A stretch of DNA of 64,000 nt from Lachnospiraceae bacterium AC2031 (GTDB lineage Bacteria; Bacillota; Clostridia; Lachnospirales; Lachnospiraceae), in assembly GCA_000687975.1 (NCBI GenBank), contig JIAB01000001.1:806001-870000 (forward strand). Direction: 5' to 3'. The number at the start of each line of letters is the position of its first letter. Position 1 is the first letter of the stretch. The position numbers and the translations under genes are program-made. The notes under the pieces were generated by a model. It was not told where the DNA came from, did not search any database, and saw nothing but the letters and a program-made list of their open reading frames with translations. Below, in pieces: positions 1-64,000 of this stretch.

Positions 1-275
1 CCTGTTGTGATAATCTTAATGTTCTCCTTTACAAGAAGATCAGCGATATTATCTACATCAGGATTAAGCAGCATCAGATTAACACCAAATGGCTTATCTG
101 TTGCCTTACGAGCATCATAGATTTCCTGCTCGATTCTAGCTGCATCATATCCGCCTGAACCAATAAGACCAAGGCCGCCTGCGTTAGAAACTGCTGCTGC
201 AAACTTGCCAAGTGCAATGTTTGCCATACCTCCCTGTATTATTGGATATTTAGTACCAAGTAATTCATTAATCAT
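1..275 (-). CDS. fabK: Enoyl-ACP reductase II, FabK type (5' part only)
   Basis: Only the N-terminal 91 or so codons lie in the window; the rest is off the left edge. The product begins MINELLGTKYPIIQGGMA and continues with NAGGLGLIGSGG and KPFGVNLML, which is the FMN-binding TIM-barrel start of the FabK/nitronate monooxygenase family. FabK reduces enoyl-ACP with NAD(P)H and FMN in the last step of each fatty-acid elongation cycle. The ATG at 275 has AGAGGA about 6 nt upstream. It follows accA by 37 nt in the same direction, so a fatty-acid role is better supported than nitronate oxidation. Confidence 0.88.
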   Translation of the reverse strand, partial: MINELLGTKYPIIQGGMANIALGKFAAAVSNAGGLGLIGSGGYDAARIEQEIYDARKATDKPFGVNLMLLNPDVDNIADLLVKENIKIITT

Positions 276-312
276 GTTATATTCCTCTTATCTGTAAAAC
301 GGATTCTACACA

Positions 313-1251
313 TTAACCAAGTACATAGGAATCAATGTGACGGAACTTCTCATAACGATCCTTCGCTATATCAGAACCGCTCTTTCCTTTGAATCGACGG
401 AGCTCGCGAACAAGCATCTCATCAATATCGCGGTAAACAACACTTGGATTATGATGTGCACCGCAAAGTGGTTCGTTAATGATTCCTTCAATTACGCCGA
501 AATGCAGAAGATCCTGTGCAGTAAGCTTCATAAGCTTACAAGCCTCATCTGACTTAGAAGAATCCTTCCAAAGTATGGATGCAAATCCCTCTGGTGACAG
601 AACTGAATATACTGCATTTTCCAGCATGTATACTGAGTTTGCTACACCGATAGCAAGAGCACCACCACTGGAGCCCTCACCTGTAACGATTGCGATAACT
701 GGCACCTTAAGTGCACTCATCTCAGCAAGGTTACGTGATATAGCCTGGCTCTGTCCATGAGCCTCAGCATCAAGTCCAGGATAAGCACCTGGAGTATCTA
801 TAAATGTTATGATCGGACGCCCAAACTTTTCAGCCTGCTTCATAAGACGAAGTGCCTTACGATATCCTTCAGGCTCAGGCATACCGAAATTGTATTCCAT
901 GTTTTCTGTAAGGTCGCGACCCTTACGATGACCAAGTACTGTTACTGGCACACCGTGGAACATACCGATACCACCGTAAATACTCTTATCTTCCTTGTTC
1001 AGTACGTCACCACGCTGTACAAAGAAATCATCAAACAGAGCATCGATATAATCATCAACCTTAGGACGCTTAATATGTCTTGCAAGGAAAACCTTATCAG
1101 CAGGAGCAAGCTCTGCAGCCTCTGCCGCTGTCTTGTCATACTCTGCATGAAGGTCACTCAGAAGCTCAACCTGATCCATATCGCCATCAAGTGCAGCTAT
1201 CTGCTCCTCAAGAGCTGTAAGCTTATTATCAATATCTCTTATCTCAGCCAT
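313..1251 (-). CDS. accA: Acetyl-CoA carboxylase carboxyltransferase subunit alpha
   Basis: 312 aa, the usual length for AccA. It pairs with AccD to move the carboxyl group from carboxybiotin to acetyl-CoA, giving malonyl-CoA in the cytoplasm. The N-terminal coiled-coil (about 1-50) is followed by the crotonase-like carboxyltransferase domain with GPITFIDTPGAYPG-like text (here RPIITFIDTPGAYPG) and GEGSSGGALAIGVAN, the oxyanion-forming glycine loops. Its start overlaps the end of accD by 13 nt, which suggests translational coupling and matched subunit amounts. Confidence 0.96.
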   Translation of the reverse strand: MAEIRDIDNKLTALEEQIAALDGDMDQVELLSDLHAEYDKTAAEAAELAPADKVFLARHIKRPKVDDYIDALFDDFFVQRGDVLNKEDKSIYGGIGMFHGVPVTVLGHRKGRDLTENMEYNFGMPEPEGYRKALRLMKQAEKFGRPIITFIDTPGAYPGLDAEAHGQSQAISRNLAEMSALKVPVIAIVTGEGSSGGALAIGVANSVYMLENAVYSVLSPEGFASILWKDSSKSDEACKLMKLTAQDLLHFGVIEGIINEPLCGAHHNPSVVYRDIDEMLVRELRRFKGKSGSDIAKDRYEKFRHIDSYVLG

Positions 1252-2162
1252 GACTTCCTCCTCTTCTCATGGAGTCTCAGAAGTTGTGCCAGCTGATCAC
1301 GCATCTCAAGACGAGATACGATGCCATCCACAAATCCATGTTCCTCCAGGTATTCTGCCCTCTGGAAGCCCTTTGGCAGTTTCTGACCAATGGTCTGTTC
1401 TATAACTCGAGGACCGGCGAATCCTATAAGAGCGCCTGGCTCAGCTATAGTAATATCAGCGAGAGTAGCAAAACTTGCACTTACACCACCTGTTGTAGGA
1501 TGAGTCAGTACTGATATATAAAGTCCGCCATTTTCGCTAAATCTTTGAACAGCCGCTGATGTCTTAGCCATCTGCATAAGGGAAAGAATACCCTCCTGCA
1601 TTCTGGCACCACCGCTGGCAGTAAAGATAATAACTGGAAGCTCCTGTTTTTCAGCAACTTCAAATGTCTTCGTTATCATTTCACCAACAGCAACACCCAT
1701 GCTGCCCATAAGGAATTCAGGCGCCATAACAGCTACAACCGCCTTATATCCTTCTATCTCACAAATGCCAGAGAGGACGCCCTCATCCAGCCCAGTTTTA
1801 GTTTTAAGCCCCGATATCTTCTCTTCGTAATCTGGATAGTCAAGTGGATTGTTAAATGGTATAGAAAACTTTATCTTTCTAAAAGTACCAGGGTCCGCAA
1901 GACCAGCCATACGTCTTCTTGCTGATATCTTTGCATGTTTGCCACACTCTGGGCACACATAGAGATTTTTCTTAACCTGTTTCAGAGGAAGGGTTACATT
2001 GCAATCGGAGCAGGTAAATACCTGCTCCGACTCTGTATCATCATCTAATTCCTCGTTAACAGACTCGACTAATTCGACATTTCCCTTCTCGATATCAGTC
2101 TCTGATCTCTTGGTAGCTGTATCAAGATGTGCCCCCTGACTATGCTTACCAAAAAGTTTCAT
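1239..2162 (-). CDS. accD: Acetyl-CoA carboxylase carboxyltransferase subunit beta
   Basis: 307 aa. Residues about 50-77 hold the AccD zinc ribbon, CSDCN and CPECG, with four cysteines in the expected spacing. The C-terminal crotonase fold has the conserved FTASGGARMQEG and TTGGVSASFA loops. The first 45 or so residues are a charged extension not typical of the shortest AccD proteins. It sits between acpP (26-nt gap) and accA (13-nt overlap). The biotin carboxylase and carrier genes are not in the window and may follow fabK off the left edge. Confidence 0.96.
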   Translation of the reverse strand: MKLFGKHSQGAHLDTATKRSETDIEKGNVELVESVNEELDDDTESEQVFTCSDCNVTLPLKQVKKNLYVCPECGKHAKISARRRMAGLADPGTFRKIKFSIPFNNPLDYPDYEEKISGLKTKTGLDEGVLSGICEIEGYKAVVAVMAPEFLMGSMGVAVGEMITKTFEVAEKQELPVIIFTASGGARMQEGILSLMQMAKTSAAVQRFSENGGLYISVLTHPTTGGVSASFATLADITIAEPGALIGFAGPRVIEQTIGQKLPKGFQRAEYLEEHGFVDGIVSRLEMRDQLAQLLRLHEKRRKSWLR

Positions 2163-2188
2163 AATTATGCCTCCGAACGAGTAGTAAT

Positions 2189-2413
2189 TTATTTATGTGC
2201 TTCTACGTAATCAACAAGATCCTGAACTGTCTTGATGTTTGGAAGATCCTCATCAGCTATAGCAACACCGATAGCATCCTCGATAGCCATACCAAGCTCT
2301 ACTGCATCAAGAGAATCAGCACCAAGATCATCTGTAAGAGATGCCTCAAGAGTAATCTTCTCCTCATCTACACTAAGTGTCTCTGCGATAACTGCTTTAA
2401 TTTCATCAAACAT
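2189..2413 (-). CDS. acpP: Acyl carrier protein
   Basis: 74 aa, strongly acidic. The motif [12 protein letters not shown] places the 4'-phosphopantetheine attachment site at Ser34. It carries the growing acyl chain in type II fatty-acid synthesis. It is the first gene after a consensus promoter (-35 TTGACA, -10 TATAAT) and is followed by accD, accA and fabK, so it heads this fatty-acid operon. Length and motif leave little doubt; a dedicated carrier protein for another pathway is unlikely in this context. Confidence 0.95.
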
Positions 2414-2507
2414 TTCTTTCGTTCTCCTTTTTATTTGATTGATAGTGCCGCACGACTTGCGGTCAATATGGTTAAAATATTTTATTTAAATTTTTTTAAC
2501 CTTTTTT

Positions 2508-2535
2508 ATTATATCTCTTATGAGAATAATGTCAA
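2508..2535 (-). promoter_or_regulatory. Promoter of acpP-accD-accA-fabK
   Basis: Reading the minus strand, -35 TTGACA (2530-2535) and -10 TATAAT (2508-2513) both match the sigma-A consensus exactly, with a 16-nt spacer. The AT-rich leader between -10 and the acpP start could hold a fatty-acid regulator site, but I see no clear FapR or FabT operator. Confidence 0.85.
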
Positions 2536-2548
2536 TACATTTTTAGCC

Positions 2549-2575
2549 AAAAAAACAAGGCCTGTTGGCCTTGTT
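2549..2575 (-). terminator. Terminator of acyl-CoA synthetase gene
   Basis: A 9-bp perfect stem (2554-2562 with 2567-2575) has a 4-nt loop and a run of seven T on the minus strand. The stem includes the stop codon of the gene ending at 2574. It separates that gene from the acpP promoter just downstream. Confidence 0.9.
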
Positions 2576-4259
2576 ATTCTTTCCAGTCTTTTGATTTAAT
2601 CTCTGATCGGCGGATCTTTCCGCTGGATGTCTTTGGAAGACTATCCACAAAATCAATAAACTTAGGTCGTTTATATGATGCAAGATTCGTCTTAAGGTAC
2701 TTCATAGTATCCTTCTTAAGCTTATCGGTTTCAGTATAACCCTTTGTAAGAACGATGGAAGCCTTGATTGCCTGACCACGTACCTTGTCAGGAACGCTTG
2801 TAACAGCACACTCCAGAACATATGGAAGCTTCATGATCTCATTTTCTATCTCAAAAGGTCCTACTCTGTAACCTGCAGACTTAATGATGTCATCCACTCT
2901 ACCTACATACCAGAGATATCCATCTGCATCCTTAAATGCTGTATCGCCAGTATGATAGTAACCATCGTGAAGAACCTGAGCTGTCTTCTCCTCGTCCTTA
3001 TAATAGCCAAGGAAAAGGCCACAAGGTTTCTTATCTTTAATTCTTATACAAACCTCACCGGTTTCGTTAACTCCAACCTCTCGGTCTCCGTCTCTAAGAA
3101 GCACCACGTCGTACTGTGGACTTGGCTTCCCCATAGAACCTGGTCTTGGAACGCTTCCCTTCAGGTTAGCAATGGTAAGTGTTGTTTCTGTCTGGCCAAA
3201 GCCCTCCATGATCTTAAGACCTGTAGCCTTATAGAACTTCTCATAAACCTCAGGGTTAAGTGCCTCACCAGCAGTTGAAACATTCTTCAGACTTGATAAG
3301 TCAAACTTCTTCATATCAACATGCACCAGCATTCTGAACACTGTTGGAGGCGCACAGAAGGAAGTCATGTGATACTTCTCCATCATTGAGAGAATCTCTT
3401 TCGCAAAGAATTCATCATAGTCATATGTGAATATAGGAGCCTCTGAAAGCCACTGTCCATAAATCTTGCCCCAGAGTGCTTTTCCCCATCCTGTATCACT
3501 TATAGTAAAATGGAGTCCCTCGCTATCAACCTGATGCCAGTACTTTGCTGTCACATAATGACCAAGTGGATACTTGTGGCTGTGAGCAGCCATCTTTGGA
3601 TATGAAGTGGTTCCCGAAGTAAAAAACATGAGTGCCGTGTCATTTCCACCTGCAGCATCAGCTGGTCTCTTAAGTGTAGCCGAGAAGAATCTGATATCAC
3701 GGTTATAATTTGCCCAGCCTTCTCTGGTTCCGTTGACGATTATCTTAGTTCTAAGTCCAAGATAGTTCTTTGCAGCCTTTTCAACTTCATCTGCAACCTC
3801 ACCATCTGCTGTACAGATAACTGCATTTATTCCGCCTGCCTTAAAGCGATATTCAAAATCTTTCTTTGTAAGCAGGAAGGAACATGGAACTGCGATAGCA
3901 CCAATCTTGTGAAGTGCCACAAGAGTGAACCAGAACTGATAATGTCTCTTCATAATCAGAAGAACTCTGTCGCCCTTTTTTATTCCAAGGTAATGAAGAT
4001 AATTCGCAGTCTTATTAGAATATGTCATCATATCCTTAAATGTAATCCTGCGCTCCTTGCCTTCTTTAGAAACATGGAGCATAGCTGTCTTATCAGGGCA
4101 CTCTGCTGCAAGTACGTCCACAACATCGAAACCAAAGTTGAAGTTATCGTCATCGTGGAATTCTATTCCCTGAAGAGCACCTGACTCATCTTCACATACA
4201 GATATAAACTTTCCAGCCACCCCAGGTGCTGGAACATAATTTAATTCACTATTTGCCAT
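2574..4259 (-). CDS. AMP-forming acyl-CoA synthetase
   Basis: 561 aa, ANL superfamily. The adenylation core has the P-loop-like motif TSGTTSYPKM (from about residue 214), GFGQTETT, and the hinge YHTGDTA; the C-terminal lid ends in PKTSSGKIRRSE with the catalytic lysine near 548. The enzyme activates a carboxylic acid to an acyl-CoA through an acyl-AMP. Overall layout resembles medium-chain/acetyl-type AcsM-like proteins; the substrate cannot be told from sequence alone. It stands alone between two terminators. A perfect palindrome overlaps its -35 region, so a repressor controlled by an acid or acyl-CoA ligand is likely. Confidence 0.9.
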   Translation of the reverse strand: MANSELNYVPAPGVAGKFISVCEDESGALQGIEFHDDDNFNFGFDVVDVLAAECPDKTAMLHVSKEGKERRITFKDMMTYSNKTANYLHYLGIKKGDRVLLIMKRHYQFWFTLVALHKIGAIAVPCSFLLTKKDFEYRFKAGGINAVICTADGEVADEVEKAAKNYLGLRTKIIVNGTREGWANYNRDIRFFSATLKRPADAAGGNDTALMFFTSGTTSYPKMAAHSHKYPLGHYVTAKYWHQVDSEGLHFTISDTGWGKALWGKIYGQWLSEAPIFTYDYDEFFAKEILSMMEKYHMTSFCAPPTVFRMLVHVDMKKFDLSSLKNVSTAGEALNPEVYEKFYKATGLKIMEGFGQTETTLTIANLKGSVPRPGSMGKPSPQYDVVLLRDGDREVGVNETGEVCIRIKDKKPCGLFLGYYKDEEKTAQVLHDGYYHTGDTAFKDADGYLWYVGRVDDIIKSAGYRVGPFEIENEIMKLPYVLECAVTSVPDKVRGQAIKASIVLTKGYTETDKLKKDTMKYLKTNLASYKRPKFIDFVDSLPKTSSGKIRRSEIKSKDWKE

Positions 4260-4298
4260 TTATTATCCTCTTAGTTTTAAATCCTTATGTCTTGTAGA

Positions 4299-4327
4299 AT
4301 TATACTTGGCACACGTAGTTTTGAAAA
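4299..4327 (-). promoter_or_regulatory. Promoter of acyl-CoA synthetase gene
   Basis: On the minus strand -10 TATAAT (4299-4304) matches consensus. The best -35, TTTTCA (4322-4327) at a 17-nt spacer, is weak and lies inside the palindrome at 4311-4335. Confidence 0.6.
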
Positions 4328-4335
4328 CTACGTGT
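4311..4335. promoter_or_regulatory. Perfect 25-nt palindrome, likely repressor operator
   Basis: Twelve-base arms (ACACGTAGTTTT and its exact reverse complement) flank one central G. It lies 52-76 nt upstream of the acyl-CoA synthetase start and covers the -35 region and part of the spacer, the usual position for a blocking repressor of TetR or GntR kind. There is no T tract beside it, so a terminator is unlikely. Confidence 0.7.
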
Positions 4336-4399
4336 TATATTACTGGGCTCATTATATTATCACTAGAATTATAAATCAAGTAAAATGTCATCATCCAAA

Positions 4400-4434
4400 A
4401 ACAAAAATATCGAAGGAGACTTATCTCCTTCGAT
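4400..4434 (-). terminator. Terminator of exonuclease III gene
   Basis: An 11-bp perfect stem (4409-4419 with 4424-4434), a 4-nt loop and a T-rich tail on the minus strand lie 4 nt after the stop of the gene ending at 4438. Confidence 0.88.
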
Positions 4435-4437
4435 AAC

Positions 4438-5193
4438 TTAAAGATCGATATCTAGTTCGATAGGACAATGATCTGATCCATATATTTCATTATGAATCTT
4501 CGCATCTACAATCCTGCCCTGGATAGAATCTGACACAACAAAGTAGTCAATACGCCATCCTGCATTTCTCTCACGGGAATTAAATCTGTATGACCACCAG
4601 GAATATGCATCTGTCAGATCTGGGTACTTATATCTAAATGAATCTACAAAGCCAGCATCAAGAAGCGTGCTGAACTTTTCTCTCTCCTGATCAGTGAAAC
4701 CAGCGTTCTGGTGATTACCTGCAGGATTCTTAAGGTCAATCTCCTGATGAGCCACATTTAAATCTCCACACATGATAACTGGCTTTTCCTTAGCCTTCTC
4801 AGTAAGGAAGTTTCTAAAGTCATCTTCCCACTCCATGCGGTAGTCAAGTCTCTTAAGCTCATTCTGAGAATTAGGAACGTATACGCATACAAAGTAGTAA
4901 TCATCCATATCCAGAGTAATAAGACGGCCTTCCTGATCATGCTTTTCAATACCCATTCCATAGTAAACCGCTGATGGTTCTTTCTTTGTGAAAACTGCAG
5001 TACCTGAATAGCCCTTCTTCACCGCATAGTTCCAATACTGATGATATCCAGGAAGATCCAGAACATGCTGTCCCTCCTGCATCTTACTTTCCTGAATCGC
5101 AAAGATATCAGCATCTAAAGCTGCAAAGCTTTCATCGAAGCCCTTCTTAGCACATGCTCTAATTCCGTTAACGTTCCATGATATAAATTTCAT
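4438..5193 (-). CDS. xth: Exodeoxyribonuclease III (AP endonuclease)
   Basis: 251 aa, the normal size for ExoA/Xth of Firmicutes. It cuts DNA 5' of abasic sites and has 3'-5' exonuclease activity in base excision repair. Endonuclease/exonuclease/phosphatase fold motifs appear in order: FISWNVNGIRA at the start, the metal ligand in IQESKMQ, YVPNS, GDLNVAHQEID, and the catalytic SDHCPIELD near the C terminus. It has its own terminator; the next gene upstream ends 27 nt before it, so they may be co-transcribed. Confidence 0.95.
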   Translation of the reverse strand: MKFISWNVNGIRACAKKGFDESFAALDADIFAIQESKMQEGQHVLDLPGYHQYWNYAVKKGYSGTAVFTKKEPSAVYYGMGIEKHDQEGRLITLDMDDYYFVCVYVPNSQNELKRLDYRMEWEDDFRNFLTEKAKEKPVIMCGDLNVAHQEIDLKNPAGNHQNAGFTDQEREKFSTLLDAGFVDSFRYKYPDLTDAYSWWSYRFNSRERNAGWRIDYFVVSDSIQGRIVDAKIHNEIYGSDHCPIELDIDL

Positions 5194-5220
5194 ATTCTGT
5201 CTCCAAAAGTAAACTAGTAA

Positions 5221-5931
5221 TTATCTGTTACGAGGCTTCGGATTAGGCTGCTTAGCTACGCCTACAAGTCCAGCCGCCATCATAAGTATCATTCCAAATG
5301 GAACCGATGCAGCCGCAAAGTCTACAAGATAGTAAAGCTTTGTGAGCTTTAATAACTCTCCAAGTCCAAAAAAGACAAGTGGATTGAAAAGAATGCAAAG
5401 TCTCGAAACCCTCATCAGTCCATTCCATATAAAATGGATCGACGCCACTGACATTCCGACGATGCTAACTATCAAATATGCAAACAGTGGAATCGCTATA
5501 TAATAAAACATTCCTTCTGTTGTTGAAATGATATCAGCTCCCATAAGGTTAGTAGCAAAAAGCAACTTATAAACGAGAGCCATCATTATATATCCTGACT
5601 GAATAAAAAGATATGCTATACAGTAAGCAACAGCTCCAACTTCGAAGAGACTTCCCATCTGCCTGTTGAGAACTCCTCTCTTTCTCTTCATATATCTGAA
5701 CAACTTTACGTAGTCCCTAAGTCCCACATAATTTAGAGCTATGCCTATACCTGACAGAATGAGTGATATCTCAAATCTGATAAATGGCATCTTTGGCCAG
5801 TTGCTCTGGATGTAACCATTACGTACGTTACCTTCACCATACGCACCGCTGAGCCAGCACGCTGCCATACATATAGCCGCGCCGATCATGCCAATCAGCA
5901 TATTCCTCATTACTTTATTTTTGTTCTTCAT
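5221..5931 (-). CDS. Unrecognised multi-pass membrane protein
   Basis: About 236 aa from the ATG at 5931, which I prefer because AAGGAA lies about 8 nt upstream; an in-frame ATG at 5952 lacks a ribosome site. Five or six hydrophobic segments are visible, including a first one with MLIGMIGAAICMAACWLSG and others near residues 45-70, 95-120, 130-165 and 195-225. A cytoplasmic stretch YMKRKRGVLN is basic. It overlaps the end of the EamA gene by 17 nt, so the two are probably translated together. I recognise no family. Confidence 0.7.
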   Translation of the reverse strand: MKNKNKVMRNMLIGMIGAAICMAACWLSGAYGEGNVRNGYIQSNWPKMPFIRFEISLILSGIGIALNYVGLRDYVKLFRYMKRKRGVLNRQMGSLFEVGAVAYCIAYLFIQSGYIMMALVYKLLFATNLMGADIISTTEGMFYYIAIPLFAYLIVSIVGMSVASIHFIWNGLMRVSRLCILFNPLVFFGLGELLKLTKLYYLVDFAAASVPFGMILMMAAGLVGVAKQPNPKPRNR

Positions 5932-6844
5932 CCCCAGTTTCCTTATTATCATCCTTGGTTTTATGCAGGCCGTAACGCCACCTGATAACCCCAGCGCTAA
6001 TTATTATAACATAACCTATAATACTTAGTATATCTGGAATTTCATCGAATATCCAGATGCCCCAGATTGCCGCAAAAATAACCTGTGCGTAATCATACAC
6101 CGATATTTCCTTAGCAGGCGCATGGGAATAGGCCGCAGTAATATTCACCTGGCCACCCATAGCCCCTACTCCAGCCAGCACCATAAAAATCAGTTGCTTT
6201 GTAGTCATAGGTTCAAAATTTATAACGAGAAATGGAAGCGTCACCAGACAAGAGAATAAGGAGAAGCACATTACCACTACTGTTCCTCTCTCTCCACCAC
6301 TAGTCGCCTTCCGTAGAAACGTGTAGGCTGTTCCGGCACCAAAGCCTCCGAAGAGACCAACAAGTGCTGGTATACTTGCAAGACCCATTCCTGGTTTTAC
6401 AATAAAGACAACACCCACAAATGCCATCACAACCAGAAGGGATTCGACGACATTTGGCTTCTCCTTCAGAATAAATATAGACATGATGATAGCAAAGAAA
6501 GGAGACATCTTGTTCAGCATATTTGAGTCAGCAAGTCCAAGTCTGTCGATTGCCCAGAAATTTGCTATAAGTCCTGCCGTTCCAAACATACATCTAAAAA
6601 GAACGCTTGGAAAAGTCTTCTTATTGATCTTAAACTTCTCTTCACTTCTGGCGAGAAGAATGAGAGCCAGAAAAAGTGCCACAAAGTTTCTGAAAAATGC
6701 TTTCTCCATAGTTGGAAGATCTCCAGCCAGCTTTAGAAAAAGCGTCATCAAAGAAAATGAAAATGCCGCAAGCAAGATATGAAAGATACCCATTGCCATT
6801 TTATTCTTAGGCGTCTTATTTGTAGATTCTTTTTTTACTGTCAC
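5915..6844 (-). CDS. EamA/DMT-family transporter
   Basis: 309 aa with ten hydrophobic segments arranged as two repeats of five, the layout of drug/metabolite transporters of the EamA type (RhaT/YdcZ relatives). It probably exports or imports a small metabolite across the inner membrane; the substrate is unknown. The start is GTG at 6844 with AGGAAG 10 nt upstream; ATG at codon 16 is an alternative. The tail KTKDDNKETGDEEQK is charged and cytoplasmic. Confidence 0.85.
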   Translation of the reverse strand: MTVKKESTNKTPKNKMAMGIFHILLAAFSFSLMTLFLKLAGDLPTMEKAFFRNFVALFLALILLARSEEKFKINKKTFPSVLFRCMFGTAGLIANFWAIDRLGLADSNMLNKMSPFFAIIMSIFILKEKPNVVESLLVVMAFVGVVFIVKPGMGLASIPALVGLFGGFGAGTAYTFLRKATSGGERGTVVVMCFSLFSCLVTLPFLVINFEPMTTKQLIFMVLAGVGAMGGQVNITAAYSHAPAKEISVYDYAQVIFAAIWGIWIFDEIPDILSIIGYVIIISAGVIRWRYGLHKTKDDNKETGDEEQK

Positions 6845-6865
6845 TTACTAAACACTTCCTTTTTA

Positions 6866-6898
6866 TCAACAGAAAACCGGAGCCTTACTGCCCCGGTT
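6866..6898 (-). terminator. Terminator of lipoprotein gene
   Basis: A 9-bp stem with one G-U pair (6875-6883 with 6890-6898) and a 6-nt loop is followed on the minus strand by TTTTCTGTTG. It lies 5 nt after the stop at 6904. Confidence 0.7.
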
Positions 6899-6903
6899 AA
6901 TCT

Positions 6904-7668
6904 TTAATAGTATAGTGGAGAGATGAATCTCACTGCATCCTCCAGCTTATAATCATTATTCGTTGTAAAGGTTACTACAACGATGAGTCCTTCTTTCTTA
7001 ATAGCGAACTGGGTTCTACGTCCTACGTTAGACTGTTCATCTGGCACATCAAGTATCTCATACTTGTCACCAACAAATGTAGCAGTTCTTACTTTAAGAC
7101 CTTCATACTTTCCAGCTGCCATCTCAAGATACTCTCTGGCTGAATAATCAGGCATATTATACTCAGTTGGATTCACATAGGATACTATGATAGATGAACC
7201 TGACTCATTATGATATGCTATGGCAGCATATGTTGTTCCCTCATCATATGGGGATGTATAACCATACCACAGATTGTTTATATAGTCAGTTGTGGAATCA
7301 GTTGCAGTAGCCACTTCAGCCGCATCATAGAATTCCCAGCCCTCTGTATCAAGAGTTATCTTAAACTCAGCCAGTGTATTGTAATACACCTTTTCAGTTC
7401 TGACTCCCATAAGCGGAGCATCTGTCAGAGTTGCTGTAAGTTCATCCACCTTGCTTGCATCTGAAACTGTGGCATCACTGTAGCTAGCTATAAGAAGTGC
7501 ATCCGTAAGACTTGCATCCTCATCTTCTTCCTCAGAAGCATCTGCATCAGTCTTAGAACCATTCGAAAAAGAAGGCGATGAATATGCCTCCTCTTCCTTT
7601 TTACCACATCCAGATAGCACTGATAAAATAAGTACTGCAACAAGTAGTGCAGATATTTTCTTTTTCAT
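6904..7668 (-). CDS. Predicted lipoprotein of unknown function
   Basis: 254 aa. The N terminus MKKKISALLVAVLILSVLSGC is a lipoprotein signal with the lipid-modified cysteine at position 21. A low-complexity acidic linker (SDA/DAS repeats, about 35-85) leads to a compact domain of about 150 residues with WYGYTSPYDEGTTYAAIAY and a C-terminal VVVTFTTNNDYKLEDAVRFI, reminiscent of PsbP-like or DUF-type secreted domains. I cannot name the family. It follows yajC by 42 nt and may share its promoter. Confidence 0.75.
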   Translation of the reverse strand: MKKKISALLVAVLILSVLSGCGKKEEEAYSSPSFSNGSKTDADASEEEDEDASLTDALLIASYSDATVSDASKVDELTATLTDAPLMGVRTEKVYYNTLAEFKITLDTEGWEFYDAAEVATATDSTTDYINNLWYGYTSPYDEGTTYAAIAYHNESGSSIIVSYVNPTEYNMPDYSAREYLEMAAGKYEGLKVRTATFVGDKYEILDVPDEQSNVGRRTQFAIKKEGLIVVVTFTTNNDYKLEDAVRFISPLYY

Positions 7669-7710
7669 AGTAACTCTTTTCTATCAACTAATCCTAGGGT
7701 TTCTAAGATA

Positions 7711-8094
7711 TTAGTCTTCCTTCTTCTTGCCAACCTTCTTAGAACTCTTCTCTTCCTCAGCATCTTCCTTATATGCATCTTCTGGCTTCTCAACCTCAGC
7801 GATAGCCTTCTTATGCATAGGGATACGGCAGTTCTTGTTGTTACCGAACTCAACGATAACTGTGTCCTCATCCATACCGATAACTGTTCCGTAGAAACCA
7901 CTTGTTGTCATGATTGTATCGCCTGGCTTAATAGAGTTCATAAGTGACTCCTGCTCTTTACGCTGCTTCTTTGAAGGCTTTACAAACAGGAAGTAAACGA
8001 TCAGTACAAGAAATACTACATAACCAACGAGAAATACAACGCTGTTTCCGCCTGCAGCTCCTGTACCTTCTGTTAAAACCATTAGTGTATTCAT
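7711..8094 (-). CDS. yajC: Preprotein translocase subunit YajC
   Basis: 127 aa. One transmembrane helix (about residues 18-42, VVFLVGYVVFLVLIVYFLFV) is followed by the family motif FVKPSKKQRKEQE and the small beta domain LKPGDTIMTTSGFYGTVIGM-like text. The acidic/basic tail after about residue 100 is longer than in E. coli. YajC joins SecDF at the translocon. It lies next to tgt, a widely conserved adjacency, but has its own promoter between them. Confidence 0.93.
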   Translation of the reverse strand: MNTLMVLTEGTGAAGGNSVVFLVGYVVFLVLIVYFLFVKPSKKQRKEQESLMNSIKPGDTIMTTSGFYGTVIGMDEDTVIVEFGNNKNCRIPMHKKAIAEVEKPEDAYKEDAEEEKSSKKVGKKKED

Positions 8095-8126
8095 AATAAA
8101 TCTCCTCGTATTTTTTTCATCTTGAT

Positions 8127-8155
8127 ATAATAACGTACTTGTGAATTTTATGCAA
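8127..8155 (-). promoter_or_regulatory. Promoter of yajC
   Basis: On the minus strand, -35 TTGCAT (8150-8155), 17-nt spacer, -10 TATTAT (8127-8132). It sits in the 96-nt gap after tgt. Confidence 0.65.
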
Positions 8156-8190
8156 GTGATTCGTTTAATGTAAATCCTTACGTCATTTGA

Positions 8191-9336
<1,146 letters not shown>

Positions 9337-9383
9337 TTATCCTGCTACATTGCAGAATCAGGATAGTAGCATATTACAACTAA

Positions 9384-10934
9384 CTAGAAGTTAATAGTAA
9401 TTGTTGTCTTAGCATAGAATCCCATATCATCTGCCCTGTAGACTACCATTTCTACAGAATCACCTGCAGCGTGCTTACGCACCTTCTTCGCCAGGTCATC
9501 ACTAGTATAAACTTCATCACCATCAAATTCAACAATTATATCGCCTACATGAACGTCTGAAGACTCAGCAATAGAGCCACTTTCAACAGTCTTTACATAT
9601 ATTCCCATAGGGAAACCATAAACCTGAGCGTACTGTCTGCTGATATCTGCAGCCTCGATTCCAAGTGATGCGGTCTCAGCCTGTGTGCCTGCAGCGATAT
9701 CATTTATTATTGCCATCGCCTCGTTAATAGGAATAGAGAATCCCATACCTTCAACGGTGCTATCTACATATTTTACGGAATTGATTCCGATAACTTCGCC
9801 ATTAGAGTTAATAAGTGCGCCACCACTATTACCAGGATTGATTGCAGCATCTGTCTGAATGTACTGACCTTCGCTGCCTTCAATAGATCTGTTGAGTGCG
9901 CTTATATATCCAACTGTAACTGACTGGCCATAGCCAAGTGCATTTCCGATTGCGATAGATGGCTCACCAACTCGAATTGCATCGCTATCACCGATACTTG
10001 CGATAGTTATTGCATCCTTAGTTGTATCCTTCATATCTGAAAGTGGAACCAGTACAAGAGCAATATCTGCATCCTCATCGTAACCCTTTACAGTTGCATT
10101 TACTACTTCACCATCATTGAATCCAACCTTGATCTCATCAGCATCCTCTATTACATGGTAGTTTGTTGCCACATAAAGAGAGTCATCATTTTGACCTACT
10201 ATGATTCCTGAACCAGCACCAGATGTTGGCTGTGAATAAACCTGGAAGAAAGACTGTACTGTCTGTGTTCCAGTTGTTGTGATTGATACGATAGAAGGCT
10301 GTGTCTTCTCAACGATATCAGCCACATCATAATCAAGTGTAACTGCTGCTCCTGATGACTGAGCTGTCTCCTGAACATTTATAGTCTTATCACTGGATGT
10401 ATCACTTGCGTCCTTGTTCTCAGAATCTTCTGTGTCATCATCAGCCTTCTCTGCTTCTTTAGCATCCTCCGCAGCTTCCGCTTCTTTCTTTGCTTCTTCC
10501 TCTTCTGCGTCTATCTTAGCCTGGTCTTCCTTGGCCTTTCTTTCGTTTTTATCTTTAAATGCCTGCTCAAGCTCATCTTCAGTCTCGGTCTGTTCGATTG
10601 CTGTATCCTGCTTAGGAAGCATCTTGCCACCAATTCCATTTATACCCAGCATCATGCCGCCGGCTACTGTACCAAAGACCAGGGCACATACTGCAGTCTT
10701 ACCTACCTTTACGCCGAAGCTGTCTGCGTTTTTCTTTTTATTTGATGAATCTCCTCCCTTATTGCCGCCACCAGCCGGATGCGCCTTGTAAGGTGACTCT
10801 GCTTTGTAAGGTGCCTGAGGTGAACTGCCATGGGGTGCAGGATTATTCACCTCAGGACTTTGTGGGGAAAGAGAGTTAGAGTCTCTGTAAAACATATTAT
10901 TATTCATGTTATCGTTGCCATATTCATTTGACAT
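9384..10934 (-). CDS. htrA: HtrA/DegP-like membrane-anchored serine protease
   Basis: 516 aa from ATG 10934, chosen because GAAGGGAAG lies 8 nt upstream; the longer frame would begin with TTG. A cytoplasmic Asn/Pro-rich region, one membrane helix near residue 85 (TAVCALVFGTVAGGMMLGI), and an acidic K/E/A/D linker precede the trypsin-like domain: His in ATNYHVIED, Asp in DEDADIALV, Ser in NPGNSGGALIN. One C-terminal PDZ domain follows. It degrades misfolded exported proteins at the membrane. Expression is likely stress-induced, but I see no certain CssR site. Confidence 0.93.
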   Translation of the reverse strand: MSNEYGNDNMNNNMFYRDSNSLSPQSPEVNNPAPHGSSPQAPYKAESPYKAHPAGGGNKGGDSSNKKKNADSFGVKVGKTAVCALVFGTVAGGMMLGINGIGGKMLPKQDTAIEQTETEDELEQAFKDKNERKAKEDQAKIDAEEEEAKKEAEAAEDAKEAEKADDDTEDSENKDASDTSSDKTINVQETAQSSGAAVTLDYDVADIVEKTQPSIVSITTTGTQTVQSFFQVYSQPTSGAGSGIIVGQNDDSLYVATNYHVIEDADEIKVGFNDGEVVNATVKGYDEDADIALVLVPLSDMKDTTKDAITIASIGDSDAIRVGEPSIAIGNALGYGQSVTVGYISALNRSIEGSEGQYIQTDAAINPGNSGGALINSNGEVIGINSVKYVDSTVEGMGFSIPINEAMAIINDIAAGTQAETASLGIEAADISRQYAQVYGFPMGIYVKTVESGSIAESSDVHVGDIIVEFDGDEVYTSDDLAKKVRKHAAGDSVEMVVYRADDMGFYAKTTITINF

Positions 10935-10975
10935 ATTAACACTTCCCTTCAATATATTATTTCAAAACTAAGTTG

Positions 10976-10981
10976 ATTATA
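10976..10981 (-). promoter_or_regulatory. Possible -10 box of htrA
   Basis: TATAAT on the minus strand, 41 nt before the htrA start. The position 17 nt further up has no good -35, so an activator or alternative factor may be needed. Several TGTCA steps nearby are not clearly an operator. Confidence 0.4.
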
Positions 10982-11133
10982 AAATGTCACATGATAATAA
11001 TCCCACATTCTCTTGTAACAAAAATGTCAAAAAATCGTCAACACTATATGTCGGTTTTGTGATATACTCTCCTCAATGTGCCGTCATGGCAAAAAATGCC
11101 ACGTGCAATACACCTGACAAAAAGGAATCAAAT

Positions 11134-11412
11134 ATGTTTAAAGTTTGGGGAAAAATAATAAAAGAAAATCATCTGGAGCGAGACACTACTGTTGAAGTAA
11201 CAGAGCCTATGTCTCGTACACAGAAAGTATATAAAGCATTGGAGCTTATATGTAACGAATTTGATCTGGCTGTTCCAGTGTGGCTGGAATCTAACCAAAA
11301 TGAATTTATCAAGCATGCGAAGACACGCTTCCGTGATGTAAACTTTATGGAAGAGATAGAATTCGACTACCTAGACTTCCAGGTTATCGACGAAGATCAT
11401 CCTTGGGAGTAA
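11134..11412 (+). CDS. Small conserved-type hypothetical protein
   Basis: 92 aa, the only plus-strand gene in the window. ATG 11134 (MFKVWGKII) has AAAGGAA 6 nt upstream; an earlier in-frame ATG at 10984 has no ribosome site. The product is soluble and mixed charge, with a Trp-containing middle (PVWLESNQ) and an acidic end (FQVIDEDHPWE). It has the look of a compact alpha/beta protein. A TATACT box at 11063-11068 could be its -10. Function unknown; the divergent neighbour is htrA. Confidence 0.72.
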   Translation: MFKVWGKIIKENHLERDTTVEVTEPMSRTQKVYKALELICNEFDLAVPVWLESNQNEFIKHAKTRFRDVNFMEEIEFDYLDFQVIDEDHPWE

Positions 11413-11417
11413 ACATG

Positions 11418-11435
11418 GATGTAAAAAGTTACATC
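11418..11435. terminator. Weak hairpin between convergent genes
   Basis: A 7-bp AT-rich stem (GATGTAA with TTACATC) and 4-nt loop lie between the plus-strand gene ending at 11412 and yigZ ending at 11429, where a shared terminator is expected. T tracts on either side are poor. Confidence 0.35.
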
Positions 11436-12046
11436 ATCTTTGTTTCGATCAGTTGACATGTGGATCGTCCAGCAGTCTTTTCTGTAATCTGAGCAACCAG
11501 CTCCTCAGCTGATCTCTCTGGAACTGTAAGAGTCAGATTTACTTTATCAGAATAGGCCACATCGAAGGATGCCCCTTCTGTATTTTCAATAAGATACTTA
11601 ACCTTATCAAAATCTGCATAATCAAGTGGAATCTCATAGATGCTTGAAAGGCAGATTTTTTTCTTGCCTGCCGCATTTACTGCTTCCTGGGCTGCCTGGG
11701 TATAAGCCCTAACCAGTCCGCCTGTTCCAAGAAGAACTCCACCAAAGTAACGTACAACCACAACTACTATATTACTTATACCAGAATTAGTTATTACATC
11801 CAGCATAGGTTTTCCAGCAGTTCCACCTGGTTCGCCATCATCAGAAAACTTGAGTGCAGGATTAGTTTCACCCACACTATATGCATAGCAGACATGACGT
11901 GCGGAATAATGCTCCTTTCGGATAGCCGCTACAAGAGCTCTCGCTTCCTCCTCGGACTCCACATTAGCAGCAGTACCAAGAAAACGAGACTTCTTGATAA
12001 CCACCTCTGACACACCTGTTTCAATTATTCTGATTCCTTCTTCCAA
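11429..12046 (-). CDS. yigZ: YigZ/IMPACT family protein
   Basis: 205 aa. The N-terminal UPF0029/IMPACT domain shows KKSRFLGTA, HYSARHVCYAYSVG, FSDDGEPGGTAGKPML and VVVVRYFGGVLLGTGGLVRAY. The C-terminal ferredoxin-like DUF1949 part (about 135-205) follows. Bacterial YigZ has been linked to translation-related regulation by likeness to eukaryotic IMPACT; its exact job is not settled. It stands alone after the nrdR terminator. Confidence 0.93.
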   Translation of the reverse strand: MEEGIRIIETGVSEVVIKKSRFLGTAANVESEEEARALVAAIRKEHYSARHVCYAYSVGETNPALKFSDDGEPGGTAGKPMLDVITNSGISNIVVVVVRYFGGVLLGTGGLVRAYTQAAQEAVNAAGKKKICLSSIYEIPLDYADFDKVKYLIENTEGASFDVAYSDKVNLTLTVPERSAEELVAQITEKTAGRSTCQLIETKMM

Positions 12047-12063
12047 GTAATAAACTCCTATTC

Positions 12064-12108
12064 ATCAAAAAATGAGTCAATTCAGCTCAGAGCCGAATTG
12101 ACTCATTT
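12064..12108 (-). terminator. Terminator of nrdR
   Basis: Arms of 14 nt (12070-12083 and 12095-12108) are perfectly complementary, with a smaller GGCTC-like inner stem, and six T follow on the minus strand. A closely similar hairpin (27 of 33 nt) lies at 42688-42722. Confidence 0.85.
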
Positions 12109-12111
12109 ATA

Positions 12112-12561
12112 TTATTTAAGTATCTTCTTGAGTTCGTCCATAAATGTATTCACATCTTTAAACTCACGATATACAGATGCGAAACGAACATATGCAACAC
12201 CATCAAGATCCTTAATCTTATCCATAACGATCTCGCCGATAGTGCTTGTATCCACCTCACGTGATTCGAGATTATAGATTGCTGATTCGATCTCATTTAC
12301 GCACGCCTCAATCCTTTCCATAGGAACTGGACGTTTGTGACAACTTCTGATAAGACCCTTAACAATCTTCTCTCTATTATAAGGTTCTCTGGTCTTATCC
12401 TTCTTAATTACCATAAGAGGAGTAGCCTCAACCTTTTCAAATGTCGTAAATCTTTTTCCACACACATCGCACTGACGGCGACGTCTTATAGCTGTATTAT
12501 CATCAGCTGGTCTGGAATCAATAACCCTAGTATCCTCATCACCACAAAACGGACATTTCAT
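12112..12561 (-). CDS. nrdR: Transcriptional repressor NrdR
   Basis: 149 aa, the standard size. The N-terminal zinc ribbon has CPFCG and CDVCGKRF; the ATP-cone domain (about 46-136) begins [14 protein letters not shown]. NrdR represses ribonucleotide reductase genes when dATP/ATP binding allows it to occupy NrdR boxes. An NrdR-box-like sequence overlaps its own -10, which indicates autoregulation. No nrd reductase gene is in the window. Confidence 0.96.
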
Positions 12562-12621
12562 ACCTTCTTACCTCACGTTCAACAAAATGTATATGCATTA
12601 AGAGAAGAAGTCTCCAAATAC

Positions 12622-12637
12622 ACACTATATATAGTAT
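12622..12637. promoter_or_regulatory. NrdR box upstream of nrdR
   Basis: ACACTATATATAGTAT agrees with the NrdR-box consensus (acaCwAtATaTwGtgt) except near the right edge. It overlaps the -10 of the nrdR promoter. Confidence 0.7.
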
Positions 12638-12658
12638 CACAAATATGAAATGAGTCAA
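12631..12658 (-). promoter_or_regulatory. Promoter of nrdR
   Basis: On the minus strand -35 TTGACT (12653-12658), 16-nt spacer, -10 TACTAT (12631-12636). The -35 abuts the stop codon of the upstream beta-glucosidase gene. Confidence 0.75.
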
Positions 12659-12662
12659 GAAT

Positions 12663-14003
12663 TTATAGATTTTCTCCGTTGGATTCGATGACTGTTTTAT
12701 ACCAGTAACCTGAGTCTTTGATTATTCGTGTCTGATCCTGGTAATTAACATGAATGAGACCAAATCTCATATCATAGCCGTGCCCCCATTCAAAGTTATC
12801 CATAGCGGACCAGTAGAAGTATCCCATTATAGGCAGCCCCTCATCTGCTGCACGCTTATATTCTCTTAGATAACGCTGTACGAAGTCGATACGCTGTGGA
12901 TCATGAACCTTGCCATCCAGGGATACAGTATCACTGATAGCGACGCCATTTTCCGTGATAAGCATTGGCAGTCCATATCTCTTATATATGAACTTAGGAG
13001 ACCAGTACATAACTCTTGGATCAACGATCCAGTGCATCATCGTACGTGGAATACCCTGGTATTCATTATCCATATAGGTAGTCTCTTTGTAATCCGCTGA
13101 ACTGTAGTAGATGTTCATTCCATAGAAATCCAGCGGCTGTGAGATAAGCTCCATATCGCCAGGAGCTGGTTTTACCATATCGTCACCAAATACCTCATAT
13201 GCATCATCCGGATATTTTCCAAGCACGATTGGATCTGAATATATAGCCAGTGAGAAGAACATATCATTAAGCGAAAAGCTCTCTTTATATGCCACTTCTA
13301 TATCTTCCGTGGAATCTGACTTTGGAATACGAACCGGTGCTATCGGAGCAATACCGATCTTAGGTTCAGTCTTAGCGTTTGCACGGATTACTTTAACTGC
13401 CCTGCCATGTGCCAGCAGATAGTTGTGGATCATTATGAGAACAGTTCTGTTATCGCACTTAAGGAATGGCGCATGACCACCCAGCCAGTAGCTGTTACCA
13501 ATAAAGCACTGTGGTTCGTTAAATGTTATCCAATACTGCACTCTGTCAGAAAGTGCATCTATAACTACCTTTGTATAGTTTTCAAACCATTCTGGAAAAT
13601 CAGGATTAGAATATGCCCCTCTTAAATAAAGATCATATGGAAGATCCCAGTGAAAGAGAGTCACAACCGGAGTGATCCCAGCAGCGAGAAGCTCATCCAC
13701 CAGATCACTGTAAAACTGAATACCTTTAGGATTAACCTCACCAGTACCATCTGGAATAATCCTTGGCCAGCTTATAGAAAAGCGGTAATACTTGATTCCA
13801 AGCTCTTTAAAAATCTTGATATCTTCTTTATATCTATGATAAAAATCGCAGGCAACCTTACCATCCTCATGATGAGCAACCACCCCATCCATCGAGGTAG
13901 TCACATCCCAGACACTAAGTCCTTTGCCATCTTCGTTATATGCTCCTTCAACCTGATAAGAGGCTGTAGCAGCACCCCACATAAAATCTTTAGAAAAACC
14001 CAT
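12663..14003 (-). CDS. GH1 beta-glucosidase
   Basis: 446 aa, full-length GH1 barrel. The acid/base Glu is in TFNEPQ (Glu163) and the nucleophile Glu in LITENGVAI (Glu351); the substrate-site texts VEGAYNEDG and YRFSISWPRI are intact. No signal peptide, so it acts inside the cell on imported beta-glucosides or cello-oligosaccharides. Residues typical of phospho-beta-glucosidases cannot be judged by eye. It follows the ABC-F gene by 21 nt and is the last gene of that operon. It could finish glucan oligomers released by the GH16 and GH5 enzymes at 17751-20414. Confidence 0.94.
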   Translation of the reverse strand: MGFSKDFMWGAATASYQVEGAYNEDGKGLSVWDVTTSMDGVVAHHEDGKVACDFYHRYKEDIKIFKELGIKYYRFSISWPRIIPDGTGEVNPKGIQFYSDLVDELLAAGITPVVTLFHWDLPYDLYLRGAYSNPDFPEWFENYTKVVIDALSDRVQYWITFNEPQCFIGNSYWLGGHAPFLKCDNRTVLIMIHNYLLAHGRAVKVIRANAKTEPKIGIAPIAPVRIPKSDSTEDIEVAYKESFSLNDMFFSLAIYSDPIVLGKYPDDAYEVFGDDMVKPAPGDMELISQPLDFYGMNIYYSSADYKETTYMDNEYQGIPRTMMHWIVDPRVMYWSPKFIYKRYGLPMLITENGVAISDTVSLDGKVHDPQRIDFVQRYLREYKRAADEGLPIMGYFYWSAMDNFEWGHGYDMRFGLIHVNYQDQTRIIKDSGYWYKTVIESNGENL

Positions 14004-14024
14004 TAAAACCCTTCTCCTTTTTTC

Positions 14025-16004
14025 TTATTGTAAGGAATCCCACTCTGTATATAGTTCTTCTAGTTTGGCCTCAGCCTCTTCCTTAGCCTTTGAAAGTTCC
14101 ATAAGGAGTCCGACCTCAGTACCATTAGCAGGATCACTCAGCTTTGCATCTATCTCTTCTATCTCAGCTTCCACCTTTTCAATCTGTGACTCCACACGCT
14201 TCAGTGCTTTTTCACGCTTACGAAGCTCTGCAGATGAAGCCTTCTGCTCCTCATACTCAAGACGAGCCGCAGACTTGTTACTATCCTTCGATGTTACATC
14301 TGCGGATGAGGAATTTGATCCCGCAGCTGCACCAGACATAAAAGATGCACTTAGTTCTGGATTACTACTAACTAGATCAGGATGCTGTACAAGGAACAAG
14401 TCATCCTTCTTCTCTTCGTAGTAATCATAGTTACCTATATAGTTTGTAAGAACTTTTTCCCTAAGTTCAAGAATTCTTGTAGCAGTTTTATTGATAAAGT
14501 ATCTGTCGTGACTTACATAAAGGACTGTTCCTGTATACTCTCTAAGAGCATCTTCCAGGATTTCCTTCGAAGGAATATCCAGATGGTTTGTAGGCTCATC
14601 CAGGATCAGCAGGTTAGCCGGCGACAGCATCAGCTTCGCCAGTGAAAGACGTCCTCTCTCTCCACCAGACAGATCGCCGATAGTCTTAAACACATCCTCG
14701 CCTGTAAAAAGAAAAGCAGCCAGCACATTTCTGATACGAGTATTATTCATATCCGGGAAGGAATCCGACATCTCGTCAAAGATTGTCTTGCTGGTATCAA
14801 GGTCATGATGTTCCTGATCAAAATAACCGATTCGAACCTTAGCGCCAAATGTAACATTTCCGGCATCCTTAGCAAGCTTCCTTGCTATTATCTTCAGCAT
14901 GGTGGTCTTGCCAGTTCCATTTCCTCCGATAAGCGCCACATGTTCGCCACGCTTTATATCAAGTCCAATACCTTCAAACAATGTATTGGTTCCAAATGAC
15001 TTCGCCAGATCTTCAACCAGAAGCACGTCCTCGCCAGATTCACATACTGGCTCAAGCTTCAGTCTCATATCAGCCTGAACCTCTGTTGGTTTATCAAGTC
15101 TGTCGATCTTATCCAGCTTCTTCTCTCGGCTCTCTGCACGCTTTATGGACTTCTCACGGTTGAACTGCTTCAGCTTTGTGATAACAGCCTCCTCATGAGC
15201 AATCTCCGCCTGCTGCTTAAGATAGGCATTCATCTCTGCCTGACGACGCTTTGACTTCTCCTGACTGTAGTAGGAGTAGCTGCCGTTATAAACAGATGAA
15301 ACTCCCTGATCAATCTCAACTATCTTGTTTGTAATCTTATCAATAAAATATCTATCGTGGCTTACTACGATAACTGCACCAGGATAAGATGCAAGATATC
15401 CTTCAAGCCACTGGATTGATGTCATATCCAGGTGGTTCGTAGGCTCATCAAGAATTATTACATCAGGATGGCTAAGAAGCAGACGTCCAAGAGCAACTCT
15501 CATCTTCTGTCCTCCAGAAAGAGTTGCAATAGGTCTGTCGTAATCTTCCTTCGTAAATCCAAGGCCTGCAATAACGCCTGTTATTTCGCTTTCATAGGCG
15601 TAACCATTTTCCCTGTCGTACTGAGTTGAAAGACGGTTGTAGGCTTCAAGGATTGGAGTCAGTTCCTCCTCAGTTTTTCCTTCCATCTCCTTCTCCAGTT
15701 CACGGATGCGAGTTTCCATCTCAATGATGTACTTTTTCGCTTCCTGCATGGCACCGTAAATGGTATTGTCCAGCTCAGTGTCCTGAGTCTGAGAAAGGTA
15801 GCCTAGACGAACATCCCTTGCTACGACCACATTTCCTGAGTCAGCATCTTCTTCACCCAGGATAATACGAAGAAGTGTGGTCTTCCCCGCACCATTTATG
15901 CCGATGAGGCCACACTTATCATTCTTCTCAATATGAAAATTTACATTCTTTAGAACCGGCGTCTCGCCAAAGCTCTTAGTAATATTTTGACACGCTAGTA
16001 TCAT
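14025..16004 (-). CDS. ABC-F family ATPase
   Basis: 659 aa with two ATP-binding domains and no membrane segments. Walker A GINGAGKTT and GGNGTGKTT, signatures LSGGQKMR and LSGGERGRL, and Walker B VIILDEPTNHLD and LLILDEPTNHLD are all present. The linker between them is charged and helical (about 240-310), and the C terminus is a long coiled coil (about 565-659). ABC-F proteins act on the ribosome to relieve stalling or protect against antibiotics; the long C-terminal coil fits the Uup/YdiF-like branches. Its start overlaps the CPBP gene by 4 nt. Confidence 0.93.
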   Translation of the reverse strand: MILACQNITKSFGETPVLKNVNFHIEKNDKCGLIGINGAGKTTLLRIILGEEDADSGNVVVARDVRLGYLSQTQDTELDNTIYGAMQEAKKYIIEMETRIRELEKEMEGKTEEELTPILEAYNRLSTQYDRENGYAYESEITGVIAGLGFTKEDYDRPIATLSGGQKMRVALGRLLLSHPDVIILDEPTNHLDMTSIQWLEGYLASYPGAVIVVSHDRYFIDKITNKIVEIDQGVSSVYNGSYSYYSQEKSKRRQAEMNAYLKQQAEIAHEEAVITKLKQFNREKSIKRAESREKKLDKIDRLDKPTEVQADMRLKLEPVCESGEDVLLVEDLAKSFGTNTLFEGIGLDIKRGEHVALIGGNGTGKTTMLKIIARKLAKDAGNVTFGAKVRIGYFDQEHHDLDTSKTIFDEMSDSFPDMNNTRIRNVLAAFLFTGEDVFKTIGDLSGGERGRLSLAKLMLSPANLLILDEPTNHLDIPSKEILEDALREYTGTVLYVSHDRYFINKTATRILELREKVLTNYIGNYDYYEEKKDDLFLVQHPDLVSSNPELSASFMSGAAAGSNSSSADVTSKDSNKSAARLEYEEQKASSAELRKREKALKRVESQIEKVEAEIEEIDAKLSDPANGTEVGLLMELSKAKEEAEAKLEELYTEWDSLQ

Positions 16005-17005
16005 AGATTTAAACTCACTATTTCTATTACAGTAATGACAACCATCAGCACTGTGAAAAGGATCATTCCCACATTAATAAATGCAACGCTTCTGCCCGCT
16101 CCTATTGGAAGTGGTGAATTTGTGTCATTTACCCTCATTCTCTTAACATTCATTATAAACAGTATAAGTCCCGCAATCCATACGACAAATAAAACAAACA
16201 TATATAGGAGAAATAATGCAAATGCAGGATTGGAAACAAATTCCATCAGCTTCTCCATAACTTCTGGATCTGATGTACTCTGCCCACTTAACTCCTCAAT
16301 CGCCTCAATATCCATGTGCTTAATTAGCATCATCGGGATGAATCCATTTATAAAGTTAAATGTCATATGCAGAATTATAGAATATCGAATACGACCCGAT
16401 ATTGAATAAATATATGCAAATACAAAACCGATCATGGTCGCATAGAAAAACTGATGCAGATTGGTATGGAACAGACCAAACATAATACCAGACAAAAGTA
16501 TGGCATAACGTTTATTATACTGTCCCAGTTTATCAATAAGCACTTTTCTATATGCCATTTCCTCACAGATAGGTCCAAGGATTACAGTAAATATAAAAGA
16601 AGGAAGAAGCTTCTGCTTCTGGATCAGCTCGATGGTTGAGTTCTCTATGGTAATTCCCAGACTGCTCTCAGTTATGGAAATCAGAATAGTACCAAGTATA
16701 TTTGCGGACATCATAAGGAAATATATGATTATATAAAACTGGATCATATACTTCAGCTTTATCTCATGTTCCTCTGGCTTAACACTTGGAGCTCTGCTTG
16801 CCAGCAGGACGCAGATAGGAAAACCTACAATCCATATAGGTGCAAGTCCCAGTCCATATACAGCCCAGCTGTTTTCTCTTAAACTTTTCAGATGCTCTCC
16901 AAGACACAGCTTCATCGCTATAGATGAAAGCTCTGTTGCAAGGCCAAAGATAAAAAAGCAGAAACCTACCCAGGAATATTTTTTTCTTATTTCTTTAAAA
17001 TCCAT
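16001..17005 (-). CDS. CPBP-family intramembrane metalloprotease
   Basis: 334 aa with about eight hydrophobic segments. The CPBP (Abi/CAAX protease) motifs are readable: EEMAYRK (EExxxR), FGLFHTNLHQ (FxxxH) and the following helix with AYIYSISGRI. These residues coordinate the metal in relatives of Rce1. In bacteria such proteins are tied to peptide maturation, immunity or anti-sigma cleavage; nothing here identifies the target. It starts one base before the end of thrH and overlaps the ABC-F start, so the three are tightly coupled. Confidence 0.88.
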   Translation of the reverse strand: MDFKEIRKKYSWVGFCFFIFGLATELSSIAMKLCLGEHLKSLRENSWAVYGLGLAPIWIVGFPICVLLASRAPSVKPEEHEIKLKYMIQFYIIIYFLMMSANILGTILISITESSLGITIENSTIELIQKQKLLPSFIFTVILGPICEEMAYRKVLIDKLGQYNKRYAILLSGIMFGLFHTNLHQFFYATMIGFVFAYIYSISGRIRYSIILHMTFNFINGFIPMMLIKHMDIEAIEELSGQSTSDPEVMEKLMEFVSNPAFALFLLYMFVLFVVWIAGLILFIMNVKRMRVNDTNSPLPIGAGRSVAFINVGMILFTVLMVVITVIEIVSLNL

Positions 17006-17611
17006 TTATAAAGCCGCCTTAAATGCTGCCAGCAGATCGCTGTACTCTTCGTAAGCAGGAAGATCAGGATAATCCTTTCTTATCTGCTCTGTTGATCTAA
17101 AGAGGAAACCAGCCTTACTTGCCTGAATCATAGCAAGATCATTGAAGCTGTCTCCTGTAGCTATTGTATCAAAACCACAAGACTGAAGAGCCTTTACTGT
17201 TGTAAGCTTAGACTTCTCACATCTCATTTTGAAACCTGTGATCTTACCATCTGGAGCAACCTCAAGTGTGTTGCAGAAAAGTGTTGGCATACCAAGCTTC
17301 ACCATAAGTGGCTTTGCAAACTGCTCAAATGTATCACTAATGATAATGGTCTGAGTTACTGAACGAAGCTCATCGAGAAACTCCTTAGCACCAGGAAGTG
17401 GATCAATCTTTGCGATTGTCTCCTGAATCTCCTTAAGTCCAAGTCCATGTTCCTCAAGGATTCCAAGTCTCCAGTTCATCAGCTTATCATAATCAGGTTC
17501 ATCTCTAGTTGTTCTCTTAAGCTCAGGTATTCCACTTGCCTCTGCAAATGCAATCCATATTTCAGGTACAAGAACTCCTTCAAGATCCAGACATGCAACA
17601 TTCATTCCCAT
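17006..17611 (-). CDS. thrH: Phosphoserine phosphatase / ThrH-like HAD hydrolase
   Basis: About 201 aa. The start MNVACLDLEGVLVPEIW is characteristic of ThrH, a HAD phosphatase that acts on phosphoserine and can transfer phosphate to homoserine. Motif I is DLEGV, motif II TIIISDTF, the lysine is in CEKSKL and motif IV is TGDSFNDLAM. I place the start at ATG 17611 because GGAGGAA lies 6 nt upstream; ATGs at 17626 and 17605 are alternatives. No other serine or threonine genes are nearby. Confidence 0.9.
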   Translation of the reverse strand: MGMNVACLDLEGVLVPEIWIAFAEASGIPELKRTTRDEPDYDKLMNWRLGILEEHGLGLKEIQETIAKIDPLPGAKEFLDELRSVTQTIIISDTFEQFAKPLMVKLGMPTLFCNTLEVAPDGKITGFKMRCEKSKLTTVKALQSCGFDTIATGDSFNDLAMIQASKAGFLFRSTEQIRKDYPDLPAYEEYSDLLAAFKAAL

Positions 17612-17678
17612 TATCATTTCCTCCATTAATATATATCAGGTGAACCCTGTTTATTTTTCTTTCGTTTAACAATAGGGC

Positions 17679-17684
17679 ATTATA
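17679..17684 (-). promoter_or_regulatory. Possible -10 box of thrH operon
   Basis: TATAAT on the minus strand between the GH5 terminator and thrH. A TTTTAT at the 17-nt position is the only -35 candidate. Confidence 0.45.
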
Positions 17685-17704
17685 CCAAATATCGCCCAAA
17701 TATA

Positions 17705-17743
17705 AAAGGAAAAAGTGACAAATGGCATCTCACCATCTGTCAC
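17705..17743 (-). terminator. Terminator of GH5 gene
   Basis: An 11-bp stem with one G-U pair (17715-17725 with 17733-17743), then a T-rich tail on the minus strand. The arm GTGACAAATGG is shared with hairpins at 37993 and 45318. Confidence 0.85.
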
Positions 17744-17750
17744 TTTCGAA

Positions 17751-18779
17751 TTACAGTATCTTTACAAGTTCATCCACAACGGGCTTCATGTGGTCGTCAA
17801 TGATACCAAAGTCCATCTCCTTATAGCTCCACGCTGCACGGCCGATTCCGTACTTATCAAATACAGAGCAGATCATCTTATACCATGCCAGACTGTCCTC
17901 AGCAGTAGCAAGATTGATAACTCCGTACTCACCACAGTAAAGAGCCACATTTCTCTCATCAGCAACTCTCACAGCTTCAGCGATCATGTTCTCAAAATAC
18001 TCAAGACCCATGATGCAATCCTCATCGTATATAGAGAAATCGACTGCATATCTGTCCAGATTCTCATCTGTATACTTTGAGTAATTCTTATATGTATCAG
18101 CAAATGGCATTCTGAATGAGGTATTCATTCCAGGAACCCAATAGCCGCCCTGATGTGTAAATATAAGAGGCTCATAGCAGTGGAAGTTATAAATGATATT
18201 CTCATCATAAGGCATCTCAAGATCCTTAAGCGCTTCGATGGCATTGTTATAATATCCACCTATAAGAATCTTTGTATCTGGTGCATTCTTTCTGATACGC
18301 TGGATGCACTCCTTTGAGATCTTATTCCAAAGCTCGCAGTATTCCTTATCTGTTACTTCATTAAGAATCTCGAAGCATACTCTGTCTGAATACTTTCCAT
18401 ATCTTAATGAAAGCTGATCCCACAGTTTGTAGAAACGCTCCTGATAAGCAGGATTCTCAAAGAAACCTGACTCCTCCTCTCCATCATCAAAGCTGAAGCC
18501 ATATGTCTTATGAACATCCAATACCAGGTTGAGTCCGTACTTGCCAGCCCATTCAATAGCCTTATCGATATAGCCAAATCCAGACTCTATGTAGTTACCT
18601 TCTTTATCCTCAACAAGATCATAATCGATAGGCACTCTGATATGGTCCAGACCCCACTCACTGATACACTTTACATCCTCTTCATTGATAAATGTATCAT
18701 AACGTTCTTTGGTGTGGTCACACTGAGAGAGCCAGCCTCCCAGATTGATACCATGCATATATCCATCAAATCTTTTCAT
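17751..18779 (-). CDS. GH5 family glucanase, intracellular
   Basis: 342 aa. Catalytic residues of the GH5 barrel are visible: acid/base Glu141 in FEILNEV and nucleophile Glu284 in ALYCGEYG, plus HGINLGGWLS at the start and VLDVHK on an early strand. The product has no signal peptide, unusual for a polymer-degrading cellulase, so it probably acts inside the cell on imported beta-glucan oligomers. It lies downstream of the GH16 gene across GGGGAC repeats and ends in its own terminator. The exact linkage specificity is unknown. Confidence 0.9.
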   Translation of the reverse strand: MKRFDGYMHGINLGGWLSQCDHTKERYDTFINEEDVKCISEWGLDHIRVPIDYDLVEDKEGNYIESGFGYIDKAIEWAGKYGLNLVLDVHKTYGFSFDDGEEESGFFENPAYQERFYKLWDQLSLRYGKYSDRVCFEILNEVTDKEYCELWNKISKECIQRIRKNAPDTKILIGGYYNNAIEALKDLEMPYDENIIYNFHCYEPLIFTHQGGYWVPGMNTSFRMPFADTYKNYSKYTDENLDRYAVDFSIYDEDCIMGLEYFENMIAEAVRVADERNVALYCGEYGVINLATAEDSLAWYKMICSVFDKYGIGRAAWSYKEMDFGIIDDHMKPVVDELVKIL

Positions 18780-18801
18780 ACTTATTTCCTTTCTGCTATT
18801 T

Positions 18802-18902
18802 GGTGCAGTGGGGACAGACCCCCTTGCACCAATTCATTCGGTGCAGCGGGGACAGACCCCCTTGCACCTAGCGGTGCAAGAGGGGACTGTCCCCGCTGCA
18901 CC
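18802..18902. repeat. Three GGGGAC (REP-like) repeats, two forming an inverted pair
   Basis: Copies of about 29-30 nt begin GGTGCA and end TGCACC: 18802-18830, 18840-18868 and, inverted, 18873-18902. The second and third pair along almost their whole length across a 4-nt loop, like a REP doublet. The core is GGGGACAGWCCCC. The copies fill the gap between the GH16 stop and the GH5 start. Related copies lie at 35787-35870 and 36317-36366. Confidence 0.85.
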
Positions 18903-20414
18903 TTAGTCTATCTTTTCAAGGCGGACGTTACGGATATGGATGGTAGCTGTTGAGCCCTGATTACCCATATTGAACTCTACACGTCCCTTATCGTCGCTCT
19001 CTTCTTTCATATCAAACTCGAACTCAAAGGTCTGCCACTCAGTTGTAAGATCAACTGATGTATCATCAAAGTATCTGATCCAATTTGCTGTAGGTGCTGT
19101 TACTGCAGCCTTCATCTTTCTATCTTCTTCTGCATAAGCTTCGAATGAATACTTATACTTACATCCTTCTTCCATAGGCATCTCTGGCTGTACCAGCTGG
19201 ATTGAATATTCTTCTGAGCCAAAGTCTTCAGTTGAGATTATGATCTCGCCGTCCTTAATCTCAGCTTCGCCCTTGCCACCATTTAGATTTAGGAACTTCC
19301 AGTCAACATCATCTGTCAGATCCTCAGCCACAGAGAAATCTGAATTATGAATAAAGTTACCTGTTTCATCAGCTTCTCTCATCTCAAGAACCTTAACAGG
19401 CTTCTCTACATTCTCGTCATAACTTTCCTTCTGATAGATACGAACGTAATCAACATACATTGCACCTTTCTCGTCAAATGGAGTCGTCTCGTCTGGATCT
19501 CCAGGCCAGTCTCCACCAACTGCTACATTAAGAATTACATGGAATGGCTGATCAAAAGGAGCAGGATATGGCTTCTCGTTGCCACCTGTCCACTTTGAGA
19601 ACCAATCGCTTGTTTCGTAATACTGTTCACCGTCGACATACCATTTAATTACGCCTGGCTCATAATCAACTGCGAATACATGGTACTCCTCTGAAAAATC
19701 TCCACTTGCCAGAGAATATGTACCCTGATTCTGATTATGTGGCTCGCCGTAATGGATTGTTCCATAGTTCATTGTTGTGCTGTCGCCAAGTACCTCAGCA
19801 ATATCTATCTCACCACACTTAGGCCACTGTCCATAGTAGTCCTCATCCTGTGGCATCATCCAGAAAGCAGGAAGATAACCCTTACCCTGTGGGAACTTGA
19901 TTCTAGCTTCGAAACGTCCGTACTTTACGTCATGCTTGTTCTGAGTATTTACACGACCTGAAGCGTAAGATACATTTCCGTCCTCATCCTCAAACTTCTT
20001 AGGCTGAATAACCAGTTCGCCGTTCTCAACAAATGCATACTCATCAGTTGGTATATACTCCTGAAGCTCGTTATTAACCCAACCAACCTGATGTTCCTCA
20101 CGGTTCCAGTCATCCTCGTTCAGTTCTGTTCCGTTAAACTCATCATGCCACACAAGGTGATATCCCTCAGGAACCTCAATCTCATCCTCTGACACATCTG
20201 TCGCGCTTGTGTCAGTGTTAGTAGCTTTTTTAGCCTCTGTCTCAGTTGCCTCAGTATCCTCTTCTGTGTCAGCCTCAGTTGCAACCTCGGTTACAGCCTC
20301 TGTATTCTCAGCAGTTTCCTCAGTCTTACCACAGCCTGATGCTGAAAGAAGCATCATAGCAGCCAGCGAAGTAACTAAAATTCTCTTCTTAGAAATGAAT
20401 CCGTTCTTTCTCAT
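18903..20414 (-). CDS. GH16 beta-glucanase lipoprotein with C-terminal carbohydrate-binding module
   Basis: 503 aa from ATG 20414, chosen for AAGGAGGAA 4 nt upstream. The signal ends SASGC with lipidated Cys28; a Thr/Glu/Ala linker (30-80) follows. The GH16 domain (about 84-335) has the catalytic signature GEIDIAE, nucleophile Glu202 and acid/base Glu207, the form found in lichenases and laminarinases. The C-terminal 150 residues start FIHNSDFS and look like a CBM4/CBM22-type beta sandwich. It would cut beta-1,3/1,4-glucan at the cell surface. Paired half-sites upstream point to control by the adjacent AraC regulator. Confidence 0.93.
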   Translation of the reverse strand: MRKNGFISKKRILVTSLAAMMLLSASGCGKTEETAENTEAVTEVATEADTEEDTEATETEAKKATNTDTSATDVSEDEIEVPEGYHLVWHDEFNGTELNEDDWNREEHQVGWVNNELQEYIPTDEYAFVENGELVIQPKKFEDEDGNVSYASGRVNTQNKHDVKYGRFEARIKFPQGKGYLPAFWMMPQDEDYYGQWPKCGEIDIAEVLGDSTTMNYGTIHYGEPHNQNQGTYSLASGDFSEEYHVFAVDYEPGVIKWYVDGEQYYETSDWFSKWTGGNEKPYPAPFDQPFHVILNVAVGGDWPGDPDETTPFDEKGAMYVDYVRIYQKESYDENVEKPVKVLEMREADETGNFIHNSDFSVAEDLTDDVDWKFLNLNGGKGEAEIKDGEIIISTEDFGSEEYSIQLVQPEMPMEEGCKYKYSFEAYAEEDRKMKAAVTAPTANWIRYFDDTSVDLTTEWQTFEFEFDMKEESDDKGRVEFNMGNQGSTATIHIRNVRLEKID

Positions 20415-20462
20415 TTCGTTCCTCCTTATACCATAAGAATCACTTTTTTTATCTAAGCTCAT

Positions 20463-20468
20463 AGTATA
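20463..20468 (-). promoter_or_regulatory. Possible -10 box of GH16 gene
   Basis: TATACT on the minus strand with no good -35 at 16-18 nt, as expected for an activator-dependent promoter. Confidence 0.45.
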
Positions 20469-20485
20469 ATTATCAGGAAAAATGA

Positions 20486-20513
20486 TATATCGTTTTAATG
20501 ACTATTATATCGT
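20486..20513. promoter_or_regulatory. Paired ACGATATA half-sites, likely AraC-family site
   Basis: ACGATATA occurs twice in direct orientation (20486-20493 and 20506-20513), exactly 20 nt apart, just upstream of the GH16 -10. AraC-family proteins commonly bind two direct half-sites about two helical turns apart. Confidence 0.5.
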
Positions 20514-20541
20514 AATCATTACCTATTGTTTGTAGGGATTT

Positions 20542-21288
20542 TTACTTTGACAGGTTGCTGGTAAACAGGTTGTCATTCTTATACTCCAGTGGGGTTGTTC
20601 CAACTTCCTTCCTGAATACTTCCGAAAAGTAACTCTGACTAGGAAATGCAAGTATGGACGCAATCTCCGACGGCGTAAAATCTGAATAGACCAGCATGTT
20701 CTTTGCGGTCTCAATCTTCTTCATTCGAATATATCTGCTGACTGAGACTCCCATTTCTTTCTTAAAAACACGTGATAGATAAGACGGATTTAAGTTTACA
20801 TAACTCGATAATTCTTCGATAGTAATTCTTGTATGTAAGTGATCATATATATAATCCACCGCCTTGGCTACAGGCATAGAAGTAATAGTCCTCTTCCTCA
20901 GATTCCTCATCTTCTTGGTGTAGTCCAGACTCATGGAGTTGTGGAGCTCAGTAATCTCTTCCTTAGTCTTCGCCTTGTCCGCCTTCTGGATATAGAAGTC
21001 GCTGAGGCTGTATGAATCCGAAAGATCCATCCCGCCCTCAATGCAGTATCTTGCCAGCATTGCCGCAGTAATAGCAAAATGGTATTTCAGATTCTGCACT
21101 GGGTCGAGGGAGAGCACGCCAAGTCCTTTCTTGTCCGCAAGGTTTTCCTGGCACAGCTTCTTAACCTTATCAACGTCGCCATTCTTTACAGCACTATAGA
21201 AATCAAACTCAGGCTGATAGGCGGCTCTGATAAAGTCATCCTCTCTCTGCAGATATTCATGATAGATGAGCTCCTTCTCAAGAGACAT
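20542..21288 (-). CDS. AraC-family transcriptional regulator
   Basis: 248 aa. The C-terminal 100 residues carry two helix-turn-helix motifs (TIEELSSYVNLNPSYLSRVFKK-type first helix pair, then FTPSEIASILAFPSQSYFSEVF), ending with the family sequence TPLEYK. The N-terminal 140 residues lack a cupin signature and resemble the helical domain of YSIRK-like sensor regulators. It is 80 nt upstream of the GH16 gene and 8 nt after radA. A role as activator of the glucanase genes is inferred from position and half-sites. Confidence 0.9.
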   Translation of the reverse strand: MSLEKELIYHEYLQREDDFIRAAYQPEFDFYSAVKNGDVDKVKKLCQENLADKKGLGVLSLDPVQNLKYHFAITAAMLARYCIEGGMDLSDSYSLSDFYIQKADKAKTKEEITELHNSMSLDYTKKMRNLRKRTITSMPVAKAVDYIYDHLHTRITIEELSSYVNLNPSYLSRVFKKEMGVSVSRYIRMKKIETAKNMLVYSDFTPSEIASILAFPSQSYFSEVFRKEVGTTPLEYKNDNLFTSNLSK

Positions 21289-21296
21289 ATTTACTC

Positions 21297-22667
21297 CTAT
21301 ATTTTATCTAAGGCATCACGGATGGTTGAAACGTAGGTTATCTCAACACCCAGGTTTTCCAAATCTTTGTTGTAGTTTGACTTTGGAATGATTGCTTTGG
21401 TATAGCCAAGCTTTGCAGCTTCCTTAAGTCTCTGTGATATATTTCGTACACCTCTGACTTCTCCAGCCAGTCCTGTCTCACCAATGATAACCATCTTGCT
21501 ATCTATAGACTTATCTCTAAATGAGGATGCAATGGCTGAGATTATTCCAAGATCCGTAGATGGATCATTTATCTTAAGACCACCAGCTACATTTACGTAG
21601 CAGTCGCATCCTGAAAGACTGATTCCTCCACGCTTTTCAAGGACCGCTGTAAGAAGATTTACTCTGTTATAGTCAATACCTACACTGGTTCTTCTTGGCA
21701 TACTGAAGCTTGAATCAGTACATAGCGCCTGGATTTCTACCAGCATTGCTCTGGTACCTTCTATGATACAAACGACCGAAGAGCCTGAGGACTTCTCAGG
21801 ACGTCCATTCAGGAAGAACTCTGATGGATTGATAACCTCCTCCAGTCCTCCATCGGTCATGTTGAATACGCCGATTTCATTTGTAGATCCAAATCTATTC
21901 TTATTGGCTCTGAGAAGTCTGAAGCCTCCACTCTCATCGCCTTCAAAATAAAGAACTGAGTCCACCATATGCTCAAGAGTTCTTGGACCTGCAACAGTAC
22001 CTTCCTTTGTAACATGGCCAACAATAAATACTGCCACATTACTGTGCTTTGCAATCTGAAGCATGCGGGCAGTCACCTCACGTACCTGAGATATGGTACC
22101 AGGTGCAGCTTCCACATTTGCAGCCTCAATAGTCTGAATTGAATCGATAACAACCACCTCTGCTTCAAGACTCTCAATCTGTGACTCGATATTATCCATA
22201 TCATTGTCACTGAGAAGCATGAGACGGTCTTCCATAACAGTACCCTCTGTGATACCAAGTCTCACCGCACGGGACTTGATCTGAGAAACCGATTCCTCAC
22301 CTGATACATATAGAACCTTTGTATCTCCCTCCACCAGATTACGGCACATCTCAAGAAGAAGGGTAGACTTTCCAATACCTGGATCACCACCTACAAGAAC
22401 CAGAGAACCCTTTACGATTCCCCCTCCAAGAACTCGGTCAAGCTCGGAGATTTTCGTGCTTATTCTTGTCTCCTCTGAAGATGAAACATTTTTTATACTT
22501 GTGGCCTTAGGTCTGTCTGATACAGACACTGTCTTATTATTTCTTGTCTTTGTAACCTTTTCCTCAACAAATGAATTCCATGCCTTACATGAAGGGCACT
22601 GTCCCATCCAACGGCTGAATTCATTTCCACATTCTTTACAAAAATATACTTGCTTATCCTTTGCCAT
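21297..22667 (-). CDS. radA: DNA repair protein RadA/Sms
   Basis: 456 aa, full length. The zinc motif FCKECG and CPSCKAW is followed by a RecA-like core with Walker A GGDPGIGKST, the diagnostic KNRFG motif in RANKNRFGSTNE, and a C-terminal Lon-protease-like domain (about 275-456). RadA is a helicase that drives branch migration in recombination and natural transformation. The araC gene follows by 8 nt. In many Firmicutes radA neighbours clpC, and here clpC is two genes upstream. Confidence 0.96.
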   Translation of the reverse strand: MAKDKQVYFCKECGNEFSRWMGQCPSCKAWNSFVEEKVTKTRNNKTVSVSDRPKATSIKNVSSSEETRISTKISELDRVLGGGIVKGSLVLVGGDPGIGKSTLLLEMCRNLVEGDTKVLYVSGEESVSQIKSRAVRLGITEGTVMEDRLMLLSDNDMDNIESQIESLEAEVVVIDSIQTIEAANVEAAPGTISQVREVTARMLQIAKHSNVAVFIVGHVTKEGTVAGPRTLEHMVDSVLYFEGDESGGFRLLRANKNRFGSTNEIGVFNMTDGGLEEVINPSEFFLNGRPEKSSGSSVVCIIEGTRAMLVEIQALCTDSSFSMPRRTSVGIDYNRVNLLTAVLEKRGGISLSGCDCYVNVAGGLKINDPSTDLGIISAIASSFRDKSIDSKMVIIGETGLAGEVRGVRNISQRLKEAAKLGYTKAIIPKSNYNKDLENLGVEITYVSTIRDALDKI

Positions 22668-22697
22668 CTCTCCTCCAAATCATAGAAATCCAAATCA

Positions 22698-22741
22698 TAG
22701 AAAAAAAGTGTGTCACTTGAAACGTCTCCGTGACACACTTT
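22698..22741 (-). terminator. Terminator of gene 22748-23161
   Basis: A perfect 12-bp stem (22705-22716 with 22730-22741), 13-nt loop and a T run on the minus strand. Confidence 0.85.
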
Positions 22742-22747
22742 ACATTC

Positions 22748-23161
22748 TTAATTTTTCTCTATGAAAACATCAACCTTTTCATTCTCTTCAAGCTCTACGC
22801 TAAGGTTTAACTTGCCACCAAGATTTGTCTTCATCTTTCCAACATAAACCTCATCAACATGTACTTTATATTCTGTTTCAGGTTCAAGTTCAAGTGTAAC
22901 CTGTGCATCGCTGTCGCCTTCAACACTGAACATCACCTTTTCTCCATTTGTTCTGAACTCATGTACTGTTGTTCCTGGAACTGACTCATATACGAACATG
23001 CCGTTCTTTTCAAGTTTAGTAATCTCATTAAACGTTTTTATCTTATATGTATCTCCATTATATTCAAAGCCATCTTTCTTTGTCTTTGAATCAAGCTCGT
23101 GATTACCAAAACTTATTGAACCATTCTCTTCCTCGCGAATCAGTTCGTCAATAACTGCCAT
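22748..23161 (-). CDS. Unrecognised small acidic protein
   Basis: 137 aa, no signal peptide or membrane segment, strongly acidic (many E/D) with mainly beta-type sequence: TVHEFRTNGEKVMFSVEG and AQVTLELEPETEYKVHVDEVYVGKM resemble an immunoglobulin-like or beta-sandwich fold. AGGAGG lies about 8 nt before the ATG. It stands as its own unit between clpC and radA with a good terminator. I cannot name a function. Confidence 0.75.
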   Translation of the reverse strand: MAVIDELIREEENGSISFGNHELDSKTKKDGFEYNGDTYKIKTFNEITKLEKNGMFVYESVPGTTVHEFRTNGEKVMFSVEGDSDAQVTLELEPETEYKVHVDEVYVGKMKTNLGGKLNLSVELEENEKVDVFIEKN

Positions 23162-23237
23162 AATATATTACCTCCTGAAAATATGTAGTAATTAACCTAT
23201 CCATAGGAATATTTCAAAATCTCTACGTATCTCTATA

Positions 23238-23259
23238 ATAACAAAAAACCTTTAGGTTT
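23238..23259 (-). terminator. Weak terminator after clpC
   Basis: A 5-bp stem AAACC/GGTTT (23246-23250 with 23255-23259), 4-nt loop, followed by TTTTTT on the minus strand. Confidence 0.5.
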
Positions 23260-23260
23260 G

Positions 23261-25738
23261 CTACACATTCTTTTTGCTATTTTTAACGCTAAATGTTACT
23301 TCCTTTTCTACGCCATTTGAAACGGACATACTGACTGTATCCCCTCTTTTTATCTCACCAGAAAGGAGTTTTTCTGCCAGAGGATCCTCAATATACTGCT
23401 GCATAGCACGTCTGAGTGGTCTTGCTCCGAACTTCTTGTCATAGCCCTTTTCGAAAATGAATCTCTTAAGCTTCATTCCATAGGTTATCTTAAGTTCAGC
23501 TGTTTCAGCGACTCTTGTCTTAAGCTCCTTCAGCATGAGGTCTGCGATGCTGAGTATCTCTTCCTCATTAAGGGATCTGAATACGATAATATCATCAAGA
23601 CGATTGATAAACTCTGGCTTAAACTGATCCTTTACAGAATCCATGATGCGAGATTTCATTTCCTCATGACTCTTATCATCGCTATTATCAGTAACAAATC
23701 CTATAGACTTCGGATCAATGATCTTATCCGCTCCAAGGTTTGATGTCATAATGATTATTGTATTCTTGAAGTCAACTCGTCTGCCCTGGGAGTCAGTGAT
23801 GATACCATCATCAAGCACCTGAAGCAGTACGTTATAAACATCAGGATGTGCCTTCTCAACCTCGTCAAAAAGAACAACACTATATGGATTTCTGCGGACC
23901 ATCTCAGAAAGCTGTCCGCCTTCATCGTATCCCACATATCCTGGAGGAGAACCTATCAGCTTTGATACTGCATGCTTCTCCATATATTCTGACATATCAA
24001 CTCTGATAAGACTCTTTTCATCTCCAAAAAGAGAAGCTGCAAGAGCCTTTGAAAGCTCAGTTTTTCCAACGCCTGTAGGTCCAAGGAAGAGAAATGCACC
24101 AATCGGTCTTTCAGGTGATCTAAGTCCCGCCCTGCTTCTGCGAACAGCATTTGCAACTGCGGTAACTGCCTCGTCCTGTCCCACAACTCTTTCATGAAGC
24201 TTCTTATCAAGCTCAAGCAGTCTTGACTGCTCAGTTACAGAAAGTCTGGTTACAGGAATCTTTGTCCACACAGAAACCACTGCAGCCACGTCGTCTTCCA
24301 TAACAACTGGTATTTCAACTCCAGCCTTCTTTTCAGGCTTTTCAGTTTCATTCTGCAGCTTTCTTCTGAGTCTTATGACACGGCCCATATCACCGGCACT
24401 CAGTGACTCGTCGATTTCCTGCTTTATCTCTTCACTATGATCTGGCTCTATCTTATAAGAAAAGTCCTTTGGAACATTTCCCATCTTGATCCTTGCACAA
24501 GCCTCATCAATCAGATCTATAGCCTTATCTGGAAGGAAGCGGTCATTAATATATCTTACTGAATAAGTTACTGCTGCGTCTATAGCCTCATCTGAAATAG
24601 TTACCATATGGTAATCTTCAAATCTAGGCTTGAGTCCAATAAGGATATCTCTTGTCTCAGCCGCAGTTGGCTCATCTACTGTAATAGGCTGAAATCTTCT
24701 TTCCAGCGCAGCATCCTTCTCAATATACTTTCTATACTCCTCAAGTGTTGTGGCACCGATCATATGAATCTCACCACGTGAAAGTGCAGGCTTAAAGATA
24801 TTCGCTGCATCATGAGTTCCTTCTGAACCACCAGCACCAATAAGTGTATGAAGCTCATCAATAAAAAGTATAATATCAGGATTTACTTTAAGTTCATCTA
24901 TTGTCTTTATGAGTCTTTCCTCAAAGTCACCGCGGTATCTTGTACCAGCCAGCATAGCTGCAAGATCAAGACTCATAATTTGTTTATTTCGAAGTTCTTC
25001 AGGAACCTGTCCATTTACTATCAGCTGGGCGATTCCCTCAACGATAGCAGTCTTACCAACTCCAGGCTCTCCAACAAGACATGCATTATTCTTAGTTCTA
25101 CGACCAAGTATCTGCATGACTCTGACTATCTCTTCGTATCTGCCAACAACAGGATCAAGCTTACCCTCTTCTGCCTCTTTCGTCATATTTCTGGCATACT
25201 GATCAAGCATGGTCTGCTTTGACTTTGGCTTCGCCTTCACGTTCTTCTGAGGTGCTATATTATCACGAACATACTTCTTGCATTCATCTGCACTCATACC
25301 TGTTGCAAGCAGAAGTTCATGGCAGAGAGCATAAGGATTGATCTTATTCTCCTTCAGAAGATCCATCATAAATGAATTCTTATCTCTGATAATACTAATG
25401 AGAATGTGCTCAGTTCCTATCTCATCTACACCAAGACGTTTTGCGTCTTCCATAGCACTTTCAAAAAGCCTCTCAGTTCTGGCTGTATACTCACCCTTAG
25501 GTTTAAAATGGCCCACCGCAACTGACTCCTTCAGAAGGGTCTCCGCTATCTTATGGATATCATCGGACTTGATTCCATTTTTGAGCATAACACGATATGC
25601 CAGACCACTGTGTGATGAATACATCGCAACCACAATGTGTCTGGCATCTATATAGTCATTACTGAGTCTATTGGCGAGACTCTTTGCATTTTCAAGCACG
25701 AGTCCCGCCGATTTAGAAAATTTCAGATTATTTTTCAT
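23261..25738 (-). CDS. clpC: ATP-dependent Clp protease ATP-binding subunit ClpC
   Basis: 825 aa with two Clp N repeats (about 1-140), AAA+ module one (Walker A GEPGVGKT, Walker B IILFIDELHTLIG), a middle coil region, and AAA+ module two (Walker A GPTGVGKTE, then VVLFDEVEKAHPDVYN). ClpC unfolds proteins and feeds them to ClpP. The usual clpC neighbours ctsR, mcsA and mcsB are absent; instead the start overlaps the end of purD by 11 nt, so it seems to have joined a purine operon. No CtsR heptad repeat is seen before it. Confidence 0.95.
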   Translation of the reverse strand: MKNNLKFSKSAGLVLENAKSLANRLSNDYIDARHIVVAMYSSHSGLAYRVMLKNGIKSDDIHKIAETLLKESVAVGHFKPKGEYTARTERLFESAMEDAKRLGVDEIGTEHILISIIRDKNSFMMDLLKENKINPYALCHELLLATGMSADECKKYVRDNIAPQKNVKAKPKSKQTMLDQYARNMTKEAEEGKLDPVVGRYEEIVRVMQILGRRTKNNACLVGEPGVGKTAIVEGIAQLIVNGQVPEELRNKQIMSLDLAAMLAGTRYRGDFEERLIKTIDELKVNPDIILFIDELHTLIGAGGSEGTHDAANIFKPALSRGEIHMIGATTLEEYRKYIEKDAALERRFQPITVDEPTAAETRDILIGLKPRFEDYHMVTISDEAIDAAVTYSVRYINDRFLPDKAIDLIDEACARIKMGNVPKDFSYKIEPDHSEEIKQEIDESLSAGDMGRVIRLRRKLQNETEKPEKKAGVEIPVVMEDDVAAVVSVWTKIPVTRLSVTEQSRLLELDKKLHERVVGQDEAVTAVANAVRRSRAGLRSPERPIGAFLFLGPTGVGKTELSKALAASLFGDEKSLIRVDMSEYMEKHAVSKLIGSPPGYVGYDEGGQLSEMVRRNPYSVVLFDEVEKAHPDVYNVLLQVLDDGIITDSQGRRVDFKNTIIIMTSNLGADKIIDPKSIGFVTDNSDDKSHEEMKSRIMDSVKDQFKPEFINRLDDIIVFRSLNEEEILSIADLMLKELKTRVAETAELKITYGMKLKRFIFEKGYDKKFGARPLRRAMQQYIEDPLAEKLLSGEIKRGDTVSMSVSNGVEKEVTFSVKNSKKNV

Positions 25739-27002
25739 CTATAGCCTTACCTATATCATGTCTCATGTACTTATTTTCGAAATCAATAAGTTCTGTTGCC
25801 TTATAAGCATTTGCTCTAGCTTCTACGAGAGTGTTTCCAAGAGCTGTAACTCCGAGAACACGGCCGCCATTTGTAACAACCTTACCCTCTTCATTAAACT
25901 TTGTTCCGCTATGGAATACAAAGTAATCATCCTTACCTGCGAAGTTCTCAAGACCCTTGATCTCGAAGCCCTTCTTATATGATACTGGATAACCATCTGA
26001 AGCAAGCATTACGCATACTGCAGCATTATCCTCAAATTCAAGATTGATCTTATCAAGAGTTCCGTCTGCACAAGCTTCCATAACCTCTACGATATCATTT
26101 TTAAGACGAGGAATTACTACCTGTGCCTCTGGATCACCAAATCTTGCGTTGAACTCAAGTACTCTTGGTCCCTTTGGAGTAAGCATCAGACCACAGAAGA
26201 GAACACCCTTGAACTCGCGTCCCTCTGCTGCCATAGCATCGATTGTTCTCTGATATACATTTTCCTCACAGAACTTCTGAACTTCATCTGTATAGAATGG
26301 GCTTGGTGAAAATGTACCCATACCACCTGTATTAAGACCTGTATCTCCATCACCCGCACGCTTATGATCCTGAGCAGATGTCATAGGAAGAATAGTCTTT
26401 CCATCTGAAAAACATAGAACTGATACTTCACGACCTGTCATAAACTCTTCGATAACTACCTTATTACCAGCGTCACCGAACTTCTTGTCAATCATTATCT
26501 CCTTGATTCCGTCCTTTGCCTCTTCAAGAGTCTGGCAGATAAGAACGCCCTTACCAAGAGCAAGTCCATCAGCCTTAAGAACGTAAGGAGCTTCCTGAGT
26601 CTCAAGATATGCAAGAGCAGCATCAGCATCTTCAAATGTCTCATATGCTGCTGAAGGAATATCGTACTTCTTCATAAGGTCCTTTGAGAATGCCTTTGAA
26701 GCTTCGATAATAGCTGCATTCTTTCTAGGTCCAAATGTCTTTATACCTGCATCTAAGAACGCATCTGCAACGCCTGCAGCAAGAGGATCATCTGGAGCAA
26801 CGATTACGAAATCAATCTCCTTTTCCTTTGCGAATGCTACAAGTGAATCTGCATCCATAACTGATATATCAACGCACTCAGCGAGTTCTGCAATTCCTGC
26901 ATTTCCTGGTGCTGCATAAAGCTTATCACACTTTGGGCTCTTTGCTACTGCCCAAGCTATGGCGTGTTCACGGCCGCCACCGCCAACGATCATAATCTTC
27001 AT
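25728..27002 (-). CDS. purD: Phosphoribosylamine-glycine ligase
   Basis: 424 aa. GARS of the purine pathway joins phosphoribosylamine to glycine with ATP. The start MKIMIVGGGGREHAIAW, the ATP-grasp texts YVLKADGLALGKGVLI and EEFMTGREVSV, and the magnesium site VLEFNARFGDPEAQV are all intact. It follows purM and purN. The 106-nt gap before it shows no strong terminator, so co-transcription with purN is likely. Confidence 0.97.
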   Translation of the reverse strand: MKIMIVGGGGREHAIAWAVAKSPKCDKLYAAPGNAGIAELAECVDISVMDADSLVAFAKEKEIDFVIVAPDDPLAAGVADAFLDAGIKTFGPRKNAAIIEASKAFSKDLMKKYDIPSAAYETFEDADAALAYLETQEAPYVLKADGLALGKGVLICQTLEEAKDGIKEIMIDKKFGDAGNKVVIEEFMTGREVSVLCFSDGKTILPMTSAQDHKRAGDGDTGLNTGGMGTFSPSPFYTDEVQKFCEENVYQRTIDAMAAEGREFKGVLFCGLMLTPKGPRVLEFNARFGDPEAQVVIPRLKNDIVEVMEACADGTLDKINLEFEDNAAVCVMLASDGYPVSYKKGFEIKGLENFAGKDDYFVFHSGTKFNEEGKVVTNGGRVLGVTALGNTLVEARANAYKATELIDFENKYMRHDIGKAIDEK

Positions 27003-27108
27003 TTTTGTCTCCTCTTATACATAATCTCGCGGCAACCATTATATTCTCGCACGAGTATGCACTTACTCGACATCTCGAGCTTCGAATAATAATGTTTGCT
27101 CACGAATG

Positions 27109-27729
27109 TTAGTTTCTCATGTCTGATGTAGCTTTGTAGGTTACCTTGCCGGTTGCGATCAGGTTGATTGCTTCTGGGAGGATTACCCACTCTGCCTGCT
27201 CCATGATACGATGCTGAAGTGTTTCAGGTGTATCACCATCTTCTACGTAAACGGCTTTTTGAAGGATGATTGGACCAGTGTCTGTTCCTGCATCAACAAA
27301 GTGCACTGTTGCTCCTGATACTTTTACACCACGCTCAAGGGCTGCCTTATGAACCTTAAGTCCATAGTAGCCTGTTCCACAGAATGATGGAATGAGTGAT
27401 GGATGTATATTAATGATACGACCTTCATACTTTTCAATAACTGCTGGTGGGATTACTACCAGGAAGCCTGCAAGTACAATGAGGTCTGGATTATATTCAT
27501 CAAGTTTTGCAAGGAATGCCTTGTTGAAGGATGATCTATCTGGGAAGTCTTTTGGAGATACGACTTCACCTTTTATACCAGCCTTCTCAGCTCTCTCAAG
27601 TGAATATACACCATAGTTGTTGCTGATAACTCCAACTATCTCAGTGTTAGTTATAGTTCCATCTGCAACTCTATCTATGATTGCCTGAAGGTTTGTTCCG
27701 CCTCCAGATACACATACTAATACTCTCAT
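27109..27729 (-). CDS. purN: Phosphoribosylglycinamide formyltransferase
   Basis: 206 aa. PurN moves a formyl group from 10-formyl-tetrahydrofolate to GAR. The start VLVCVSGGGTNLQAI binds the substrate phosphate; the catalytic Asn-His pair is in INIHPSLIPSFCG, and Asp is in FVDAGTDTGPII. It lies 56 nt after purM and before purD, in pathway order minus purH. Confidence 0.97.
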   Translation of the reverse strand: MRVLVCVSGGGTNLQAIIDRVADGTITNTEIVGVISNNYGVYSLERAEKAGIKGEVVSPKDFPDRSSFNKAFLAKLDEYNPDLIVLAGFLVVIPPAVIEKYEGRIINIHPSLIPSFCGTGYYGLKVHKAALERGVKVSGATVHFVDAGTDTGPIILQKAVYVEDGDTPETLQHRIMEQAEWVILPEAINLIATGKVTYKATSDMRN

Positions 27730-27785
27730 ATATTTATCCTCTTTGTATGATCAAAGACACATTGTTATCAATTAACGTGAAGAAA

Positions 27786-28811
27786 TTAAACGAGATCTAC
27801 TCCCTTATCGCCGCTGATTATCTCACCAACAACACATGCCTTATCGCCTGTTGACTCAAGTGCAGCTATAGCCTTATCAGCATCTGCAGGATCAACAGCG
27901 ATGATCATTCCAAGACCCATGTTGAATGTGTTATACATCATCTGCTCTGCAATGTCTCCCTTTGCAGCAAGAAGCTTGAAGATTGCAGGTACTTCGTATG
28001 AGTCCTTCTTAACCTGTGCTCTAACACCTTCCGGAAGCATACGTGGAATGTTCTCATAGAATCCACCACCTGTAATGTGGCTGCATCCCTTTATTGTTAC
28101 TCCAGCATTCTTAACTGCCTTAAGGCCCTTTACGTAAATTCTTGTTGGAGCGATAAGAGCTTCACCAAGTGTCTTTCCGAGCTCATCATAATATGTATCA
28201 AGAGACTCCTTAGTCATCTCAAATACTTTTCTTACAAGTGAGAATCCATTACTATGTACGCCTGTTGAAGCGATACCGATAAGTGTATCACCTGGCTTAA
28301 TGTTTTCACCTGTTATAAGGTCTTTCTTATCTACAACACCTACAGCGAATCCTGCAAGATCGTACTCATCTTCTGGCATAAGGTCTGGATGCTCAGCTGT
28401 CTCTCCACCAACCAAAGCTGCCTCTGACTGAATACATCCCTCTGCAACACCACTTACTATAGAAGCGATCTTTTCAGGATAGTTCTTGCCGCAAGCTATA
28501 TAGTCCAGGAAGAATAGTGGCTCTCCACCTGAGCAAGCGATATCATTTACACACATTGCTACAGCATCAATACCGATTGTATCGTGCTTATCCATTACGA
28601 ACGCCAGCTTTACCTTAGTTCCGCAACCATCTGTTCCAGATAACAGAACAGGTTCTTCCATATCCTTAATCTTACTTAAGTCAAATGCGCCAGCAAACCC
28701 TCCAAGTCCTCCAAGTACCTCTGGTCTCATAGTCTTCTTAACGTGCTCCTTCATGAGCTCAACTGACTTGTAACCAGCCTCGATGTCAACACCTGAATTC
28801 TTGTAATCCAT
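27786..28811 (-). CDS. purM: Phosphoribosylformylglycinamidine cyclo-ligase
   Basis: 341 aa. PurM closes the imidazole ring to give AIR. Visible are [14 protein letters not shown], the conserved [28 protein letters not shown] and the glycine-rich THITGGGF-like region (here [14 protein letters not shown]). It is the first gene of purM-purN-purD-clpC, transcribed from a consensus-type promoter at 28889-28917. Confidence 0.97.
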
Positions 28812-28888
28812 GTTTTTTCCTCCTGGATAAATTAAAAATCAACAGTTTTCTGTCTTTGAAGCCAAGGGGCTACAAAAAGACACGACTC

Positions 28889-28917
28889 ATTATAGTTTAT
28901 TCCCCCTCCATTGTAAA
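28889..28917 (-). promoter_or_regulatory. Promoter of purM operon
   Basis: On the minus strand -35 TTTACA (28912-28917), 17-nt spacer, -10 TATAAT (28889-28894). It begins directly after the terminator at 28932-28964. The leader (about 70 nt) can fold GTCTTT...AAAGAC around a GCC/GGC stem; no purine riboswitch core is seen. Confidence 0.75.
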
Positions 28918-28918
28918 C

Positions 28919-28964
28919 CTCCAAAAACCAAAAAGCCGGTAGCGCTTCTCACGCTACCAGCTTT
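28919..28964 (-). terminator. Strong terminator between 73-nt array and purM promoter
   Basis: A 13-bp stem with one G-U pair (28932-28944 with 28952-28964), 7-nt loop and T-rich tail on the minus strand. It lies more than 640 nt after the nearest upstream stop (29608), so it would end transcripts that cross the array. A smaller CGGGG/CCCCG hairpin is at 28984-28998. Confidence 0.85.
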
Positions 28965-29012
28965 TGTATATTTCATTTAATTTCGGGGCTTTCCCCCGCT
29001 AATCCTCCTTAT

Positions 29013-29539
29013 TTAAGTGCCCTTGGCAACATTTTTCTGTGTTTTGGGTCATTTTTGTTGCTTTTAACGTTTCCTTGCCGCCCTATATGAGGATTTAAGC
29101 AACATTTTTGTTGCTTTTCAGCCTTTTTTGTTGCTTTTCAGCCTTTTTTGTTGCTTCCAGCATTTCCTTGCCGCCCTATATGAGGATTTCTGCAACATTT
29201 TTGTTGCTTTTCAGCATTTTTTGTTGCTTCCAGCATTTCCTTGCCGCCCTATATGAGGATTTCTGCAACATTTTTGTTGCTTTTCAGCATTTTTTGTTGC
29301 TTCCAGCATTTCCTTGCCGCCCTATATGAGGATTTAAGCAACATTTTTGTTGCTTTTCAGCTTTTTTTGTTGCTTCCAGCATTTCCTTGCCGCCCTATAT
29401 GAGGATTTCAGCAACATTTTTGTTGCTTTTCAGCCTTTTTTGTTGCTTCCAGCATTTCCTTGCCGCCCTATATGAGGATTTCAGCAACATTTCTCTGTGT
29501 TTTCAGCTTTTTGTGTTGCTTTTCAGACCAGGCACTTAA
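29013..29539. repeat. 73-nt tandem array, locus 1 (seven units)
   Basis: The 796-nt gap 28812-29607 holds no gene; it carries this array. Elements of 36 nt bounded by GCAACA and TGTTGC start at 29026, 29099, 29192, 29265, 29338, 29411 and 29484. Steps are 73 nt except one of 93, where a 20-nt piece ending TTTTTTGTTGC is duplicated. The 37-nt linkers are nearly identical and contain CCTTGCCGCCCTATATGAGG. The first and last elements are most like those at the other loci. A 9-bp inverted repeat TTAAGTGCC (29013-29021) / GGCACTTAA (29531-29539) encloses the array. Confidence 0.92.
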
Positions 29540-29607
29540 TAATAATGATATATTCTTATCTTTAAATATTTTCTTGAAATACTTTCTTTAGATATTATCT
29601 TGAATTA

Positions 29608-30057
29608 TTAGATTACCATTTCAAGCACTGAGCCTAACTGAACCAGTGTAACCTTCTGTCCCTTAAAGATGTTAGAAACAAATGGAGAAGTATAGCTCAT
29701 TGAATATGTCTCACCTGACTTATCTACAACAGTTACATAAGAGCTCTTAATAAAACCTACACTCTTTGTATCAGCATTTTCTACCATGCAGTCAACGATC
29801 TTAAGCTCATCCTGTCTAATATAGTGTATAGATCTCAGTGATCTAAGAATTGTTCTAAATGTGATTAAGAACAGACCAGCTAAGAACAGACTTACAAATA
29901 TAGTAATAGCATCAAAAACTTTTACATACATAAAAATTATTACCGCAAGTAGAAAAGCATCAAACAGGGCAGTTAATATTAATGAACTAATCTCCCTTTT
30001 ATAAAATGAACTCCTGATACTTGTTCTTTCTTCATTATTCGCAATACGCATTTCCAT
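29608..30057 (-). CDS. Small membrane protein of unknown function
   Basis: 149 aa. Two adjacent membrane helices (about residues 26-46 and 50-70, SLILTALFDAFLLAVIIFMYV and TIFVSLFLAGLFLITF) are followed by a soluble C-terminal domain of about 75 residues with a beta-rich pattern, VDKSGETYSMSYTSPFVSNIF, ending QLGSVLEMVI. The shape resembles small NfeD- or DUF3592-like membrane-anchored beta domains, but I cannot assign it. It follows the secreted transglutaminase-like gene by 77 nt. Confidence 0.7.
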   Translation of the reverse strand: MEMRIANNEERTSIRSSFYKREISSLILTALFDAFLLAVIIFMYVKVFDAITIFVSLFLAGLFLITFRTILRSLRSIHYIRQDELKIVDCMVENADTKSVGFIKSSYVTVVDKSGETYSMSYTSPFVSNIFKGQKVTLVQLGSVLEMVI

Positions 30058-30134
30058 AATCGTTATCTCCTTTACTTAAGATATATGCATATTACAATAT
30101 ATTTGTTTCAAACTTGTTTCAAATTGTAAAATTT

Positions 30135-31700
30135 TTATTTTAAATATCCACTGGCGTTAAAGTAGTACCACTCGCCGTTTATCTTCTGCCACTCTGAATA
30201 AGCATACCAGCCCGAGGTATCTCCGAACCACCAGCCCTTTGAATCCTTATGCCAGGAGCCAACACCTTCGTAACTCCAGGCACCACTGCTGCCAAGCCAG
30301 TATCCATCTCTCCACTCACTTGATGCCATGTAACCTGTGGAGTCAAAGTAGTACCAATCTCCATCTATCTTCTGCCAGCAGCTAACAGGATACCAGCCTG
30401 CGGAATCCTCTACCCACCAGCCAGTACTATTACTCTTCCATGACAGGGTTCCCTCGTAGGTTTGATTTCCATCAGCATCATACCAGCGACCGTTTACCCA
30501 TTCGCTCTTGTAACTTGGAGCACTTTCCTGAGGCGCAGCTCCATTTCCGGTCTGCTGTGCAGCATCATTATTCTGATTAGAGGCCTGATCATTAGTAGCC
30601 TGATTATTATTCTGTTGATTGTTGGTATCGGTCTTTCCTTGCTGGTTTGATGAATTTTCTTTATTCTGCTGATCAGCATCAGAATTATTATTTCCTTTGT
30701 CTGTGCCATCATTAGTAACATCTGTATCATCGCCACCAACAATAACATGTGCCTCTCCTCCATCCCATACAAGAGTTTCTCCTGGAGGATAATATGTACT
30801 TTCACTCTTTGGTACAGGGCAATCTGAATAAAGAGTATGCTCACCACTCGTATCATGAAACTTTATAGCCTCATCAGACTGATTCATAAACCTATTGTTC
30901 GACGTGGCTCCGTCATCATTCCAGGTCACGTCGGTAGCATACCATTTGTCATCATCCAGACACACCTTATTCCATGCATGAGATGAGCTGGTTACAGTTA
31001 TGCATGGAACCCCAACTTTATTCATGAGAATCGTCATAGAAAAAGCATAGCCATTACATACGCTTCTTCCGTTTATAAAAGTACTATAAATACTTTGTTG
31101 CAACGAGACTCTATTACCTTCTGAACTTTCGTCATAAACAACGTTTTCGATTATAAGATCATTGGCCTTCTTCTCTTTCTTATATCTTGTATCACCTGCA
31201 TTATTTACGATTTCAGCCCAGCTATCTACCTTATCAAAAAGTTCATTAGTTGCTGCAATTCTCGTATTCTTGTCACTGAACTCCGGATAGCAATAAAGGT
31301 AAAAATTTCCTGATCCGTTTGTAGAAATCTGAGTTGAGGTAAAGAAATATATCGGATTATCCTTAAGCATTATCGCAAGAATACTTAGTGCCTTCGTTGA
31401 AGTAACACCCAAATAAATCCCAGGTAATTCATCACGATTTGTAAATGTATTGTAAGAAGTGTCCTGTCTTCCTTCTAATACATCACGACAAACCTTATCC
31501 ATTTTGTCATATATTTCCTTATCTTCATCGCTTAGCGTATTATAATAATCTCGCCTTACATACTGAGACCAGTCACGCTGCTTTAGGATTACATCTCCAG
31601 CTGCAAAAACACCTGGAACTGCAAGATTTGCAAAGATTGAAAATACAAATGATGCGACCAACAAATAAACAATAGTTTTTCTTAACTTACTTTTTAACAT
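30135..31700 (-). CDS. Secreted transglutaminase-like protein with cell-wall-binding repeats
   Basis: 521 aa from ATG 31700, which has GGAGGAG 6 nt upstream. A signal peptide (about 1-33, ending VPGVFAA) is followed by a transglutaminase-like domain with a complete Cys-His-Asp set: Cys in GRSVCNGYA, His in SSHAWNK, Asp in YATDVTWND. A Gln/Asn/Asp-rich linker leads to five or so choline-binding-like repeats (GWWVEDSAGWYPV, GDWYYFDSTGYM). It should sit on the cell wall and act on surface protein or peptide. The tail is almost identical in DNA to that of the next gene upstream. Confidence 0.88.
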   Translation of the reverse strand: MLKSKLRKTIVYLLVASFVFSIFANLAVPGVFAAGDVILKQRDWSQYVRRDYYNTLSDEDKEIYDKMDKVCRDVLEGRQDTSYNTFTNRDELPGIYLGVTSTKALSILAIMLKDNPIYFFTSTQISTNGSGNFYLYCYPEFSDKNTRIAATNELFDKVDSWAEIVNNAGDTRYKKEKKANDLIIENVVYDESSEGNRVSLQQSIYSTFINGRSVCNGYAFSMTILMNKVGVPCITVTSSSHAWNKVCLDDDKWYATDVTWNDDGATSNNRFMNQSDEAIKFHDTSGEHTLYSDCPVPKSESTYYPPGETLVWDGGEAHVIVGGDDTDVTNDGTDKGNNNSDADQQNKENSSNQQGKTDTNNQQNNNQATNDQASNQNNDAAQQTGNGAAPQESAPSYKSEWVNGRWYDADGNQTYEGTLSWKSNSTGWWVEDSAGWYPVSCWQKIDGDWYYFDSTGYMASSEWRDGYWLGSSGAWSYEGVGSWHKDSKGWWFGDTSGWYAYSEWQKINGEWYYFNASGYLK

Positions 31701-31749
31701 ATCGTACTCCTCCATAAGTTTATTCCCCATACATAAACCTTCACGAAAG

Positions 31750-34700
31750 TTACTCTTTTAAATAGCCATATGAATTAAAGTAATACCACTCACCGTTTAT
31801 TTTCTGCCAGCATCCAGCTGGATACCAGCCAAATGTGTCTTCGAACCACCATCCCTTCGAATTCTTATGCCACGAACCAACACCTTCGTAACTCCAGGCA
31901 CCACTACCACTGAGCCAGTATCCATCTCTCCACTCACTTGATCCCATGTAACCTGTGGAGTCAAAGTAGTACCAATCTCCATCTATCTTCTGCCAGCAGC
32001 CTGCAGGATACCAGCCTGAAGTATCTTCGTACCACCAGCCTGTACGGTTACATTTCCAGGAACCTGTTGGTGCATAACTCTGATTTCCATTAGCGTCATA
32101 CCACTGCCCCTGAATCCACTCGTTACTGTAGTTAGGTGCTACCGCCTCATTGCCAGTATTATCTAAACCATTATTTTCTGAACCAGCATTTCCGGAACCG
32201 TTATTTTGTGATTCGCTGGCATTAGTTCCCTGAGTACCGTTCACCTCCTTATTCTGGGTTTTTCCGCCACTACTCTGGTTTTTCTCTCCATTCTGACTAT
32301 CTTTTCCGCCATTCTGGTTTTCTTTATTGCCATCGTTCTGGTTTTTATCCCCACTCTGGCCATTTTCTCCACCACTCTGGCCGTTTTCTCCACCACTCTG
32401 GTTATTATTACCACCGTTTTCAGTTTGTTCTTCGTCTGTACTGATAGCAGTTGCTCTAAAAAATCTTTCATCAGGATCCATCAATGCAGTTCCGATTGCA
32501 TAGACATATCCCTTATAGGCCGTGGCCGCAACTGACATTATCTTAGAATCAGAAAGTCGTTTTGAATAATCACTGAACTTCAGTGTATTTGTATCAAGAA
32601 GATATGTATCTGCACCACCATCAGCTTTCGCAGGGCCTAATAGTATTATTCCGCTACTAACTGGTACAAGCACTCCATCTCGCACTCTTGAATCTTCGAA
32701 ACCATTGTCGCCAGGATACATATCATTTATATTTTCTGCATCATATGCACTTCTGAACAGTGGCATATCAGTGTCCTTGATGGTTGTTACTTTACCGTCC
32801 GAGAGAACTAGCATACCTATTTTTGATGGATCATATACATAGATCCTGCCATCTTTCACTGTGAGTCTTGGGTAATTCATGTTCGCTTCTGTCCAGCTGT
32901 ATACCGCCTTACCCATTCCTGATTCCAGCGAATACTCATTGGCTGATTTACCGCCTACAAGATACAGCTTATCTTCACTGCATATTATAGATTTCATTCC
33001 AGAAATATCTACTGTGGAGCCCTTTGTCCACTCGTCGGCTAGAGGATCATATATATAGATACGTTTTTCCGAGTTTTTCAAACTTGAAGCAGTATCATTT
33101 ACTACTGACATGGTCTCGCCAAGAACAACAAGTTTACCGTCATATATGCAAGCCGATACATTCTCTAACCACTCAGGAAGCGGAGCCGCTTCTGTCCAGC
33201 TGTCAGTCAAAATGTTATAACAGCTCATATTTTTATAAGCTGGCGTACCCTCAATCTTAGAAATCGAAGGAATGTAATACAGCTTATCGTTTAATCCTTC
33301 TAATACACCGTAGGTATCGTAATCCCCAGCTGCATCGTAGAAATAGATATCTCCCATATCCTTAGGAAGACTCAGCTCCTTCTCAAAGACATTTGAACTT
33401 TTGTTTAAATATGTATAGTTCTTGCAGGATTTGCCATTATGAGACTTCAGTGTAAGCTTCAGTACGCCTTGCGTATCATTCTCCAGCTTGTATACAACTT
33501 GAGTATCACTCCATGATACTATAGAACCAGCAAGAGCATTCTTGTCCCAGATAGAATCAACGCTGGAATCATCCTTTACCGCTACTATCTCTCCAGCAAC
33601 ACCTCCGAAATTAGCACCTGTGATTTTAATAGTCTTTTTATCTTCAGGTACAAGACTAACTGATGTGATTACTGGAGAAAGATTCACGCTGGTCTCTCCA
33701 CCAAGATCTATAACGCCTCCTGTTCTTGTCTTATTAGCTAAGGAAGCATTACTTCTTACTCTTGAGCAGACAAGACTCACCAGTTCGTCTGAAGAAAGAC
33801 TTCTGTTCTCAGAGGCCAGCACCGCTGTTGCACCAGCTACCATAGGACATGCCATAGATGTTCCACTCATTATTCCATATGGAACTGTCTTTTCGCCGAT
33901 TCCAACTGAATCAATATAAAGCTCCTGATCATTTGTGTCATCTGGAACAATATACATCTTAACTATTATCTTAAAGTTAGAGTAATCTACTTCATCGTCC
34001 AGCTTAACAGAATATATGGCCCAGCCATTTCCACTGTTATATGAATAATCATCAAGACTCTTTAACCCCGTCAGATTACCAGAATCCTTAGTTACTATAT
34101 CTGAAGCATAAGCATAGGATTCTTCACCAGAGTGGAAGGTAAAAGAAAAGTACCTATCACCATCTCCTTTACAGGAAGCAGATATATTTCCAAAATCAAA
34201 TTCAAGACGAAATACTTTAAAGTTATAGTTAGTAGTAACCTGATACTTACTAACATCTACTAAAGCACTGCGCTGACCTGAGAAGCATGGTCCACCAGCA
34301 GCTGAAATAACAGCCGTATCTTTAACTTGGTCATCTGAACCTGAGCCAAGCAGCTTTACAGATACATTTGGCGAAGCCGTTTCGAAGCCCTCATAAAAAA
34401 GATTCCCCACTCCCGAATCAGGAAAATATATGGAAGAATCCATATTTACAGTTGATAATATATTTCCACCAGGTGCGCCAAGATCAACAGAGTTTCTGCC
34501 ATAACAAGAAAAGCTTGTTATCTTATCACTCTCATCTGTTGCCGCAACAGTTATGGCATAAGGATTATCCTGAAGAGTATTTACTGCAGTCATAAATATA
34601 TCATTATCTCTACTCGCATTTCCCGCAGCAAAGATACTTACTACTCCACAGTTTTCTCCCACATCTCTTACTACTGCATCCAACGCCTTACTTGACTGTT

Positions 34701-35760
34701 CAAGGCCGTAGGAATTACTTGTGATTCGAATAGGAATCCCGGCGTCATAGCATTTCTTTACGAAAGCAAATGCCTTCAGGTCATTTATTATCGAAGTGTT
34801 GCCATCAGGGTTACAGTTCTGGATAGATATTATCTGGACGTTGGAGGCAACTCCACTGACGCCCTTTCCATCCCAGCTAGCACCGATCACTCCTGCGCAG
34901 TGGGTTCCATGATCCGCGCTGTCCCAGGCAGAAAGCTTTCCATCAGAATTCTGCCAGGTGGCATTGTATCCATGGACATCGCAGCCAAGAGCAGTCTGCT
35001 GTTCATCTGTAAATGTAAATACTATATCTTTTAGATCAGGGTTAGTAAAGTCAACTGGCTGATCTATTACAGCAACTATTATAGGATCACCGGTCATGTT
35101 TCCTTCTGTCCCTCCAAACTGCGGAACATTTATAGAAGGATTAGCTGCGTTATCTTTTACCTTTGTCTCTACACTTGAAGACATACCCCACTGATACATA
35201 GTCATATCCTGAACCTGGCTTGGCAAAGAGTTATGTAAACCCGATAAATCTTCTAGGTCTTCAAGTTGAACTGGACTTGTTTCTTCAACTTCTCCAACAT
35301 AATTTGGCTCAGCAAATACAACCCTTGGATCTTCCGATAATTCATATAGAAGTTCTTTAGTGCTTTTTGTATCATCCACAATATACTCAATACTTATATC
35401 ATCTGATACATCCACCTCTATCGCTTCTTCAACCGCATCCTCAGATACTGTGATTATCTCTTCTGACTGTGCAAGGATCTCAGAGGCATCCGTATCACTG
35501 GCGCCATATGTATCTCTCGCAGTATCAAGACTAGTTGCAACATCAGTAACCGAATAATCTATTCCTACAACAACTTGACCTTCAACATATTCACCTTTTG
35601 ATAGTAAATGCTCAATTTCAGTGGACCAATCATTTTGACCACAAGCTTCTTCAGCACTCAGATGTTCAGCATGAACCGGTATACCTGACTGCGCTCCCAA
35701 GCATAGAGCAAAGCTCATTAAAATCGCTAATATTCTGTTGTTCTTTCTTAGTTTTCTCAT
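31750..35760 (-). CDS. Large secreted subtilisin-like (S8) protease with TIG, Kelch-like and cell-wall-binding parts
   Basis: 1336 aa. Signal peptide 1-31; I9-like prodomain (about 58-158); S8 domain with Asp233 in VAVIDQP, His284 in DHGTHCAG, Asn381 in AAGNAS and Ser635 in GTSMACPM. A stretch of about 170 residues (455-625) is inserted before the catalytic Ser and looks like a beta-sandwich. Then a TIG/IPT domain (about 690-790), Kelch-like repeats (about 800-1110), an Asn/Gly/Gln-rich linker and cell-wall-binding repeats. The gene lacks a normal ribosome site and may be leaderless. It is followed 49 nt later by the transglutaminase-like gene. Confidence 0.9.
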   Translation of the reverse strand: MRKLRKNNRILAILMSFALCLGAQSGIPVHAEHLSAEEACGQNDWSTEIEHLLSKGEYVEGQVVVGIDYSVTDVATSLDTARDTYGASDTDASEILAQSEEIITVSEDAVEEAIEVDVSDDISIEYIVDDTKSTKELLYELSEDPRVVFAEPNYVGEVEETSPVQLEDLEDLSGLHNSLPSQVQDMTMYQWGMSSSVETKVKDNAANPSINVPQFGGTEGNMTGDPIIVAVIDQPVDFTNPDLKDIVFTFTDEQQTALGCDVHGYNATWQNSDGKLSAWDSADHGTHCAGVIGASWDGKGVSGVASNVQIISIQNCNPDGNTSIINDLKAFAFVKKCYDAGIPIRITSNSYGLEQSSKALDAVVRDVGENCGVVSIFAAGNASRDNDIFMTAVNTLQDNPYAITVAATDESDKITSFSCYGRNSVDLGAPGGNILSTVNMDSSIYFPDSGVGNLFYEGFETASPNVSVKLLGSGSDDQVKDTAVISAAGGPCFSGQRSALVDVSKYQVTTNYNFKVFRLEFDFGNISASCKGDGDRYFSFTFHSGEESYAYASDIVTKDSGNLTGLKSLDDYSYNSGNGWAIYSVKLDDEVDYSNFKIIVKMYIVPDDTNDQELYIDSVGIGEKTVPYGIMSGTSMACPMVAGATAVLASENRSLSSDELVSLVCSRVRSNASLANKTRTGGVIDLGGETSVNLSPVITSVSLVPEDKKTIKITGANFGGVAGEIVAVKDDSSVDSIWDKNALAGSIVSWSDTQVVYKLENDTQGVLKLTLKSHNGKSCKNYTYLNKSSNVFEKELSLPKDMGDIYFYDAAGDYDTYGVLEGLNDKLYYIPSISKIEGTPAYKNMSCYNILTDSWTEAAPLPEWLENVSACIYDGKLVVLGETMSVVNDTASSLKNSEKRIYIYDPLADEWTKGSTVDISGMKSIICSEDKLYLVGGKSANEYSLESGMGKAVYSWTEANMNYPRLTVKDGRIYVYDPSKIGMLVLSDGKVTTIKDTDMPLFRSAYDAENINDMYPGDNGFEDSRVRDGVLVPVSSGIILLGPAKADGGADTYLLDTNTLKFSDYSKRLSDSKIMSVAATAYKGYVYAIGTALMDPDERFFRATAISTDEEQTENGGNNNQSGGENGQSGGENGQSGDKNQNDGNKENQNGGKDSQNGEKNQSSGGKTQNKEVNGTQGTNASESQNNGSGNAGSENNGLDNTGNEAVAPNYSNEWIQGQWYDANGNQSYAPTGSWKCNRTGWWYEDTSGWYPAGCWQKIDGDWYYFDSTGYMGSSEWRDGYWLSGSGAWSYEGVGSWHKNSKGWWFEDTFGWYPAGCWQKINGEWYYFNSYGYLKE

Positions 35761-35766
35761 AGCTTT

Positions 35767-35794
35767 ATTATATCAAAAGTGGGACCATGTGCAA
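35767..35794 (-). promoter_or_regulatory. Possible promoter of S8 protease gene, -35 inside a GGGGAC repeat
   Basis: On the minus strand -35 TTGCAC (35789-35794) belongs to the repeat end; after a 16-nt spacer comes -10 TATAAT (35767-35772). Only 6 nt separate the -10 from the ATG at 35760. Confidence 0.55.
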
Positions 35795-35870
35795 TGAGGA
35801 CAGTCCCCCTTGCACCTAAAGGTGCAAGAGGGGACAGACCCCAACGCACATGGCCCCAACGCACATTACC
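35787..35870. repeat. GGGGAC (REP-like) inverted pair
   Basis: Copies at 35787-35816 and 35821-35850 face each other across a 4-nt loop (TTGCACC/GGTGCAA at the tip), the same layout as at 18840-18902. A partial third piece, CCCCAACGCACA-like, runs to about 35870. The block lies between the thioesterase stop and the S8 protease start. Confidence 0.8.
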
Positions 35871-35880
35871 AATCGTTCAT

Positions 35881-36303
35881 TTACTGCTCTACAACTATCT
35901 GAGATAGTGTCTCGTAAACATCTGGATATGTTTTCTTTAAATTCATTGGTTTAAAGTTTGTATCTACAAAAGCATGACTGGTCTGGGCTGTATGAAGCAG
36001 TTCATCTGTTCCAGATCGATATATCTCATACTTAAGCGTGAATCTGACAGGAGTCAGCTTAATCACCATTGGCTTTATCTCTATAACATCGCCAAATGTA
36101 ATCGATTTAGTAAAATAATTATGAAGCTCCAGAACAGGGATGATGATTCCCATCTCTTCCATCTTGTCATAAGCAAGACCTATCTGATCCATCATATGGA
36201 GTCTTGCTTCTTCCAGATATCTGGCATAATTACTGTGATGCACAACCTGCATCTGATCAGTCTCATAATAATTTATTACTCTTACGTAAGTATCTAATTT
36301 CAT
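35881..36303 (-). CDS. 4HBT-family acyl-CoA thioesterase
   Basis: 140 aa from ATG 36303 (MKLDTYVRVINYYETDQM), with AAAGGAA upstream; the longer open frame only translates repeat DNA. YETDQMQVVHHSNYARYLEEAR is the hot-dog-fold active-site region of the YbgC/FadM type, with the Asp in TDQM and His in HHSNY. It hydrolyses acyl-CoA thioesters; the natural substrate is not clear. Both sides of the gene are bounded by GGGGAC repeats. Confidence 0.9.
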   Translation of the reverse strand: MKLDTYVRVINYYETDQMQVVHHSNYARYLEEARLHMMDQIGLAYDKMEEMGIIIPVLELHNYFTKSITFGDVIEIKPMVIKLTPVRFTLKYEIYRSGTDELLHTAQTSHAFVDTNFKPMNLKKTYPDVYETLSQIVVEQ

Positions 36304-36316
36304 AATTTTTCCTTTT

Positions 36317-36366
36317 GGTGCAGTGGGGTCCGTCCCCATTGCACGGAGGTCTGTCCCCTTCTGCAC
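36317..36366. repeat. GGGGAC (REP-like) repeats, one whole and one partial
   Basis: 36317-36344 reads GGTGCA...TTGCAC; 36345-36366 holds GGTCTGTCCCC and ends TGCAC. The block fills almost the entire gap between the coiled-coil gene (stop at 36368) and the thioesterase start. Confidence 0.75.
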
Positions 36367-36367
36367 T

Positions 36368-37174
36368 TTATTCTTCGGTTACTTCGGAGGAGCGGTCCAT
36401 AATCTGGATGCCAAGTCCCTCGCTCTTTTCCTGATCTATCTTTACTGCTGTTCTATCTGCACTGATAGGTGGTCTTGCATTGTCCTGCTTAACCTCAGCC
36501 TCTTCATCCTCCTGGAGTACAAGTCTCATCTGAGCCTTCTCCTCACGTTCCTTAGCCATAGCTTTCTTACGCTCGTTATAAAGCTCTATAGAAAGAAGTT
36601 CACTAAGTTCAAGGATCTGAGCATATCTGTCACTTGTCTTAAGCCCATTCAGGTTACTCATAAGCTCTGACTTATTTTCAGAGATATCTTCTATCTTCTG
36701 TCTCAGAGTACTCTTCATTCTTGAATACTCCTGTTCGATCTTCTCATAGGAGTCCTGAACAAGATGATCTACCTCAGTAAGCATCTCATCGGTATAGATA
36801 AGTGAAGCAGCGTAAATATCCGATGCCATTCTTAGAGACTCTTTCTCTTCTGGCTCCATTTCCGATGCTCTAAAAGCAGGTGGCTCATTATCTTTACGCT
36901 TAGTTACTCTGATACGGCTTGCTGTACGCTCAGCCTGATAAAGGATCTCCTCCGCCTCATCCTTTGCTTCTTTTATGATGCGGGCTCTTTTATCATTTAC
37001 TTCTCTATATGTATTCATCTCAGCCAGAACAACCTCTGATACCTTATCTATAAGGTTCAGTAAATCTTCTCTATCAAGCACTGCCTTTTCACTATGAAGT
37101 GGCTGTGAAGGTGCATCCTTTATTCTGGTTCTGAGTCCTTCAAGAAGAAGCTCTGCTCTTCCCTTCTGTTCCAT
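36368..37174 (-). CDS. Coiled-coil cytoplasmic protein of unknown function
   Basis: 268 aa, no signal or membrane segment. Long charged helices run through most of it, for example VNDKRARIIKEAKDEAEEIL (about 57-78) and the stretch 120-200, with an acidic C terminus. This DivIVA/cell-division-initiation-like appearance and the nearby ftsZ suggest a scaffold role, but that is inference. GGAGG lies 5 nt before the ATG. It follows the glycosyltransferase gene by 31 nt. Confidence 0.72.
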   Translation of the reverse strand: MEQKGRAELLLEGLRTRIKDAPSQPLHSEKAVLDREDLLNLIDKVSEVVLAEMNTYREVNDKRARIIKEAKDEAEEILYQAERTASRIRVTKRKDNEPPAFRASEMEPEEKESLRMASDIYAASLIYTDEMLTEVDHLVQDSYEKIEQEYSRMKSTLRQKIEDISENKSELMSNLNGLKTSDRYAQILELSELLSIELYNERKKAMAKEREEKAQMRLVLQEDEEAEVKQDNARPPISADRTAVKIDQEKSEGLGIQIMDRSSEVTEE

Positions 37175-37205
37175 ATAATCCTCCTGTAAAGCTTAAAAAC
37201 AAGCA

Positions 37206-37970
37206 TTACTCTAATATTTTTGAATGTTTCCTAATTCCGTGTACAGTATAAGTCATCATGTATTTTATACGAGAAAACCATCCAAGTCCCATATACTTAT
37301 ACACTCTGTAATTCATTATAGCAGACCTGAACTTATTGCCAGATTTGCTTTCATGACTCTTTCGATATAATAGAAGTGGCTTATCGATTCCAGCTGCATA
37401 GCCGCCATCCTTAAGGATTGAAAGCCACATCACATAGTCTTCATGAATATCTTTCTTCATCTCCGGGAATCTGTGATCCTTAAGGGCGCTCCTCCTGATA
37501 AGCACTGAAGAGCAATTGATCTGATTCGTAGTAAGAAGCTCATCATAGGTTACAACCTTTTTGCAACCGATGTAATGACCTGTGCTTTCTCCACTCTCAT
37601 TCACGATACGTCGTCCAGAGAAACATATATCAGGAGCCTTACCATCTACAGTAAATGTCTCCATCACATGAATCTGTTTTTCAAGCTTATCACTTGTCCA
37701 GAAATCATCAGCATCAAGAAATGCTATATACTCGCCTTTAGCTAAATCAAGCCCACGGTTTCTGGCACCTGCTGCTCCTAAGGGTTCTGACTCAATATGA
37801 AGACTTACTCTTGGATCAGAATATAAATCAGGCTCAAGGACTGCAGGATACTCGCTTCCATTATCGACTATTATTATTTCAAAATTGTGATAGGTCTGAC
37901 CCAAAACTGACCTGACAGCTTTGTCCAGAGTCTTGTCGCTATTATGCGACGGAATAATCACACTGACCAT
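37206..37970 (-). CDS. Family 2 glycosyltransferase
   Basis: 254 aa. The GT-A fold is plain: VSVIIPSHNSDKTLDKAV at the start, IIIVDNGS, GAAGARNRGLDLAKGEYIAFLDADDFW with the DAD metal/UDP site. It resembles WcaA/EpsE-like enzymes that build surface polysaccharide, though no polysaccharide cluster is present and no membrane helix is seen. It lies just after the ftsZ terminator and before the coiled-coil gene. Confidence 0.9.
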   Translation of the reverse strand: MVSVIIPSHNSDKTLDKAVRSVLGQTYHNFEIIIVDNGSEYPAVLEPDLYSDPRVSLHIESEPLGAAGARNRGLDLAKGEYIAFLDADDFWTSDKLEKQIHVMETFTVDGKAPDICFSGRRIVNESGESTGHYIGCKKVVTYDELLTTNQINCSSVLIRRSALKDHRFPEMKKDIHEDYVMWLSILKDGGYAAGIDKPLLLYRKSHESKSGNKFRSAIMNYRVYKYMGLGWFSRIKYMMTYTVHGIRKHSKILE

Positions 37971-37984
37971 TAGTTACCTCTTGC

Positions 37985-38021
37985 AAAAAAACGTGACAAA
38001 TGGCACGAAGCCATTTGTCAC
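37985..38021 (-). terminator. Terminator of ftsZ
   Basis: A perfect 12-bp stem (37993-38004 with 38010-38021), 5-nt loop and seven T on the minus strand close the division cluster. The arm begins GTGACAAATGGC, shared with other hairpins in the window. Confidence 0.9.
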
Positions 38022-38059
38022 ATTTTACATACCATATTATTATTTTTCAATCTTAAATC

Positions 38060-39274
38060 TTAGCTTCTCTTTAAGAAATCAGGAATTTTAAGATTCTGAT
38101 TTGCATTTGATCCCATTGAAGATGTATCTGCTGACTGGATTGGTGTCTCCTGAACAGGTACTGGATCATTTCCAAGATTAAGTGGAACTGGAGTAGCCTT
38201 CTTAGCACCACCGCCAAGTGTTGGCATTGATGGCATAGAAGTTGTACTTGGTGTACTAATTCCAAATGTAGGTGGCTTTGGAGCAGCCTTAACTGCGCTT
38301 CCGCCAACTGCACTTGCCTTATCTGAATCTTCAAGTCCTGTAGCGATGATTGTAATGCTTACATCCTCACCTGCAACATCATTATCAACTGTACCGAAGA
38401 TGATGTTAGCCTCTTCACCAGCAACCTCTGAAAGGTATGTGATAGCATCGTAAGCTTCAACGATACCAACATTTCCTGAGAAGTTAACGATGATATCTGT
38501 AGCACCATTAACTGTTGTCTCAAGAAGTGGTGAATCCATAGCAGCCTTGATAGCATCAACTGCTTTGTTATCTCCACTACCGTGACCGATACCGATATGA
38601 GCGATACCCTTGTCACGCATAACTGTCTGAATATCTGCAAAGTCGAGGTTGATAAGACCTGGCTTATTGATAAGGTCTGTAACACCCTGAACACCCTGCT
38701 GAAGAACCTCATCAGCCTTCTTAAGTGCATCTGGGATACTAGTTCTCTTATCACAAATCTGAAGCAGCTTGTCATTTGGAATAACGATAAGTGTATCTAC
38801 GTTCTCACGAAGCTTTGCAATACCATTAGCTGCATTTGCCATACGAGGCTTTCCTTCAAAAGAAAATGGCTTCGTAACGACACCGACTGTAAGGATACCA
38901 AGATTACGAGCAATCTCTGCAACGATAGGAGCAGCACCTGTACCAGTACCACCACCCATACCGCAGGTAACGAATACCATATCAGCATCCTTAATGATAT
39001 CATTTATTTCTTCTCTATTTTCTTCAACTGCACTGGCACCGATCTCAGGCTTAGCACCTGCACCAAGTCCCTTAGTCAGCTTCTCACCAATCTGAACCTT
39101 TGTAGTAGCTCTACTGAGAGATAGAGCCTGCTTATCAGTGTTAATAGCTATAAGCTCAACACCTTCTACATTCTCATCAATCATTCTGTTAACTGCGTTG
39201 TTTCCTGCTCCACCTACACCGATAACTAATATTCTTGCAGGATTTTTCTCATCATTTGACTTTATCTCAAGCAA
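38060..39274 (-). CDS. ftsZ: Cell division protein FtsZ
   Basis: 404 aa. The tubulin-like GTPase shows [13 protein letters not shown], the signature [10 protein letters not shown] and the T7 loop NLDFADI; a variable linker and the C-terminal interaction peptide (KIPDFLKRS) are present. FtsZ polymerises into the division ring. The start is TTG at 39274 with a strong AAGGAGGAA site; no closer ATG fits the family start. It is the last gene of the dcw cluster and has a 129-nt upstream gap that could hold its own promoter. ftsA is not beside it. Confidence 0.97.
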
Positions 39275-39403
39275 GGTTCCTTCCTCCTTATAATAATACT
39301 TACGTTGCTTCTTTCTTTAAATAAAACATTTTACAATGTCTAGTCACACTTATCATGTATTTTACTAAGTTTTTCAACAAATAGCAAGAAAAAAATGTTA
39401 TGT

Positions 39404-40120
39404 TTACTTCACTTTGAAGGTAGCTATCGGATTATCCTGACTGAAATCTTTCATGTATATTGTTCCAGTCTTTCCTTCAAGACCTTCATTCTCTAAAATA
39501 CTACCTAAATTCATTAGCTGGACAGCCACATTTGACCCATCTCCCAGCTCAATCTCTAGATTATCATGGGTAAGCACAATTTCGCCATCAGCGGTAAATC
39601 TGATACCCTGAATTTCAAGATTGTACTTATCTACCAGCTGGGTGATATTCAGGATCATATCAAACTTCTTCTTGTTATCAATCGGAAGCTTCTGTCCCAG
39701 TTCCCAGCTCTTTACAGAAAGACCCTTGATGTAAGGAACACCCTCACGTCTTTCCTTATCAGTTTCCATTACGATTCCATCTTTATCAAAGAATACATAG
39801 CACTCCATATACTCTATGCATCCGGCAACAGACTTCTCGTAAACATCAACCTTTACTTTATGTTTGTTCTCAAAACTAATATCCATCTTAGTTACAAATG
39901 GAATTGCTTCTGAATCTCCACCAAACTTATTATTCAGATATAAAAGTATGGTATTATCCATCAGTGCCTTGGACTCGATATACTCCCTGACTTCGTCTTC
40001 CGAAGACATCTCGCATCCATTTATCTCTATGGTTTTGAGAGTGAATGTACTGATAAAGAGAAGTCCACCAAGTAAAAGCACCAGTATGATAATAGGTATT
40101 ATTGGCACCTTAGTTTTCAT
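39404..40120 (-). CDS. ftsQ: Division protein FtsQ/DivIB
   Basis: 238 aa. One N-terminal membrane helix (about 6-28) with a very short cytoplasmic tail is followed by a POTRA domain (LKTIEINGCEMSSEDEVREYI) and a beta domain. FtsQ/DivIB bridges the FtsL-FtsB/DivIC pair to the septal synthase. It overlaps ftsW by 11 nt, which replaces the usual murG or murB between them. Confidence 0.88.
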   Translation of the reverse strand: MKTKVPIIPIIILVLLLGGLLFISTFTLKTIEINGCEMSSEDEVREYIESKALMDNTILLYLNNKFGGDSEAIPFVTKMDISFENKHKVKVDVYEKSVAGCIEYMECYVFFDKDGIVMETDKERREGVPYIKGLSVKSWELGQKLPIDNKKKFDMILNITQLVDKYNLEIQGIRFTADGEIVLTHDNLEIELGDGSNVAVQLMNLGSILENEGLEGKTGTIYMKDFSQDNPIATFKVK

Positions 40121-41261
40121 CTGCTAACTTCTCCTGTCTATGCCCTTCAGGCTCAATCTGTCTGGACACTCCAAGGAGAAGTCCCATCTCCACCATCAGG
40201 AATACGATGGACGTACCACCATAACTGATAAATGGAAGCGTAACGCCTGTATTTGGCATAAGATTCGTAACAACGCACATGTTTATAATAACCTGAACGG
40301 CTATATGTATAATGATTCCACACACAATGAATGAACCATATCTGTCTGGCGCACCCTCAGCAATAAACTTGCATCTCCAAAGAAGAAGCAGGAATACTAA
40401 GATAAGCGCAGCAGCACCGACGATTCCCAGTTCTTCGCAGATAACTGAGAAGATCATATCATTTTGTGCCTCAGGAATATTACCCATCTTCTGAATACTC
40501 TGACCAAGTCCTCTACCAAAAAGACCGCCAGATGCTATAGCGTAAAGACCCTGCATTGTCTGATAACCAAGTTCTGTTGCCTCAGGATCAAGCCATGTTG
40601 TGATTCGGTCACCTCTATAACCCCGTCCAAAGATCATGAGAGCTCCACCGGCAAGACCAGCAGGTATGATAACAAGCAGATACTTCAGCTGTGGAGTTGC
40701 TATAAGCCAGATACCACCAGCTATTGCGATACAGATGATGGCAGTACTCATGTTCTCGATAGCGATAAAGATGATCAGAACACCAACAGGGACAAACATA
40801 TTTACAGTTCCCTTAAGTGTTTTCATAAGTTCAGGCTTCTCTGAACAGATATATGCCATATAAAGAATGATAACCATCTTGGCGATCTCCGATGGCTGGA
40901 AACGCAGAGCACCCATTTGGATCCATCTGGAGGAACCGTTAACGCTAACACCCTTTATCAGAACGGCTACCAGAAGCACCAACTCTATCACCATAAAGAT
41001 AATGGTGAATCGTTTCATTCTCTGATATCTGATCTTGGAAACAATGATCATTCCTATAAATCCAAGACTTGCGAAAAGCAGCTGGAAATTAAGGAAATGG
41101 ACTCTATTGCCATAAATTCTATAAGAAATAAATGAGCTGGCACTGTAGATCATTACAAAGCCAAAGAAGGACAAAAAGACAATATAAAAGAGAGTAGGGT
41201 AATCAAAGTAAGTACCCTTTACAATCCATCTCTTAAAAAACTTGTCCATCTTCTGTGTCAT
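40110..41261 (-). CDS. ftsW: Peptidoglycan glycosyltransferase FtsW (SEDS family)
   Basis: 383 aa with about ten membrane helices. SEDS-family texts are readable: GSSRWIQMGALRFQPSEIAK near residue 110, and near the end NMCVVTNLMPNTGVTLPFISYGG. FtsW polymerises septal glycan together with the class B penicillin-binding protein encoded at 42722. It begins one base after murD ends. Confidence 0.95.
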   Translation of the reverse strand: MTQKMDKFFKRWIVKGTYFDYPTLFYIVFLSFFGFVMIYSASSFISYRIYGNRVHFLNFQLLFASLGFIGMIIVSKIRYQRMKRFTIIFMVIELVLLVAVLIKGVSVNGSSRWIQMGALRFQPSEIAKMVIILYMAYICSEKPELMKTLKGTVNMFVPVGVLIIFIAIENMSTAIICIAIAGGIWLIATPQLKYLLVIIPAGLAGGALMIFGRGYRGDRITTWLDPEATELGYQTMQGLYAIASGGLFGRGLGQSIQKMGNIPEAQNDMIFSVICEELGIVGAAALILVFLLLLWRCKFIAEGAPDRYGSFIVCGIIIHIAVQVIINMCVVTNLMPNTGVTLPFISYGGTSIVFLMVEMGLLLGVSRQIEPEGHRQEKLADEN

Positions 41262-42665
41262 TTACTTTTCCTCTAAACCGTTAACGTATACTTTAAAGAG
41301 AGTTCCTCTCTCCTCATAACTCTTAAACATATCCCAGCTTGCACATGCTGGTGAAAGGAGTACATTTTCTCCAGGTCTTGCAGCTGAGTTGCAGTAATCA
41401 ACCGCTTCCTTCAGATTGCCAACTCTGACTATCTCGTTAAAGCCATGATCCTTACAGCATTTCTCTATCTTATCTGCTGTCTCACCGATAAGAACTATCA
41501 CTCTTACCTTACCAGGAAATGTCTCAACCCACTCGTCATATTCAGACTCTTTATCATATCCACCACCGATTAGCAGTGTGCTTGACTTCATAGCCTGAAC
41601 AGCCTTGATAGCCGCATCTGGGTTTGTTCCCTTTGAATCGTTGTAGTATTTAACTCCATTAATTTCTCTAACGAACTCTATTCTATGTTCAACGCCGTTA
41701 AATGCATATACAGCATCTCTGATTATCTCTATAGGAATATCCATATAGTAAGCTATAAGAACTGCTGCCAGAACATTTTCCAGATTGTGAAGACCAAGGA
41801 TCTTAATCTTATCCACATCCAGGATATACTGCTCGCCCTCTACATCCCAGCTCTTAATATAGATCTTTCCATCTCTTACAAAGGCACCCTCTTCCAGTTC
41901 AGTTTCATGACTGAAATATACCTTATGAACATTCTCTATCTTCTCAGTTCTTACTCTAGTCTCTTCATCATCATAGTTGATAACCATATAGTCATCTTCT
42001 GTCTGATTCTCTGCTATACGAAGCTTTGCATTGTAGTAATTATCAAGTGTGTAGTGTCTGTTGAGATGATCCGGAGTAAGATTAAGAACTGCACTCACAT
42101 GTGGTCTGAAACTATGTATGGTCTCAAGCTGGAATGAACTCACCTCAAGTGCGATATGAGTCTTATCATTTGTCATATCTGCAAGCTTGGTAAATGGAAG
42201 TCCGATATTTCCAACTACTATAGAATCCTCTGTGTAACTATTGAATATCTCACCTACAAGAGAAGTGGTTGTTGTCTTACCATTTGTTCCTGTAATTGCT
42301 GCGATCACACCATTACTGTAGTAGTAAGCCAGTTCTATCTCTCCCCAGATTGGGATTCCCTTTTCACGAACCTTGTTGACAAATGGAGCATCTACCGGAA
42401 TACCAGGACTAATAACGAAAAGTTCTGCCCCCTCCAGTATCTCATCTGTCAGTTCTCCCAGCGCTACGCTGAAGTTATCAGCGCTTGGGAAGTTACCCAG
42501 AAGTTCTTCTTTATTCAGTGATTCATTTCCGTCATAAAGAACAACGCTGACACCATTTCTTATAAGAAGTCCTGAAGAAGCAAGACCACTTCTGCCTGCT
42601 CCAGCAACGATAACCTTCTTACCTGTTAAATCTATATTTCCAGCAACTAATTTTTCAGTTCCCAT
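41262..42665 (-). CDS. murD: UDP-N-acetylmuramoylalanine-D-glutamate ligase
   Basis: 467 aa. Three-domain Mur ligase: N-terminal UDP-binding (VAGAGRSGLASSGLL), ATP loop AAITGTNGKTTTTSLV, central VLNLTPDHLNRH and the C-terminal domain with NDSKGTNPDAA. It adds D-glutamate to UDP-MurNAc-L-Ala. In most dcw clusters mraY lies directly upstream; here a 56-nt gap with an imperfect hairpin separates it from the PBP gene. Confidence 0.96.
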   Translation of the reverse strand: MGTEKLVAGNIDLTGKKVIVAGAGRSGLASSGLLIRNGVSVVLYDGNESLNKEELLGNFPSADNFSVALGELTDEILEGAELFVISPGIPVDAPFVNKVREKGIPIWGEIELAYYYSNGVIAAITGTNGKTTTTSLVGEIFNSYTEDSIVVGNIGLPFTKLADMTNDKTHIALEVSSFQLETIHSFRPHVSAVLNLTPDHLNRHYTLDNYYNAKLRIAENQTEDDYMVINYDDEETRVRTEKIENVHKVYFSHETELEEGAFVRDGKIYIKSWDVEGEQYILDVDKIKILGLHNLENVLAAVLIAYYMDIPIEIIRDAVYAFNGVEHRIEFVREINGVKYYNDSKGTNPDAAIKAVQAMKSSTLLIGGGYDKESEYDEWVETFPGKVRVIVLIGETADKIEKCCKDHGFNEIVRVGNLKEAVDYCNSAARPGENVLLSPACASWDMFKSYEERGTLFKVYVNGLEEK

Positions 42666-42687
42666 TATATCCCTTTCCTTTCACTTA

Positions 42688-42722
42688 ATGAGTCGATTTG
42701 GCTCTGAGCCCTTTTGACTCAT
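42688..42722. other. Imperfect hairpin between PBP and murD genes
   Basis: Outer arms ATGAGTC/GACTCAT and an inner GGCTC/GAGCC stem, no T tract. It matches the nrdR terminator hairpin (12073-12105, reverse strand) at 27 of 33 positions. Perhaps an RNA processing site or a degraded terminator. Confidence 0.6.
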
Positions 42723-44761
42723 CAACCACCACCATCCGCCGGTGGCGCCTCGGTGCTTTCTGTATTTTCCTCAGTTGTTTCTTCAGTAGGAGCTTCAGTT
42801 GCATTTTGTTCTGGTGTAGAACCTGCAACACTTATCTCAGGAGCTGCTCCCTCAAATACAGGAGTTGCCACTTCATCACCTACAGAATCACCTTCAGCCA
42901 CAGGCTCACCTGTTTTATAAATATTCATGTATGGAAGCAGTTCTTCTGCAATCTTATTAAAAAGAAGTGTACCAGCTGCTGAGGAAGCCTGATCATCAGC
43001 TCCAGGTTCATCAACAACGCAGTATATCATAACCTGAGGATCACTTACAGGAGCAAATCCGATAAATGAAAGAATGTACTTTCCATTTCCTCTAGGAAGC
43101 TTCTCGGCTGTACCAGTCTTACCACCGATCTCGTATCCTTCGATCATGGCCTTCTTACCAGTACCATTTTCTACAACCTCCTGAAGGATGTGCTTCATCT
43201 CATCAGATGTATCCTCAGAGATTGTTCTACGAACAAGGATTCTGTCATAGTTCTTAACCAGGTTTCCATCTGCATCAAGAACCTGCTTAACAACGTGTGG
43301 CTGATAATAATATCCGCCATTTATAACAGAGCAAAATGCTGTTCCCAGCTGCATCATTGTTACAGTAACACCCTGTCCAAAGCTTGATGTAGCAAGCTCA
43401 ACAGGATTAAGTGTATCCTGATGATATACCATAGTGTAAAGGTCATCCTCACTGGCCTCACCAGATATATCTATATTGGTCTTCTGTCCAAAACCGAAAA
43501 GCACCTGATACTTATCAAATGTGGATGATCCCTCAAGAGCAGCGATCTGCATAAGACAGTCGTTGCATGAATACTCAAGGGCCTGTGGAACTGTAAGCAT
43601 TCCGTGACCATACACGTTATGACACTTGATATCCCAGTCAGCAACGTGCTGAATACCGTCACAGTAGAATTGCTCATCACCAGTAATAACGCCATCCTCA
43701 AGTGCTCCTGAGATGGTAAATGGCTTAAATGTTGAACCTGGTTCGAAGGAATCACTTATTACGAAATTACGCCAGACATTGTTAAGAGTTTCAACCTTCT
43801 CTTCGTCTGTCATCTTCTTAACCAGATCCTGATACTCAGAATCTGAAAGCTTCTCGTCCTTAGTTTCAAATTGATACTTACAACTATCCATAGAGTAAGC
43901 ATTGTTAGGATTGTACTGATGTGAATTATATAGAGCAAGGATCTCACAGTTCTTAGGATTCATTACGAGAACAGATATGTTCTTCGCTCCCATTTCACCC
44001 ATGAACTCTTCACATTTAACCTGAACGATACGCTGTACTTCGCTATCGATTGTGGTTACAAGGCTGTTTCCATTTACAGGAAGTTCAACCTCACGCTGAA
44101 GGTTATAGTCTTCTCCAAGGTAAGAATACTTTCTTCCGTTCTGTCCATTCAGGTATGAGTTATAAGCACCTTCAATACCACCTATACCCTCATTACCACT
44201 AACAACGAAACCAAGCATATGACATGCCAGCTCATCATTTGGATAAGTTCTTCTGTACTCTTCCTCAAGTCTTATTCCAACAACATCTGTGAGCTTACCG
44301 TCTCTCTCATCAGCCATGTAATCCTTTACGTCATCGTAGGTAAGTTTCTTCCTGATAACCTCGTACCAGGAATCTTTATGTTCAAGATAACCAGCCGCCT
44401 CTTCTGCAGATACACTGAAGTACTTATCAAGAGCAGCAAGAGTTGCCTTCTTTTTCTTCTCAAACTTAAGTATATTCTTTGGCTCGATTACCACGTTATA
44501 AACCATAGTACTTGTGGCAAGTACCGAGCCATTACAGTCATATATATCACCACGCTTGTAAGGAACGATCACACTTTCATAACCCTTCTGGCTAAGAATT
44601 CTCTCTGTGTATTCCTCACCATGCTTCAGGTTGTAGTAAATGATAGCACCAAAAATAACAGCGAACACGCCGCTGAAACACATAAGCAAAACAAAAAGGC
44701 GCGTACGCATCCTTTTTACCATAACTCTTCTTTTTTTCTTTTTCCTTCTAGCTGTAGCCAT
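42722..44761 (-). CDS. ftsI: Class B penicillin-binding protein (FtsI/PBP2 type)
   Basis: 679 aa. An Arg/Lys-rich start and one membrane helix (about 23-45), dimerisation domain, then the transpeptidase with Ser in PGSTFKP, YSCND (SxN) and GGKTGTAEK (KTG). It cross-links septal peptidoglycan with FtsW. No PASTA domain; instead a Thr/Glu/Ala/Pro-rich tail of about 55 residues. A SpoVD-like sporulation role cannot be ruled out, but the position right after ftsL favours division. Confidence 0.93.
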   Translation of the reverse strand: MATARRKKKKRRVMVKRMRTRLFVLLMCFSGVFAVIFGAIIYYNLKHGEEYTERILSQKGYESVIVPYKRGDIYDCNGSVLATSTMVYNVVIEPKNILKFEKKKKATLAALDKYFSVSAEEAAGYLEHKDSWYEVIRKKLTYDDVKDYMADERDGKLTDVVGIRLEEEYRRTYPNDELACHMLGFVVSGNEGIGGIEGAYNSYLNGQNGRKYSYLGEDYNLQREVELPVNGNSLVTTIDSEVQRIVQVKCEEFMGEMGAKNISVLVMNPKNCEILALYNSHQYNPNNAYSMDSCKYQFETKDEKLSDSEYQDLVKKMTDEEKVETLNNVWRNFVISDSFEPGSTFKPFTISGALEDGVITGDEQFYCDGIQHVADWDIKCHNVYGHGMLTVPQALEYSCNDCLMQIAALEGSSTFDKYQVLFGFGQKTNIDISGEASEDDLYTMVYHQDTLNPVELATSSFGQGVTVTMMQLGTAFCSVINGGYYYQPHVVKQVLDADGNLVKNYDRILVRRTISEDTSDEMKHILQEVVENGTGKKAMIEGYEIGGKTGTAEKLPRGNGKYILSFIGFAPVSDPQVMIYCVVDEPGADDQASSAAGTLLFNKIAEELLPYMNIYKTGEPVAEGDSVGDEVATPVFEGAAPEISVAGSTPEQNATEAPTEETTEENTESTEAPPADGGG

Positions 44762-44820
44762 TCTGTCTTCTCTTATCCACCCAAATTATTAGTTCTAAAT
44801 AAAACGCCAAAAGACTGCCT

Positions 44821-45300
44821 TTAATCAGCAGTCTTCGGAACGTCGCTATATTGTTTTACATAGTCACCTTGTTCACTCTCGTAATAAATGATGGAACCAT
44901 TTTCCGAGTATACCATACCCAGCTCACCGGTGGCAATATTATAAATATCTTCCAGCGAATACATACTATTAAGTTTATTTTCATAAGCTGTGTTATCAGC
45001 TTCGATATCCTGGATTTCCTCCTGAAGAGATTCAATCTTTCTTTCCTTGTTCTCAACACTTCCCTGAACGGTTAGCATTATTACACAGGAGAGAATTACC
45101 ATTACCAGCATAAGTGCAAGCACCACTGTGTATCTAAGGTCGAAGCCCATAGACTGTTCAGCTTTGATAGCTGACTTCTTAAAAGTCTTTCTTTGTCTTC
45201 TTCTACTAGGTACCGGTCTTTCTTGCCGTTTTGGAACTGCTACTGTCTTTCTAACAGCGTTGCCCTCTTCAATATACATTTCTCTAGCTCTCTTTGCCAT
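44821..45300 (-). CDS. ftsL: FtsL-like septum protein
   Basis: 159 aa. A basic cytoplasmic part (about 1-50, RRRQRKTFKKS), one membrane helix (about 56-78, TVVLALMLVMVILSCVIMLTV) and an extracellular coiled coil (ERKIESLQEEIQDIEADNTAYENKL) followed by an acidic tail. This is the FtsL/DivIC layout, and its place between rsmH and ftsI is the standard ftsL slot. It would bridge FtsQ and the synthase pair. Confidence 0.85.
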   Translation of the reverse strand: MAKRAREMYIEEGNAVRKTVAVPKRQERPVPSRRRQRKTFKKSAIKAEQSMGFDLRYTVVLALMLVMVILSCVIMLTVQGSVENKERKIESLQEEIQDIEADNTAYENKLNSMYSLEDIYNIATGELGMVYSENGSIIYYESEQGDYVKQYSDVPKTAD

Positions 45301-45317
45301 ATCTTCCCCTTAATGAT

Positions 45318-45346
45318 GTGACAAATGACTAGAGGTCATATGTCAC
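45318..45346. other. Hairpin overlapping the rsmH stop
   Basis: Arms GTGACAAATGAC (45318-45329) and GTCATATGTCAC (45335-45346) pair except at one position. T residues follow only on the plus strand, where there is no gene. Same stem family as 17715 and 37993. Confidence 0.6.
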
Positions 45347-46275
45347 TTTTTTTCAAAGATGCGCAGCTTCGCGCTGCTGCTTCTTGGATTCTTCTCCAAC
45401 TCTTCTGCCGATGCTACTATCGGTTTTCTTGTTATTACCTTGCCCTTTGATTTTCTGCCACATGTGCATACCGGAAATTCCGGTGGACAAATGCACGGAG
45501 ATTCTGCCGTTCTAAATGCGGTCTTCACGATCCTATCCTCTAAAGAGTGAAAAGTAATGATAGCCAGTCTTCCTTTCGGAGCCAGGATATCAATCATTTC
45601 TGTTAAGCTATCCTCCAAAACCGTAAGCTCTCGGTTAAGTTCAATTCGAATAGCCTGATAGGTCTTCTTACAAGGATTTCCGCCCTGCCTTCTTGCGGCT
45701 GCAGGAATCGATGCTTTGATGATCTCATTTAATTCAAATGTAGTTTTGATGGGTTTCTCACTTCTTGAGCTTATTATGTTTTTCGCTATTCTAGCGGCAA
45801 ACTTTTCTTCACCATAATCACTTATGATCCTTCTGAGATCAGCCTCAGAGTAATCATTCAGAATGTCTCTTGCGGTATAATCCGAATCCTGATCCATTCT
45901 CATATCAAGTGGGGCGTCTTCCCTATAAGAGAATCCCCTATCTTTATTATCAAACTGGTAAGACGAAACTCCGAGATCCAGGAGTATTCCATCCACACTG
46001 TCTATTCCTCTTTCGTGAAGCAGCTGTTTCATATTTACATAGTTGCTATGAATCAGCTCCACATTATGAAATTCTTTTAGTCTTTCAGCTGATGCCTTAA
46101 GTGCATCCCTATCCTGATCTATACCAACAAGCTTTCCCTTGTCAGATAGTCTTTTAACTATTTCATATGAATGTCCGGCACCACCCAGGGTTCCGTCAAC
46201 ATATATCCCATCTGGTTTTATATCCAGGCCATCTAAGACCTCATTTAGCATTATTGATATATGCTTAAATTCCAT
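45343..46275 (-). CDS. rsmH: 16S rRNA (cytosine-1402-N4)-methyltransferase
   Basis: 310 aa. [14 protein letters not shown] at the start, the SAM site [26 protein letters not shown], and [16 protein letters not shown] near the end define RsmH (MraW). It methylates C1402 of 16S rRNA. It follows mraZ by 24 nt. Confidence 0.97.
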
Positions 46276-46299
46276 CTACATCTCTCCGAGAGAATACTA

Positions 46300-46746
46300 T
46301 TAAAAGTTGAGACCATATTCTTCAATCAGATCACTAACAACACTATCCTCTTCCATATCAGCAAACATTTCTTCGTAACGAGCCTTATCCCAGACTTCAG
46401 CCTTTTCACCGCTTCCTACAACCACAACTTCTTTTGTGATTCCTGCGTGCTGTCTAAGTGATGGTGGAATTATTATTCTTCCCTGAGAATCAAGTTCACA
46501 AGTTGAAGCCTTAGATGTGAAGTATCTAAAAAGCTTTCTTCCCTGAGGAGTACTTGTTGGAATCTGTTCTGCCATTCTTGTTATAACTTCATCCCACTTC
46601 TCTGAAGAATAAATCCTAAGACATCCATCAGGATCAACAGATATTACAACAGTGGAACCAAGAGTATCTCTGAACTTTGCTGGAACACTAAGTCTTCCCT
46701 TAGCATCTACATTATGAAAATATTCACCAAACATGCTAAGTGCCAC
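46300..46746 (-). CDS. mraZ: Division/cell wall cluster regulator MraZ
   Basis: 148 aa as GTG-initiated at 46746, for which GGAGGAA lies 9 nt upstream; an ATG four codons later (MFGEYFHNVDAKGRLSVP) matches the usual family start but lies 21 nt from that site. Two SpoVT/AbrB-like halves are seen, each with a DxxGR motif (DAKGRLSVP and DSQGRIIIP). MraZ represses its own operon by binding TGGGN repeats, and such boxes overlap the -10 here. Confidence 0.95.
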   Translation of the reverse strand: MALSMFGEYFHNVDAKGRLSVPAKFRDTLGSTVVISVDPDGCLRIYSSEKWDEVITRMAEQIPTSTPQGRKLFRYFTSKASTCELDSQGRIIIPPSLRQHAGITKEVVVVGSGEKAEVWDKARYEEMFADMEEDSVVSDLIEEYGLNF

Positions 46747-46812
46747 GACTTACTATTCCTCCTTTCTTCAAATCTTGGTATTGTTGATAACTTTGTTGGT
46801 TTTGTTGATATT

Positions 46813-46880
46813 TCCCACTTTATGGGTAATTCATGGTCAAACTTGACACAATTCCCCACATACACGTTCATATTACCCCA
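46813..46880. promoter_or_regulatory. TGGGG/TGGGA boxes, likely MraZ binding sites
   Basis: On the minus strand TGGGG at 46876-46880 and 46854-46858, then TGGGA at 46813-46817. Steps are 22 and 41 nt, roughly two and four helical turns. The first abuts the -10. Confidence 0.6.
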
Positions 46881-46898
46881 CCATAAACCAAAATGCAA
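46870..46898 (-). promoter_or_regulatory. Promoter of mraZ operon
   Basis: On the minus strand -35 TTGCAT (46893-46898), 17-nt spacer, -10 TAATAT (46870-46875). The leader to the mraZ start is about 117 nt. Confidence 0.7.
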
Positions 46899-46930
46899 GT
46901 TTTTTTTCCGAAAAACCGCGAGTTTTAGCC

Positions 46931-46967
46931 AAAAAAAGAGCCCCCACGACTCTTTGTCGTAGGAGCT
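46931..46967 (-). terminator. Terminator of lgt
   Basis: A 12-bp stem with two G-U pairs (46939-46950 with 46956-46967), 5-nt loop and seven T on the minus strand, between lgt and the mraZ promoter. Confidence 0.85.
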
Positions 46968-47039
46968 TTTTCAATCAAAAACACTAAATATTCTGTTATT
47001 TATATCACTTATATACCAAATATAGTATTTTTATTTATT

Positions 47040-48317
47040 TTAATCTTCGTCCTCATCCATGGTATCTTCCTCCACTTCGTCTTCGTCATCTTCCGAAGCT
47101 TTGGAAGCCTTGAGCTTGTCCTTGATATTTTTCTTTGTTACCTGTTTCTTTTCTTCTTTGTCTGTTTCTTCTTTATCAGATTCTTCTTTTTCTGATTCAG
47201 TTTTCTTTTTATCTTCTTTTTTTGATTTTTCTTTCTCTTTGTCTTCTTTCTTAGATTCAGTTTTCTTCTTGTCTTCTTTTTTAGGTTCTGCTTTCTTTTT
47301 ATCTTTCTTATCAGACTCTACTTTCTTCTTGTCATCTGAATCTTTGTCCGAATCTTCATCAGACTCTTCGTCTGATTCTTCGTCCGACTTCTTGTTAGGA
47401 ACATAGTTTACCTTAGGTGTCTTACCGTTCTTGATATCATTTCTGTTCTTAACAATTACTGATATAGCAAGGAAGAAGCATATTGCTGCAACTATCTGGC
47501 TGACCTTAAGTCCACCAACCATTAGCGAATCTGTTCTAAGCCACTCTATCCAGAAACGGCCAAGACCATATCCAGCAACATAGATCATAGCAAGCTCACC
47601 ATCAAACTTCTTTTTCTTCCTATATAATAGAAGGAAGATGAGCAGCGCCAGATTCCAAAGTCCCTCATAAAGGAACATAGGATGAACTGTGATACAGGCT
47701 ATACCTTTTACAAGTTCCTGTTTATTCAGCATATCAGAAGTGATTATGCCATCATTTCTAAGCGTCTGAAGATAACCTCTGCTAAAATAGTTTACAGGAA
47801 TTGCCATTCTGAACTTGCTCTGAGTATATGTACCAAAGCATTCTCTATTGAAGAAGTTGCCCCAGCGTCCAACTATCTGTGCCGCTACAACACCAAGTGC
47901 TATAGTATCACCAAAAAGTGGGAAGTTAATCTTTCTCTTACGAGCAAAGATAAAACCAGCAAGGACACCAGCTATAAGTCCACCATACACTGCAAGACCA
48001 CCATTGTGGATGTTGATCATATCAACAAGAGTCTTGCCAATACTCTTTCCAGGCTGAATAAATCTTTCATGATTGAATATTACATAGTAAATTCTTGCGC
48101 CCGCAATAGCCGGAATTACCAGCCAAAGGAAGAAATCAAGATAATCCTCATCATTCTGTCCAGTACGCTGTGCTTCCTTTGAAGCTATAATAAGCGCCAA
48201 TATAAATCCACCAGTTACGCATATAGCATATAGAGGGATTTTTACATTTAATATAGTTATCGTGCTAAGCACCTTTTCAAAAAAGATACCTACACCAGGA
48301 AAGTATATACCCTGCAT
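47040..48317 (-). CDS. lgt: Prolipoprotein diacylglyceryl transferase with long charged tail
   Basis: 425 aa. The first 300 residues are a full Lgt: seven membrane helices, HNGGLAVYGGLI, and the signature GRWGNFFNRECFG. Lgt adds diacylglycerol to the lipobox cysteine of prelipoproteins, such as those at 6904 and 18903. The last 120 or so residues are a Lys/Glu/Asp/Ser tail with repeated KKEDKKK and DEESDEDS text, absent from typical Lgt. Its promoter is at 48339-48366. Confidence 0.94.
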   Translation of the reverse strand: MQGIYFPGVGIFFEKVLSTITILNVKIPLYAICVTGGFILALIIASKEAQRTGQNDEDYLDFFLWLVIPAIAGARIYYVIFNHERFIQPGKSIGKTLVDMINIHNGGLAVYGGLIAGVLAGFIFARKRKINFPLFGDTIALGVVAAQIVGRWGNFFNRECFGTYTQSKFRMAIPVNYFSRGYLQTLRNDGIITSDMLNKQELVKGIACITVHPMFLYEGLWNLALLIFLLLYRKKKKFDGELAMIYVAGYGLGRFWIEWLRTDSLMVGGLKVSQIVAAICFFLAISVIVKNRNDIKNGKTPKVNYVPNKKSDEESDEESDEDSDKDSDDKKKVESDKKDKKKAEPKKEDKKKTESKKEDKEKEKSKKEDKKKTESEKEESDKEETDKEEKKQVTKKNIKDKLKASKASEDDEDEVEEDTMDEDED

Positions 48318-48338
48318 TTGTATGTCCTTTCATTATTA

Positions 48339-48366
48339 TGTATATCAATAATATATACCAGTGCAA
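48339..48366 (-). promoter_or_regulatory. Possible promoter of lgt
   Basis: On the minus strand -35 TTGCAC (48361-48366), 16-nt spacer, -10 TATACA (48339-48344). Confidence 0.5.
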
Positions 48367-48395
48367 TTGCTTAACCCGCTGCTTCGCAGCTCCTG

Positions 48396-49499
48396 TTATA
48401 CGTTAAACTTGAAGAGAACTACATCGCCGTCTTTCATAACGTACTCTTTACCTTCCTGACGAACAAGTCCCTTCTCCTTAGCAGCTGTCATGCTACCTTC
48501 GCGGATCAGATCGTCATAGGCAATAACTTCAGCTTTAATGAAACCACGTTCAAAGTCAGAGTGAATCTTACCAGCGGCCTGTGGTGCCTTTGTTCCATCC
48601 TTAATTGTCCATGCTCTGGACTCCTGCTTTCCAGCAGTCAGATAACTGATAAGACCAAGTAACTTGTAGCTTGCCTTGATAAGCTTATCGAGACCTGACT
48701 CACTAAGTCCAAGGTCCTCAAGGAACATCTTTCTCTCTTCATCATCAAGCTCAGAGATTTCAGCTTCCATCTGTGCACATACAGCAAATACCTCAGCACC
48801 TGTCTCTGCAGCGTAATCACGAACCTTCTGAACATACTGATTAGATGCACCATCGTCAGCCATATCGTCTTCGCCAACATTTGCTGCGTAGATAACCTTC
48901 TTCTCTGTAAGAAGGCAGTACTCCTTGATCCACGAAACCTCATCATCATCAGTTTCATCAATCTCAAATGTTCTCACAGGATTTCCTGCTTCTAAGTGAG
49001 CCTTAATCTTGTTCTGGAACTCAAGCTCCTTTGCAGCCTGCTTATCATTTCGAGAAAGCTTAACTGTCTTAGATATTCTTCTCTCAAGAACCTCAAGGTC
49101 TGAGAAAATAAGCTCAATATTAATTGTCTCTATATCTCTGATAGGATCTACAGAACCATCTACATGGACTACGTCTGAATCATCGAAGCATCTTACAACA
49201 TGAACGATTGCATCACATTCACGGATATTAGCAAGGAACTGGTTACCCAGACCTTCACCCTTTGATGCACCCTTTACAAGACCAGCAATATCAACGAACT
49301 CGATGATAGCAGGGGTTGTCTTGTCTGAATCATACATCTTTGTAAGTACATCCAGTCTCTCATCTGGAACAGGAACAATACCCACATTTGGATCAATAGT
49401 CGCAAATGGATAATTTGCTGCAAGCGCTCCTGCCTTAGTTAACGAATTAAACAATGTAGACTTTCCTACATTTGGAAGTCCGACTATACCGAGTTTCAT
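48396..49499 (-). CDS. ychF: Redox-regulated ATPase/GTPase YchF
   Basis: 367 aa. Obg-family G domain with GLPNVGKSTLF, FVDIAGLVKGASKGEGLGN and the altered G4-like NVGEDD region; C-terminal TGS-like domain with RAWTIKDGTKAPQAAGKIHSDFERGFIKAEV. YchF prefers ATP and is linked to ribosome and oxidative-stress functions. It has a promoter beyond a leader hairpin, followed upstream by a 73-nt array. Confidence 0.97.
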   Translation of the reverse strand: MKLGIVGLPNVGKSTLFNSLTKAGALAANYPFATIDPNVGIVPVPDERLDVLTKMYDSDKTTPAIIEFVDIAGLVKGASKGEGLGNQFLANIRECDAIVHVVRCFDDSDVVHVDGSVDPIRDIETINIELIFSDLEVLERRISKTVKLSRNDKQAAKELEFQNKIKAHLEAGNPVRTFEIDETDDDEVSWIKEYCLLTEKKVIYAANVGEDDMADDGASNQYVQKVRDYAAETGAEVFAVCAQMEAEISELDDEERKMFLEDLGLSESGLDKLIKASYKLLGLISYLTAGKQESRAWTIKDGTKAPQAAGKIHSDFERGFIKAEVIAYDDLIREGSMTAAKEKGLVRQEGKEYVMKDGDVVLFKFNV

Positions 49500-49558
49500 A
49501 TTTTTCTCATATCTCCTTTATCTGTCTATACGCCTTTTCAAGCGGTTTATTTAAAACT

Positions 49559-49596
49559 ATGAGCTGACACAGTGTTTTTTAACTGCACCAGCTCAT
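49559..49596. other. Hairpin in the ychF leader
   Basis: ATGAGCTG/CAGCTCAT outer stem with an inner CAGT/ACTG stem. It lies between the ychF promoter and start, with a weak T stretch on the minus side, so attenuation or RNA stability control is possible. Confidence 0.5.
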
Positions 49597-49603
49597 CAAT
49601 GTT

Positions 49604-49631
49604 ATCATAATTATGGTTGCTTTTCAATCAA
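49604..49631 (-). promoter_or_regulatory. Promoter of ychF
   Basis: On the minus strand -35 TTGATT (49626-49631), 16-nt spacer, -10 TATGAT (49604-49609). Confidence 0.55.
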
Positions 49632-49655
49632 TGACTTAAAACTTCCTTTTTCTCT

Positions 49656-49877
49656 TTGATTTCAGCCCCTTCAGCAACATTTTTCTGTGTTTCTCCTCAT
49701 TTGTGTTGCTGCAGCTTCCATTTTTCCCCTGATCCCAGTCACTCCAGCAACATTTTTCGGCATTTTACTCCAATTTTGTTGCTGCAGCTTCTTTTTTTCA
49801 CCTGATTTCAGTGCCTACGGCAACAATTTTCGGTAATTTGCTTCATTTGTGTTGTCGCAGCTTCTTTTGTTGCAACC
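49656..49877. repeat. 73-nt tandem array, locus 2 (three units)
   Basis: The gap 49500-49901 holds no gene apart from the ychF leader and this array. Elements start at 49674, 49747 and 49820, exactly 73 nt apart. Each is 36 nt from GCAACA to TGTTGC (TGTTGT in the third). Linkers of 37 nt begin TGCAGCTTC and contain CTGAT...CAGT, unlike the linkers of the other loci. Confidence 0.9.
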
Positions 49878-49901
49878 CCCTACTATTTTCATATGCCAAC
49901 T

Positions 49902-50438
49902 TTATTTTTCTGCCACTACATATTCACCATTCTTATAGCTTGAATGAGTCTTGCCTATTATGAACCCCAGCTTTTTCATTTCACTAACCAATGTATGCAT
50001 ATAGAAGCCATGGGTGACCACCAGGCAGTCTTTATTTTCTTTAATAAGGAGCTTAGCAAATCGCCTTGCTCTTTTTCTTGTTTCTATGCGACTTTCCTCC
50101 TGCCTTGGACTATTAAAAAACCACTGCAGTCTTCCAGAAATGTTCCAGTACCATAGAGGAAGTTTAAATTTTGTATCAACGCTTGATTTTAGTGGGACTT
50201 CATTTATAAGATCTGTCTTTTTCACTTCCCCATTAACATACAGATTTTCTGCCGTATAACGAGTTCTTGAAAGTCCACTTATTATAACGTTTTGATATTC
50301 TATATCAGGAACTTTGTATCGTTCTGCTACTATCGGCGAAACATCATATTCTTTGCAGGCCTGATCATACTCTTCTGATGTATACCACTTATTCCAATTA
50401 TATATCACTTTTCCGTGTCTTATAATTATTATCCTCAT
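49902..50438 (-). CDS. Histidine phosphatase family protein
   Basis: 178 aa. The phosphohistidine motif IIIRHGKV starts the protein; the second Arg is in SGLSRTRYTAENLY and the second His in VVTHGFYMHTL. The substrate cannot be told; an NWNKWYTSEEYD insert after RHG is not that of phosphoglycerate mutase. It follows the EFR1 gene after a short repeat region. Confidence 0.87.
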   Translation of the reverse strand: MRIIIIRHGKVIYNWNKWYTSEEYDQACKEYDVSPIVAERYKVPDIEYQNVIISGLSRTRYTAENLYVNGEVKKTDLINEVPLKSSVDTKFKLPLWYWNISGRLQWFFNSPRQEESRIETRKRARRFAKLLIKENKDCLVVTHGFYMHTLVSEMKKLGFIIGKTHSSYKNGEYVVAEK

Positions 50439-50446
50439 AACACTCT

Positions 50447-50526
50447 ACTTATTTCTAATTCTTTACTTATTAATAGCTCTCTATTTATTCTTAATTCTTT
50501 ACTTATTAATAGTCCCCTATTTATTC
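50447..50526. repeat. 36-nt tandem direct repeat
   Basis: AATTCTTTACTTATTAATAG occurs at 50457-50476 and 50493-50512, and CTATTTATTC-type flanks extend the match to just over two 36-nt copies. AT-rich, between two genes. It contains no GCAACA and is not part of the 73-nt family. Confidence 0.75.
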
Positions 50527-50551
50527 ATCAATCTTTTCTCTTGTCCATCAT

Positions 50552-51313
50552 TCAGCAATATTTTTCATATTTGCACTGTTCGTGGACTTTTTTTCCAAGT
50601 AGTGTGATTGCCTGTTTCGGGCAATTATCTATGCAGCGATAACACATTGTGCAGTTAGGACCAGCAACCGCCTTCCCATCCTTTATTTCTAAATTATTCA
50701 TAGGACAAAGCTTAGAACAAAGTCCACATCCTACACAACTATCACTAACTTTCACCTTATCTGTATAACCCGTGGTTTTGTTATAAAACCATAGTCTCTG
50801 TCCAAACAGACCAGCCATATGATAAGGGAAGGATAATCCTTCCTTTGGGTAAATTCCTTCTTCTCTTATCTTCTTTCCAACTCGTTCAATCTTCTCATCA
50901 GTTTTTACGATGGTCTGATGATTCTTATCAACAGACTTTTTCAGTAGTTTGACATCACCGATGGAGTCAGGCATCAGGAGATGAAGCCCGCCGATTATCT
51001 CAGCATTATATTTCTTAAGCAGTCTCGCTGCACAACCCGCTCCATCGCCCGAAAATAGAGCCATAGTCGAAACGCAGAATATCTTCTTCCCGCTCCAAAT
51101 CGATGAATTCTTATTTATGTAGTCCCTGACCATATAAGGGATATTCGAAAACTGTGTTGGATATCCTAGTATAATTGAATCACTTTCTTTTATCTTATCT
51201 ATAGAAATTTCCGATTCTAAAGGAAATGCCTCTGCCCCCGGTTCTATTAACGAAAGCAGCTTTTCCACACAGTGTTTTGTATTTCCAGTTCCACTTAAAT
51301 ATATTCCTATCAT
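50552..51313 (-). CDS. EFR1-type flavodoxin/ferredoxin protein
   Basis: 253 aa from ATG 51313 with AGGAGGAAT upstream; the longer frame would start with TTG. The N-terminal flavodoxin-like part begins IGIYLSGTGNTKHC (FMN phosphate loop) and has ILGYPTQFSNIPYM. The C-terminal part has two 4Fe-4S clusters: CVGCGLCSKLCP and CTMCYRCIDNCP. EFRs of this kind pass electrons between flavin and iron-sulfur centres; partner unknown. It follows the TetR gene by 39 nt and is probably its target. Confidence 0.9.
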   Translation of the reverse strand: MIGIYLSGTGNTKHCVEKLLSLIEPGAEAFPLESEISIDKIKESDSIILGYPTQFSNIPYMVRDYINKNSSIWSGKKIFCVSTMALFSGDGAGCAARLLKKYNAEIIGGLHLLMPDSIGDVKLLKKSVDKNHQTIVKTDEKIERVGKKIREEGIYPKEGLSFPYHMAGLFGQRLWFYNKTTGYTDKVKVSDSCVGCGLCSKLCPMNNLEIKDGKAVAGPNCTMCYRCIDNCPKQAITLLGKKVHEQCKYEKYC

Positions 51314-51352
51314 ATTGGGGATTCCTCCTAAACCCGAAAACAACCAGTTTCT

Positions 51353-51910
51353 TTAGAGGCTGAGCATATCTAGAACTTTCTCAACTTCTTTTTCCAGTTT
51401 TTCCTCTTCAAACATCTCACACACAGCACATATATCAGTAAGCCCCTGAACTGTCGCCCATAACAGAATCGTCTTGTAGAATACCTCTTTACCTTTGATT
51501 CCAAAAGCACCAAGAGTTTCCTTTACAGCTCCCGAAAATATCTGATAAGGGCGATACTCTTCCACAATAATCCCTTCATCTGAAAACATAAATTGATGAT
51601 AATGTGGATTCTCTACGAAAAACATCACATAACATTTGCCCAGTTCCAAAAGACGTTTCTCAGGATTCTTGCAATCATCAATACTTTTCTGAAGCACCTC
51701 AGAGAATATATCTTCAACATAAGCCCTTGCCTGAATCAAAAAATCCCCTTTATTCTTAAAATGCGCATAGGGTGCAGCACTGCTGACACCACAGACAGTA
51801 GCCAGCTTCCTCATAGACAGATTTTCTATCCCATTCAGACTGATATACTTTATTCCCTGTTCAATAAGTTCATTTTTCAGATTCCCATGATGGTAAGGTT
51901 TTTCGCTCAT
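51353..51910 (-). CDS. TetR-family regulator
   Basis: 185 aa from ATG 51910 with TAGGAGGT 6 nt upstream. The N-terminal helix-turn-helix reads NGIENLSMRKLATVCGVSSAAPYAHFKNK; the remainder is a helical ligand domain ending FEEEKLEKEVEKVLDML. It probably represses itself and the EFR1 gene. Four 18-nt-spaced AATCTTATCACTG repeats cover its promoter. Confidence 0.9.
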   Translation of the reverse strand: MSEKPYHHGNLKNELIEQGIKYISLNGIENLSMRKLATVCGVSSAAPYAHFKNKGDFLIQARAYVEDIFSEVLQKSIDDCKNPEKRLLELGKCYVMFFVENPHYHQFMFSDEGIIVEEYRPYQIFSGAVKETLGAFGIKGKEVFYKTILLWATVQGLTDICAVCEMFEEEKLEKEVEKVLDMLSL

Positions 51911-51949
51911 AACACAACCTCCTAAATTCATTTTCATATCGATGCAAAT

Positions 51950-52033
51950 AATCTTATCAGTGCATATAATCCTATCGAAAGATATAATCTTATCACTGTT
52001 TAGATACTATCATTCAATCTTATCACTGTCAAG
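51950..52033. promoter_or_regulatory. 18-nt direct-repeat operators before tetR
   Basis: AATCTTATCASTG copies start at 51950, 51986 and 52016, with a degenerate copy (AATCCTATCG) at 51968. The first three are exactly 18 nt apart; a 12-nt step follows a partial copy. One lies in the promoter spacer and others downstream of the -10. Confidence 0.7.
52004..52032 (-). promoter_or_regulatory. Promoter of tetR-EFR1
   Basis: On the minus strand -35 TTGACA (52027-52032), 17-nt spacer, -10 TAGTAT (52004-52009). Confidence 0.8.
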
Positions 52034-52043
52034 ATTGAAATTC

Positions 52044-52074
52044 ACAATAAAAATACCCTCCTTACTGGTTTGTC
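52044..52074 (-). terminator. Left half of a terminator hairpin split by an IS
   Basis: The arm at 52054-52068 pairs with 53622-53636 at 14 of 15 positions (the other can be G-U). With the IS removed this gives a 15-bp stem, 5-nt loop TTTGT and a T-rich tail on the minus strand, placed to end the gene at 53677-54795. Confidence 0.8.
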
Positions 52075-52136
52075 TGAGGTGACCCCAAAAAGTTAGACTT
52101 TTTAAGCGTAGCAGTTTTATGGCTGCTACGCTATTT

Positions 52137-52955
52137 TTATGCAGCCAAGAGGCGAAGCCTGTATTGTACAGGGCTTAACCATCCTAGTTTTTCTTTAATT
52201 CTTTGTTCATTGTAATACTTTATATATCGCTCAATTTCTGATTTTAATTCTTCATAACTGTAATAAACAACTCCGTAATAAATTTCCTGCTTAAGAAGAC
52301 CAAAGAAGTTCTCCATAACTGAGTTGTCGTGACAGTTTCCTTTTCTGGACATACTCTGAAATATTCTTTCTTCCTTAAGACGATGAGAATAAGTTTTCAT
52401 CTGATATGCCCAACCTTGATCCGAGTGAAAAGTTCTGCGATATGGACAATCAGATGTTACATCTATAGCCTGTTCTAACGCATCCATCACATTTTGAGCA
52501 GACGGGTGTTTTGATATTGCATAACTGATAATCTCACCATTACACATATCCATAAATGGATCCAGGTAGAGCTTCTGCATAGTCATATGACCTTTAACAT
52601 CAATCTCATAATACTTAAATTCAGTTGTATCAGTCGTAATCTTTTGGTGAGGTATGTGTGTGTTAAATCGGCGTCGGATTCTATTAGGGGCAATAGTTCC
52701 AACTTTACCCTTATAAGAGCTATATTTACGGCTTTTTCGAGTAAATGATGTAACCTGCAAATCAAGTTTTTGCATAATTCTTTGTACTTTCTTTTTATTG
52801 ATACAGTACCCTTGATTTTTTAGTTCTCCTAACATTCTACGATAACCGTAATCTTTATTTATCTTTCGAATCGCAAGCATCTTTTCTTCGATTTCTTTGT
52901 CCGGATTTTCTCTATCAAATCTTTTTTGCCAATACATATACGTTGCTTTAGGCAT
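52137..52955 (-). CDS. IS3-family transposase OrfB (DDE integrase)
   Basis: 272 aa from its first ATG; the frame is open further upstream and is probably translated as an OrfAB fusion. It has the HTH_21-like start (RKINKDYGYRRMLGEL), then the integrase core with first Asp in KITTDTTEF, second in FHSDQGWAYQ and Glu in MENFFGLLKQEIYY. The end PVQYR is typical. It carries out strand transfer. Confidence 0.95.
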   Translation of the reverse strand: MPKATYMYWQKRFDRENPDKEIEEKMLAIRKINKDYGYRRMLGELKNQGYCINKKKVQRIMQKLDLQVTSFTRKSRKYSSYKGKVGTIAPNRIRRRFNTHIPHQKITTDTTEFKYYEIDVKGHMTMQKLYLDPFMDMCNGEIISYAISKHPSAQNVMDALEQAIDVTSDCPYRRTFHSDQGWAYQMKTYSHRLKEERIFQSMSRKGNCHDNSVMENFFGLLKQEIYYGVVYYSYEELKSEIERYIKYYNEQRIKEKLGWLSPVQYRLRLLAA

Positions 52956-52978
52956 TCCGGTATAAGAGAGAAGGTCTT

Positions 52979-53563
52979 TTAGTCTGAAGTCTCCTCGGAG
53001 GCTGTTGATGACGAGCGCCGTTCTCTCATTTTTTCCTCGTCCTCTAAACGCAGTCTCCTCAGTTCTTTTAAAAAGGCATTCTCGATTCTTAATTTAAGGA
53101 GTTCTTCCTCTAGTTCTTTTACATGTTCAGCACTAGTATCAACAATGTGTTCTTCTGATTTTATAGATTTACAATCTATCTTAGATTTATCCAAAGTTTT
53201 ATTCTTACCTTTCTTTTGAGGTCTCAATGCATCAGGACCAGCGATACGGTATCGATTAACCCACGCAGCAATAACAGAAGGATTTTTGATTCCTTCCTGA
53301 AGAGCTATTTCCTGATAAGAGAGCTCGCTTGATAGATATAATTCTACAATATCTAATTTCTTTTTAAAAGAATACACTGTCTTCTTTCGTGAGCGAAATA
53401 AACCACTATCACCATATTTTTTATAGTTAGCAACCCATTGTCGAACCAATCTCCTATCTGACACGGAATATTTTGCCGTAATGTACCTGTACCCACCTTC
53501 ATTATTAAGATAATCATTGACGACTTGCTTTTTAAATTCGTAGGTATACTTGCTTTTACCCAT
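52979..53563 (-). CDS. IS3-family transposase OrfA
   Basis: 194 aa from ATG 53563, with GGAGGTC upstream. Two helix-turn-helix units of the IS150-like kind are seen: YTYEFKKQVVNDYL...YITAKYSVSDRRLVRQWV and ELSYQEIALQEGIKNPSVIAAWVNRY, then an acidic leucine-rich coil (ELEEELLKLRIENAFLKELRRL). It binds the ends. A run of six A followed by TG at 53027-53034 (minus strand) lets ribosomes slip -1 into the orfB frame. Confidence 0.93.
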   Translation of the reverse strand: MGKSKYTYEFKKQVVNDYLNNEGGYRYITAKYSVSDRRLVRQWVANYKKYGDSGLFRSRKKTVYSFKKKLDIVELYLSSELSYQEIALQEGIKNPSVIAAWVNRYRIAGPDALRPQKKGKNKTLDKSKIDCKSIKSEEHIVDTSAEHVKELEEELLKLRIENAFLKELRRLRLEDEEKMRERRSSSTASEETSD

Positions 53564-53676
53564 AAAAAACGACCTCCAAAAGTTAGATTTTATAGGTCTA
53601 ACTTTTGGGGGTCGGTTCAGTCCAGTAAAGAGGGTACATATCATCTGTCAGCAGGTTCTAAATATGCTATGAACTT

Positions 53677-54795
53677 TCAACGATATAACGCACTAGAAAA
53701 CATTAGTCCCGCTATAATGATCACAAGTCCGAACGCGAATCCGATCATATGATGATGCTTCAGTTCTTCCCACAAACTTATATCGGTACAATCCAGACAG
53801 TAGTACGCAAACTCTTCATCTTTAAGAGTATCGAGGTATCCTAAGTCTTTATAGTATGCCTTGATGATCTCTCGTTTCTTTTCATCGCGCACACTGACTC
53901 TGCAGAGTTTTCCTCGAAGCTTTATGGAACCATCTATTTCATTTATCTCTCTCTTGTTTAGATGTACTGCCAGTATATGATCATTCCCAACCTTTAGATC
54001 ATAATACACACCATAGTCTGCAAGTGCACTAATTTCTATAGGTTTTTCTGTCACAACACTATAAACCTTACCATCAAATTTATCAGAGAAATCATTAAAT
54101 GGAATCGAGCGATCCTTGTTTATATCTATATATGTCAAAACAAAGCTGGATGCGAGAATCACACCTCCAATTATCAGTGTTATAATTCCACCTTTTACTT
54201 CAACGACAAAGTCTTGATTCTTTTTACGAATATGAGAATTGGTGTAGTTTTTTCGTTCAGCTGCCCTTTTCTTTTTTTCCTCACGTTTAATTTCTTTCTC
54301 TTCCTCAGTCAATTCTTTATTGAAGAAAAATGTAAAAACTACTGTGAGCACCAGATTAATTCCGCTTATTACAAGTGTTACAAGTGCAACTCCATATCCA
54401 TTCAGATACCTATAATCACCTATATAGTATTCATCTGGATCTTCAGGGTTATAATAAATCGTAAACTTGTCGCCCACATTTCCATAGCTTTTATCAGCAT
54501 AAACGGTATTCATTTGGAATTTGTCATCAGTATTTACATAAATAGCTATCCAGTGTTGCCCATGCGTACCGACTTTAACATATTTACCTTCTACAGTTTG
54601 ATTCAGATCACCATTTCCGCCATAGCCTTCACTCTCTACAAATCCTGTGACTTCATTTGTGCAATGCCTTACAGTTTTATTTACGAGAAGACATGCTACT
54701 AAACCTATTGCGCCGAAGAAAAGCATTACTATAACAAAAAACCAAGGGATTTCTATCTTTCTTTTACTTCTTTTTTTATTATCTAGTTCAGACAT
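53677..54795 (-). CDS. DUF3592-like membrane protein
   Basis: 372 aa with four membrane helices (about 18-40, 135-160, 195-215, 350-370) and two extracellular beta-type segments. The first has the DUF3592 look: TVEGKYVKVGTHGQHWIAIYV and VGDKFTIYYNPEDPDEYYIGDY. A basic cytoplasmic stretch (KEIKREEKKKRAAERK) lies mid-protein. Function unknown. Its presumed terminator is split by the IS; HxlR is 2 nt upstream, so it belongs to that operon. Confidence 0.72.
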   Translation of the reverse strand: MSELDNKKRSKRKIEIPWFFVIVMLFFGAIGLVACLLVNKTVRHCTNEVTGFVESEGYGGNGDLNQTVEGKYVKVGTHGQHWIAIYVNTDDKFQMNTVYADKSYGNVGDKFTIYYNPEDPDEYYIGDYRYLNGYGVALVTLVISGINLVLTVVFTFFFNKELTEEEKEIKREEKKKRAAERKNYTNSHIRKKNQDFVVEVKGGIITLIIGGVILASSFVLTYIDINKDRSIPFNDFSDKFDGKVYSVVTEKPIEISALADYGVYYDLKVGNDHILAVHLNKREINEIDGSIKLRGKLCRVSVRDEKKREIIKAYYKDLGYLDTLKDEEFAYYCLDCTDISLWEELKHHHMIGFAFGLVIIIAGLMFSSALYR

Positions 54796-54797
54796 CT

Positions 54798-55193
54798 CTA
54801 CCTTTCATTCATAAGTCGCTCTACTTCTTCGGCCGACAAAACCTCTTTTTCTATAAGTGCATCCGTCATTCCATTTTCCAGCATATAATCAACACCAACC
54901 ATCTGCATGATGTTGATCGCTTCTATCATCTTGCGACCTCTTCTTTCTGTGATGCTATACTCTACCCTCAGCGGATATCCTTCGAAAGACTTCTTTTCTA
55001 CAAGACCAAATGATATCAACTCGCGAAGTTGTTCAAGCAGCATCTTCTGATTGATGCCTTCAATCTCTCTTTCCAGCTCAGCAAGACCCTTTGGCCCGTC
55101 CTTCATCTGATATAGAATTATGGTTTTCCATTTGCCTTTGATTATGTCATGCACAATTTCCAAAGGGCAGGTATAATCATCCCTTATTTTCAT
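54798..55193 (-). CDS. HxlR-family transcriptional regulator
   Basis: 131 aa. The winged helix shows CPLEIVHDIIKGKWKTIIL, GINQKMLLEQLRELISFGLVEKK and YSITERGRKM-like text (RRGRKMIEAI), with the redox-type Cys at position 10. HxlR proteins often sense aldehydes or oxidants and control the adjacent enzyme. It overlaps the isochorismatase-family gene by 4 nt (ATGA). Confidence 0.92.
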   Translation of the reverse strand: MKIRDDYTCPLEIVHDIIKGKWKTIILYQMKDGPKGLAELEREIEGINQKMLLEQLRELISFGLVEKKSFEGYPLRVEYSITERRGRKMIEAINIMQMVGVDYMLENGMTDALIEKEVLSAEEVERLMNER

Positions 55194-55699
55194 AGATAGT
55201 TCTCCGACTTTATAACACTAGCAAATCCATCAGCCAGGGATGCCATAAATACTGCATGTACCGTTTCTGCATCAATCTTTTTGCCATCATGCTTTAAACT
55301 CATGGTCGTACATGCGTCGTCAATCAATGTCACTTCGTATCCATAGTCTTGACACGCTCTCACCGTTGTATCAACACACATGTGAGACATCATGCCAGCA
55401 ACAACCAGGCTTTCTATCCCTTCACTCTCCAGGTATTCCTGCAGATCAGTTTCAAGGAAAGAATTCGGATACTCTTTATTCACTATCTTCTCATCTTCAA
55501 GCGGCTTCACAAGACTGTGAATACCTGATAGTGCTTTAAAGTTATGACGCACGTGAATGACTGTTTTCCCTTCACTTCTGAATTTTTCCAACAGAAGAGC
55601 CGCCTTTTTTGCTGCACACTTCGGTTTATGCAGCAACAGCGGCCCTGGTGTAAAATATATATTTTGAATATCAATAAGTAATAAAGCTTCTTTTTTCAT
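55190..55699 (-). CDS. Isochorismatase-family cysteine hydrolase
   Basis: 169 aa from ATG 55699 (MKKEALLLIDIQN), with AGGAGGT upstream; the longer frame has no such site. Catalytic Asp is in LIDIQN and nucleophile Cys in MMSHMCVDTTVRAC; a Lys lies in RHNFKAL. Relatives include nicotinamidase-type and isochorismatase-like amidases; the DxxxxF-type substrate pocket is not diagnostic. Coupled to HxlR, it may deal with a reactive or nitrogen-containing small molecule. Confidence 0.9.
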   Translation of the reverse strand: MKKEALLLIDIQNIYFTPGPLLLHKPKCAAKKAALLLEKFRSEGKTVIHVRHNFKALSGIHSLVKPLEDEKIVNKEYPNSFLETDLQEYLESEGIESLVVAGMMSHMCVDTTVRACQDYGYEVTLIDDACTTMSLKHDGKKIDAETVHAVFMASLADGFASVIKSENYL

Positions 55700-55773
55700 T
55701 TTATTCACCTCCTGCATAAAGACTAATCCATAACACAGAAGATGACAATTACCCACTTTTTTGTGGGTATAAA

Positions 55774-57177
55774 CTATTCCTGTTTTCCTCGATATTTAAG
55801 TTCCGGATGTTTCCTATAATACTCTTCCTTATCGGCATACATTCTTTCATCCGCCAGATGCATGGCAGTTCTGATATCAAGAGTCTTATCTCCAAAACAG
55901 GTTCCCACTGCCAGCTTAACTATATCAGAGTTTTCACATTTAGCTTTTAGTTTATCAACAAACGCATTAAACTCATTCTCAGTATGTTTTGTTACCAGAA
56001 CTAAGAATTCATCACCACCAACTCTGAATATATCACTATCAACATAAACGTCTCTGATCAAAGCTGCTGCAGCCTTAAGTAGATTATCACCTGCAACATG
56101 TCCCTGTCTATCATTAACCTCTTTAAGTCCATTTAGATCTGCAAATACAACTCCATAATCACCGCCAACATCCTCTTTACCAGATACGATATTGGTTATA
56201 CGGTTATTCATGGCATTACGATTATATAGTCCAGTAAGAAGGTCTGTAGCACTGAGCACCTTTGTCTTCTCAAAGAGCTGATGATTTGATATCTCAGAAG
56301 CAAGGATAAATGCCGTAACTTCCAGAATTGCTTTGATGTTAAGTGTATTCTCACTATTAAAGTTGGTTGCCCAGATATATCCGATAGTTTCTCCATTTGC
56401 CTTTAAAGGATAGATAACAAGACTGAAAACTCCTGCGTCCTTTAACGACTCATACCAGATCTCACTCTTTTCTTTCAGAAGTTCAAGTTCCTCTGCATCA
56501 TGAATAATATAGCAGTTGCTTCCAGCTATCAGATCATCCCATGTCTTCACTATATGGAAGAATCCCTCCTCCACATAAGCAGACACATTTTTGATATGAG
56601 CCTCAGCTTCAGTTACACTTTCACAAAGTACCGAACATGACTCATTATCAAAATCAGTTAATAAGATACAGCATCTGTTAGCTTCACAGTTAACTCTGAT
56701 ATCATCAATGATAGAATCCATTGCAGCCTGAAAATCATCAGTTTCTCTAAGCTTTACAGCAGTCTGAATAACTTCCATAGCAAGGTCTGGAGACAGATCC
56801 GACATTTTCTCTGCATCTACTTTTGGAGTCATATCATAGGAGAAAAGAAGATACCCCTTACCATCCTCCGCAGATTTGAGAGGCAGCAGATATACCTCCA
56901 TCCACGCATTATATATAGCAACGTTAATATACGAATGAATCATTCGATTCTCATTAACGCATCTAAAGCACATAGCCTCATAATTACGTGTAGGAGGAAC
57001 ATAATTATAGTATGGCTTTCCAGGAACAAAGTCCTCTCTAGCCACATTCACTGACTGAAGGTATGTATCATTTGCTGCTTCTACACAGATTTCACCACAA
57101 GTTCCATCCGGCTTTATTTCAACAGATAACACACTGCCTATCTTATTCAAAGTATTAACAACAGTATTATAATCCAA
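55774..57177 (-). CDS. GAF-GGDEF diguanylate cyclase
   Basis: About 467 aa if started at TTG 57177, which has GGGGGT 6 nt upstream and gives MDYNTVVNTLNKIGSVLSVE; a TTG at 57210 is the alternative. An N-terminal PAS-like region (about 1-120) and a GAF domain (about 140-295, with CCILLTDFDNESCSVL) precede the GGDEF domain: VFADLNGLKEVNDRQGHVAGD and the intact active site RVGGDEF. It makes cyclic di-GMP in response to an unknown signal. No EAL domain. Confidence 0.88.
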   Translation of the reverse strand: MDYNTVVNTLNKIGSVLSVEIKPDGTCGEICVEAANDTYLQSVNVAREDFVPGKPYYNYVPPTRNYEAMCFRCVNENRMIHSYINVAIYNAWMEVYLLPLKSAEDGKGYLLFSYDMTPKVDAEKMSDLSPDLAMEVIQTAVKLRETDDFQAAMDSIIDDIRVNCEANRCCILLTDFDNESCSVLCESVTEAEAHIKNVSAYVEEGFFHIVKTWDDLIAGSNCYIIHDAEELELLKEKSEIWYESLKDAGVFSLVIYPLKANGETIGYIWATNFNSENTLNIKAILEVTAFILASEISNHQLFEKTKVLSATDLLTGLYNRNAMNNRITNIVSGKEDVGGDYGVVFADLNGLKEVNDRQGHVAGDNLLKAAAALIRDVYVDSDIFRVGGDEFLVLVTKHTENEFNAFVDKLKAKCENSDIVKLAVGTCFGDKTLDIRTAMHLADERMYADKEEYYRKHPELKYRGKQE

Positions 57178-57249
57178 AATAGCACCCCCAATTAGATTAA
57201 ACCACCCCAATATAAATATATTTTATAACTTTATCCCATATATTTCAAA

Positions 57250-57280
57250 CAAAAAAAGAGTACTGCTATGTGCAGTACTC
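57250..57280 (-). terminator. Terminator of rubredoxin gene
   Basis: A perfect 9-bp stem (57258-57266 with 57272-57280), 5-nt loop and seven T on the minus strand, 21 nt after the rubredoxin stop. Confidence 0.88.
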
Positions 57281-57301
57281 TTCCTTAATCTTCAAGAATA
57301 A

Positions 57302-57457
57302 TTACATTTTCTCAAACATGTCTTTGCTGAGGCCACATATTGGGCATACCCAATCATCTGGGATATCCTCAAATGCTGTTCCAGGAGCGATACCACTGTC
57401 TGGATCACCTACCTCAGGATCATAAACATAGCCACATGGGCAAACATACTTATCCAT
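57302..57457 (-). CDS. Rubredoxin with unusual first metal knuckle
   Basis: 51 aa. The product reads [18 protein letters not shown], then [18 protein letters not shown] and [12 protein letters not shown]. The second knuckle CPICG (Cys38, Cys41) is normal; the first is Cys6-Pro-Cys8 with one residue between cysteines where rubredoxins normally have two. It carries one electron on a single iron. GGAGG lies about 8 nt before ATG 57457. It is a single-gene unit with its own terminator, next to TrpB2. Confidence 0.9.
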
Positions 57458-57535
57458 AAATAATAACCTCCCTTAATGTTGATGTTATCATTTTACCTTT
57501 TCAAAGTATGCGGTGTCAATTTACATTTTGACAAA

Positions 57536-58912
57536 TTACTCTACATGTGGAAGCTTTGCGATAGATGCTGCAATCTCCTCATCTGTTGGGATGTAGTCTG
57601 ACATTTCTCCATTATTAAACTTCTCATATGCAACCATATCGAAGTAACCTGTACCTGTAAGACCGAAGACGATTGTCTTCTCCTCGCCTGTTTCCTTACA
57701 CTTAAGAGCCTCATCAATTGCAGCTCTGATAGCGTGTGAGCTTTCAGGAGCTGGAAGGATTCCTTCAACTCTAGCGAACTGCTCAGCAGCCTCGAATACA
57801 GAAGTCTGCTCTACGCTTCTAGCTTCCATATATCCATCATGATAAAGCTGTGAAAGTGTTGAACTCATTCCGTGGAATCTAAGTCCTCCAGCATGATTTG
57901 CTGATGGAATAAAGCTGCTTCCGAGTGTATACATCTTAGCAAGTGGGCAGATCATACCTGTATCGCAGAAGTCATATGCATATGTACCTCTTGTGAAGCT
58001 TGGACATGATGCAGGCTCAACAGCGATAATTCTGTAATCAGCCTCTCCACGAAGCTTCTCACCCATAAATGGGGCAATAAGTCCACCAAGGTTTGAACCA
58101 CCACCAGCACATCCGATAATGATATCTGGCTTAATACCATATTTATCAAGTGCAGCCTTTGTCTCAAGACCAATTACTGACTGATGAAGAAGTACCTGAT
58201 TAAGTACACTACCAAGTACATATCTATATCCTTCGTTCTTTGTTGCAACCTCAACAGCTTCTGAGATTGCACATCCAAGTGAACCTGTTGTTCCTGGATG
58301 CTCAGCAAGAATCTTCTTACCAACTTCTGTTGTCTCTGAAGGAGATGGTGTTACAGAAGCGCCATAAGTTCTCATTACTTCTCTTCTGAAAGGCTTCTGC
58401 TCGTAAGATACCTTAACCATATATACCTTACAATCAAGATCAAAATATGCACATGCCATAGAAAGAGCTGTACCCCACTGACCTGCACCAGTCTCAGTTG
58501 TTACACCCTTAAGGCCCTGCTTCTTAGCATAGTATGCCTGAGCGATAGCTGAGTTAAGCTTGTGGCTACCACTTGTGTTGTTACCCTCAAACTTATAGTA
58601 GATCTTAGCTGGTGTGCCAAGCTTCTTCTCAAGGCAGTATGCTCTTACAAGTGGTGATGGTCTGAACATCTTATAGAAATCTCTGATCTCTGAAGGGATT
58701 TCAATATAAGGTGTAGTATCATCAAGTTCCTGAGCAACCAATTCATCACAGAATATAGGTGAAAGTTCCTCAGCTGTAAGTGGCTTACCAGTACCAGGAT
58801 TAAGCAGTGGTGCTGGCTTATTCTTCATATCTGCTCTTAGATTATACCAAGCTGTAGGCATCTCATTTTCTTCGAGATAAATCTTGTACGGAATTTTCTT
58901 TTCGTCTGACAT
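57536..58912 (-). CDS. trpB: Tryptophan synthase beta chain, TrpB2 type
   Basis: 458 aa, longer than classical TrpB (about 400). The PLP lysine is Lys118 in SGSHKLN; the phosphate loop is GCAGGGSNLGG. N-terminal PLVRAYCLEKKLGTP and GQWGTALSMAC fit the TrpB2 branch, which uses L-serine and indole without needing TrpA. No trpA or other trp genes are present. A tryptophan T-box leader precedes it, so it is expressed when Trp-tRNA is uncharged. It may salvage indole. Confidence 0.93.
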   Translation of the reverse strand: MSDEKKIPYKIYLEENEMPTAWYNLRADMKNKPAPLLNPGTGKPLTAEELSPIFCDELVAQELDDTTPYIEIPSEIRDFYKMFRPSPLVRAYCLEKKLGTPAKIYYKFEGNNTSGSHKLNSAIAQAYYAKKQGLKGVTTETGAGQWGTALSMACAYFDLDCKVYMVKVSYEQKPFRREVMRTYGASVTPSPSETTEVGKKILAEHPGTTGSLGCAISEAVEVATKNEGYRYVLGSVLNQVLLHQSVIGLETKAALDKYGIKPDIIIGCAGGGSNLGGLIAPFMGEKLRGEADYRIIAVEPASCPSFTRGTYAYDFCDTGMICPLAKMYTLGSSFIPSANHAGGLRFHGMSSTLSQLYHDGYMEARSVEQTSVFEAAEQFARVEGILPAPESSHAIRAAIDEALKCKETGEEKTIVFGLTGTGYFDMVAYEKFNNGEMSDYIPTDEEIAASIAKLPHVE

Positions 58913-58948
58913 CTTTATAACCTCCTAAAATGTTTTTATATTTGGAAC

Positions 58949-58995
58949 ATAATAAAACCTGTCCCACAGTTTCTTAGTCACTGCTGGGACAGGTT
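58949..58995 (-). terminator. T-box terminator before trpB2
   Basis: An 11-bp stem AACCTGTCCCA/TGGGACAGGTT with an inner CAGT/ACTG extension (58956-58995), then TTTTATT on the minus strand. It competes with the antiterminator of the T-box. Confidence 0.85.
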
Positions 58996-59235
58996 AAAAT
59001 TCTTACCTGCGGTGCCACCCGGCTTGATGCAATATGCATCCTCTCAAAACATACTTTCATATGCCGACTTTGTTAACGAAGATTCATGCTCCGTCTTCCA
59101 TACTCTGCTGAATGCATTTCAGGTCGCCCTCTGAGGTCCATTCAATAAAACGCTTATTACTGCCATCTCACCACCGGCAATTCTCTGTATATAAGGAGGT
59201 TTTACCTACTTACTCCCCATCAACGGTTTACAATA
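58956..59235 (-). promoter_or_regulatory. Tryptophan T-box leader
   Basis: The gap 58913-59271 holds no gene; it carries this leader. On the minus strand the T-box core GGGTGGCACCGCAG lies around 59005-59021, followed by the terminator. In stem I, TGAATGGACCTCAGAG places the specifier TGG (tryptophan) at 59138-59140. The TGGC of the T-box would pair with a GCCA tRNA end, in line with the G discriminator of bacterial tRNA-Trp. Uncharged tRNA-Trp should open expression. Confidence 0.9.
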
Positions 59236-59239
59236 TAGG

Positions 59240-59269
59240 ATACTATCACTAGACAGCAAGAAGTGTCAA
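59240..59269 (-). promoter_or_regulatory. Promoter of T-box/trpB2
   Basis: On the minus strand -35 TTGACA (59264-59269), 18-nt spacer, -10 TAGTAT (59240-59245), only 2 nt after the metH stop. Confidence 0.75.
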
Positions 59270-59271
59270 TA

Positions 59272-61698
59272 CTAATTTGAAAATACTTCATCTGCGTAAC
59301 GTACTGTTGCCATAGCATCCTTAGCATAGCAATCTGCGCCTATAGCATCTGCATATTCCTGAGTCATAACCGCTCCACCAACTACAACCTTGGTTTCTGG
59401 TTTTCTCTCACGAAGCAGCTTTATAGTATCCTCCATGCTGACAACGGTTGTAGTCATAAGTGCGCTGAGACCTATCAGCTTAACATCATCTTCAACCGCC
59501 CTATCAACAATAACTTCTGGTGGTACGTCCTTACCAAGATCTATAACATCATAGCCATAGTTTTCAAGCATAACCTTCACGATATTCTTTCCAATATCGT
59601 GAATATCACCCTTTACTGTAGCGATGATAATCTTTCCTTTTAATTCTCTTGGCTTTCCAGCCATAGAAGCTTTAACGATTTCAAATGCAGCCTTTGCCGC
59701 ATCAGCACTCTGAAGCAGCTGTGGAAGGAATACTGTTCCCTTCTCAAATCCTTTTCCAACTTTATCTAGAGCTGGTATCAGTTCGGCATTGATTATATCC
59801 AGTGGATCCTGGGTTTTCATCGCCTCCTTCATGGCGGTTTCTGCCACACCAACCATACCACGTTCGATAGCATTTCCCAGTGAAGAACCTTTAGATTCTC
59901 CTGCAGCCTGACCCGAAGCGCCAGTTCCAGGAGCCGCTCCCGCCTGTCCTCCTGTTGAAACTGTAGCAAGGCTTGCATTTGCATACGCATTAATGAAGCC
60001 CATGCACTGAGGATCCAGGTCTGACAGAGCAAGGAAGGATCTATATGCCACCATCATCTGCTGATTATTAGGATTCATGATAGCAAAGCTAAGTCCCATC
60101 TGCATAGCAAGTGTCAGGAAATAGGAATTGATAACCTGTCTCTGTGGAAGACCAAATGAAATATTTGAAACTCCAAGGATTGTATGACCATGATAATCAT
60201 CACGAATTCTTCTCAGGGTTTCAAGGGTTGTAACCGCCGAAGATGAATCAGATGAGATAGTCATACAAAGACAGTCAATTACGATATCCTTTCTAGGGAT
60301 TCCGTACTCATCAGCCGCCTTATATATCTTCTCCGCAACTGCGATTCGACCCTCAGCCGTTTCAGGTATTCCGCCCTCATCAAGTGCAAGACCTACCAGA
60401 ACACCACCGTACTTCTTGACCAGTGGCATAACCATTTCGATGACCTCTCTTTTACCATTGACAGAGTTGATCATCGCTTTACCATTATAATATCTAAGAC
60501 CCTGTTCAAGAGCCTCTGCATCTGTTGTATCCAGCTGAAGTGGAAGTCCAGTAACACCCTGAAGCTTTGTAACCACCTCACGCATCATCTTTGGTTCATC
60601 TATCTCAGGAAGACCAACATTAACATCCAGAATATCTGCGCCGCCATCCTCCTGCTCAAGTCCCTGAGAAAGGATATAATCTATATCATTATCACGAAGA
60701 GCCTGCTGGAATCTCTTCTTTCCAGTTGGGTTAATTCTTTCACCAATGATTATAGGCTTCTTATCGCAGATAACTGCCTGGCAAAATGACGTCACAACCG
60801 TAAAATCCTTAGGAGTGTTTTCCTTAAATGCCTTAGGCTTTACCTTTTCCTTAGTCAGACGTATATGCTCAGGAGTTGTACCACAGCATCCGCCCAGAAC
60901 CTGAACTCCCATATCAGCAATCTTACTCATGATATCTGAGAATTCTTCTGGTCCAACATCAAAGACTGTCTTGCCTCCCTCAGTTCTTGGAAGACCTGCA
61001 TTAGGATTTACAACTATAGGAACTGAAGCGACCTTTACCATACGTTCAACCATAGGGATCATAAGGTCTGGTCCTAAACTACAGTTAAGTCCAAGAGCAT
61101 CTACTCCCAGTCCTTCCAGCATAGCAACGGTGGAATCCACATTTCCTCCCGTCAGCATCTTTCCATTCTGATCGTAAACAGTAGTAACGATAACAGGAAG
61201 GGATGTACGCTCCTTTGCAGCAAGAACTGCAGCCTTTGCCTCATAACTGTCACTCATGGTCTCGATCAGAATAAGGTCACCACCGGCCTTCTCGCCAGCA
61301 GCCATAACCTCACCGAAAACCTCTACCGCCTTATCAAAGCTAAGATCACCCATTGGCTCCAGAAGTTTTCCTGTAGGACCCACATCTATAGCAATATATG
61401 CATCCTCTCTGCCTGTATTAATTCGAGCCTTCTTTGCTATCTCAACAGCAGCAGTCATCAGTTCCTCAACACGTCCTGGGAACTTGAAGCTGTTAAGGCC
61501 AAATGTATTCGTATTAAAAATATCCGAACCAGCCTTTAGATAGCTTTCATATAATTCCTGAATGATATCAGGATGATCCACATTCCATGTTTCCGGAAGC
61601 TCTCCGCCCTGAAGTCCTCGTTCCTGCAGAAATGTACCTGTTCCACCATCGCAGAACAGCCATTCCTTACCTAATCTTTCTCGTAAATCTTTTTTCAT
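59272..61698 (-). CDS. metH: Cobalamin-dependent methionine synthase lacking the activation domain
   Basis: 808 aa against about 1200 for the full E. coli enzyme. Homocysteine-binding barrel (about 1-290; zinc cysteines in LGLNCSLG and GGCCGTTPEH), pterin-binding barrel (about 310-570; IIGERINPTGKK), cap and B12 domain (about 640-808) with DIHDIGK, His700 being the lower cobalt ligand. A Gly/Ala/Ser-rich linker (about 590-620) separates the halves. The reactivation domain is encoded by the gene 12 nt upstream. It moves methyl from methyl-tetrahydrofolate to homocysteine. Confidence 0.95.
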   Translation of the reverse strand: MKKDLRERLGKEWLFCDGGTGTFLQERGLQGGELPETWNVDHPDIIQELYESYLKAGSDIFNTNTFGLNSFKFPGRVEELMTAAVEIAKKARINTGREDAYIAIDVGPTGKLLEPMGDLSFDKAVEVFGEVMAAGEKAGGDLILIETMSDSYEAKAAVLAAKERTSLPVIVTTVYDQNGKMLTGGNVDSTVAMLEGLGVDALGLNCSLGPDLMIPMVERMVKVASVPIVVNPNAGLPRTEGGKTVFDVGPEEFSDIMSKIADMGVQVLGGCCGTTPEHIRLTKEKVKPKAFKENTPKDFTVVTSFCQAVICDKKPIIIGERINPTGKKRFQQALRDNDIDYILSQGLEQEDGGADILDVNVGLPEIDEPKMMREVVTKLQGVTGLPLQLDTTDAEALEQGLRYYNGKAMINSVNGKREVIEMVMPLVKKYGGVLVGLALDEGGIPETAEGRIAVAEKIYKAADEYGIPRKDIVIDCLCMTISSDSSSAVTTLETLRRIRDDYHGHTILGVSNISFGLPQRQVINSYFLTLAMQMGLSFAIMNPNNQQMMVAYRSFLALSDLDPQCMGFINAYANASLATVSTGGQAGAAPGTGASGQAAGESKGSSLGNAIERGMVGVAETAMKEAMKTQDPLDIINAELIPALDKVGKGFEKGTVFLPQLLQSADAAKAAFEIVKASMAGKPRELKGKIIIATVKGDIHDIGKNIVKVMLENYGYDVIDLGKDVPPEVIVDRAVEDDVKLIGLSALMTTTVVSMEDTIKLLRERKPETKVVVGGAVMTQEYADAIGADCYAKDAMATVRYADEVFSN

Positions 61699-61710
61699 GT
61701 TCTTCCTTTA

Positions 61711-62412
61711 TTAACGAGAGTAAGCACATTTGCCAGCCATACTACACTGCTCGCAGCCGCTTCTCTCACAATCTGTATCTATTTCTGAAAGTCCGATTAC
61801 AGCTGTAATGGACTTAGTTGGTGACATCAGTAAACTGTCCGAAAGTGTAACTCCAATAGTCTTAGGCATCTCAAGTATTCTCTCGAAGTCCTTCTGCACC
61901 TCAAGAGGAAAATCCCCATAGCCAGGAGAAAATCTTGGTCTTGCATGAAGACCTCTAGCCTTAGCCTCTTCAACGATTTTGATATTTATCTCATCGCACC
62001 AAGCCTCAGCCATAGCAGCACCTACTGCCTGATAAGTATAGGCCTTCATCATATCGCGAACTTCAGCCTTTCTTACCAGCATATCCGGTACAGGCCCAAG
62101 AGTTATAGCCAACATTACTATCTCAGCACATCCATCAAGATTCTTCAGCAGATTACCTGAATCCACCTTGATACCCGAAAACTCACAAGTAACATTTTTC
62201 TCCTTCTTGTTACCTGTGCCATCCTCATTTGGAACCAGCTTAAAACTGAACTTCCACTCAAGTGGGAAAGTCTTATATGTGTACTTAGGACTCACCTGAG
62301 CCTGCATCTCTTCGATACATTCATCGATCAGTTTGCTGGTACTTTCATCAATTTCTTTAACACCGTGGTAGCCAAGATATCTCTCAACTTCCTTTTTGTT
62401 TACCTCTATCAT
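61711..62412 (-). CDS. Methionine synthase activation-domain protein
   Basis: 233 aa. The start VNKKEVERYLGYHG and the text RPRFSPGYGDFPLEVQKDFERIL match the SAM-binding activation domain of MetH as a free protein. It would bring SAM and an electron to reduced-out cobalamin. A Cys-rich tail CERSGCEQCSMAGKC may bind metal or an iron-sulfur cluster, possibly as the electron entry point. It is 25 nt after the PNPOx-like gene and 12 nt before metH. Confidence 0.9.
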   Translation of the reverse strand: MIEVNKKEVERYLGYHGVKEIDESTSKLIDECIEEMQAQVSPKYTYKTFPLEWKFSFKLVPNEDGTGNKKEKNVTCEFSGIKVDSGNLLKNLDGCAEIVMLAITLGPVPDMLVRKAEVRDMMKAYTYQAVGAAMAEAWCDEINIKIVEEAKARGLHARPRFSPGYGDFPLEVQKDFERILEMPKTIGVTLSDSLLMSPTKSITAVIGLSEIDTDCERSGCEQCSMAGKCAYSR

Positions 62413-62437
62413 TATCTACCTCATAGATTTTTTCACA

Positions 62438-62839
62438 TTAAAATGTAATCGTTTCTGGTGCAGCTGTAAAAGAACTGAATACAGCTGTAGCATTCTGGAA
62501 GTAGAATACCTCTGTATTTCCATCATCCTCTGAATACATATTTCTAAGCTGTGGATATGCATCCAGCATAGATGTAAGTGCCTCACGTCTGTCATCAGCT
62601 ATAAGCTCACCTGTGATACGAAGCCACACACCATCCTTAAATACGCAAGCCTCAGCCTTAGGATTTGCATGAAGCTGCTTTGACACGTTCTTAACCTTAC
62701 CAGTCTGCATATAAAGCTTACCTTCAAATATATGTGCTGTTCCGAAAGGTCTTACTCTCGCCTGATCACCATCAACTGTTGCAAGGTAATATGTACCTGC
62801 ACTATTTAAAAACTCTGCGACTTTTTCTATTCCGCTCAT
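62438..62839 (-). CDS. Pyridoxamine 5'-phosphate oxidase family protein
   Basis: 133 aa. A split-barrel flavin-binding fold with YYLATVDGDQARVRPFGTAHIFEGKLYMQT, then KAEACVFKDGVWLRITGEL. Such short PNPOx-like proteins bind FMN or F420/heme; a true vitamin B6 role is unlikely at this length. It is the first gene of a probable operon with the two methionine synthase genes. Confidence 0.87.
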   Translation of the reverse strand: MSGIEKVAEFLNSAGTYYLATVDGDQARVRPFGTAHIFEGKLYMQTGKVKNVSKQLHANPKAEACVFKDGVWLRITGELIADDRREALTSMLDAYPQLRNMYSEDDGNTEVFYFQNATAVFSSFTAAPETITF

Positions 62840-62903
62840 TTTGAAATCCTCCCTTTTATTCTTTTAACCATTCATGACTCCTGATCATGATAAGTGCTTT
62901 TCT

Positions 62904-62933
62904 ATTTTACCACAGTTATCTTTAAAATAACAA
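62904..62933 (-). promoter_or_regulatory. Possible promoter of PNPOx-metH operon
   Basis: On the minus strand -35 TTGTTA (62928-62933), 18-nt spacer, -10 TAAAAT (62904-62909). No SAM or cobalamin riboswitch fits in the short leader. Confidence 0.45.
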
Positions 62934-62971
62934 AAAAATGTGGCAAACAACTTTGTGCAGTTTGCCACATT
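62930..62971 (-). terminator. Terminator of ABC ATPase gene
   Basis: A perfect 12-bp stem (62937-62948 with 62960-62971), 11-nt loop and T run on the minus strand. Confidence 0.88.
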
Positions 62972-63001
62972 TTATGTAAACCAGTTTGCAATCGGATTAT
63001 T

Positions 63002-63760
63002 CTACCAACCAAGATCCATGAGCCAGTTATTCAGAGCTCTTTCTCTATCCTTATCATTCTTTGAAGGATCATTATAGTACTCACCCTTAATGTTACCATC
63101 TACAATGTAGAGAACTCTTGAACATCTTGCTGCAACCTTTGAGTCATGAGTTACCATCATGATAGTTGTTCCTTCTTTGTTGATCTTTGTAAGCTCATCC
63201 ATAACCTCGTTAGAGTTTGCTCGGTTAAGAGCTCCTGTTGGCTCGTCTGCAAAAACCACGCTCGGCTTATTGATAAGACTTCTGCAGATGCAGGCACGCT
63301 GAAGCTGTCCACCAGACACTTCATTTATATCATTGTCTGCAGCTTCGATGATACCCAGTTTTCTCATAAGATCCTCACCAAACTGAGTTACTTCTTTACG
63401 AGATCTCTTAAGCTTCTTACTCTGAAGTCCTGGAAGAAGGATGTTATCTAAGATAGTCAGGTTCTTCATCATGAACATCTGCTGGAAGATAAATCCCATC
63501 TCATCAAGTCTTACATCCGATAACTCATTCTTCTTAAGCTTAGTGATATCCTTTCCTTTAAAAAGAACTGTACCACTTGTTGCGTTGTCCATGCCAGATA
63601 CACTGTAGAGAAGTGTTGACTTTCCTGATGCGGACGGTCCCATGATAGCAACCATCTCGCCCTCCTCTACTGTAAAGTTTACATTCTTAAGTACGTTGTT
63701 CTGCCTTTTATCTGTTACATATGTTTTGCATAAATCCTTAACTTCAATTACTGCTCCCAT
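63002..63760 (-). CDS. ABC transporter ATP-binding protein, BceA/MacB type
   Basis: 252 aa. Walker A GPSASGKSTLL, Q-loop GFIFQQMFMM, signature EVSGGQLQRACICRSL, Walker B VVFADEPTGALN and the H-loop VTHDSKVAA. This set fits the MacB/LolD/BceA family that powers FtsX-like permeases in antimicrobial-peptide detoxification or lipoprotein release. Its own terminator follows, so no permease is co-transcribed downstream. A partner may lie right of the window, beyond the repeat array. Confidence 0.92.
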   Translation of the reverse strand: MGAVIEVKDLCKTYVTDKRQNNVLKNVNFTVEEGEMVAIMGPSASGKSTLLYSVSGMDNATSGTVLFKGKDITKLKKNELSDVRLDEMGFIFQQMFMMKNLTILDNILLPGLQSKKLKRSRKEVTQFGEDLMRKLGIIEAADNDINEVSGGQLQRACICRSLINKPSVVFADEPTGALNRANSNEVMDELTKINKEGTTIMMVTHDSKVAARCSRVLYIVDGNIKGEYYNDPSKNDKDRERALNNWLMDLGW

Positions 63761-63783
63761 TTTCTTATTCTCCTTTTATTCTT

Positions 63784-64000
63784 TTGTGTTGCTTTTTTGT
63801 GTGTCGCTTTTTTGTGTGTCGCTTTTTTGTGTGTCGCTTTTTTGTGTGTCGCTTTTCGCCCTTCAAACCGCCTTAATCCATCCCTGTCGGCAACACTTTT
63901 CATCTTTTTCTTTTATTTGTGTTGCTTTTCACCCTTCAAAACGCCTTAATTCATCCCTGTCGGCAACACTTTTCATCTTTTTCTTTTATTTGTGTTGCTT
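63784..64000. repeat. 73-nt tandem array, locus 3 (runs to window edge), with 15-nt repeats
   Basis: Elements of 36 nt start at 63890 and 63963, 73 nt apart, bounded by GCAACA and TGTTGC. The linkers (37 nt) read TTTTCRCCCTTCAAA...CCTGTCG and differ from the other loci. To the left, 63784-63852 is four to five copies of a 15-nt unit GTGTGTCGCTTTTTT, ending where a preceding element would end, so it looks like an expanded right half-element. The array continues past the edge. Confidence 0.9.

Follow-up and report, generated by a model that had tools for sequence, protein, structure and literature searches.

Scattered tandem arrays of a palindromic 73-bp DNA repeat and their association with a probable nuclease gene in Lachnospiraceae

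In the chromosome of Lachnospiraceae bacterium AC2031 a locus that we call array 1 alternates palindromic elements with linkers at a nearly constant period, and the question it raises is what kind of repeat this is and what acts upon it. The locus lies within a window, the whole 64,000 bp stretch of DNA that was analysed (bases 806001–870000 of a one-contig genome of 3,191,482 bp, here G000; other G-numbers denote genomes of the genus, of which 61 were searched, and L-numbers denote loci). As originally predicted, array 1 holds seven elements of the form GCAACA-N24-TGTTGC, with successive steps of 73, 93, 73, 73, 73 and 73 bases (Table 1), the 93-base step being 73 bases plus an internal duplication of 20 bases. 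Its neighbours are a 149-aa gene without a Pfam match (29608–30057, −) and an AIR-synthase-family, purM-like gene (27786–28811, −).

Table 1. Arrays and bracketing repeat in the window (window coordinates unless stated otherwise).
Feature	Position	Strand	Remarks
Array 1	29013–29539	−	seven 36-bp elements with 37-bp linkers; A-rich (leading) strand is −
Array 1, element 1	29026–29061	−	GCAACA...TGTTGC arms
Array 1, element 2	29099–29134	−	followed by the 93 step, due to a 20-base duplication in 29105–29156
Array 1, element 3	29192–29227	−	
Array 1, element 4	29265–29300	−	
Array 1, element 5	29338–29373	−	
Array 1, element 6	29411–29446	−	
Array 1, element 7	29484–29519	−	
Array 2	49657–49868	−	exact elements 49674–49709 and 49747–49782; third, weaker unit, R1 model match 49801–49854
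Array 3	63837–64000 (start)	−	runs outside the window to genome position ~870231; five elements in total
Inverted repeat, 9 bp, bracketing array 1	29013–29021 TTAAGTGCC, 29531–29539 GGCACTTAA	.	read directly

Within the window, GCAACA-N18..30-TGTTGC occurs at 11 sites against 0.04 expected (100 shuffles, the largest count being 1), and the geometry of array 1 does recur at two further loci. Array 2 lies between a His-phosphatase-family gene and ychF, and array 3 is flanked by the genes for an FtsX-type permease, outside the window, and for an ABC ATPase (63002–63760, −); in the relative G029 an array is found between the orthologues of this same permease/ABC ATPase pair. The linkers of different loci had been thought unrelated, but a per-position comparison of 53 aligned units reveals that they are related: on the A-rich strand, the units have in common nnnnnAAGGGnnAAAA (AAGGGnnAAAA) before GCAACA and TGGAGnnnCTGAAAnnAGG after TGTTGC.

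Several other repeats were observed in the window. The 9-bp inverted repeat around array 1 is placed as if the array had entered a hairpin loop, and none was noticed elsewhere by eye. Between array 3 and the start of the ABC ATPase gene a 15-bp repeat, TGTGTCGCTTTTTTG, is present in 4.8 copies with 98% match (63785–63856), and looks derived from an element end. A tandem repeat of period 38 (18802–18903, 2.9 copies) has a unit with a strong palindrome, GGTGCAGAGGGGACAGACCCCCCTGCACC, and nested 12-, 15-, 30- and 60-bp repeats (47129–47389) lie inside a 425-aa gene (47040–48317).

A search of the whole genome found 66 GCAACA...TGTTGC sites and none for the reversed control, with the 73 spacing kept elsewhere; some sites are isolated with other spacing (for example at 539, 1073, 1351 and 2956 kb). 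A sequence-only unit model (R1), built from 53 units of three genomes, gave 96 matches at E ≤ 1 in G000, of which 93 (E ≤ 0.026) fall in 18 loci (150 of 2000 first-look candidates scored), and the remaining three look like chance. All 13 loci at 504–1549 kb are on the − strand and all five at 1745–2109 kb on the +. The dnaA gene is at 1714 kb, and the GC skew of 20 sampled stretches changes sign near dnaA and once more somewhere within 60–220 kb; by this reckoning 18 of 18 loci have their A-rich strand as the leading strand, − left of dnaA and + right of it, and the orientation is constant in this sense. Long ORFs in these sampled stretches also favour the leading strand (57 of 70), and the chance that gene orientation by itself would produce 18 of 18 is low but not negligible. 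The loci are confined to 0.50–2.11 Mb, with none from there through the terminus, and are placed asymmetrically about the origin, 13 to its left out to 1.2 Mb and five to its right only to 0.4 Mb. In eight genomes, 48 of 51 array rows have flanks with a positive skew on the A-rich strand (exceptions L046, L084 and L088). The measure leans on composition, since the excess of A over T in the unit defines the A-strand and purines are enriched on leading strands.

One G000 array lies after comEC (Pfam Competence, 2.2e-51) and before a 274-aa gene, designated D (genome position 1486259–1487080, outside the window); the other 17 of the 18 are not next to D. At E ≤ 1e-20 D is present in 18 of the 61 genus genomes. 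When 12 aligned D proteins were searched against named genomes, 118 relatives were obtained, and the best 80 of the 118, which were examined, are mostly from Lachnospiraceae (isolates XBB2008, RM5, P6A3 and LC2019 and many MAGs, largely from rumen). Among these best 80, an array of 68–79 bp units lies at most 700 bp from D at 44 of the 59 closest loci. The remainder of those loci contains 10 arrays in 266.8 kb, which makes arrays 15.6 times as frequent near D, and none was present in 120 kb sampled from G000. The other 15 close loci have no array within 700 bp, some of them being cut by contig ends. The arrays stand upstream of D, downstream of it or on both sides. Seven of 47 D arrays are antisense to D, and all 47, these seven included, are on the leading strand as judged by a skew computed with the array included. 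At 21 further D loci we found three 64-bp arrays, one 85-bp, two 72-bp and, on a fragment, one 74-bp array, and no array in the range searched at the others.

At the 50 close D loci with at least 1.5 kb upstream, a comEC match lies upstream of D in 38 and is absent in 12; an array is near D at 29 of the 38 and at 10 of the 12, and the association goes with D rather than with comEC, bearing in mind that many D loci share one comEC position. Loci L033, L099, L081 and L085 are instances in which comEC, the DNA-uptake channel gene, is next to both array and D.

The D protein belongs to no Pfam family, apart from stray single-member matches with E no better than 0.005. In its C-terminal half D matches the end of the PADLOC candidate PDC-S68 (5.7e-27) and, partially, AAA ATPase/helicase proteins on plasmids (7 records). 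The viral_contigs collection held no D relative; three short phage records match D, one of them covering 83% of it at 32% identity. An AlphaFold model from 75 sequences (pLDDT 91.7, pTM 0.65) has Foldseek matches to the R2 retrotransposon endonuclease, DrdV (probability 0.99), XisH, FAN1, MunI and BamHI, none with E below 0.001, and an N-terminal helical hairpin that resembles prefoldin. With this better model an AP2-like integrase domain, considered for the N-terminus, was dropped. Residues R161, S162, E165, P194-D195-F196, E206 and W209-E210-H211 are invariant in the 75 sequences; they include the acidic residues E165, D195 (in PDF), E206 and E210, and the position of the motif lysine is not evident. 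Alignment A3 left out L129, L170, L175, L176, L185 and L194 on account of stops or short length. The fold match is weak, and D is called a probable PD-(D/E)XK nuclease.

Beside D, species without any R1 score nevertheless have tandem arrays with this geometry, whose palindromic arms are different: GGCTATAA, GGCTAATCAA, GGTAACA, GGCTAACC, CGGCTAAG and others. Of 47 D arrays, 26 have a best inverted repeat that scores at least 8, a score reached by 0.6% of composition-preserving shuffles. An alignment of 32 units whose arms differ has 246 cells, 92.3% of them paired, a percentage biased upward by the choice of these rows to show arms, which makes the shuffle test of the 47 D arrays the fairer one; 55 cells are changed on both sides and three on one side. 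None of 500 shuffles reaches that percentage or that two-sided count, and when the partner is slid along, pairing never exceeds 47%. Alignment A4 was made without L035 and L045. In the arms of G033 and G026 an internal A-A mismatch recurs in eight of 10 elements (two of four and six of six, respectively), all of them lying away from or upstream of the D array, and such a mismatch would suit protein reading of the sequence more than strand pairing.

The arms also track the phylogeny of D. Over 43 loci, D identity and arm similarity are correlated (Mantel r 0.30, with one of 2000 permutations as high), and r is 0.18 among pairs under 70% identity. Paralogs of D in one genome have differing arms (L127, L146, L161), and D proteins 91% identical in two genomes have a common arm, GCGAACAAAA (L146, L159).

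Away from D, 20 stretches of 10 genomes were read for comparison with the D-locus arm. The scattered arrays of G000 share it. Scattered arrays carry the arm of their own D locus in four of six further genomes compared and partly in the other two, G053 and G006. One contig each away from D in G045 (C26), G033 (C328) and G026 (C51) matches the genome's own D locus, and G020 has GGTAACA arms on four of four further contigs, with a right arm TGTTACC versus TATTACC at its D locus; two of these contigs end and begin with like units and are perhaps halves of one array. The partial cases are contig C11 of G006, with one D-type element and three of a variant, and contig C8 of G053, with mostly TACTAACA and one D-type element. 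In G045 and G013, 12 of 13 exact GGCTATAA arms lie at the D locus. Two genomes with no detected D use one arm throughout (G027 on five of five contigs, G035 on three of three). Contig C216 of G009, a genome lacking a D array for comparison, has GGCAGACACA arms, and contig C143 of G018 held no readable array. We favour with moderate confidence a reading in which a palindromic DNA repeat, dispersed as tandem arrays, has in D a cognate nuclease, the system acting on DNA.

How far the arrays extend among relatives depends on the search. Exact sequence found them in three of 61 genus genomes and in one of 397 family genomes, that one being G000, and gave no matches in the genome contig and viral contig collections (near records possibly left out). 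The narrow lineage that this survey suggested is misleading, for other species use other arms. R1 finds arrays in 15 of the 61 genus genomes, and R2, a covariance model of the arm-paired unit trained on D-locus arrays, in 26, still missing some (an array of G014 was found by TRF); 32 of the 61 have no match with R1 or R2. Several relatives thus have arrays, and in them the 73 spacing is kept; neither of the two outcomes named beforehand as refuting the prediction was observed. With R1 the correlation with D across the genus is not significant (seven of 18 genomes with D versus eight of 43, p 0.11); with R1 and R2 together the figures are 17 of 18 versus 12 of 43, a comparison biased by the training of R2 on D-locus arrays. 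Arrays without D at E ≤ 0.001 are found in G028, G036, G043, G044 and G047 (the last three 69–88% complete), and G027 and G035 have scattered arrays with no D at E ≤ 1e-20. Since arrays persist in genomes without detected D, D is not needed for their persistence and the D–array link is not absolute.

The period is more constant than its parts. Counting steps of up to 80 bases, which leaves out the 93-base ones, 134 of 166 are 73 and 160 are 72–74 (49 arrays, eight genomes). The modal element-plus-linker form of a row is 36+37 in G000 (17 of 18 array rows, one array entering twice), 35+38 in G028, G029, G031, G041 and G057 (24 of 25 rows), and 36+38 in G002 (four of five rows with steps). The period therefore stays at 73 while the split differs between genomes; array by array, element and linker length show no anticorrelation (r −0.06), the contrast of 35+38 and 36+37 being one between genomes. 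An orthologous array beside a LysR-family gene (97.7% identical) is 35+38 in G028 and 36+37 in G000, and by eye a base has been added to the element and another removed from the end of the linker. The predicted selection on element ends and on period is supported. Just upstream of the arrays at L041, L043 and L044 (G002) is another structured repeat (~CACAACACATGTG...GACGAGCGTGCGACATGAGATA).

The suggestion that 73 nt amounts to about seven turns of DNA is borne out by the A-tracts. Treating each 72–75 bp unit as a circle, the power of AAA positions is highest at harmonic 7 (10.5 bp), with z 12.5 for the GCAACA type (44 loci) and z 9.1 for other arms (43 arrays), values that are indicative since the arrays are related by descent; harmonic 8 is also raised (z 4.3) in the GCAACA-type set. 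The 64-bp arrays beside distant D had no clear 10.5-bp phasing. That the unit spans whole turns, with its A-tracts facing the same side, is therefore a property of the 73–74 bp group. The 64-bp arrays in question adjoin the distant D relatives L179, L190 and L192 (Levyella).

Phasing of this kind could also serve chromosome architecture, the arrays being curved platforms, kept for their function, for a nucleoid or segregation protein (or a non-cutting D) that reads their polarity relative to the replication fork. The seven A-tracts per unit, found in arm families that otherwise share little, the constancy of the period under a changing split, the orientation tied to replication and the confinement of all 18 loci, with none on through the terminus, are in its favour. 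Against it, array positions differ between close species, 32 of the 61 genus genomes have no match with either model, placement around the origin is not symmetric and no binding protein is known. We consider this explanation unlikely, albeit the one that survives best beside the cognate-nuclease reading.

At comparable sites arrays are present in some relatives and absent in others, which favours the reading with D as cognate nuclease. At the ychF site of array 2, three units are present in G028 and none in G041, G036 and G002, with flanks partly similar (G044 is cut by a contig end, G029 has other sequence there, and the start was not located in G057). At the site of array 1, before the purM-like gene, no array was found in 11 of 11 relatives, though the sequence of G047 and G043 stops at 204 and 361 bp, respectively, and the G000 array begins 202 bp upstream; with these contig cuts and a differing neighbour gene in several relatives, this is weak evidence that array 1 was gained in G000. 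In G002 the end of comEC (by eye) is followed by one array unit and an N-terminal D remnant, and G042 has a D remnant with no array elements nearby. The arrays might alternatively be passive minisatellites, old tandem duplications spread by recombination with D merely a frequent neighbour. Homogenisation within loci and the 20-base duplications do resemble slippage or unequal exchange, and some genomes keep arrays without D, but the palindromic arms co-vary, the A-tracts stay in helical phase, unlinked loci of one genome have a common arm, and arrays lie beside D both with and without comEC. Such an origin is improbable. To much the same degree we doubt a replication-oriented nucleoprotein system in which the arm would be an address peculiar to each genome, the 73-bp unit would be kept at seven turns to let D or a partner assemble on one face of curved DNA, and cleavage would lead both to array spread and to discrimination of own from foreign DNA beside comEC.

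More doubtful still is a role in defence or in marking self from non-self, with D a restriction-like enzyme, the arrays genome-specific marks or sinks, and comEC the link to DNA uptake. The matches of its nuclease domain to the C-terminus of PDC-S68 and to plasmid proteins, the presence of comEC upstream at 38 of 50 loci and the differing arms of different genomes would fit. Eighteen loci per 3.2 Mb are, however, too few to mark most DNA, D also occurs with no comEC match nearby, and arrays are kept without D in G028 and with only a D remnant in G002. The least probable explanation, a role as RNA elements transcribed as hairpin arrays in 3′ UTRs, has in its favour that arrays are often found behind a same-strand stop codon and that their arms could pair as a stem, but the window has no Rfam match at the gathering threshold, one-sided mismatches within GCAACA-type arrays are hardly more often of G-U than of A-C type (23 versus 19, with 36 other mismatches and six compensated) where important RNA pairing would lead one to expect more wobble, arm changes are 55 two-sided to three one-sided, and leading-strand orientation is kept both by arrays behind an apparent terminator of the upstream gene (by eye) and by the seven antisense to D. 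On the wobble counts and the Rfam result in the window the RNA hairpin was rejected. Of the original prediction, then, the element ends, the period, the orientation and the seven turns have held up, while the unrelated linkers have not and an RNA role is without support. The gene D and the genome-to-genome differences in the arms lie beyond the window from which it was made.

The reading we prefer, a dispersed palindromic repeat with D as its cognate nuclease, suggests the following mechanism. Each unit consists of an inverted-repeat element of ~35–38 bp and a linker, 73–74 bp in all, which makes seven turns with the A-tracts on one face. D, with its predicted helical hairpin and PD-(D/E)XK-type nuclease domain, would recognise the arms on double-stranded, curved DNA and cut or nick there. 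Replication-coupled repair would then copy units, lengthening arrays and seeding new ones, and copying of units after D cuts would keep the arrays of one genome on one arm and in one orientation to the replication fork. D may in this way spread the arrays.

Scattered arrays together with D point to an unrecognised enzyme-and-repeat system in rumen-type gut bacteria, and a search of open PMC papers found no description of it. If the reading is correct, nuclease-plus-palindrome repeat systems evolved at least twice in bacteria, from unrelated enzymes, and a function would be assigned both to an unnamed protein family and to one class of repeats between the genes of rumen-type bacteria. The genus offers a natural series of D proteins and matching arms in which recognition is directly testable, and the conserved seven-turn unit is a rare case of helical phasing readable from the evolution of sequence.

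The arrays resemble several known systems in part. Satellite DNA conserves monomer length while its sequence changes in concert within a genome, and the present arrays likewise keep unit length and change in concert; unlike satellites, they are short arrays at many loci, with palindromic arms and a nuclease gene beside one. CRISPR arrays alternate ~36 and 37 nt, as do these, with identical repeats and unique spacers. A CRISPR-like array was rejected here, as the linkers are near-identical within an array; the element interiors also vary and the arrays are scattered. In type III toxin–antitoxin systems (ToxIN) a tandem-repeat array stands directly upstream of a nuclease toxin gene, much as an array stands beside the predicted nuclease gene D, but arrays occur on either or both sides of D, 17 of the 18 G000 arrays have no D, and the unit length is another.

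The closest parallel is with REP/REPIN sequences and their RAYT (TnpA-REP) proteins, which are described as dispersed intergenic palindromes and a nuclease gene flanked by cognate palindromes, co-evolving, with different families in different genomes (PMC2817692, PMC6006769). In like manner palindromes flank D (44 of 59 loci) and match the scattered copies (four of six genomes, partly in G053 and G006). The replication-tied orientation of the arrays may recall elements whose target is the template of the lagging strand (PMC6006769). The differences are equally clear. Unlike the HuH tyrosine (Y1) transposase of RAYT, D has one invariant His (H211) and no conserved H-x-H in 75 sequences; it has no Pfam transposase match, and its model weakly resembles restriction-like nucleases. 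All units of a locus are on one strand (44 of 44 loci scanned), unlike the inverted REP pairs of BIMEs and REPINs, and the units, unlike REP, are head-to-tail, 73–74 bp long, with phased A-tracts and an orientation tied to replication. Since enzyme, repeat orientation and unit all differ, the array–D system is not a member of REP/RAYT; it would appear instead to be one that works like REP/RAYT and is built from unrelated parts.
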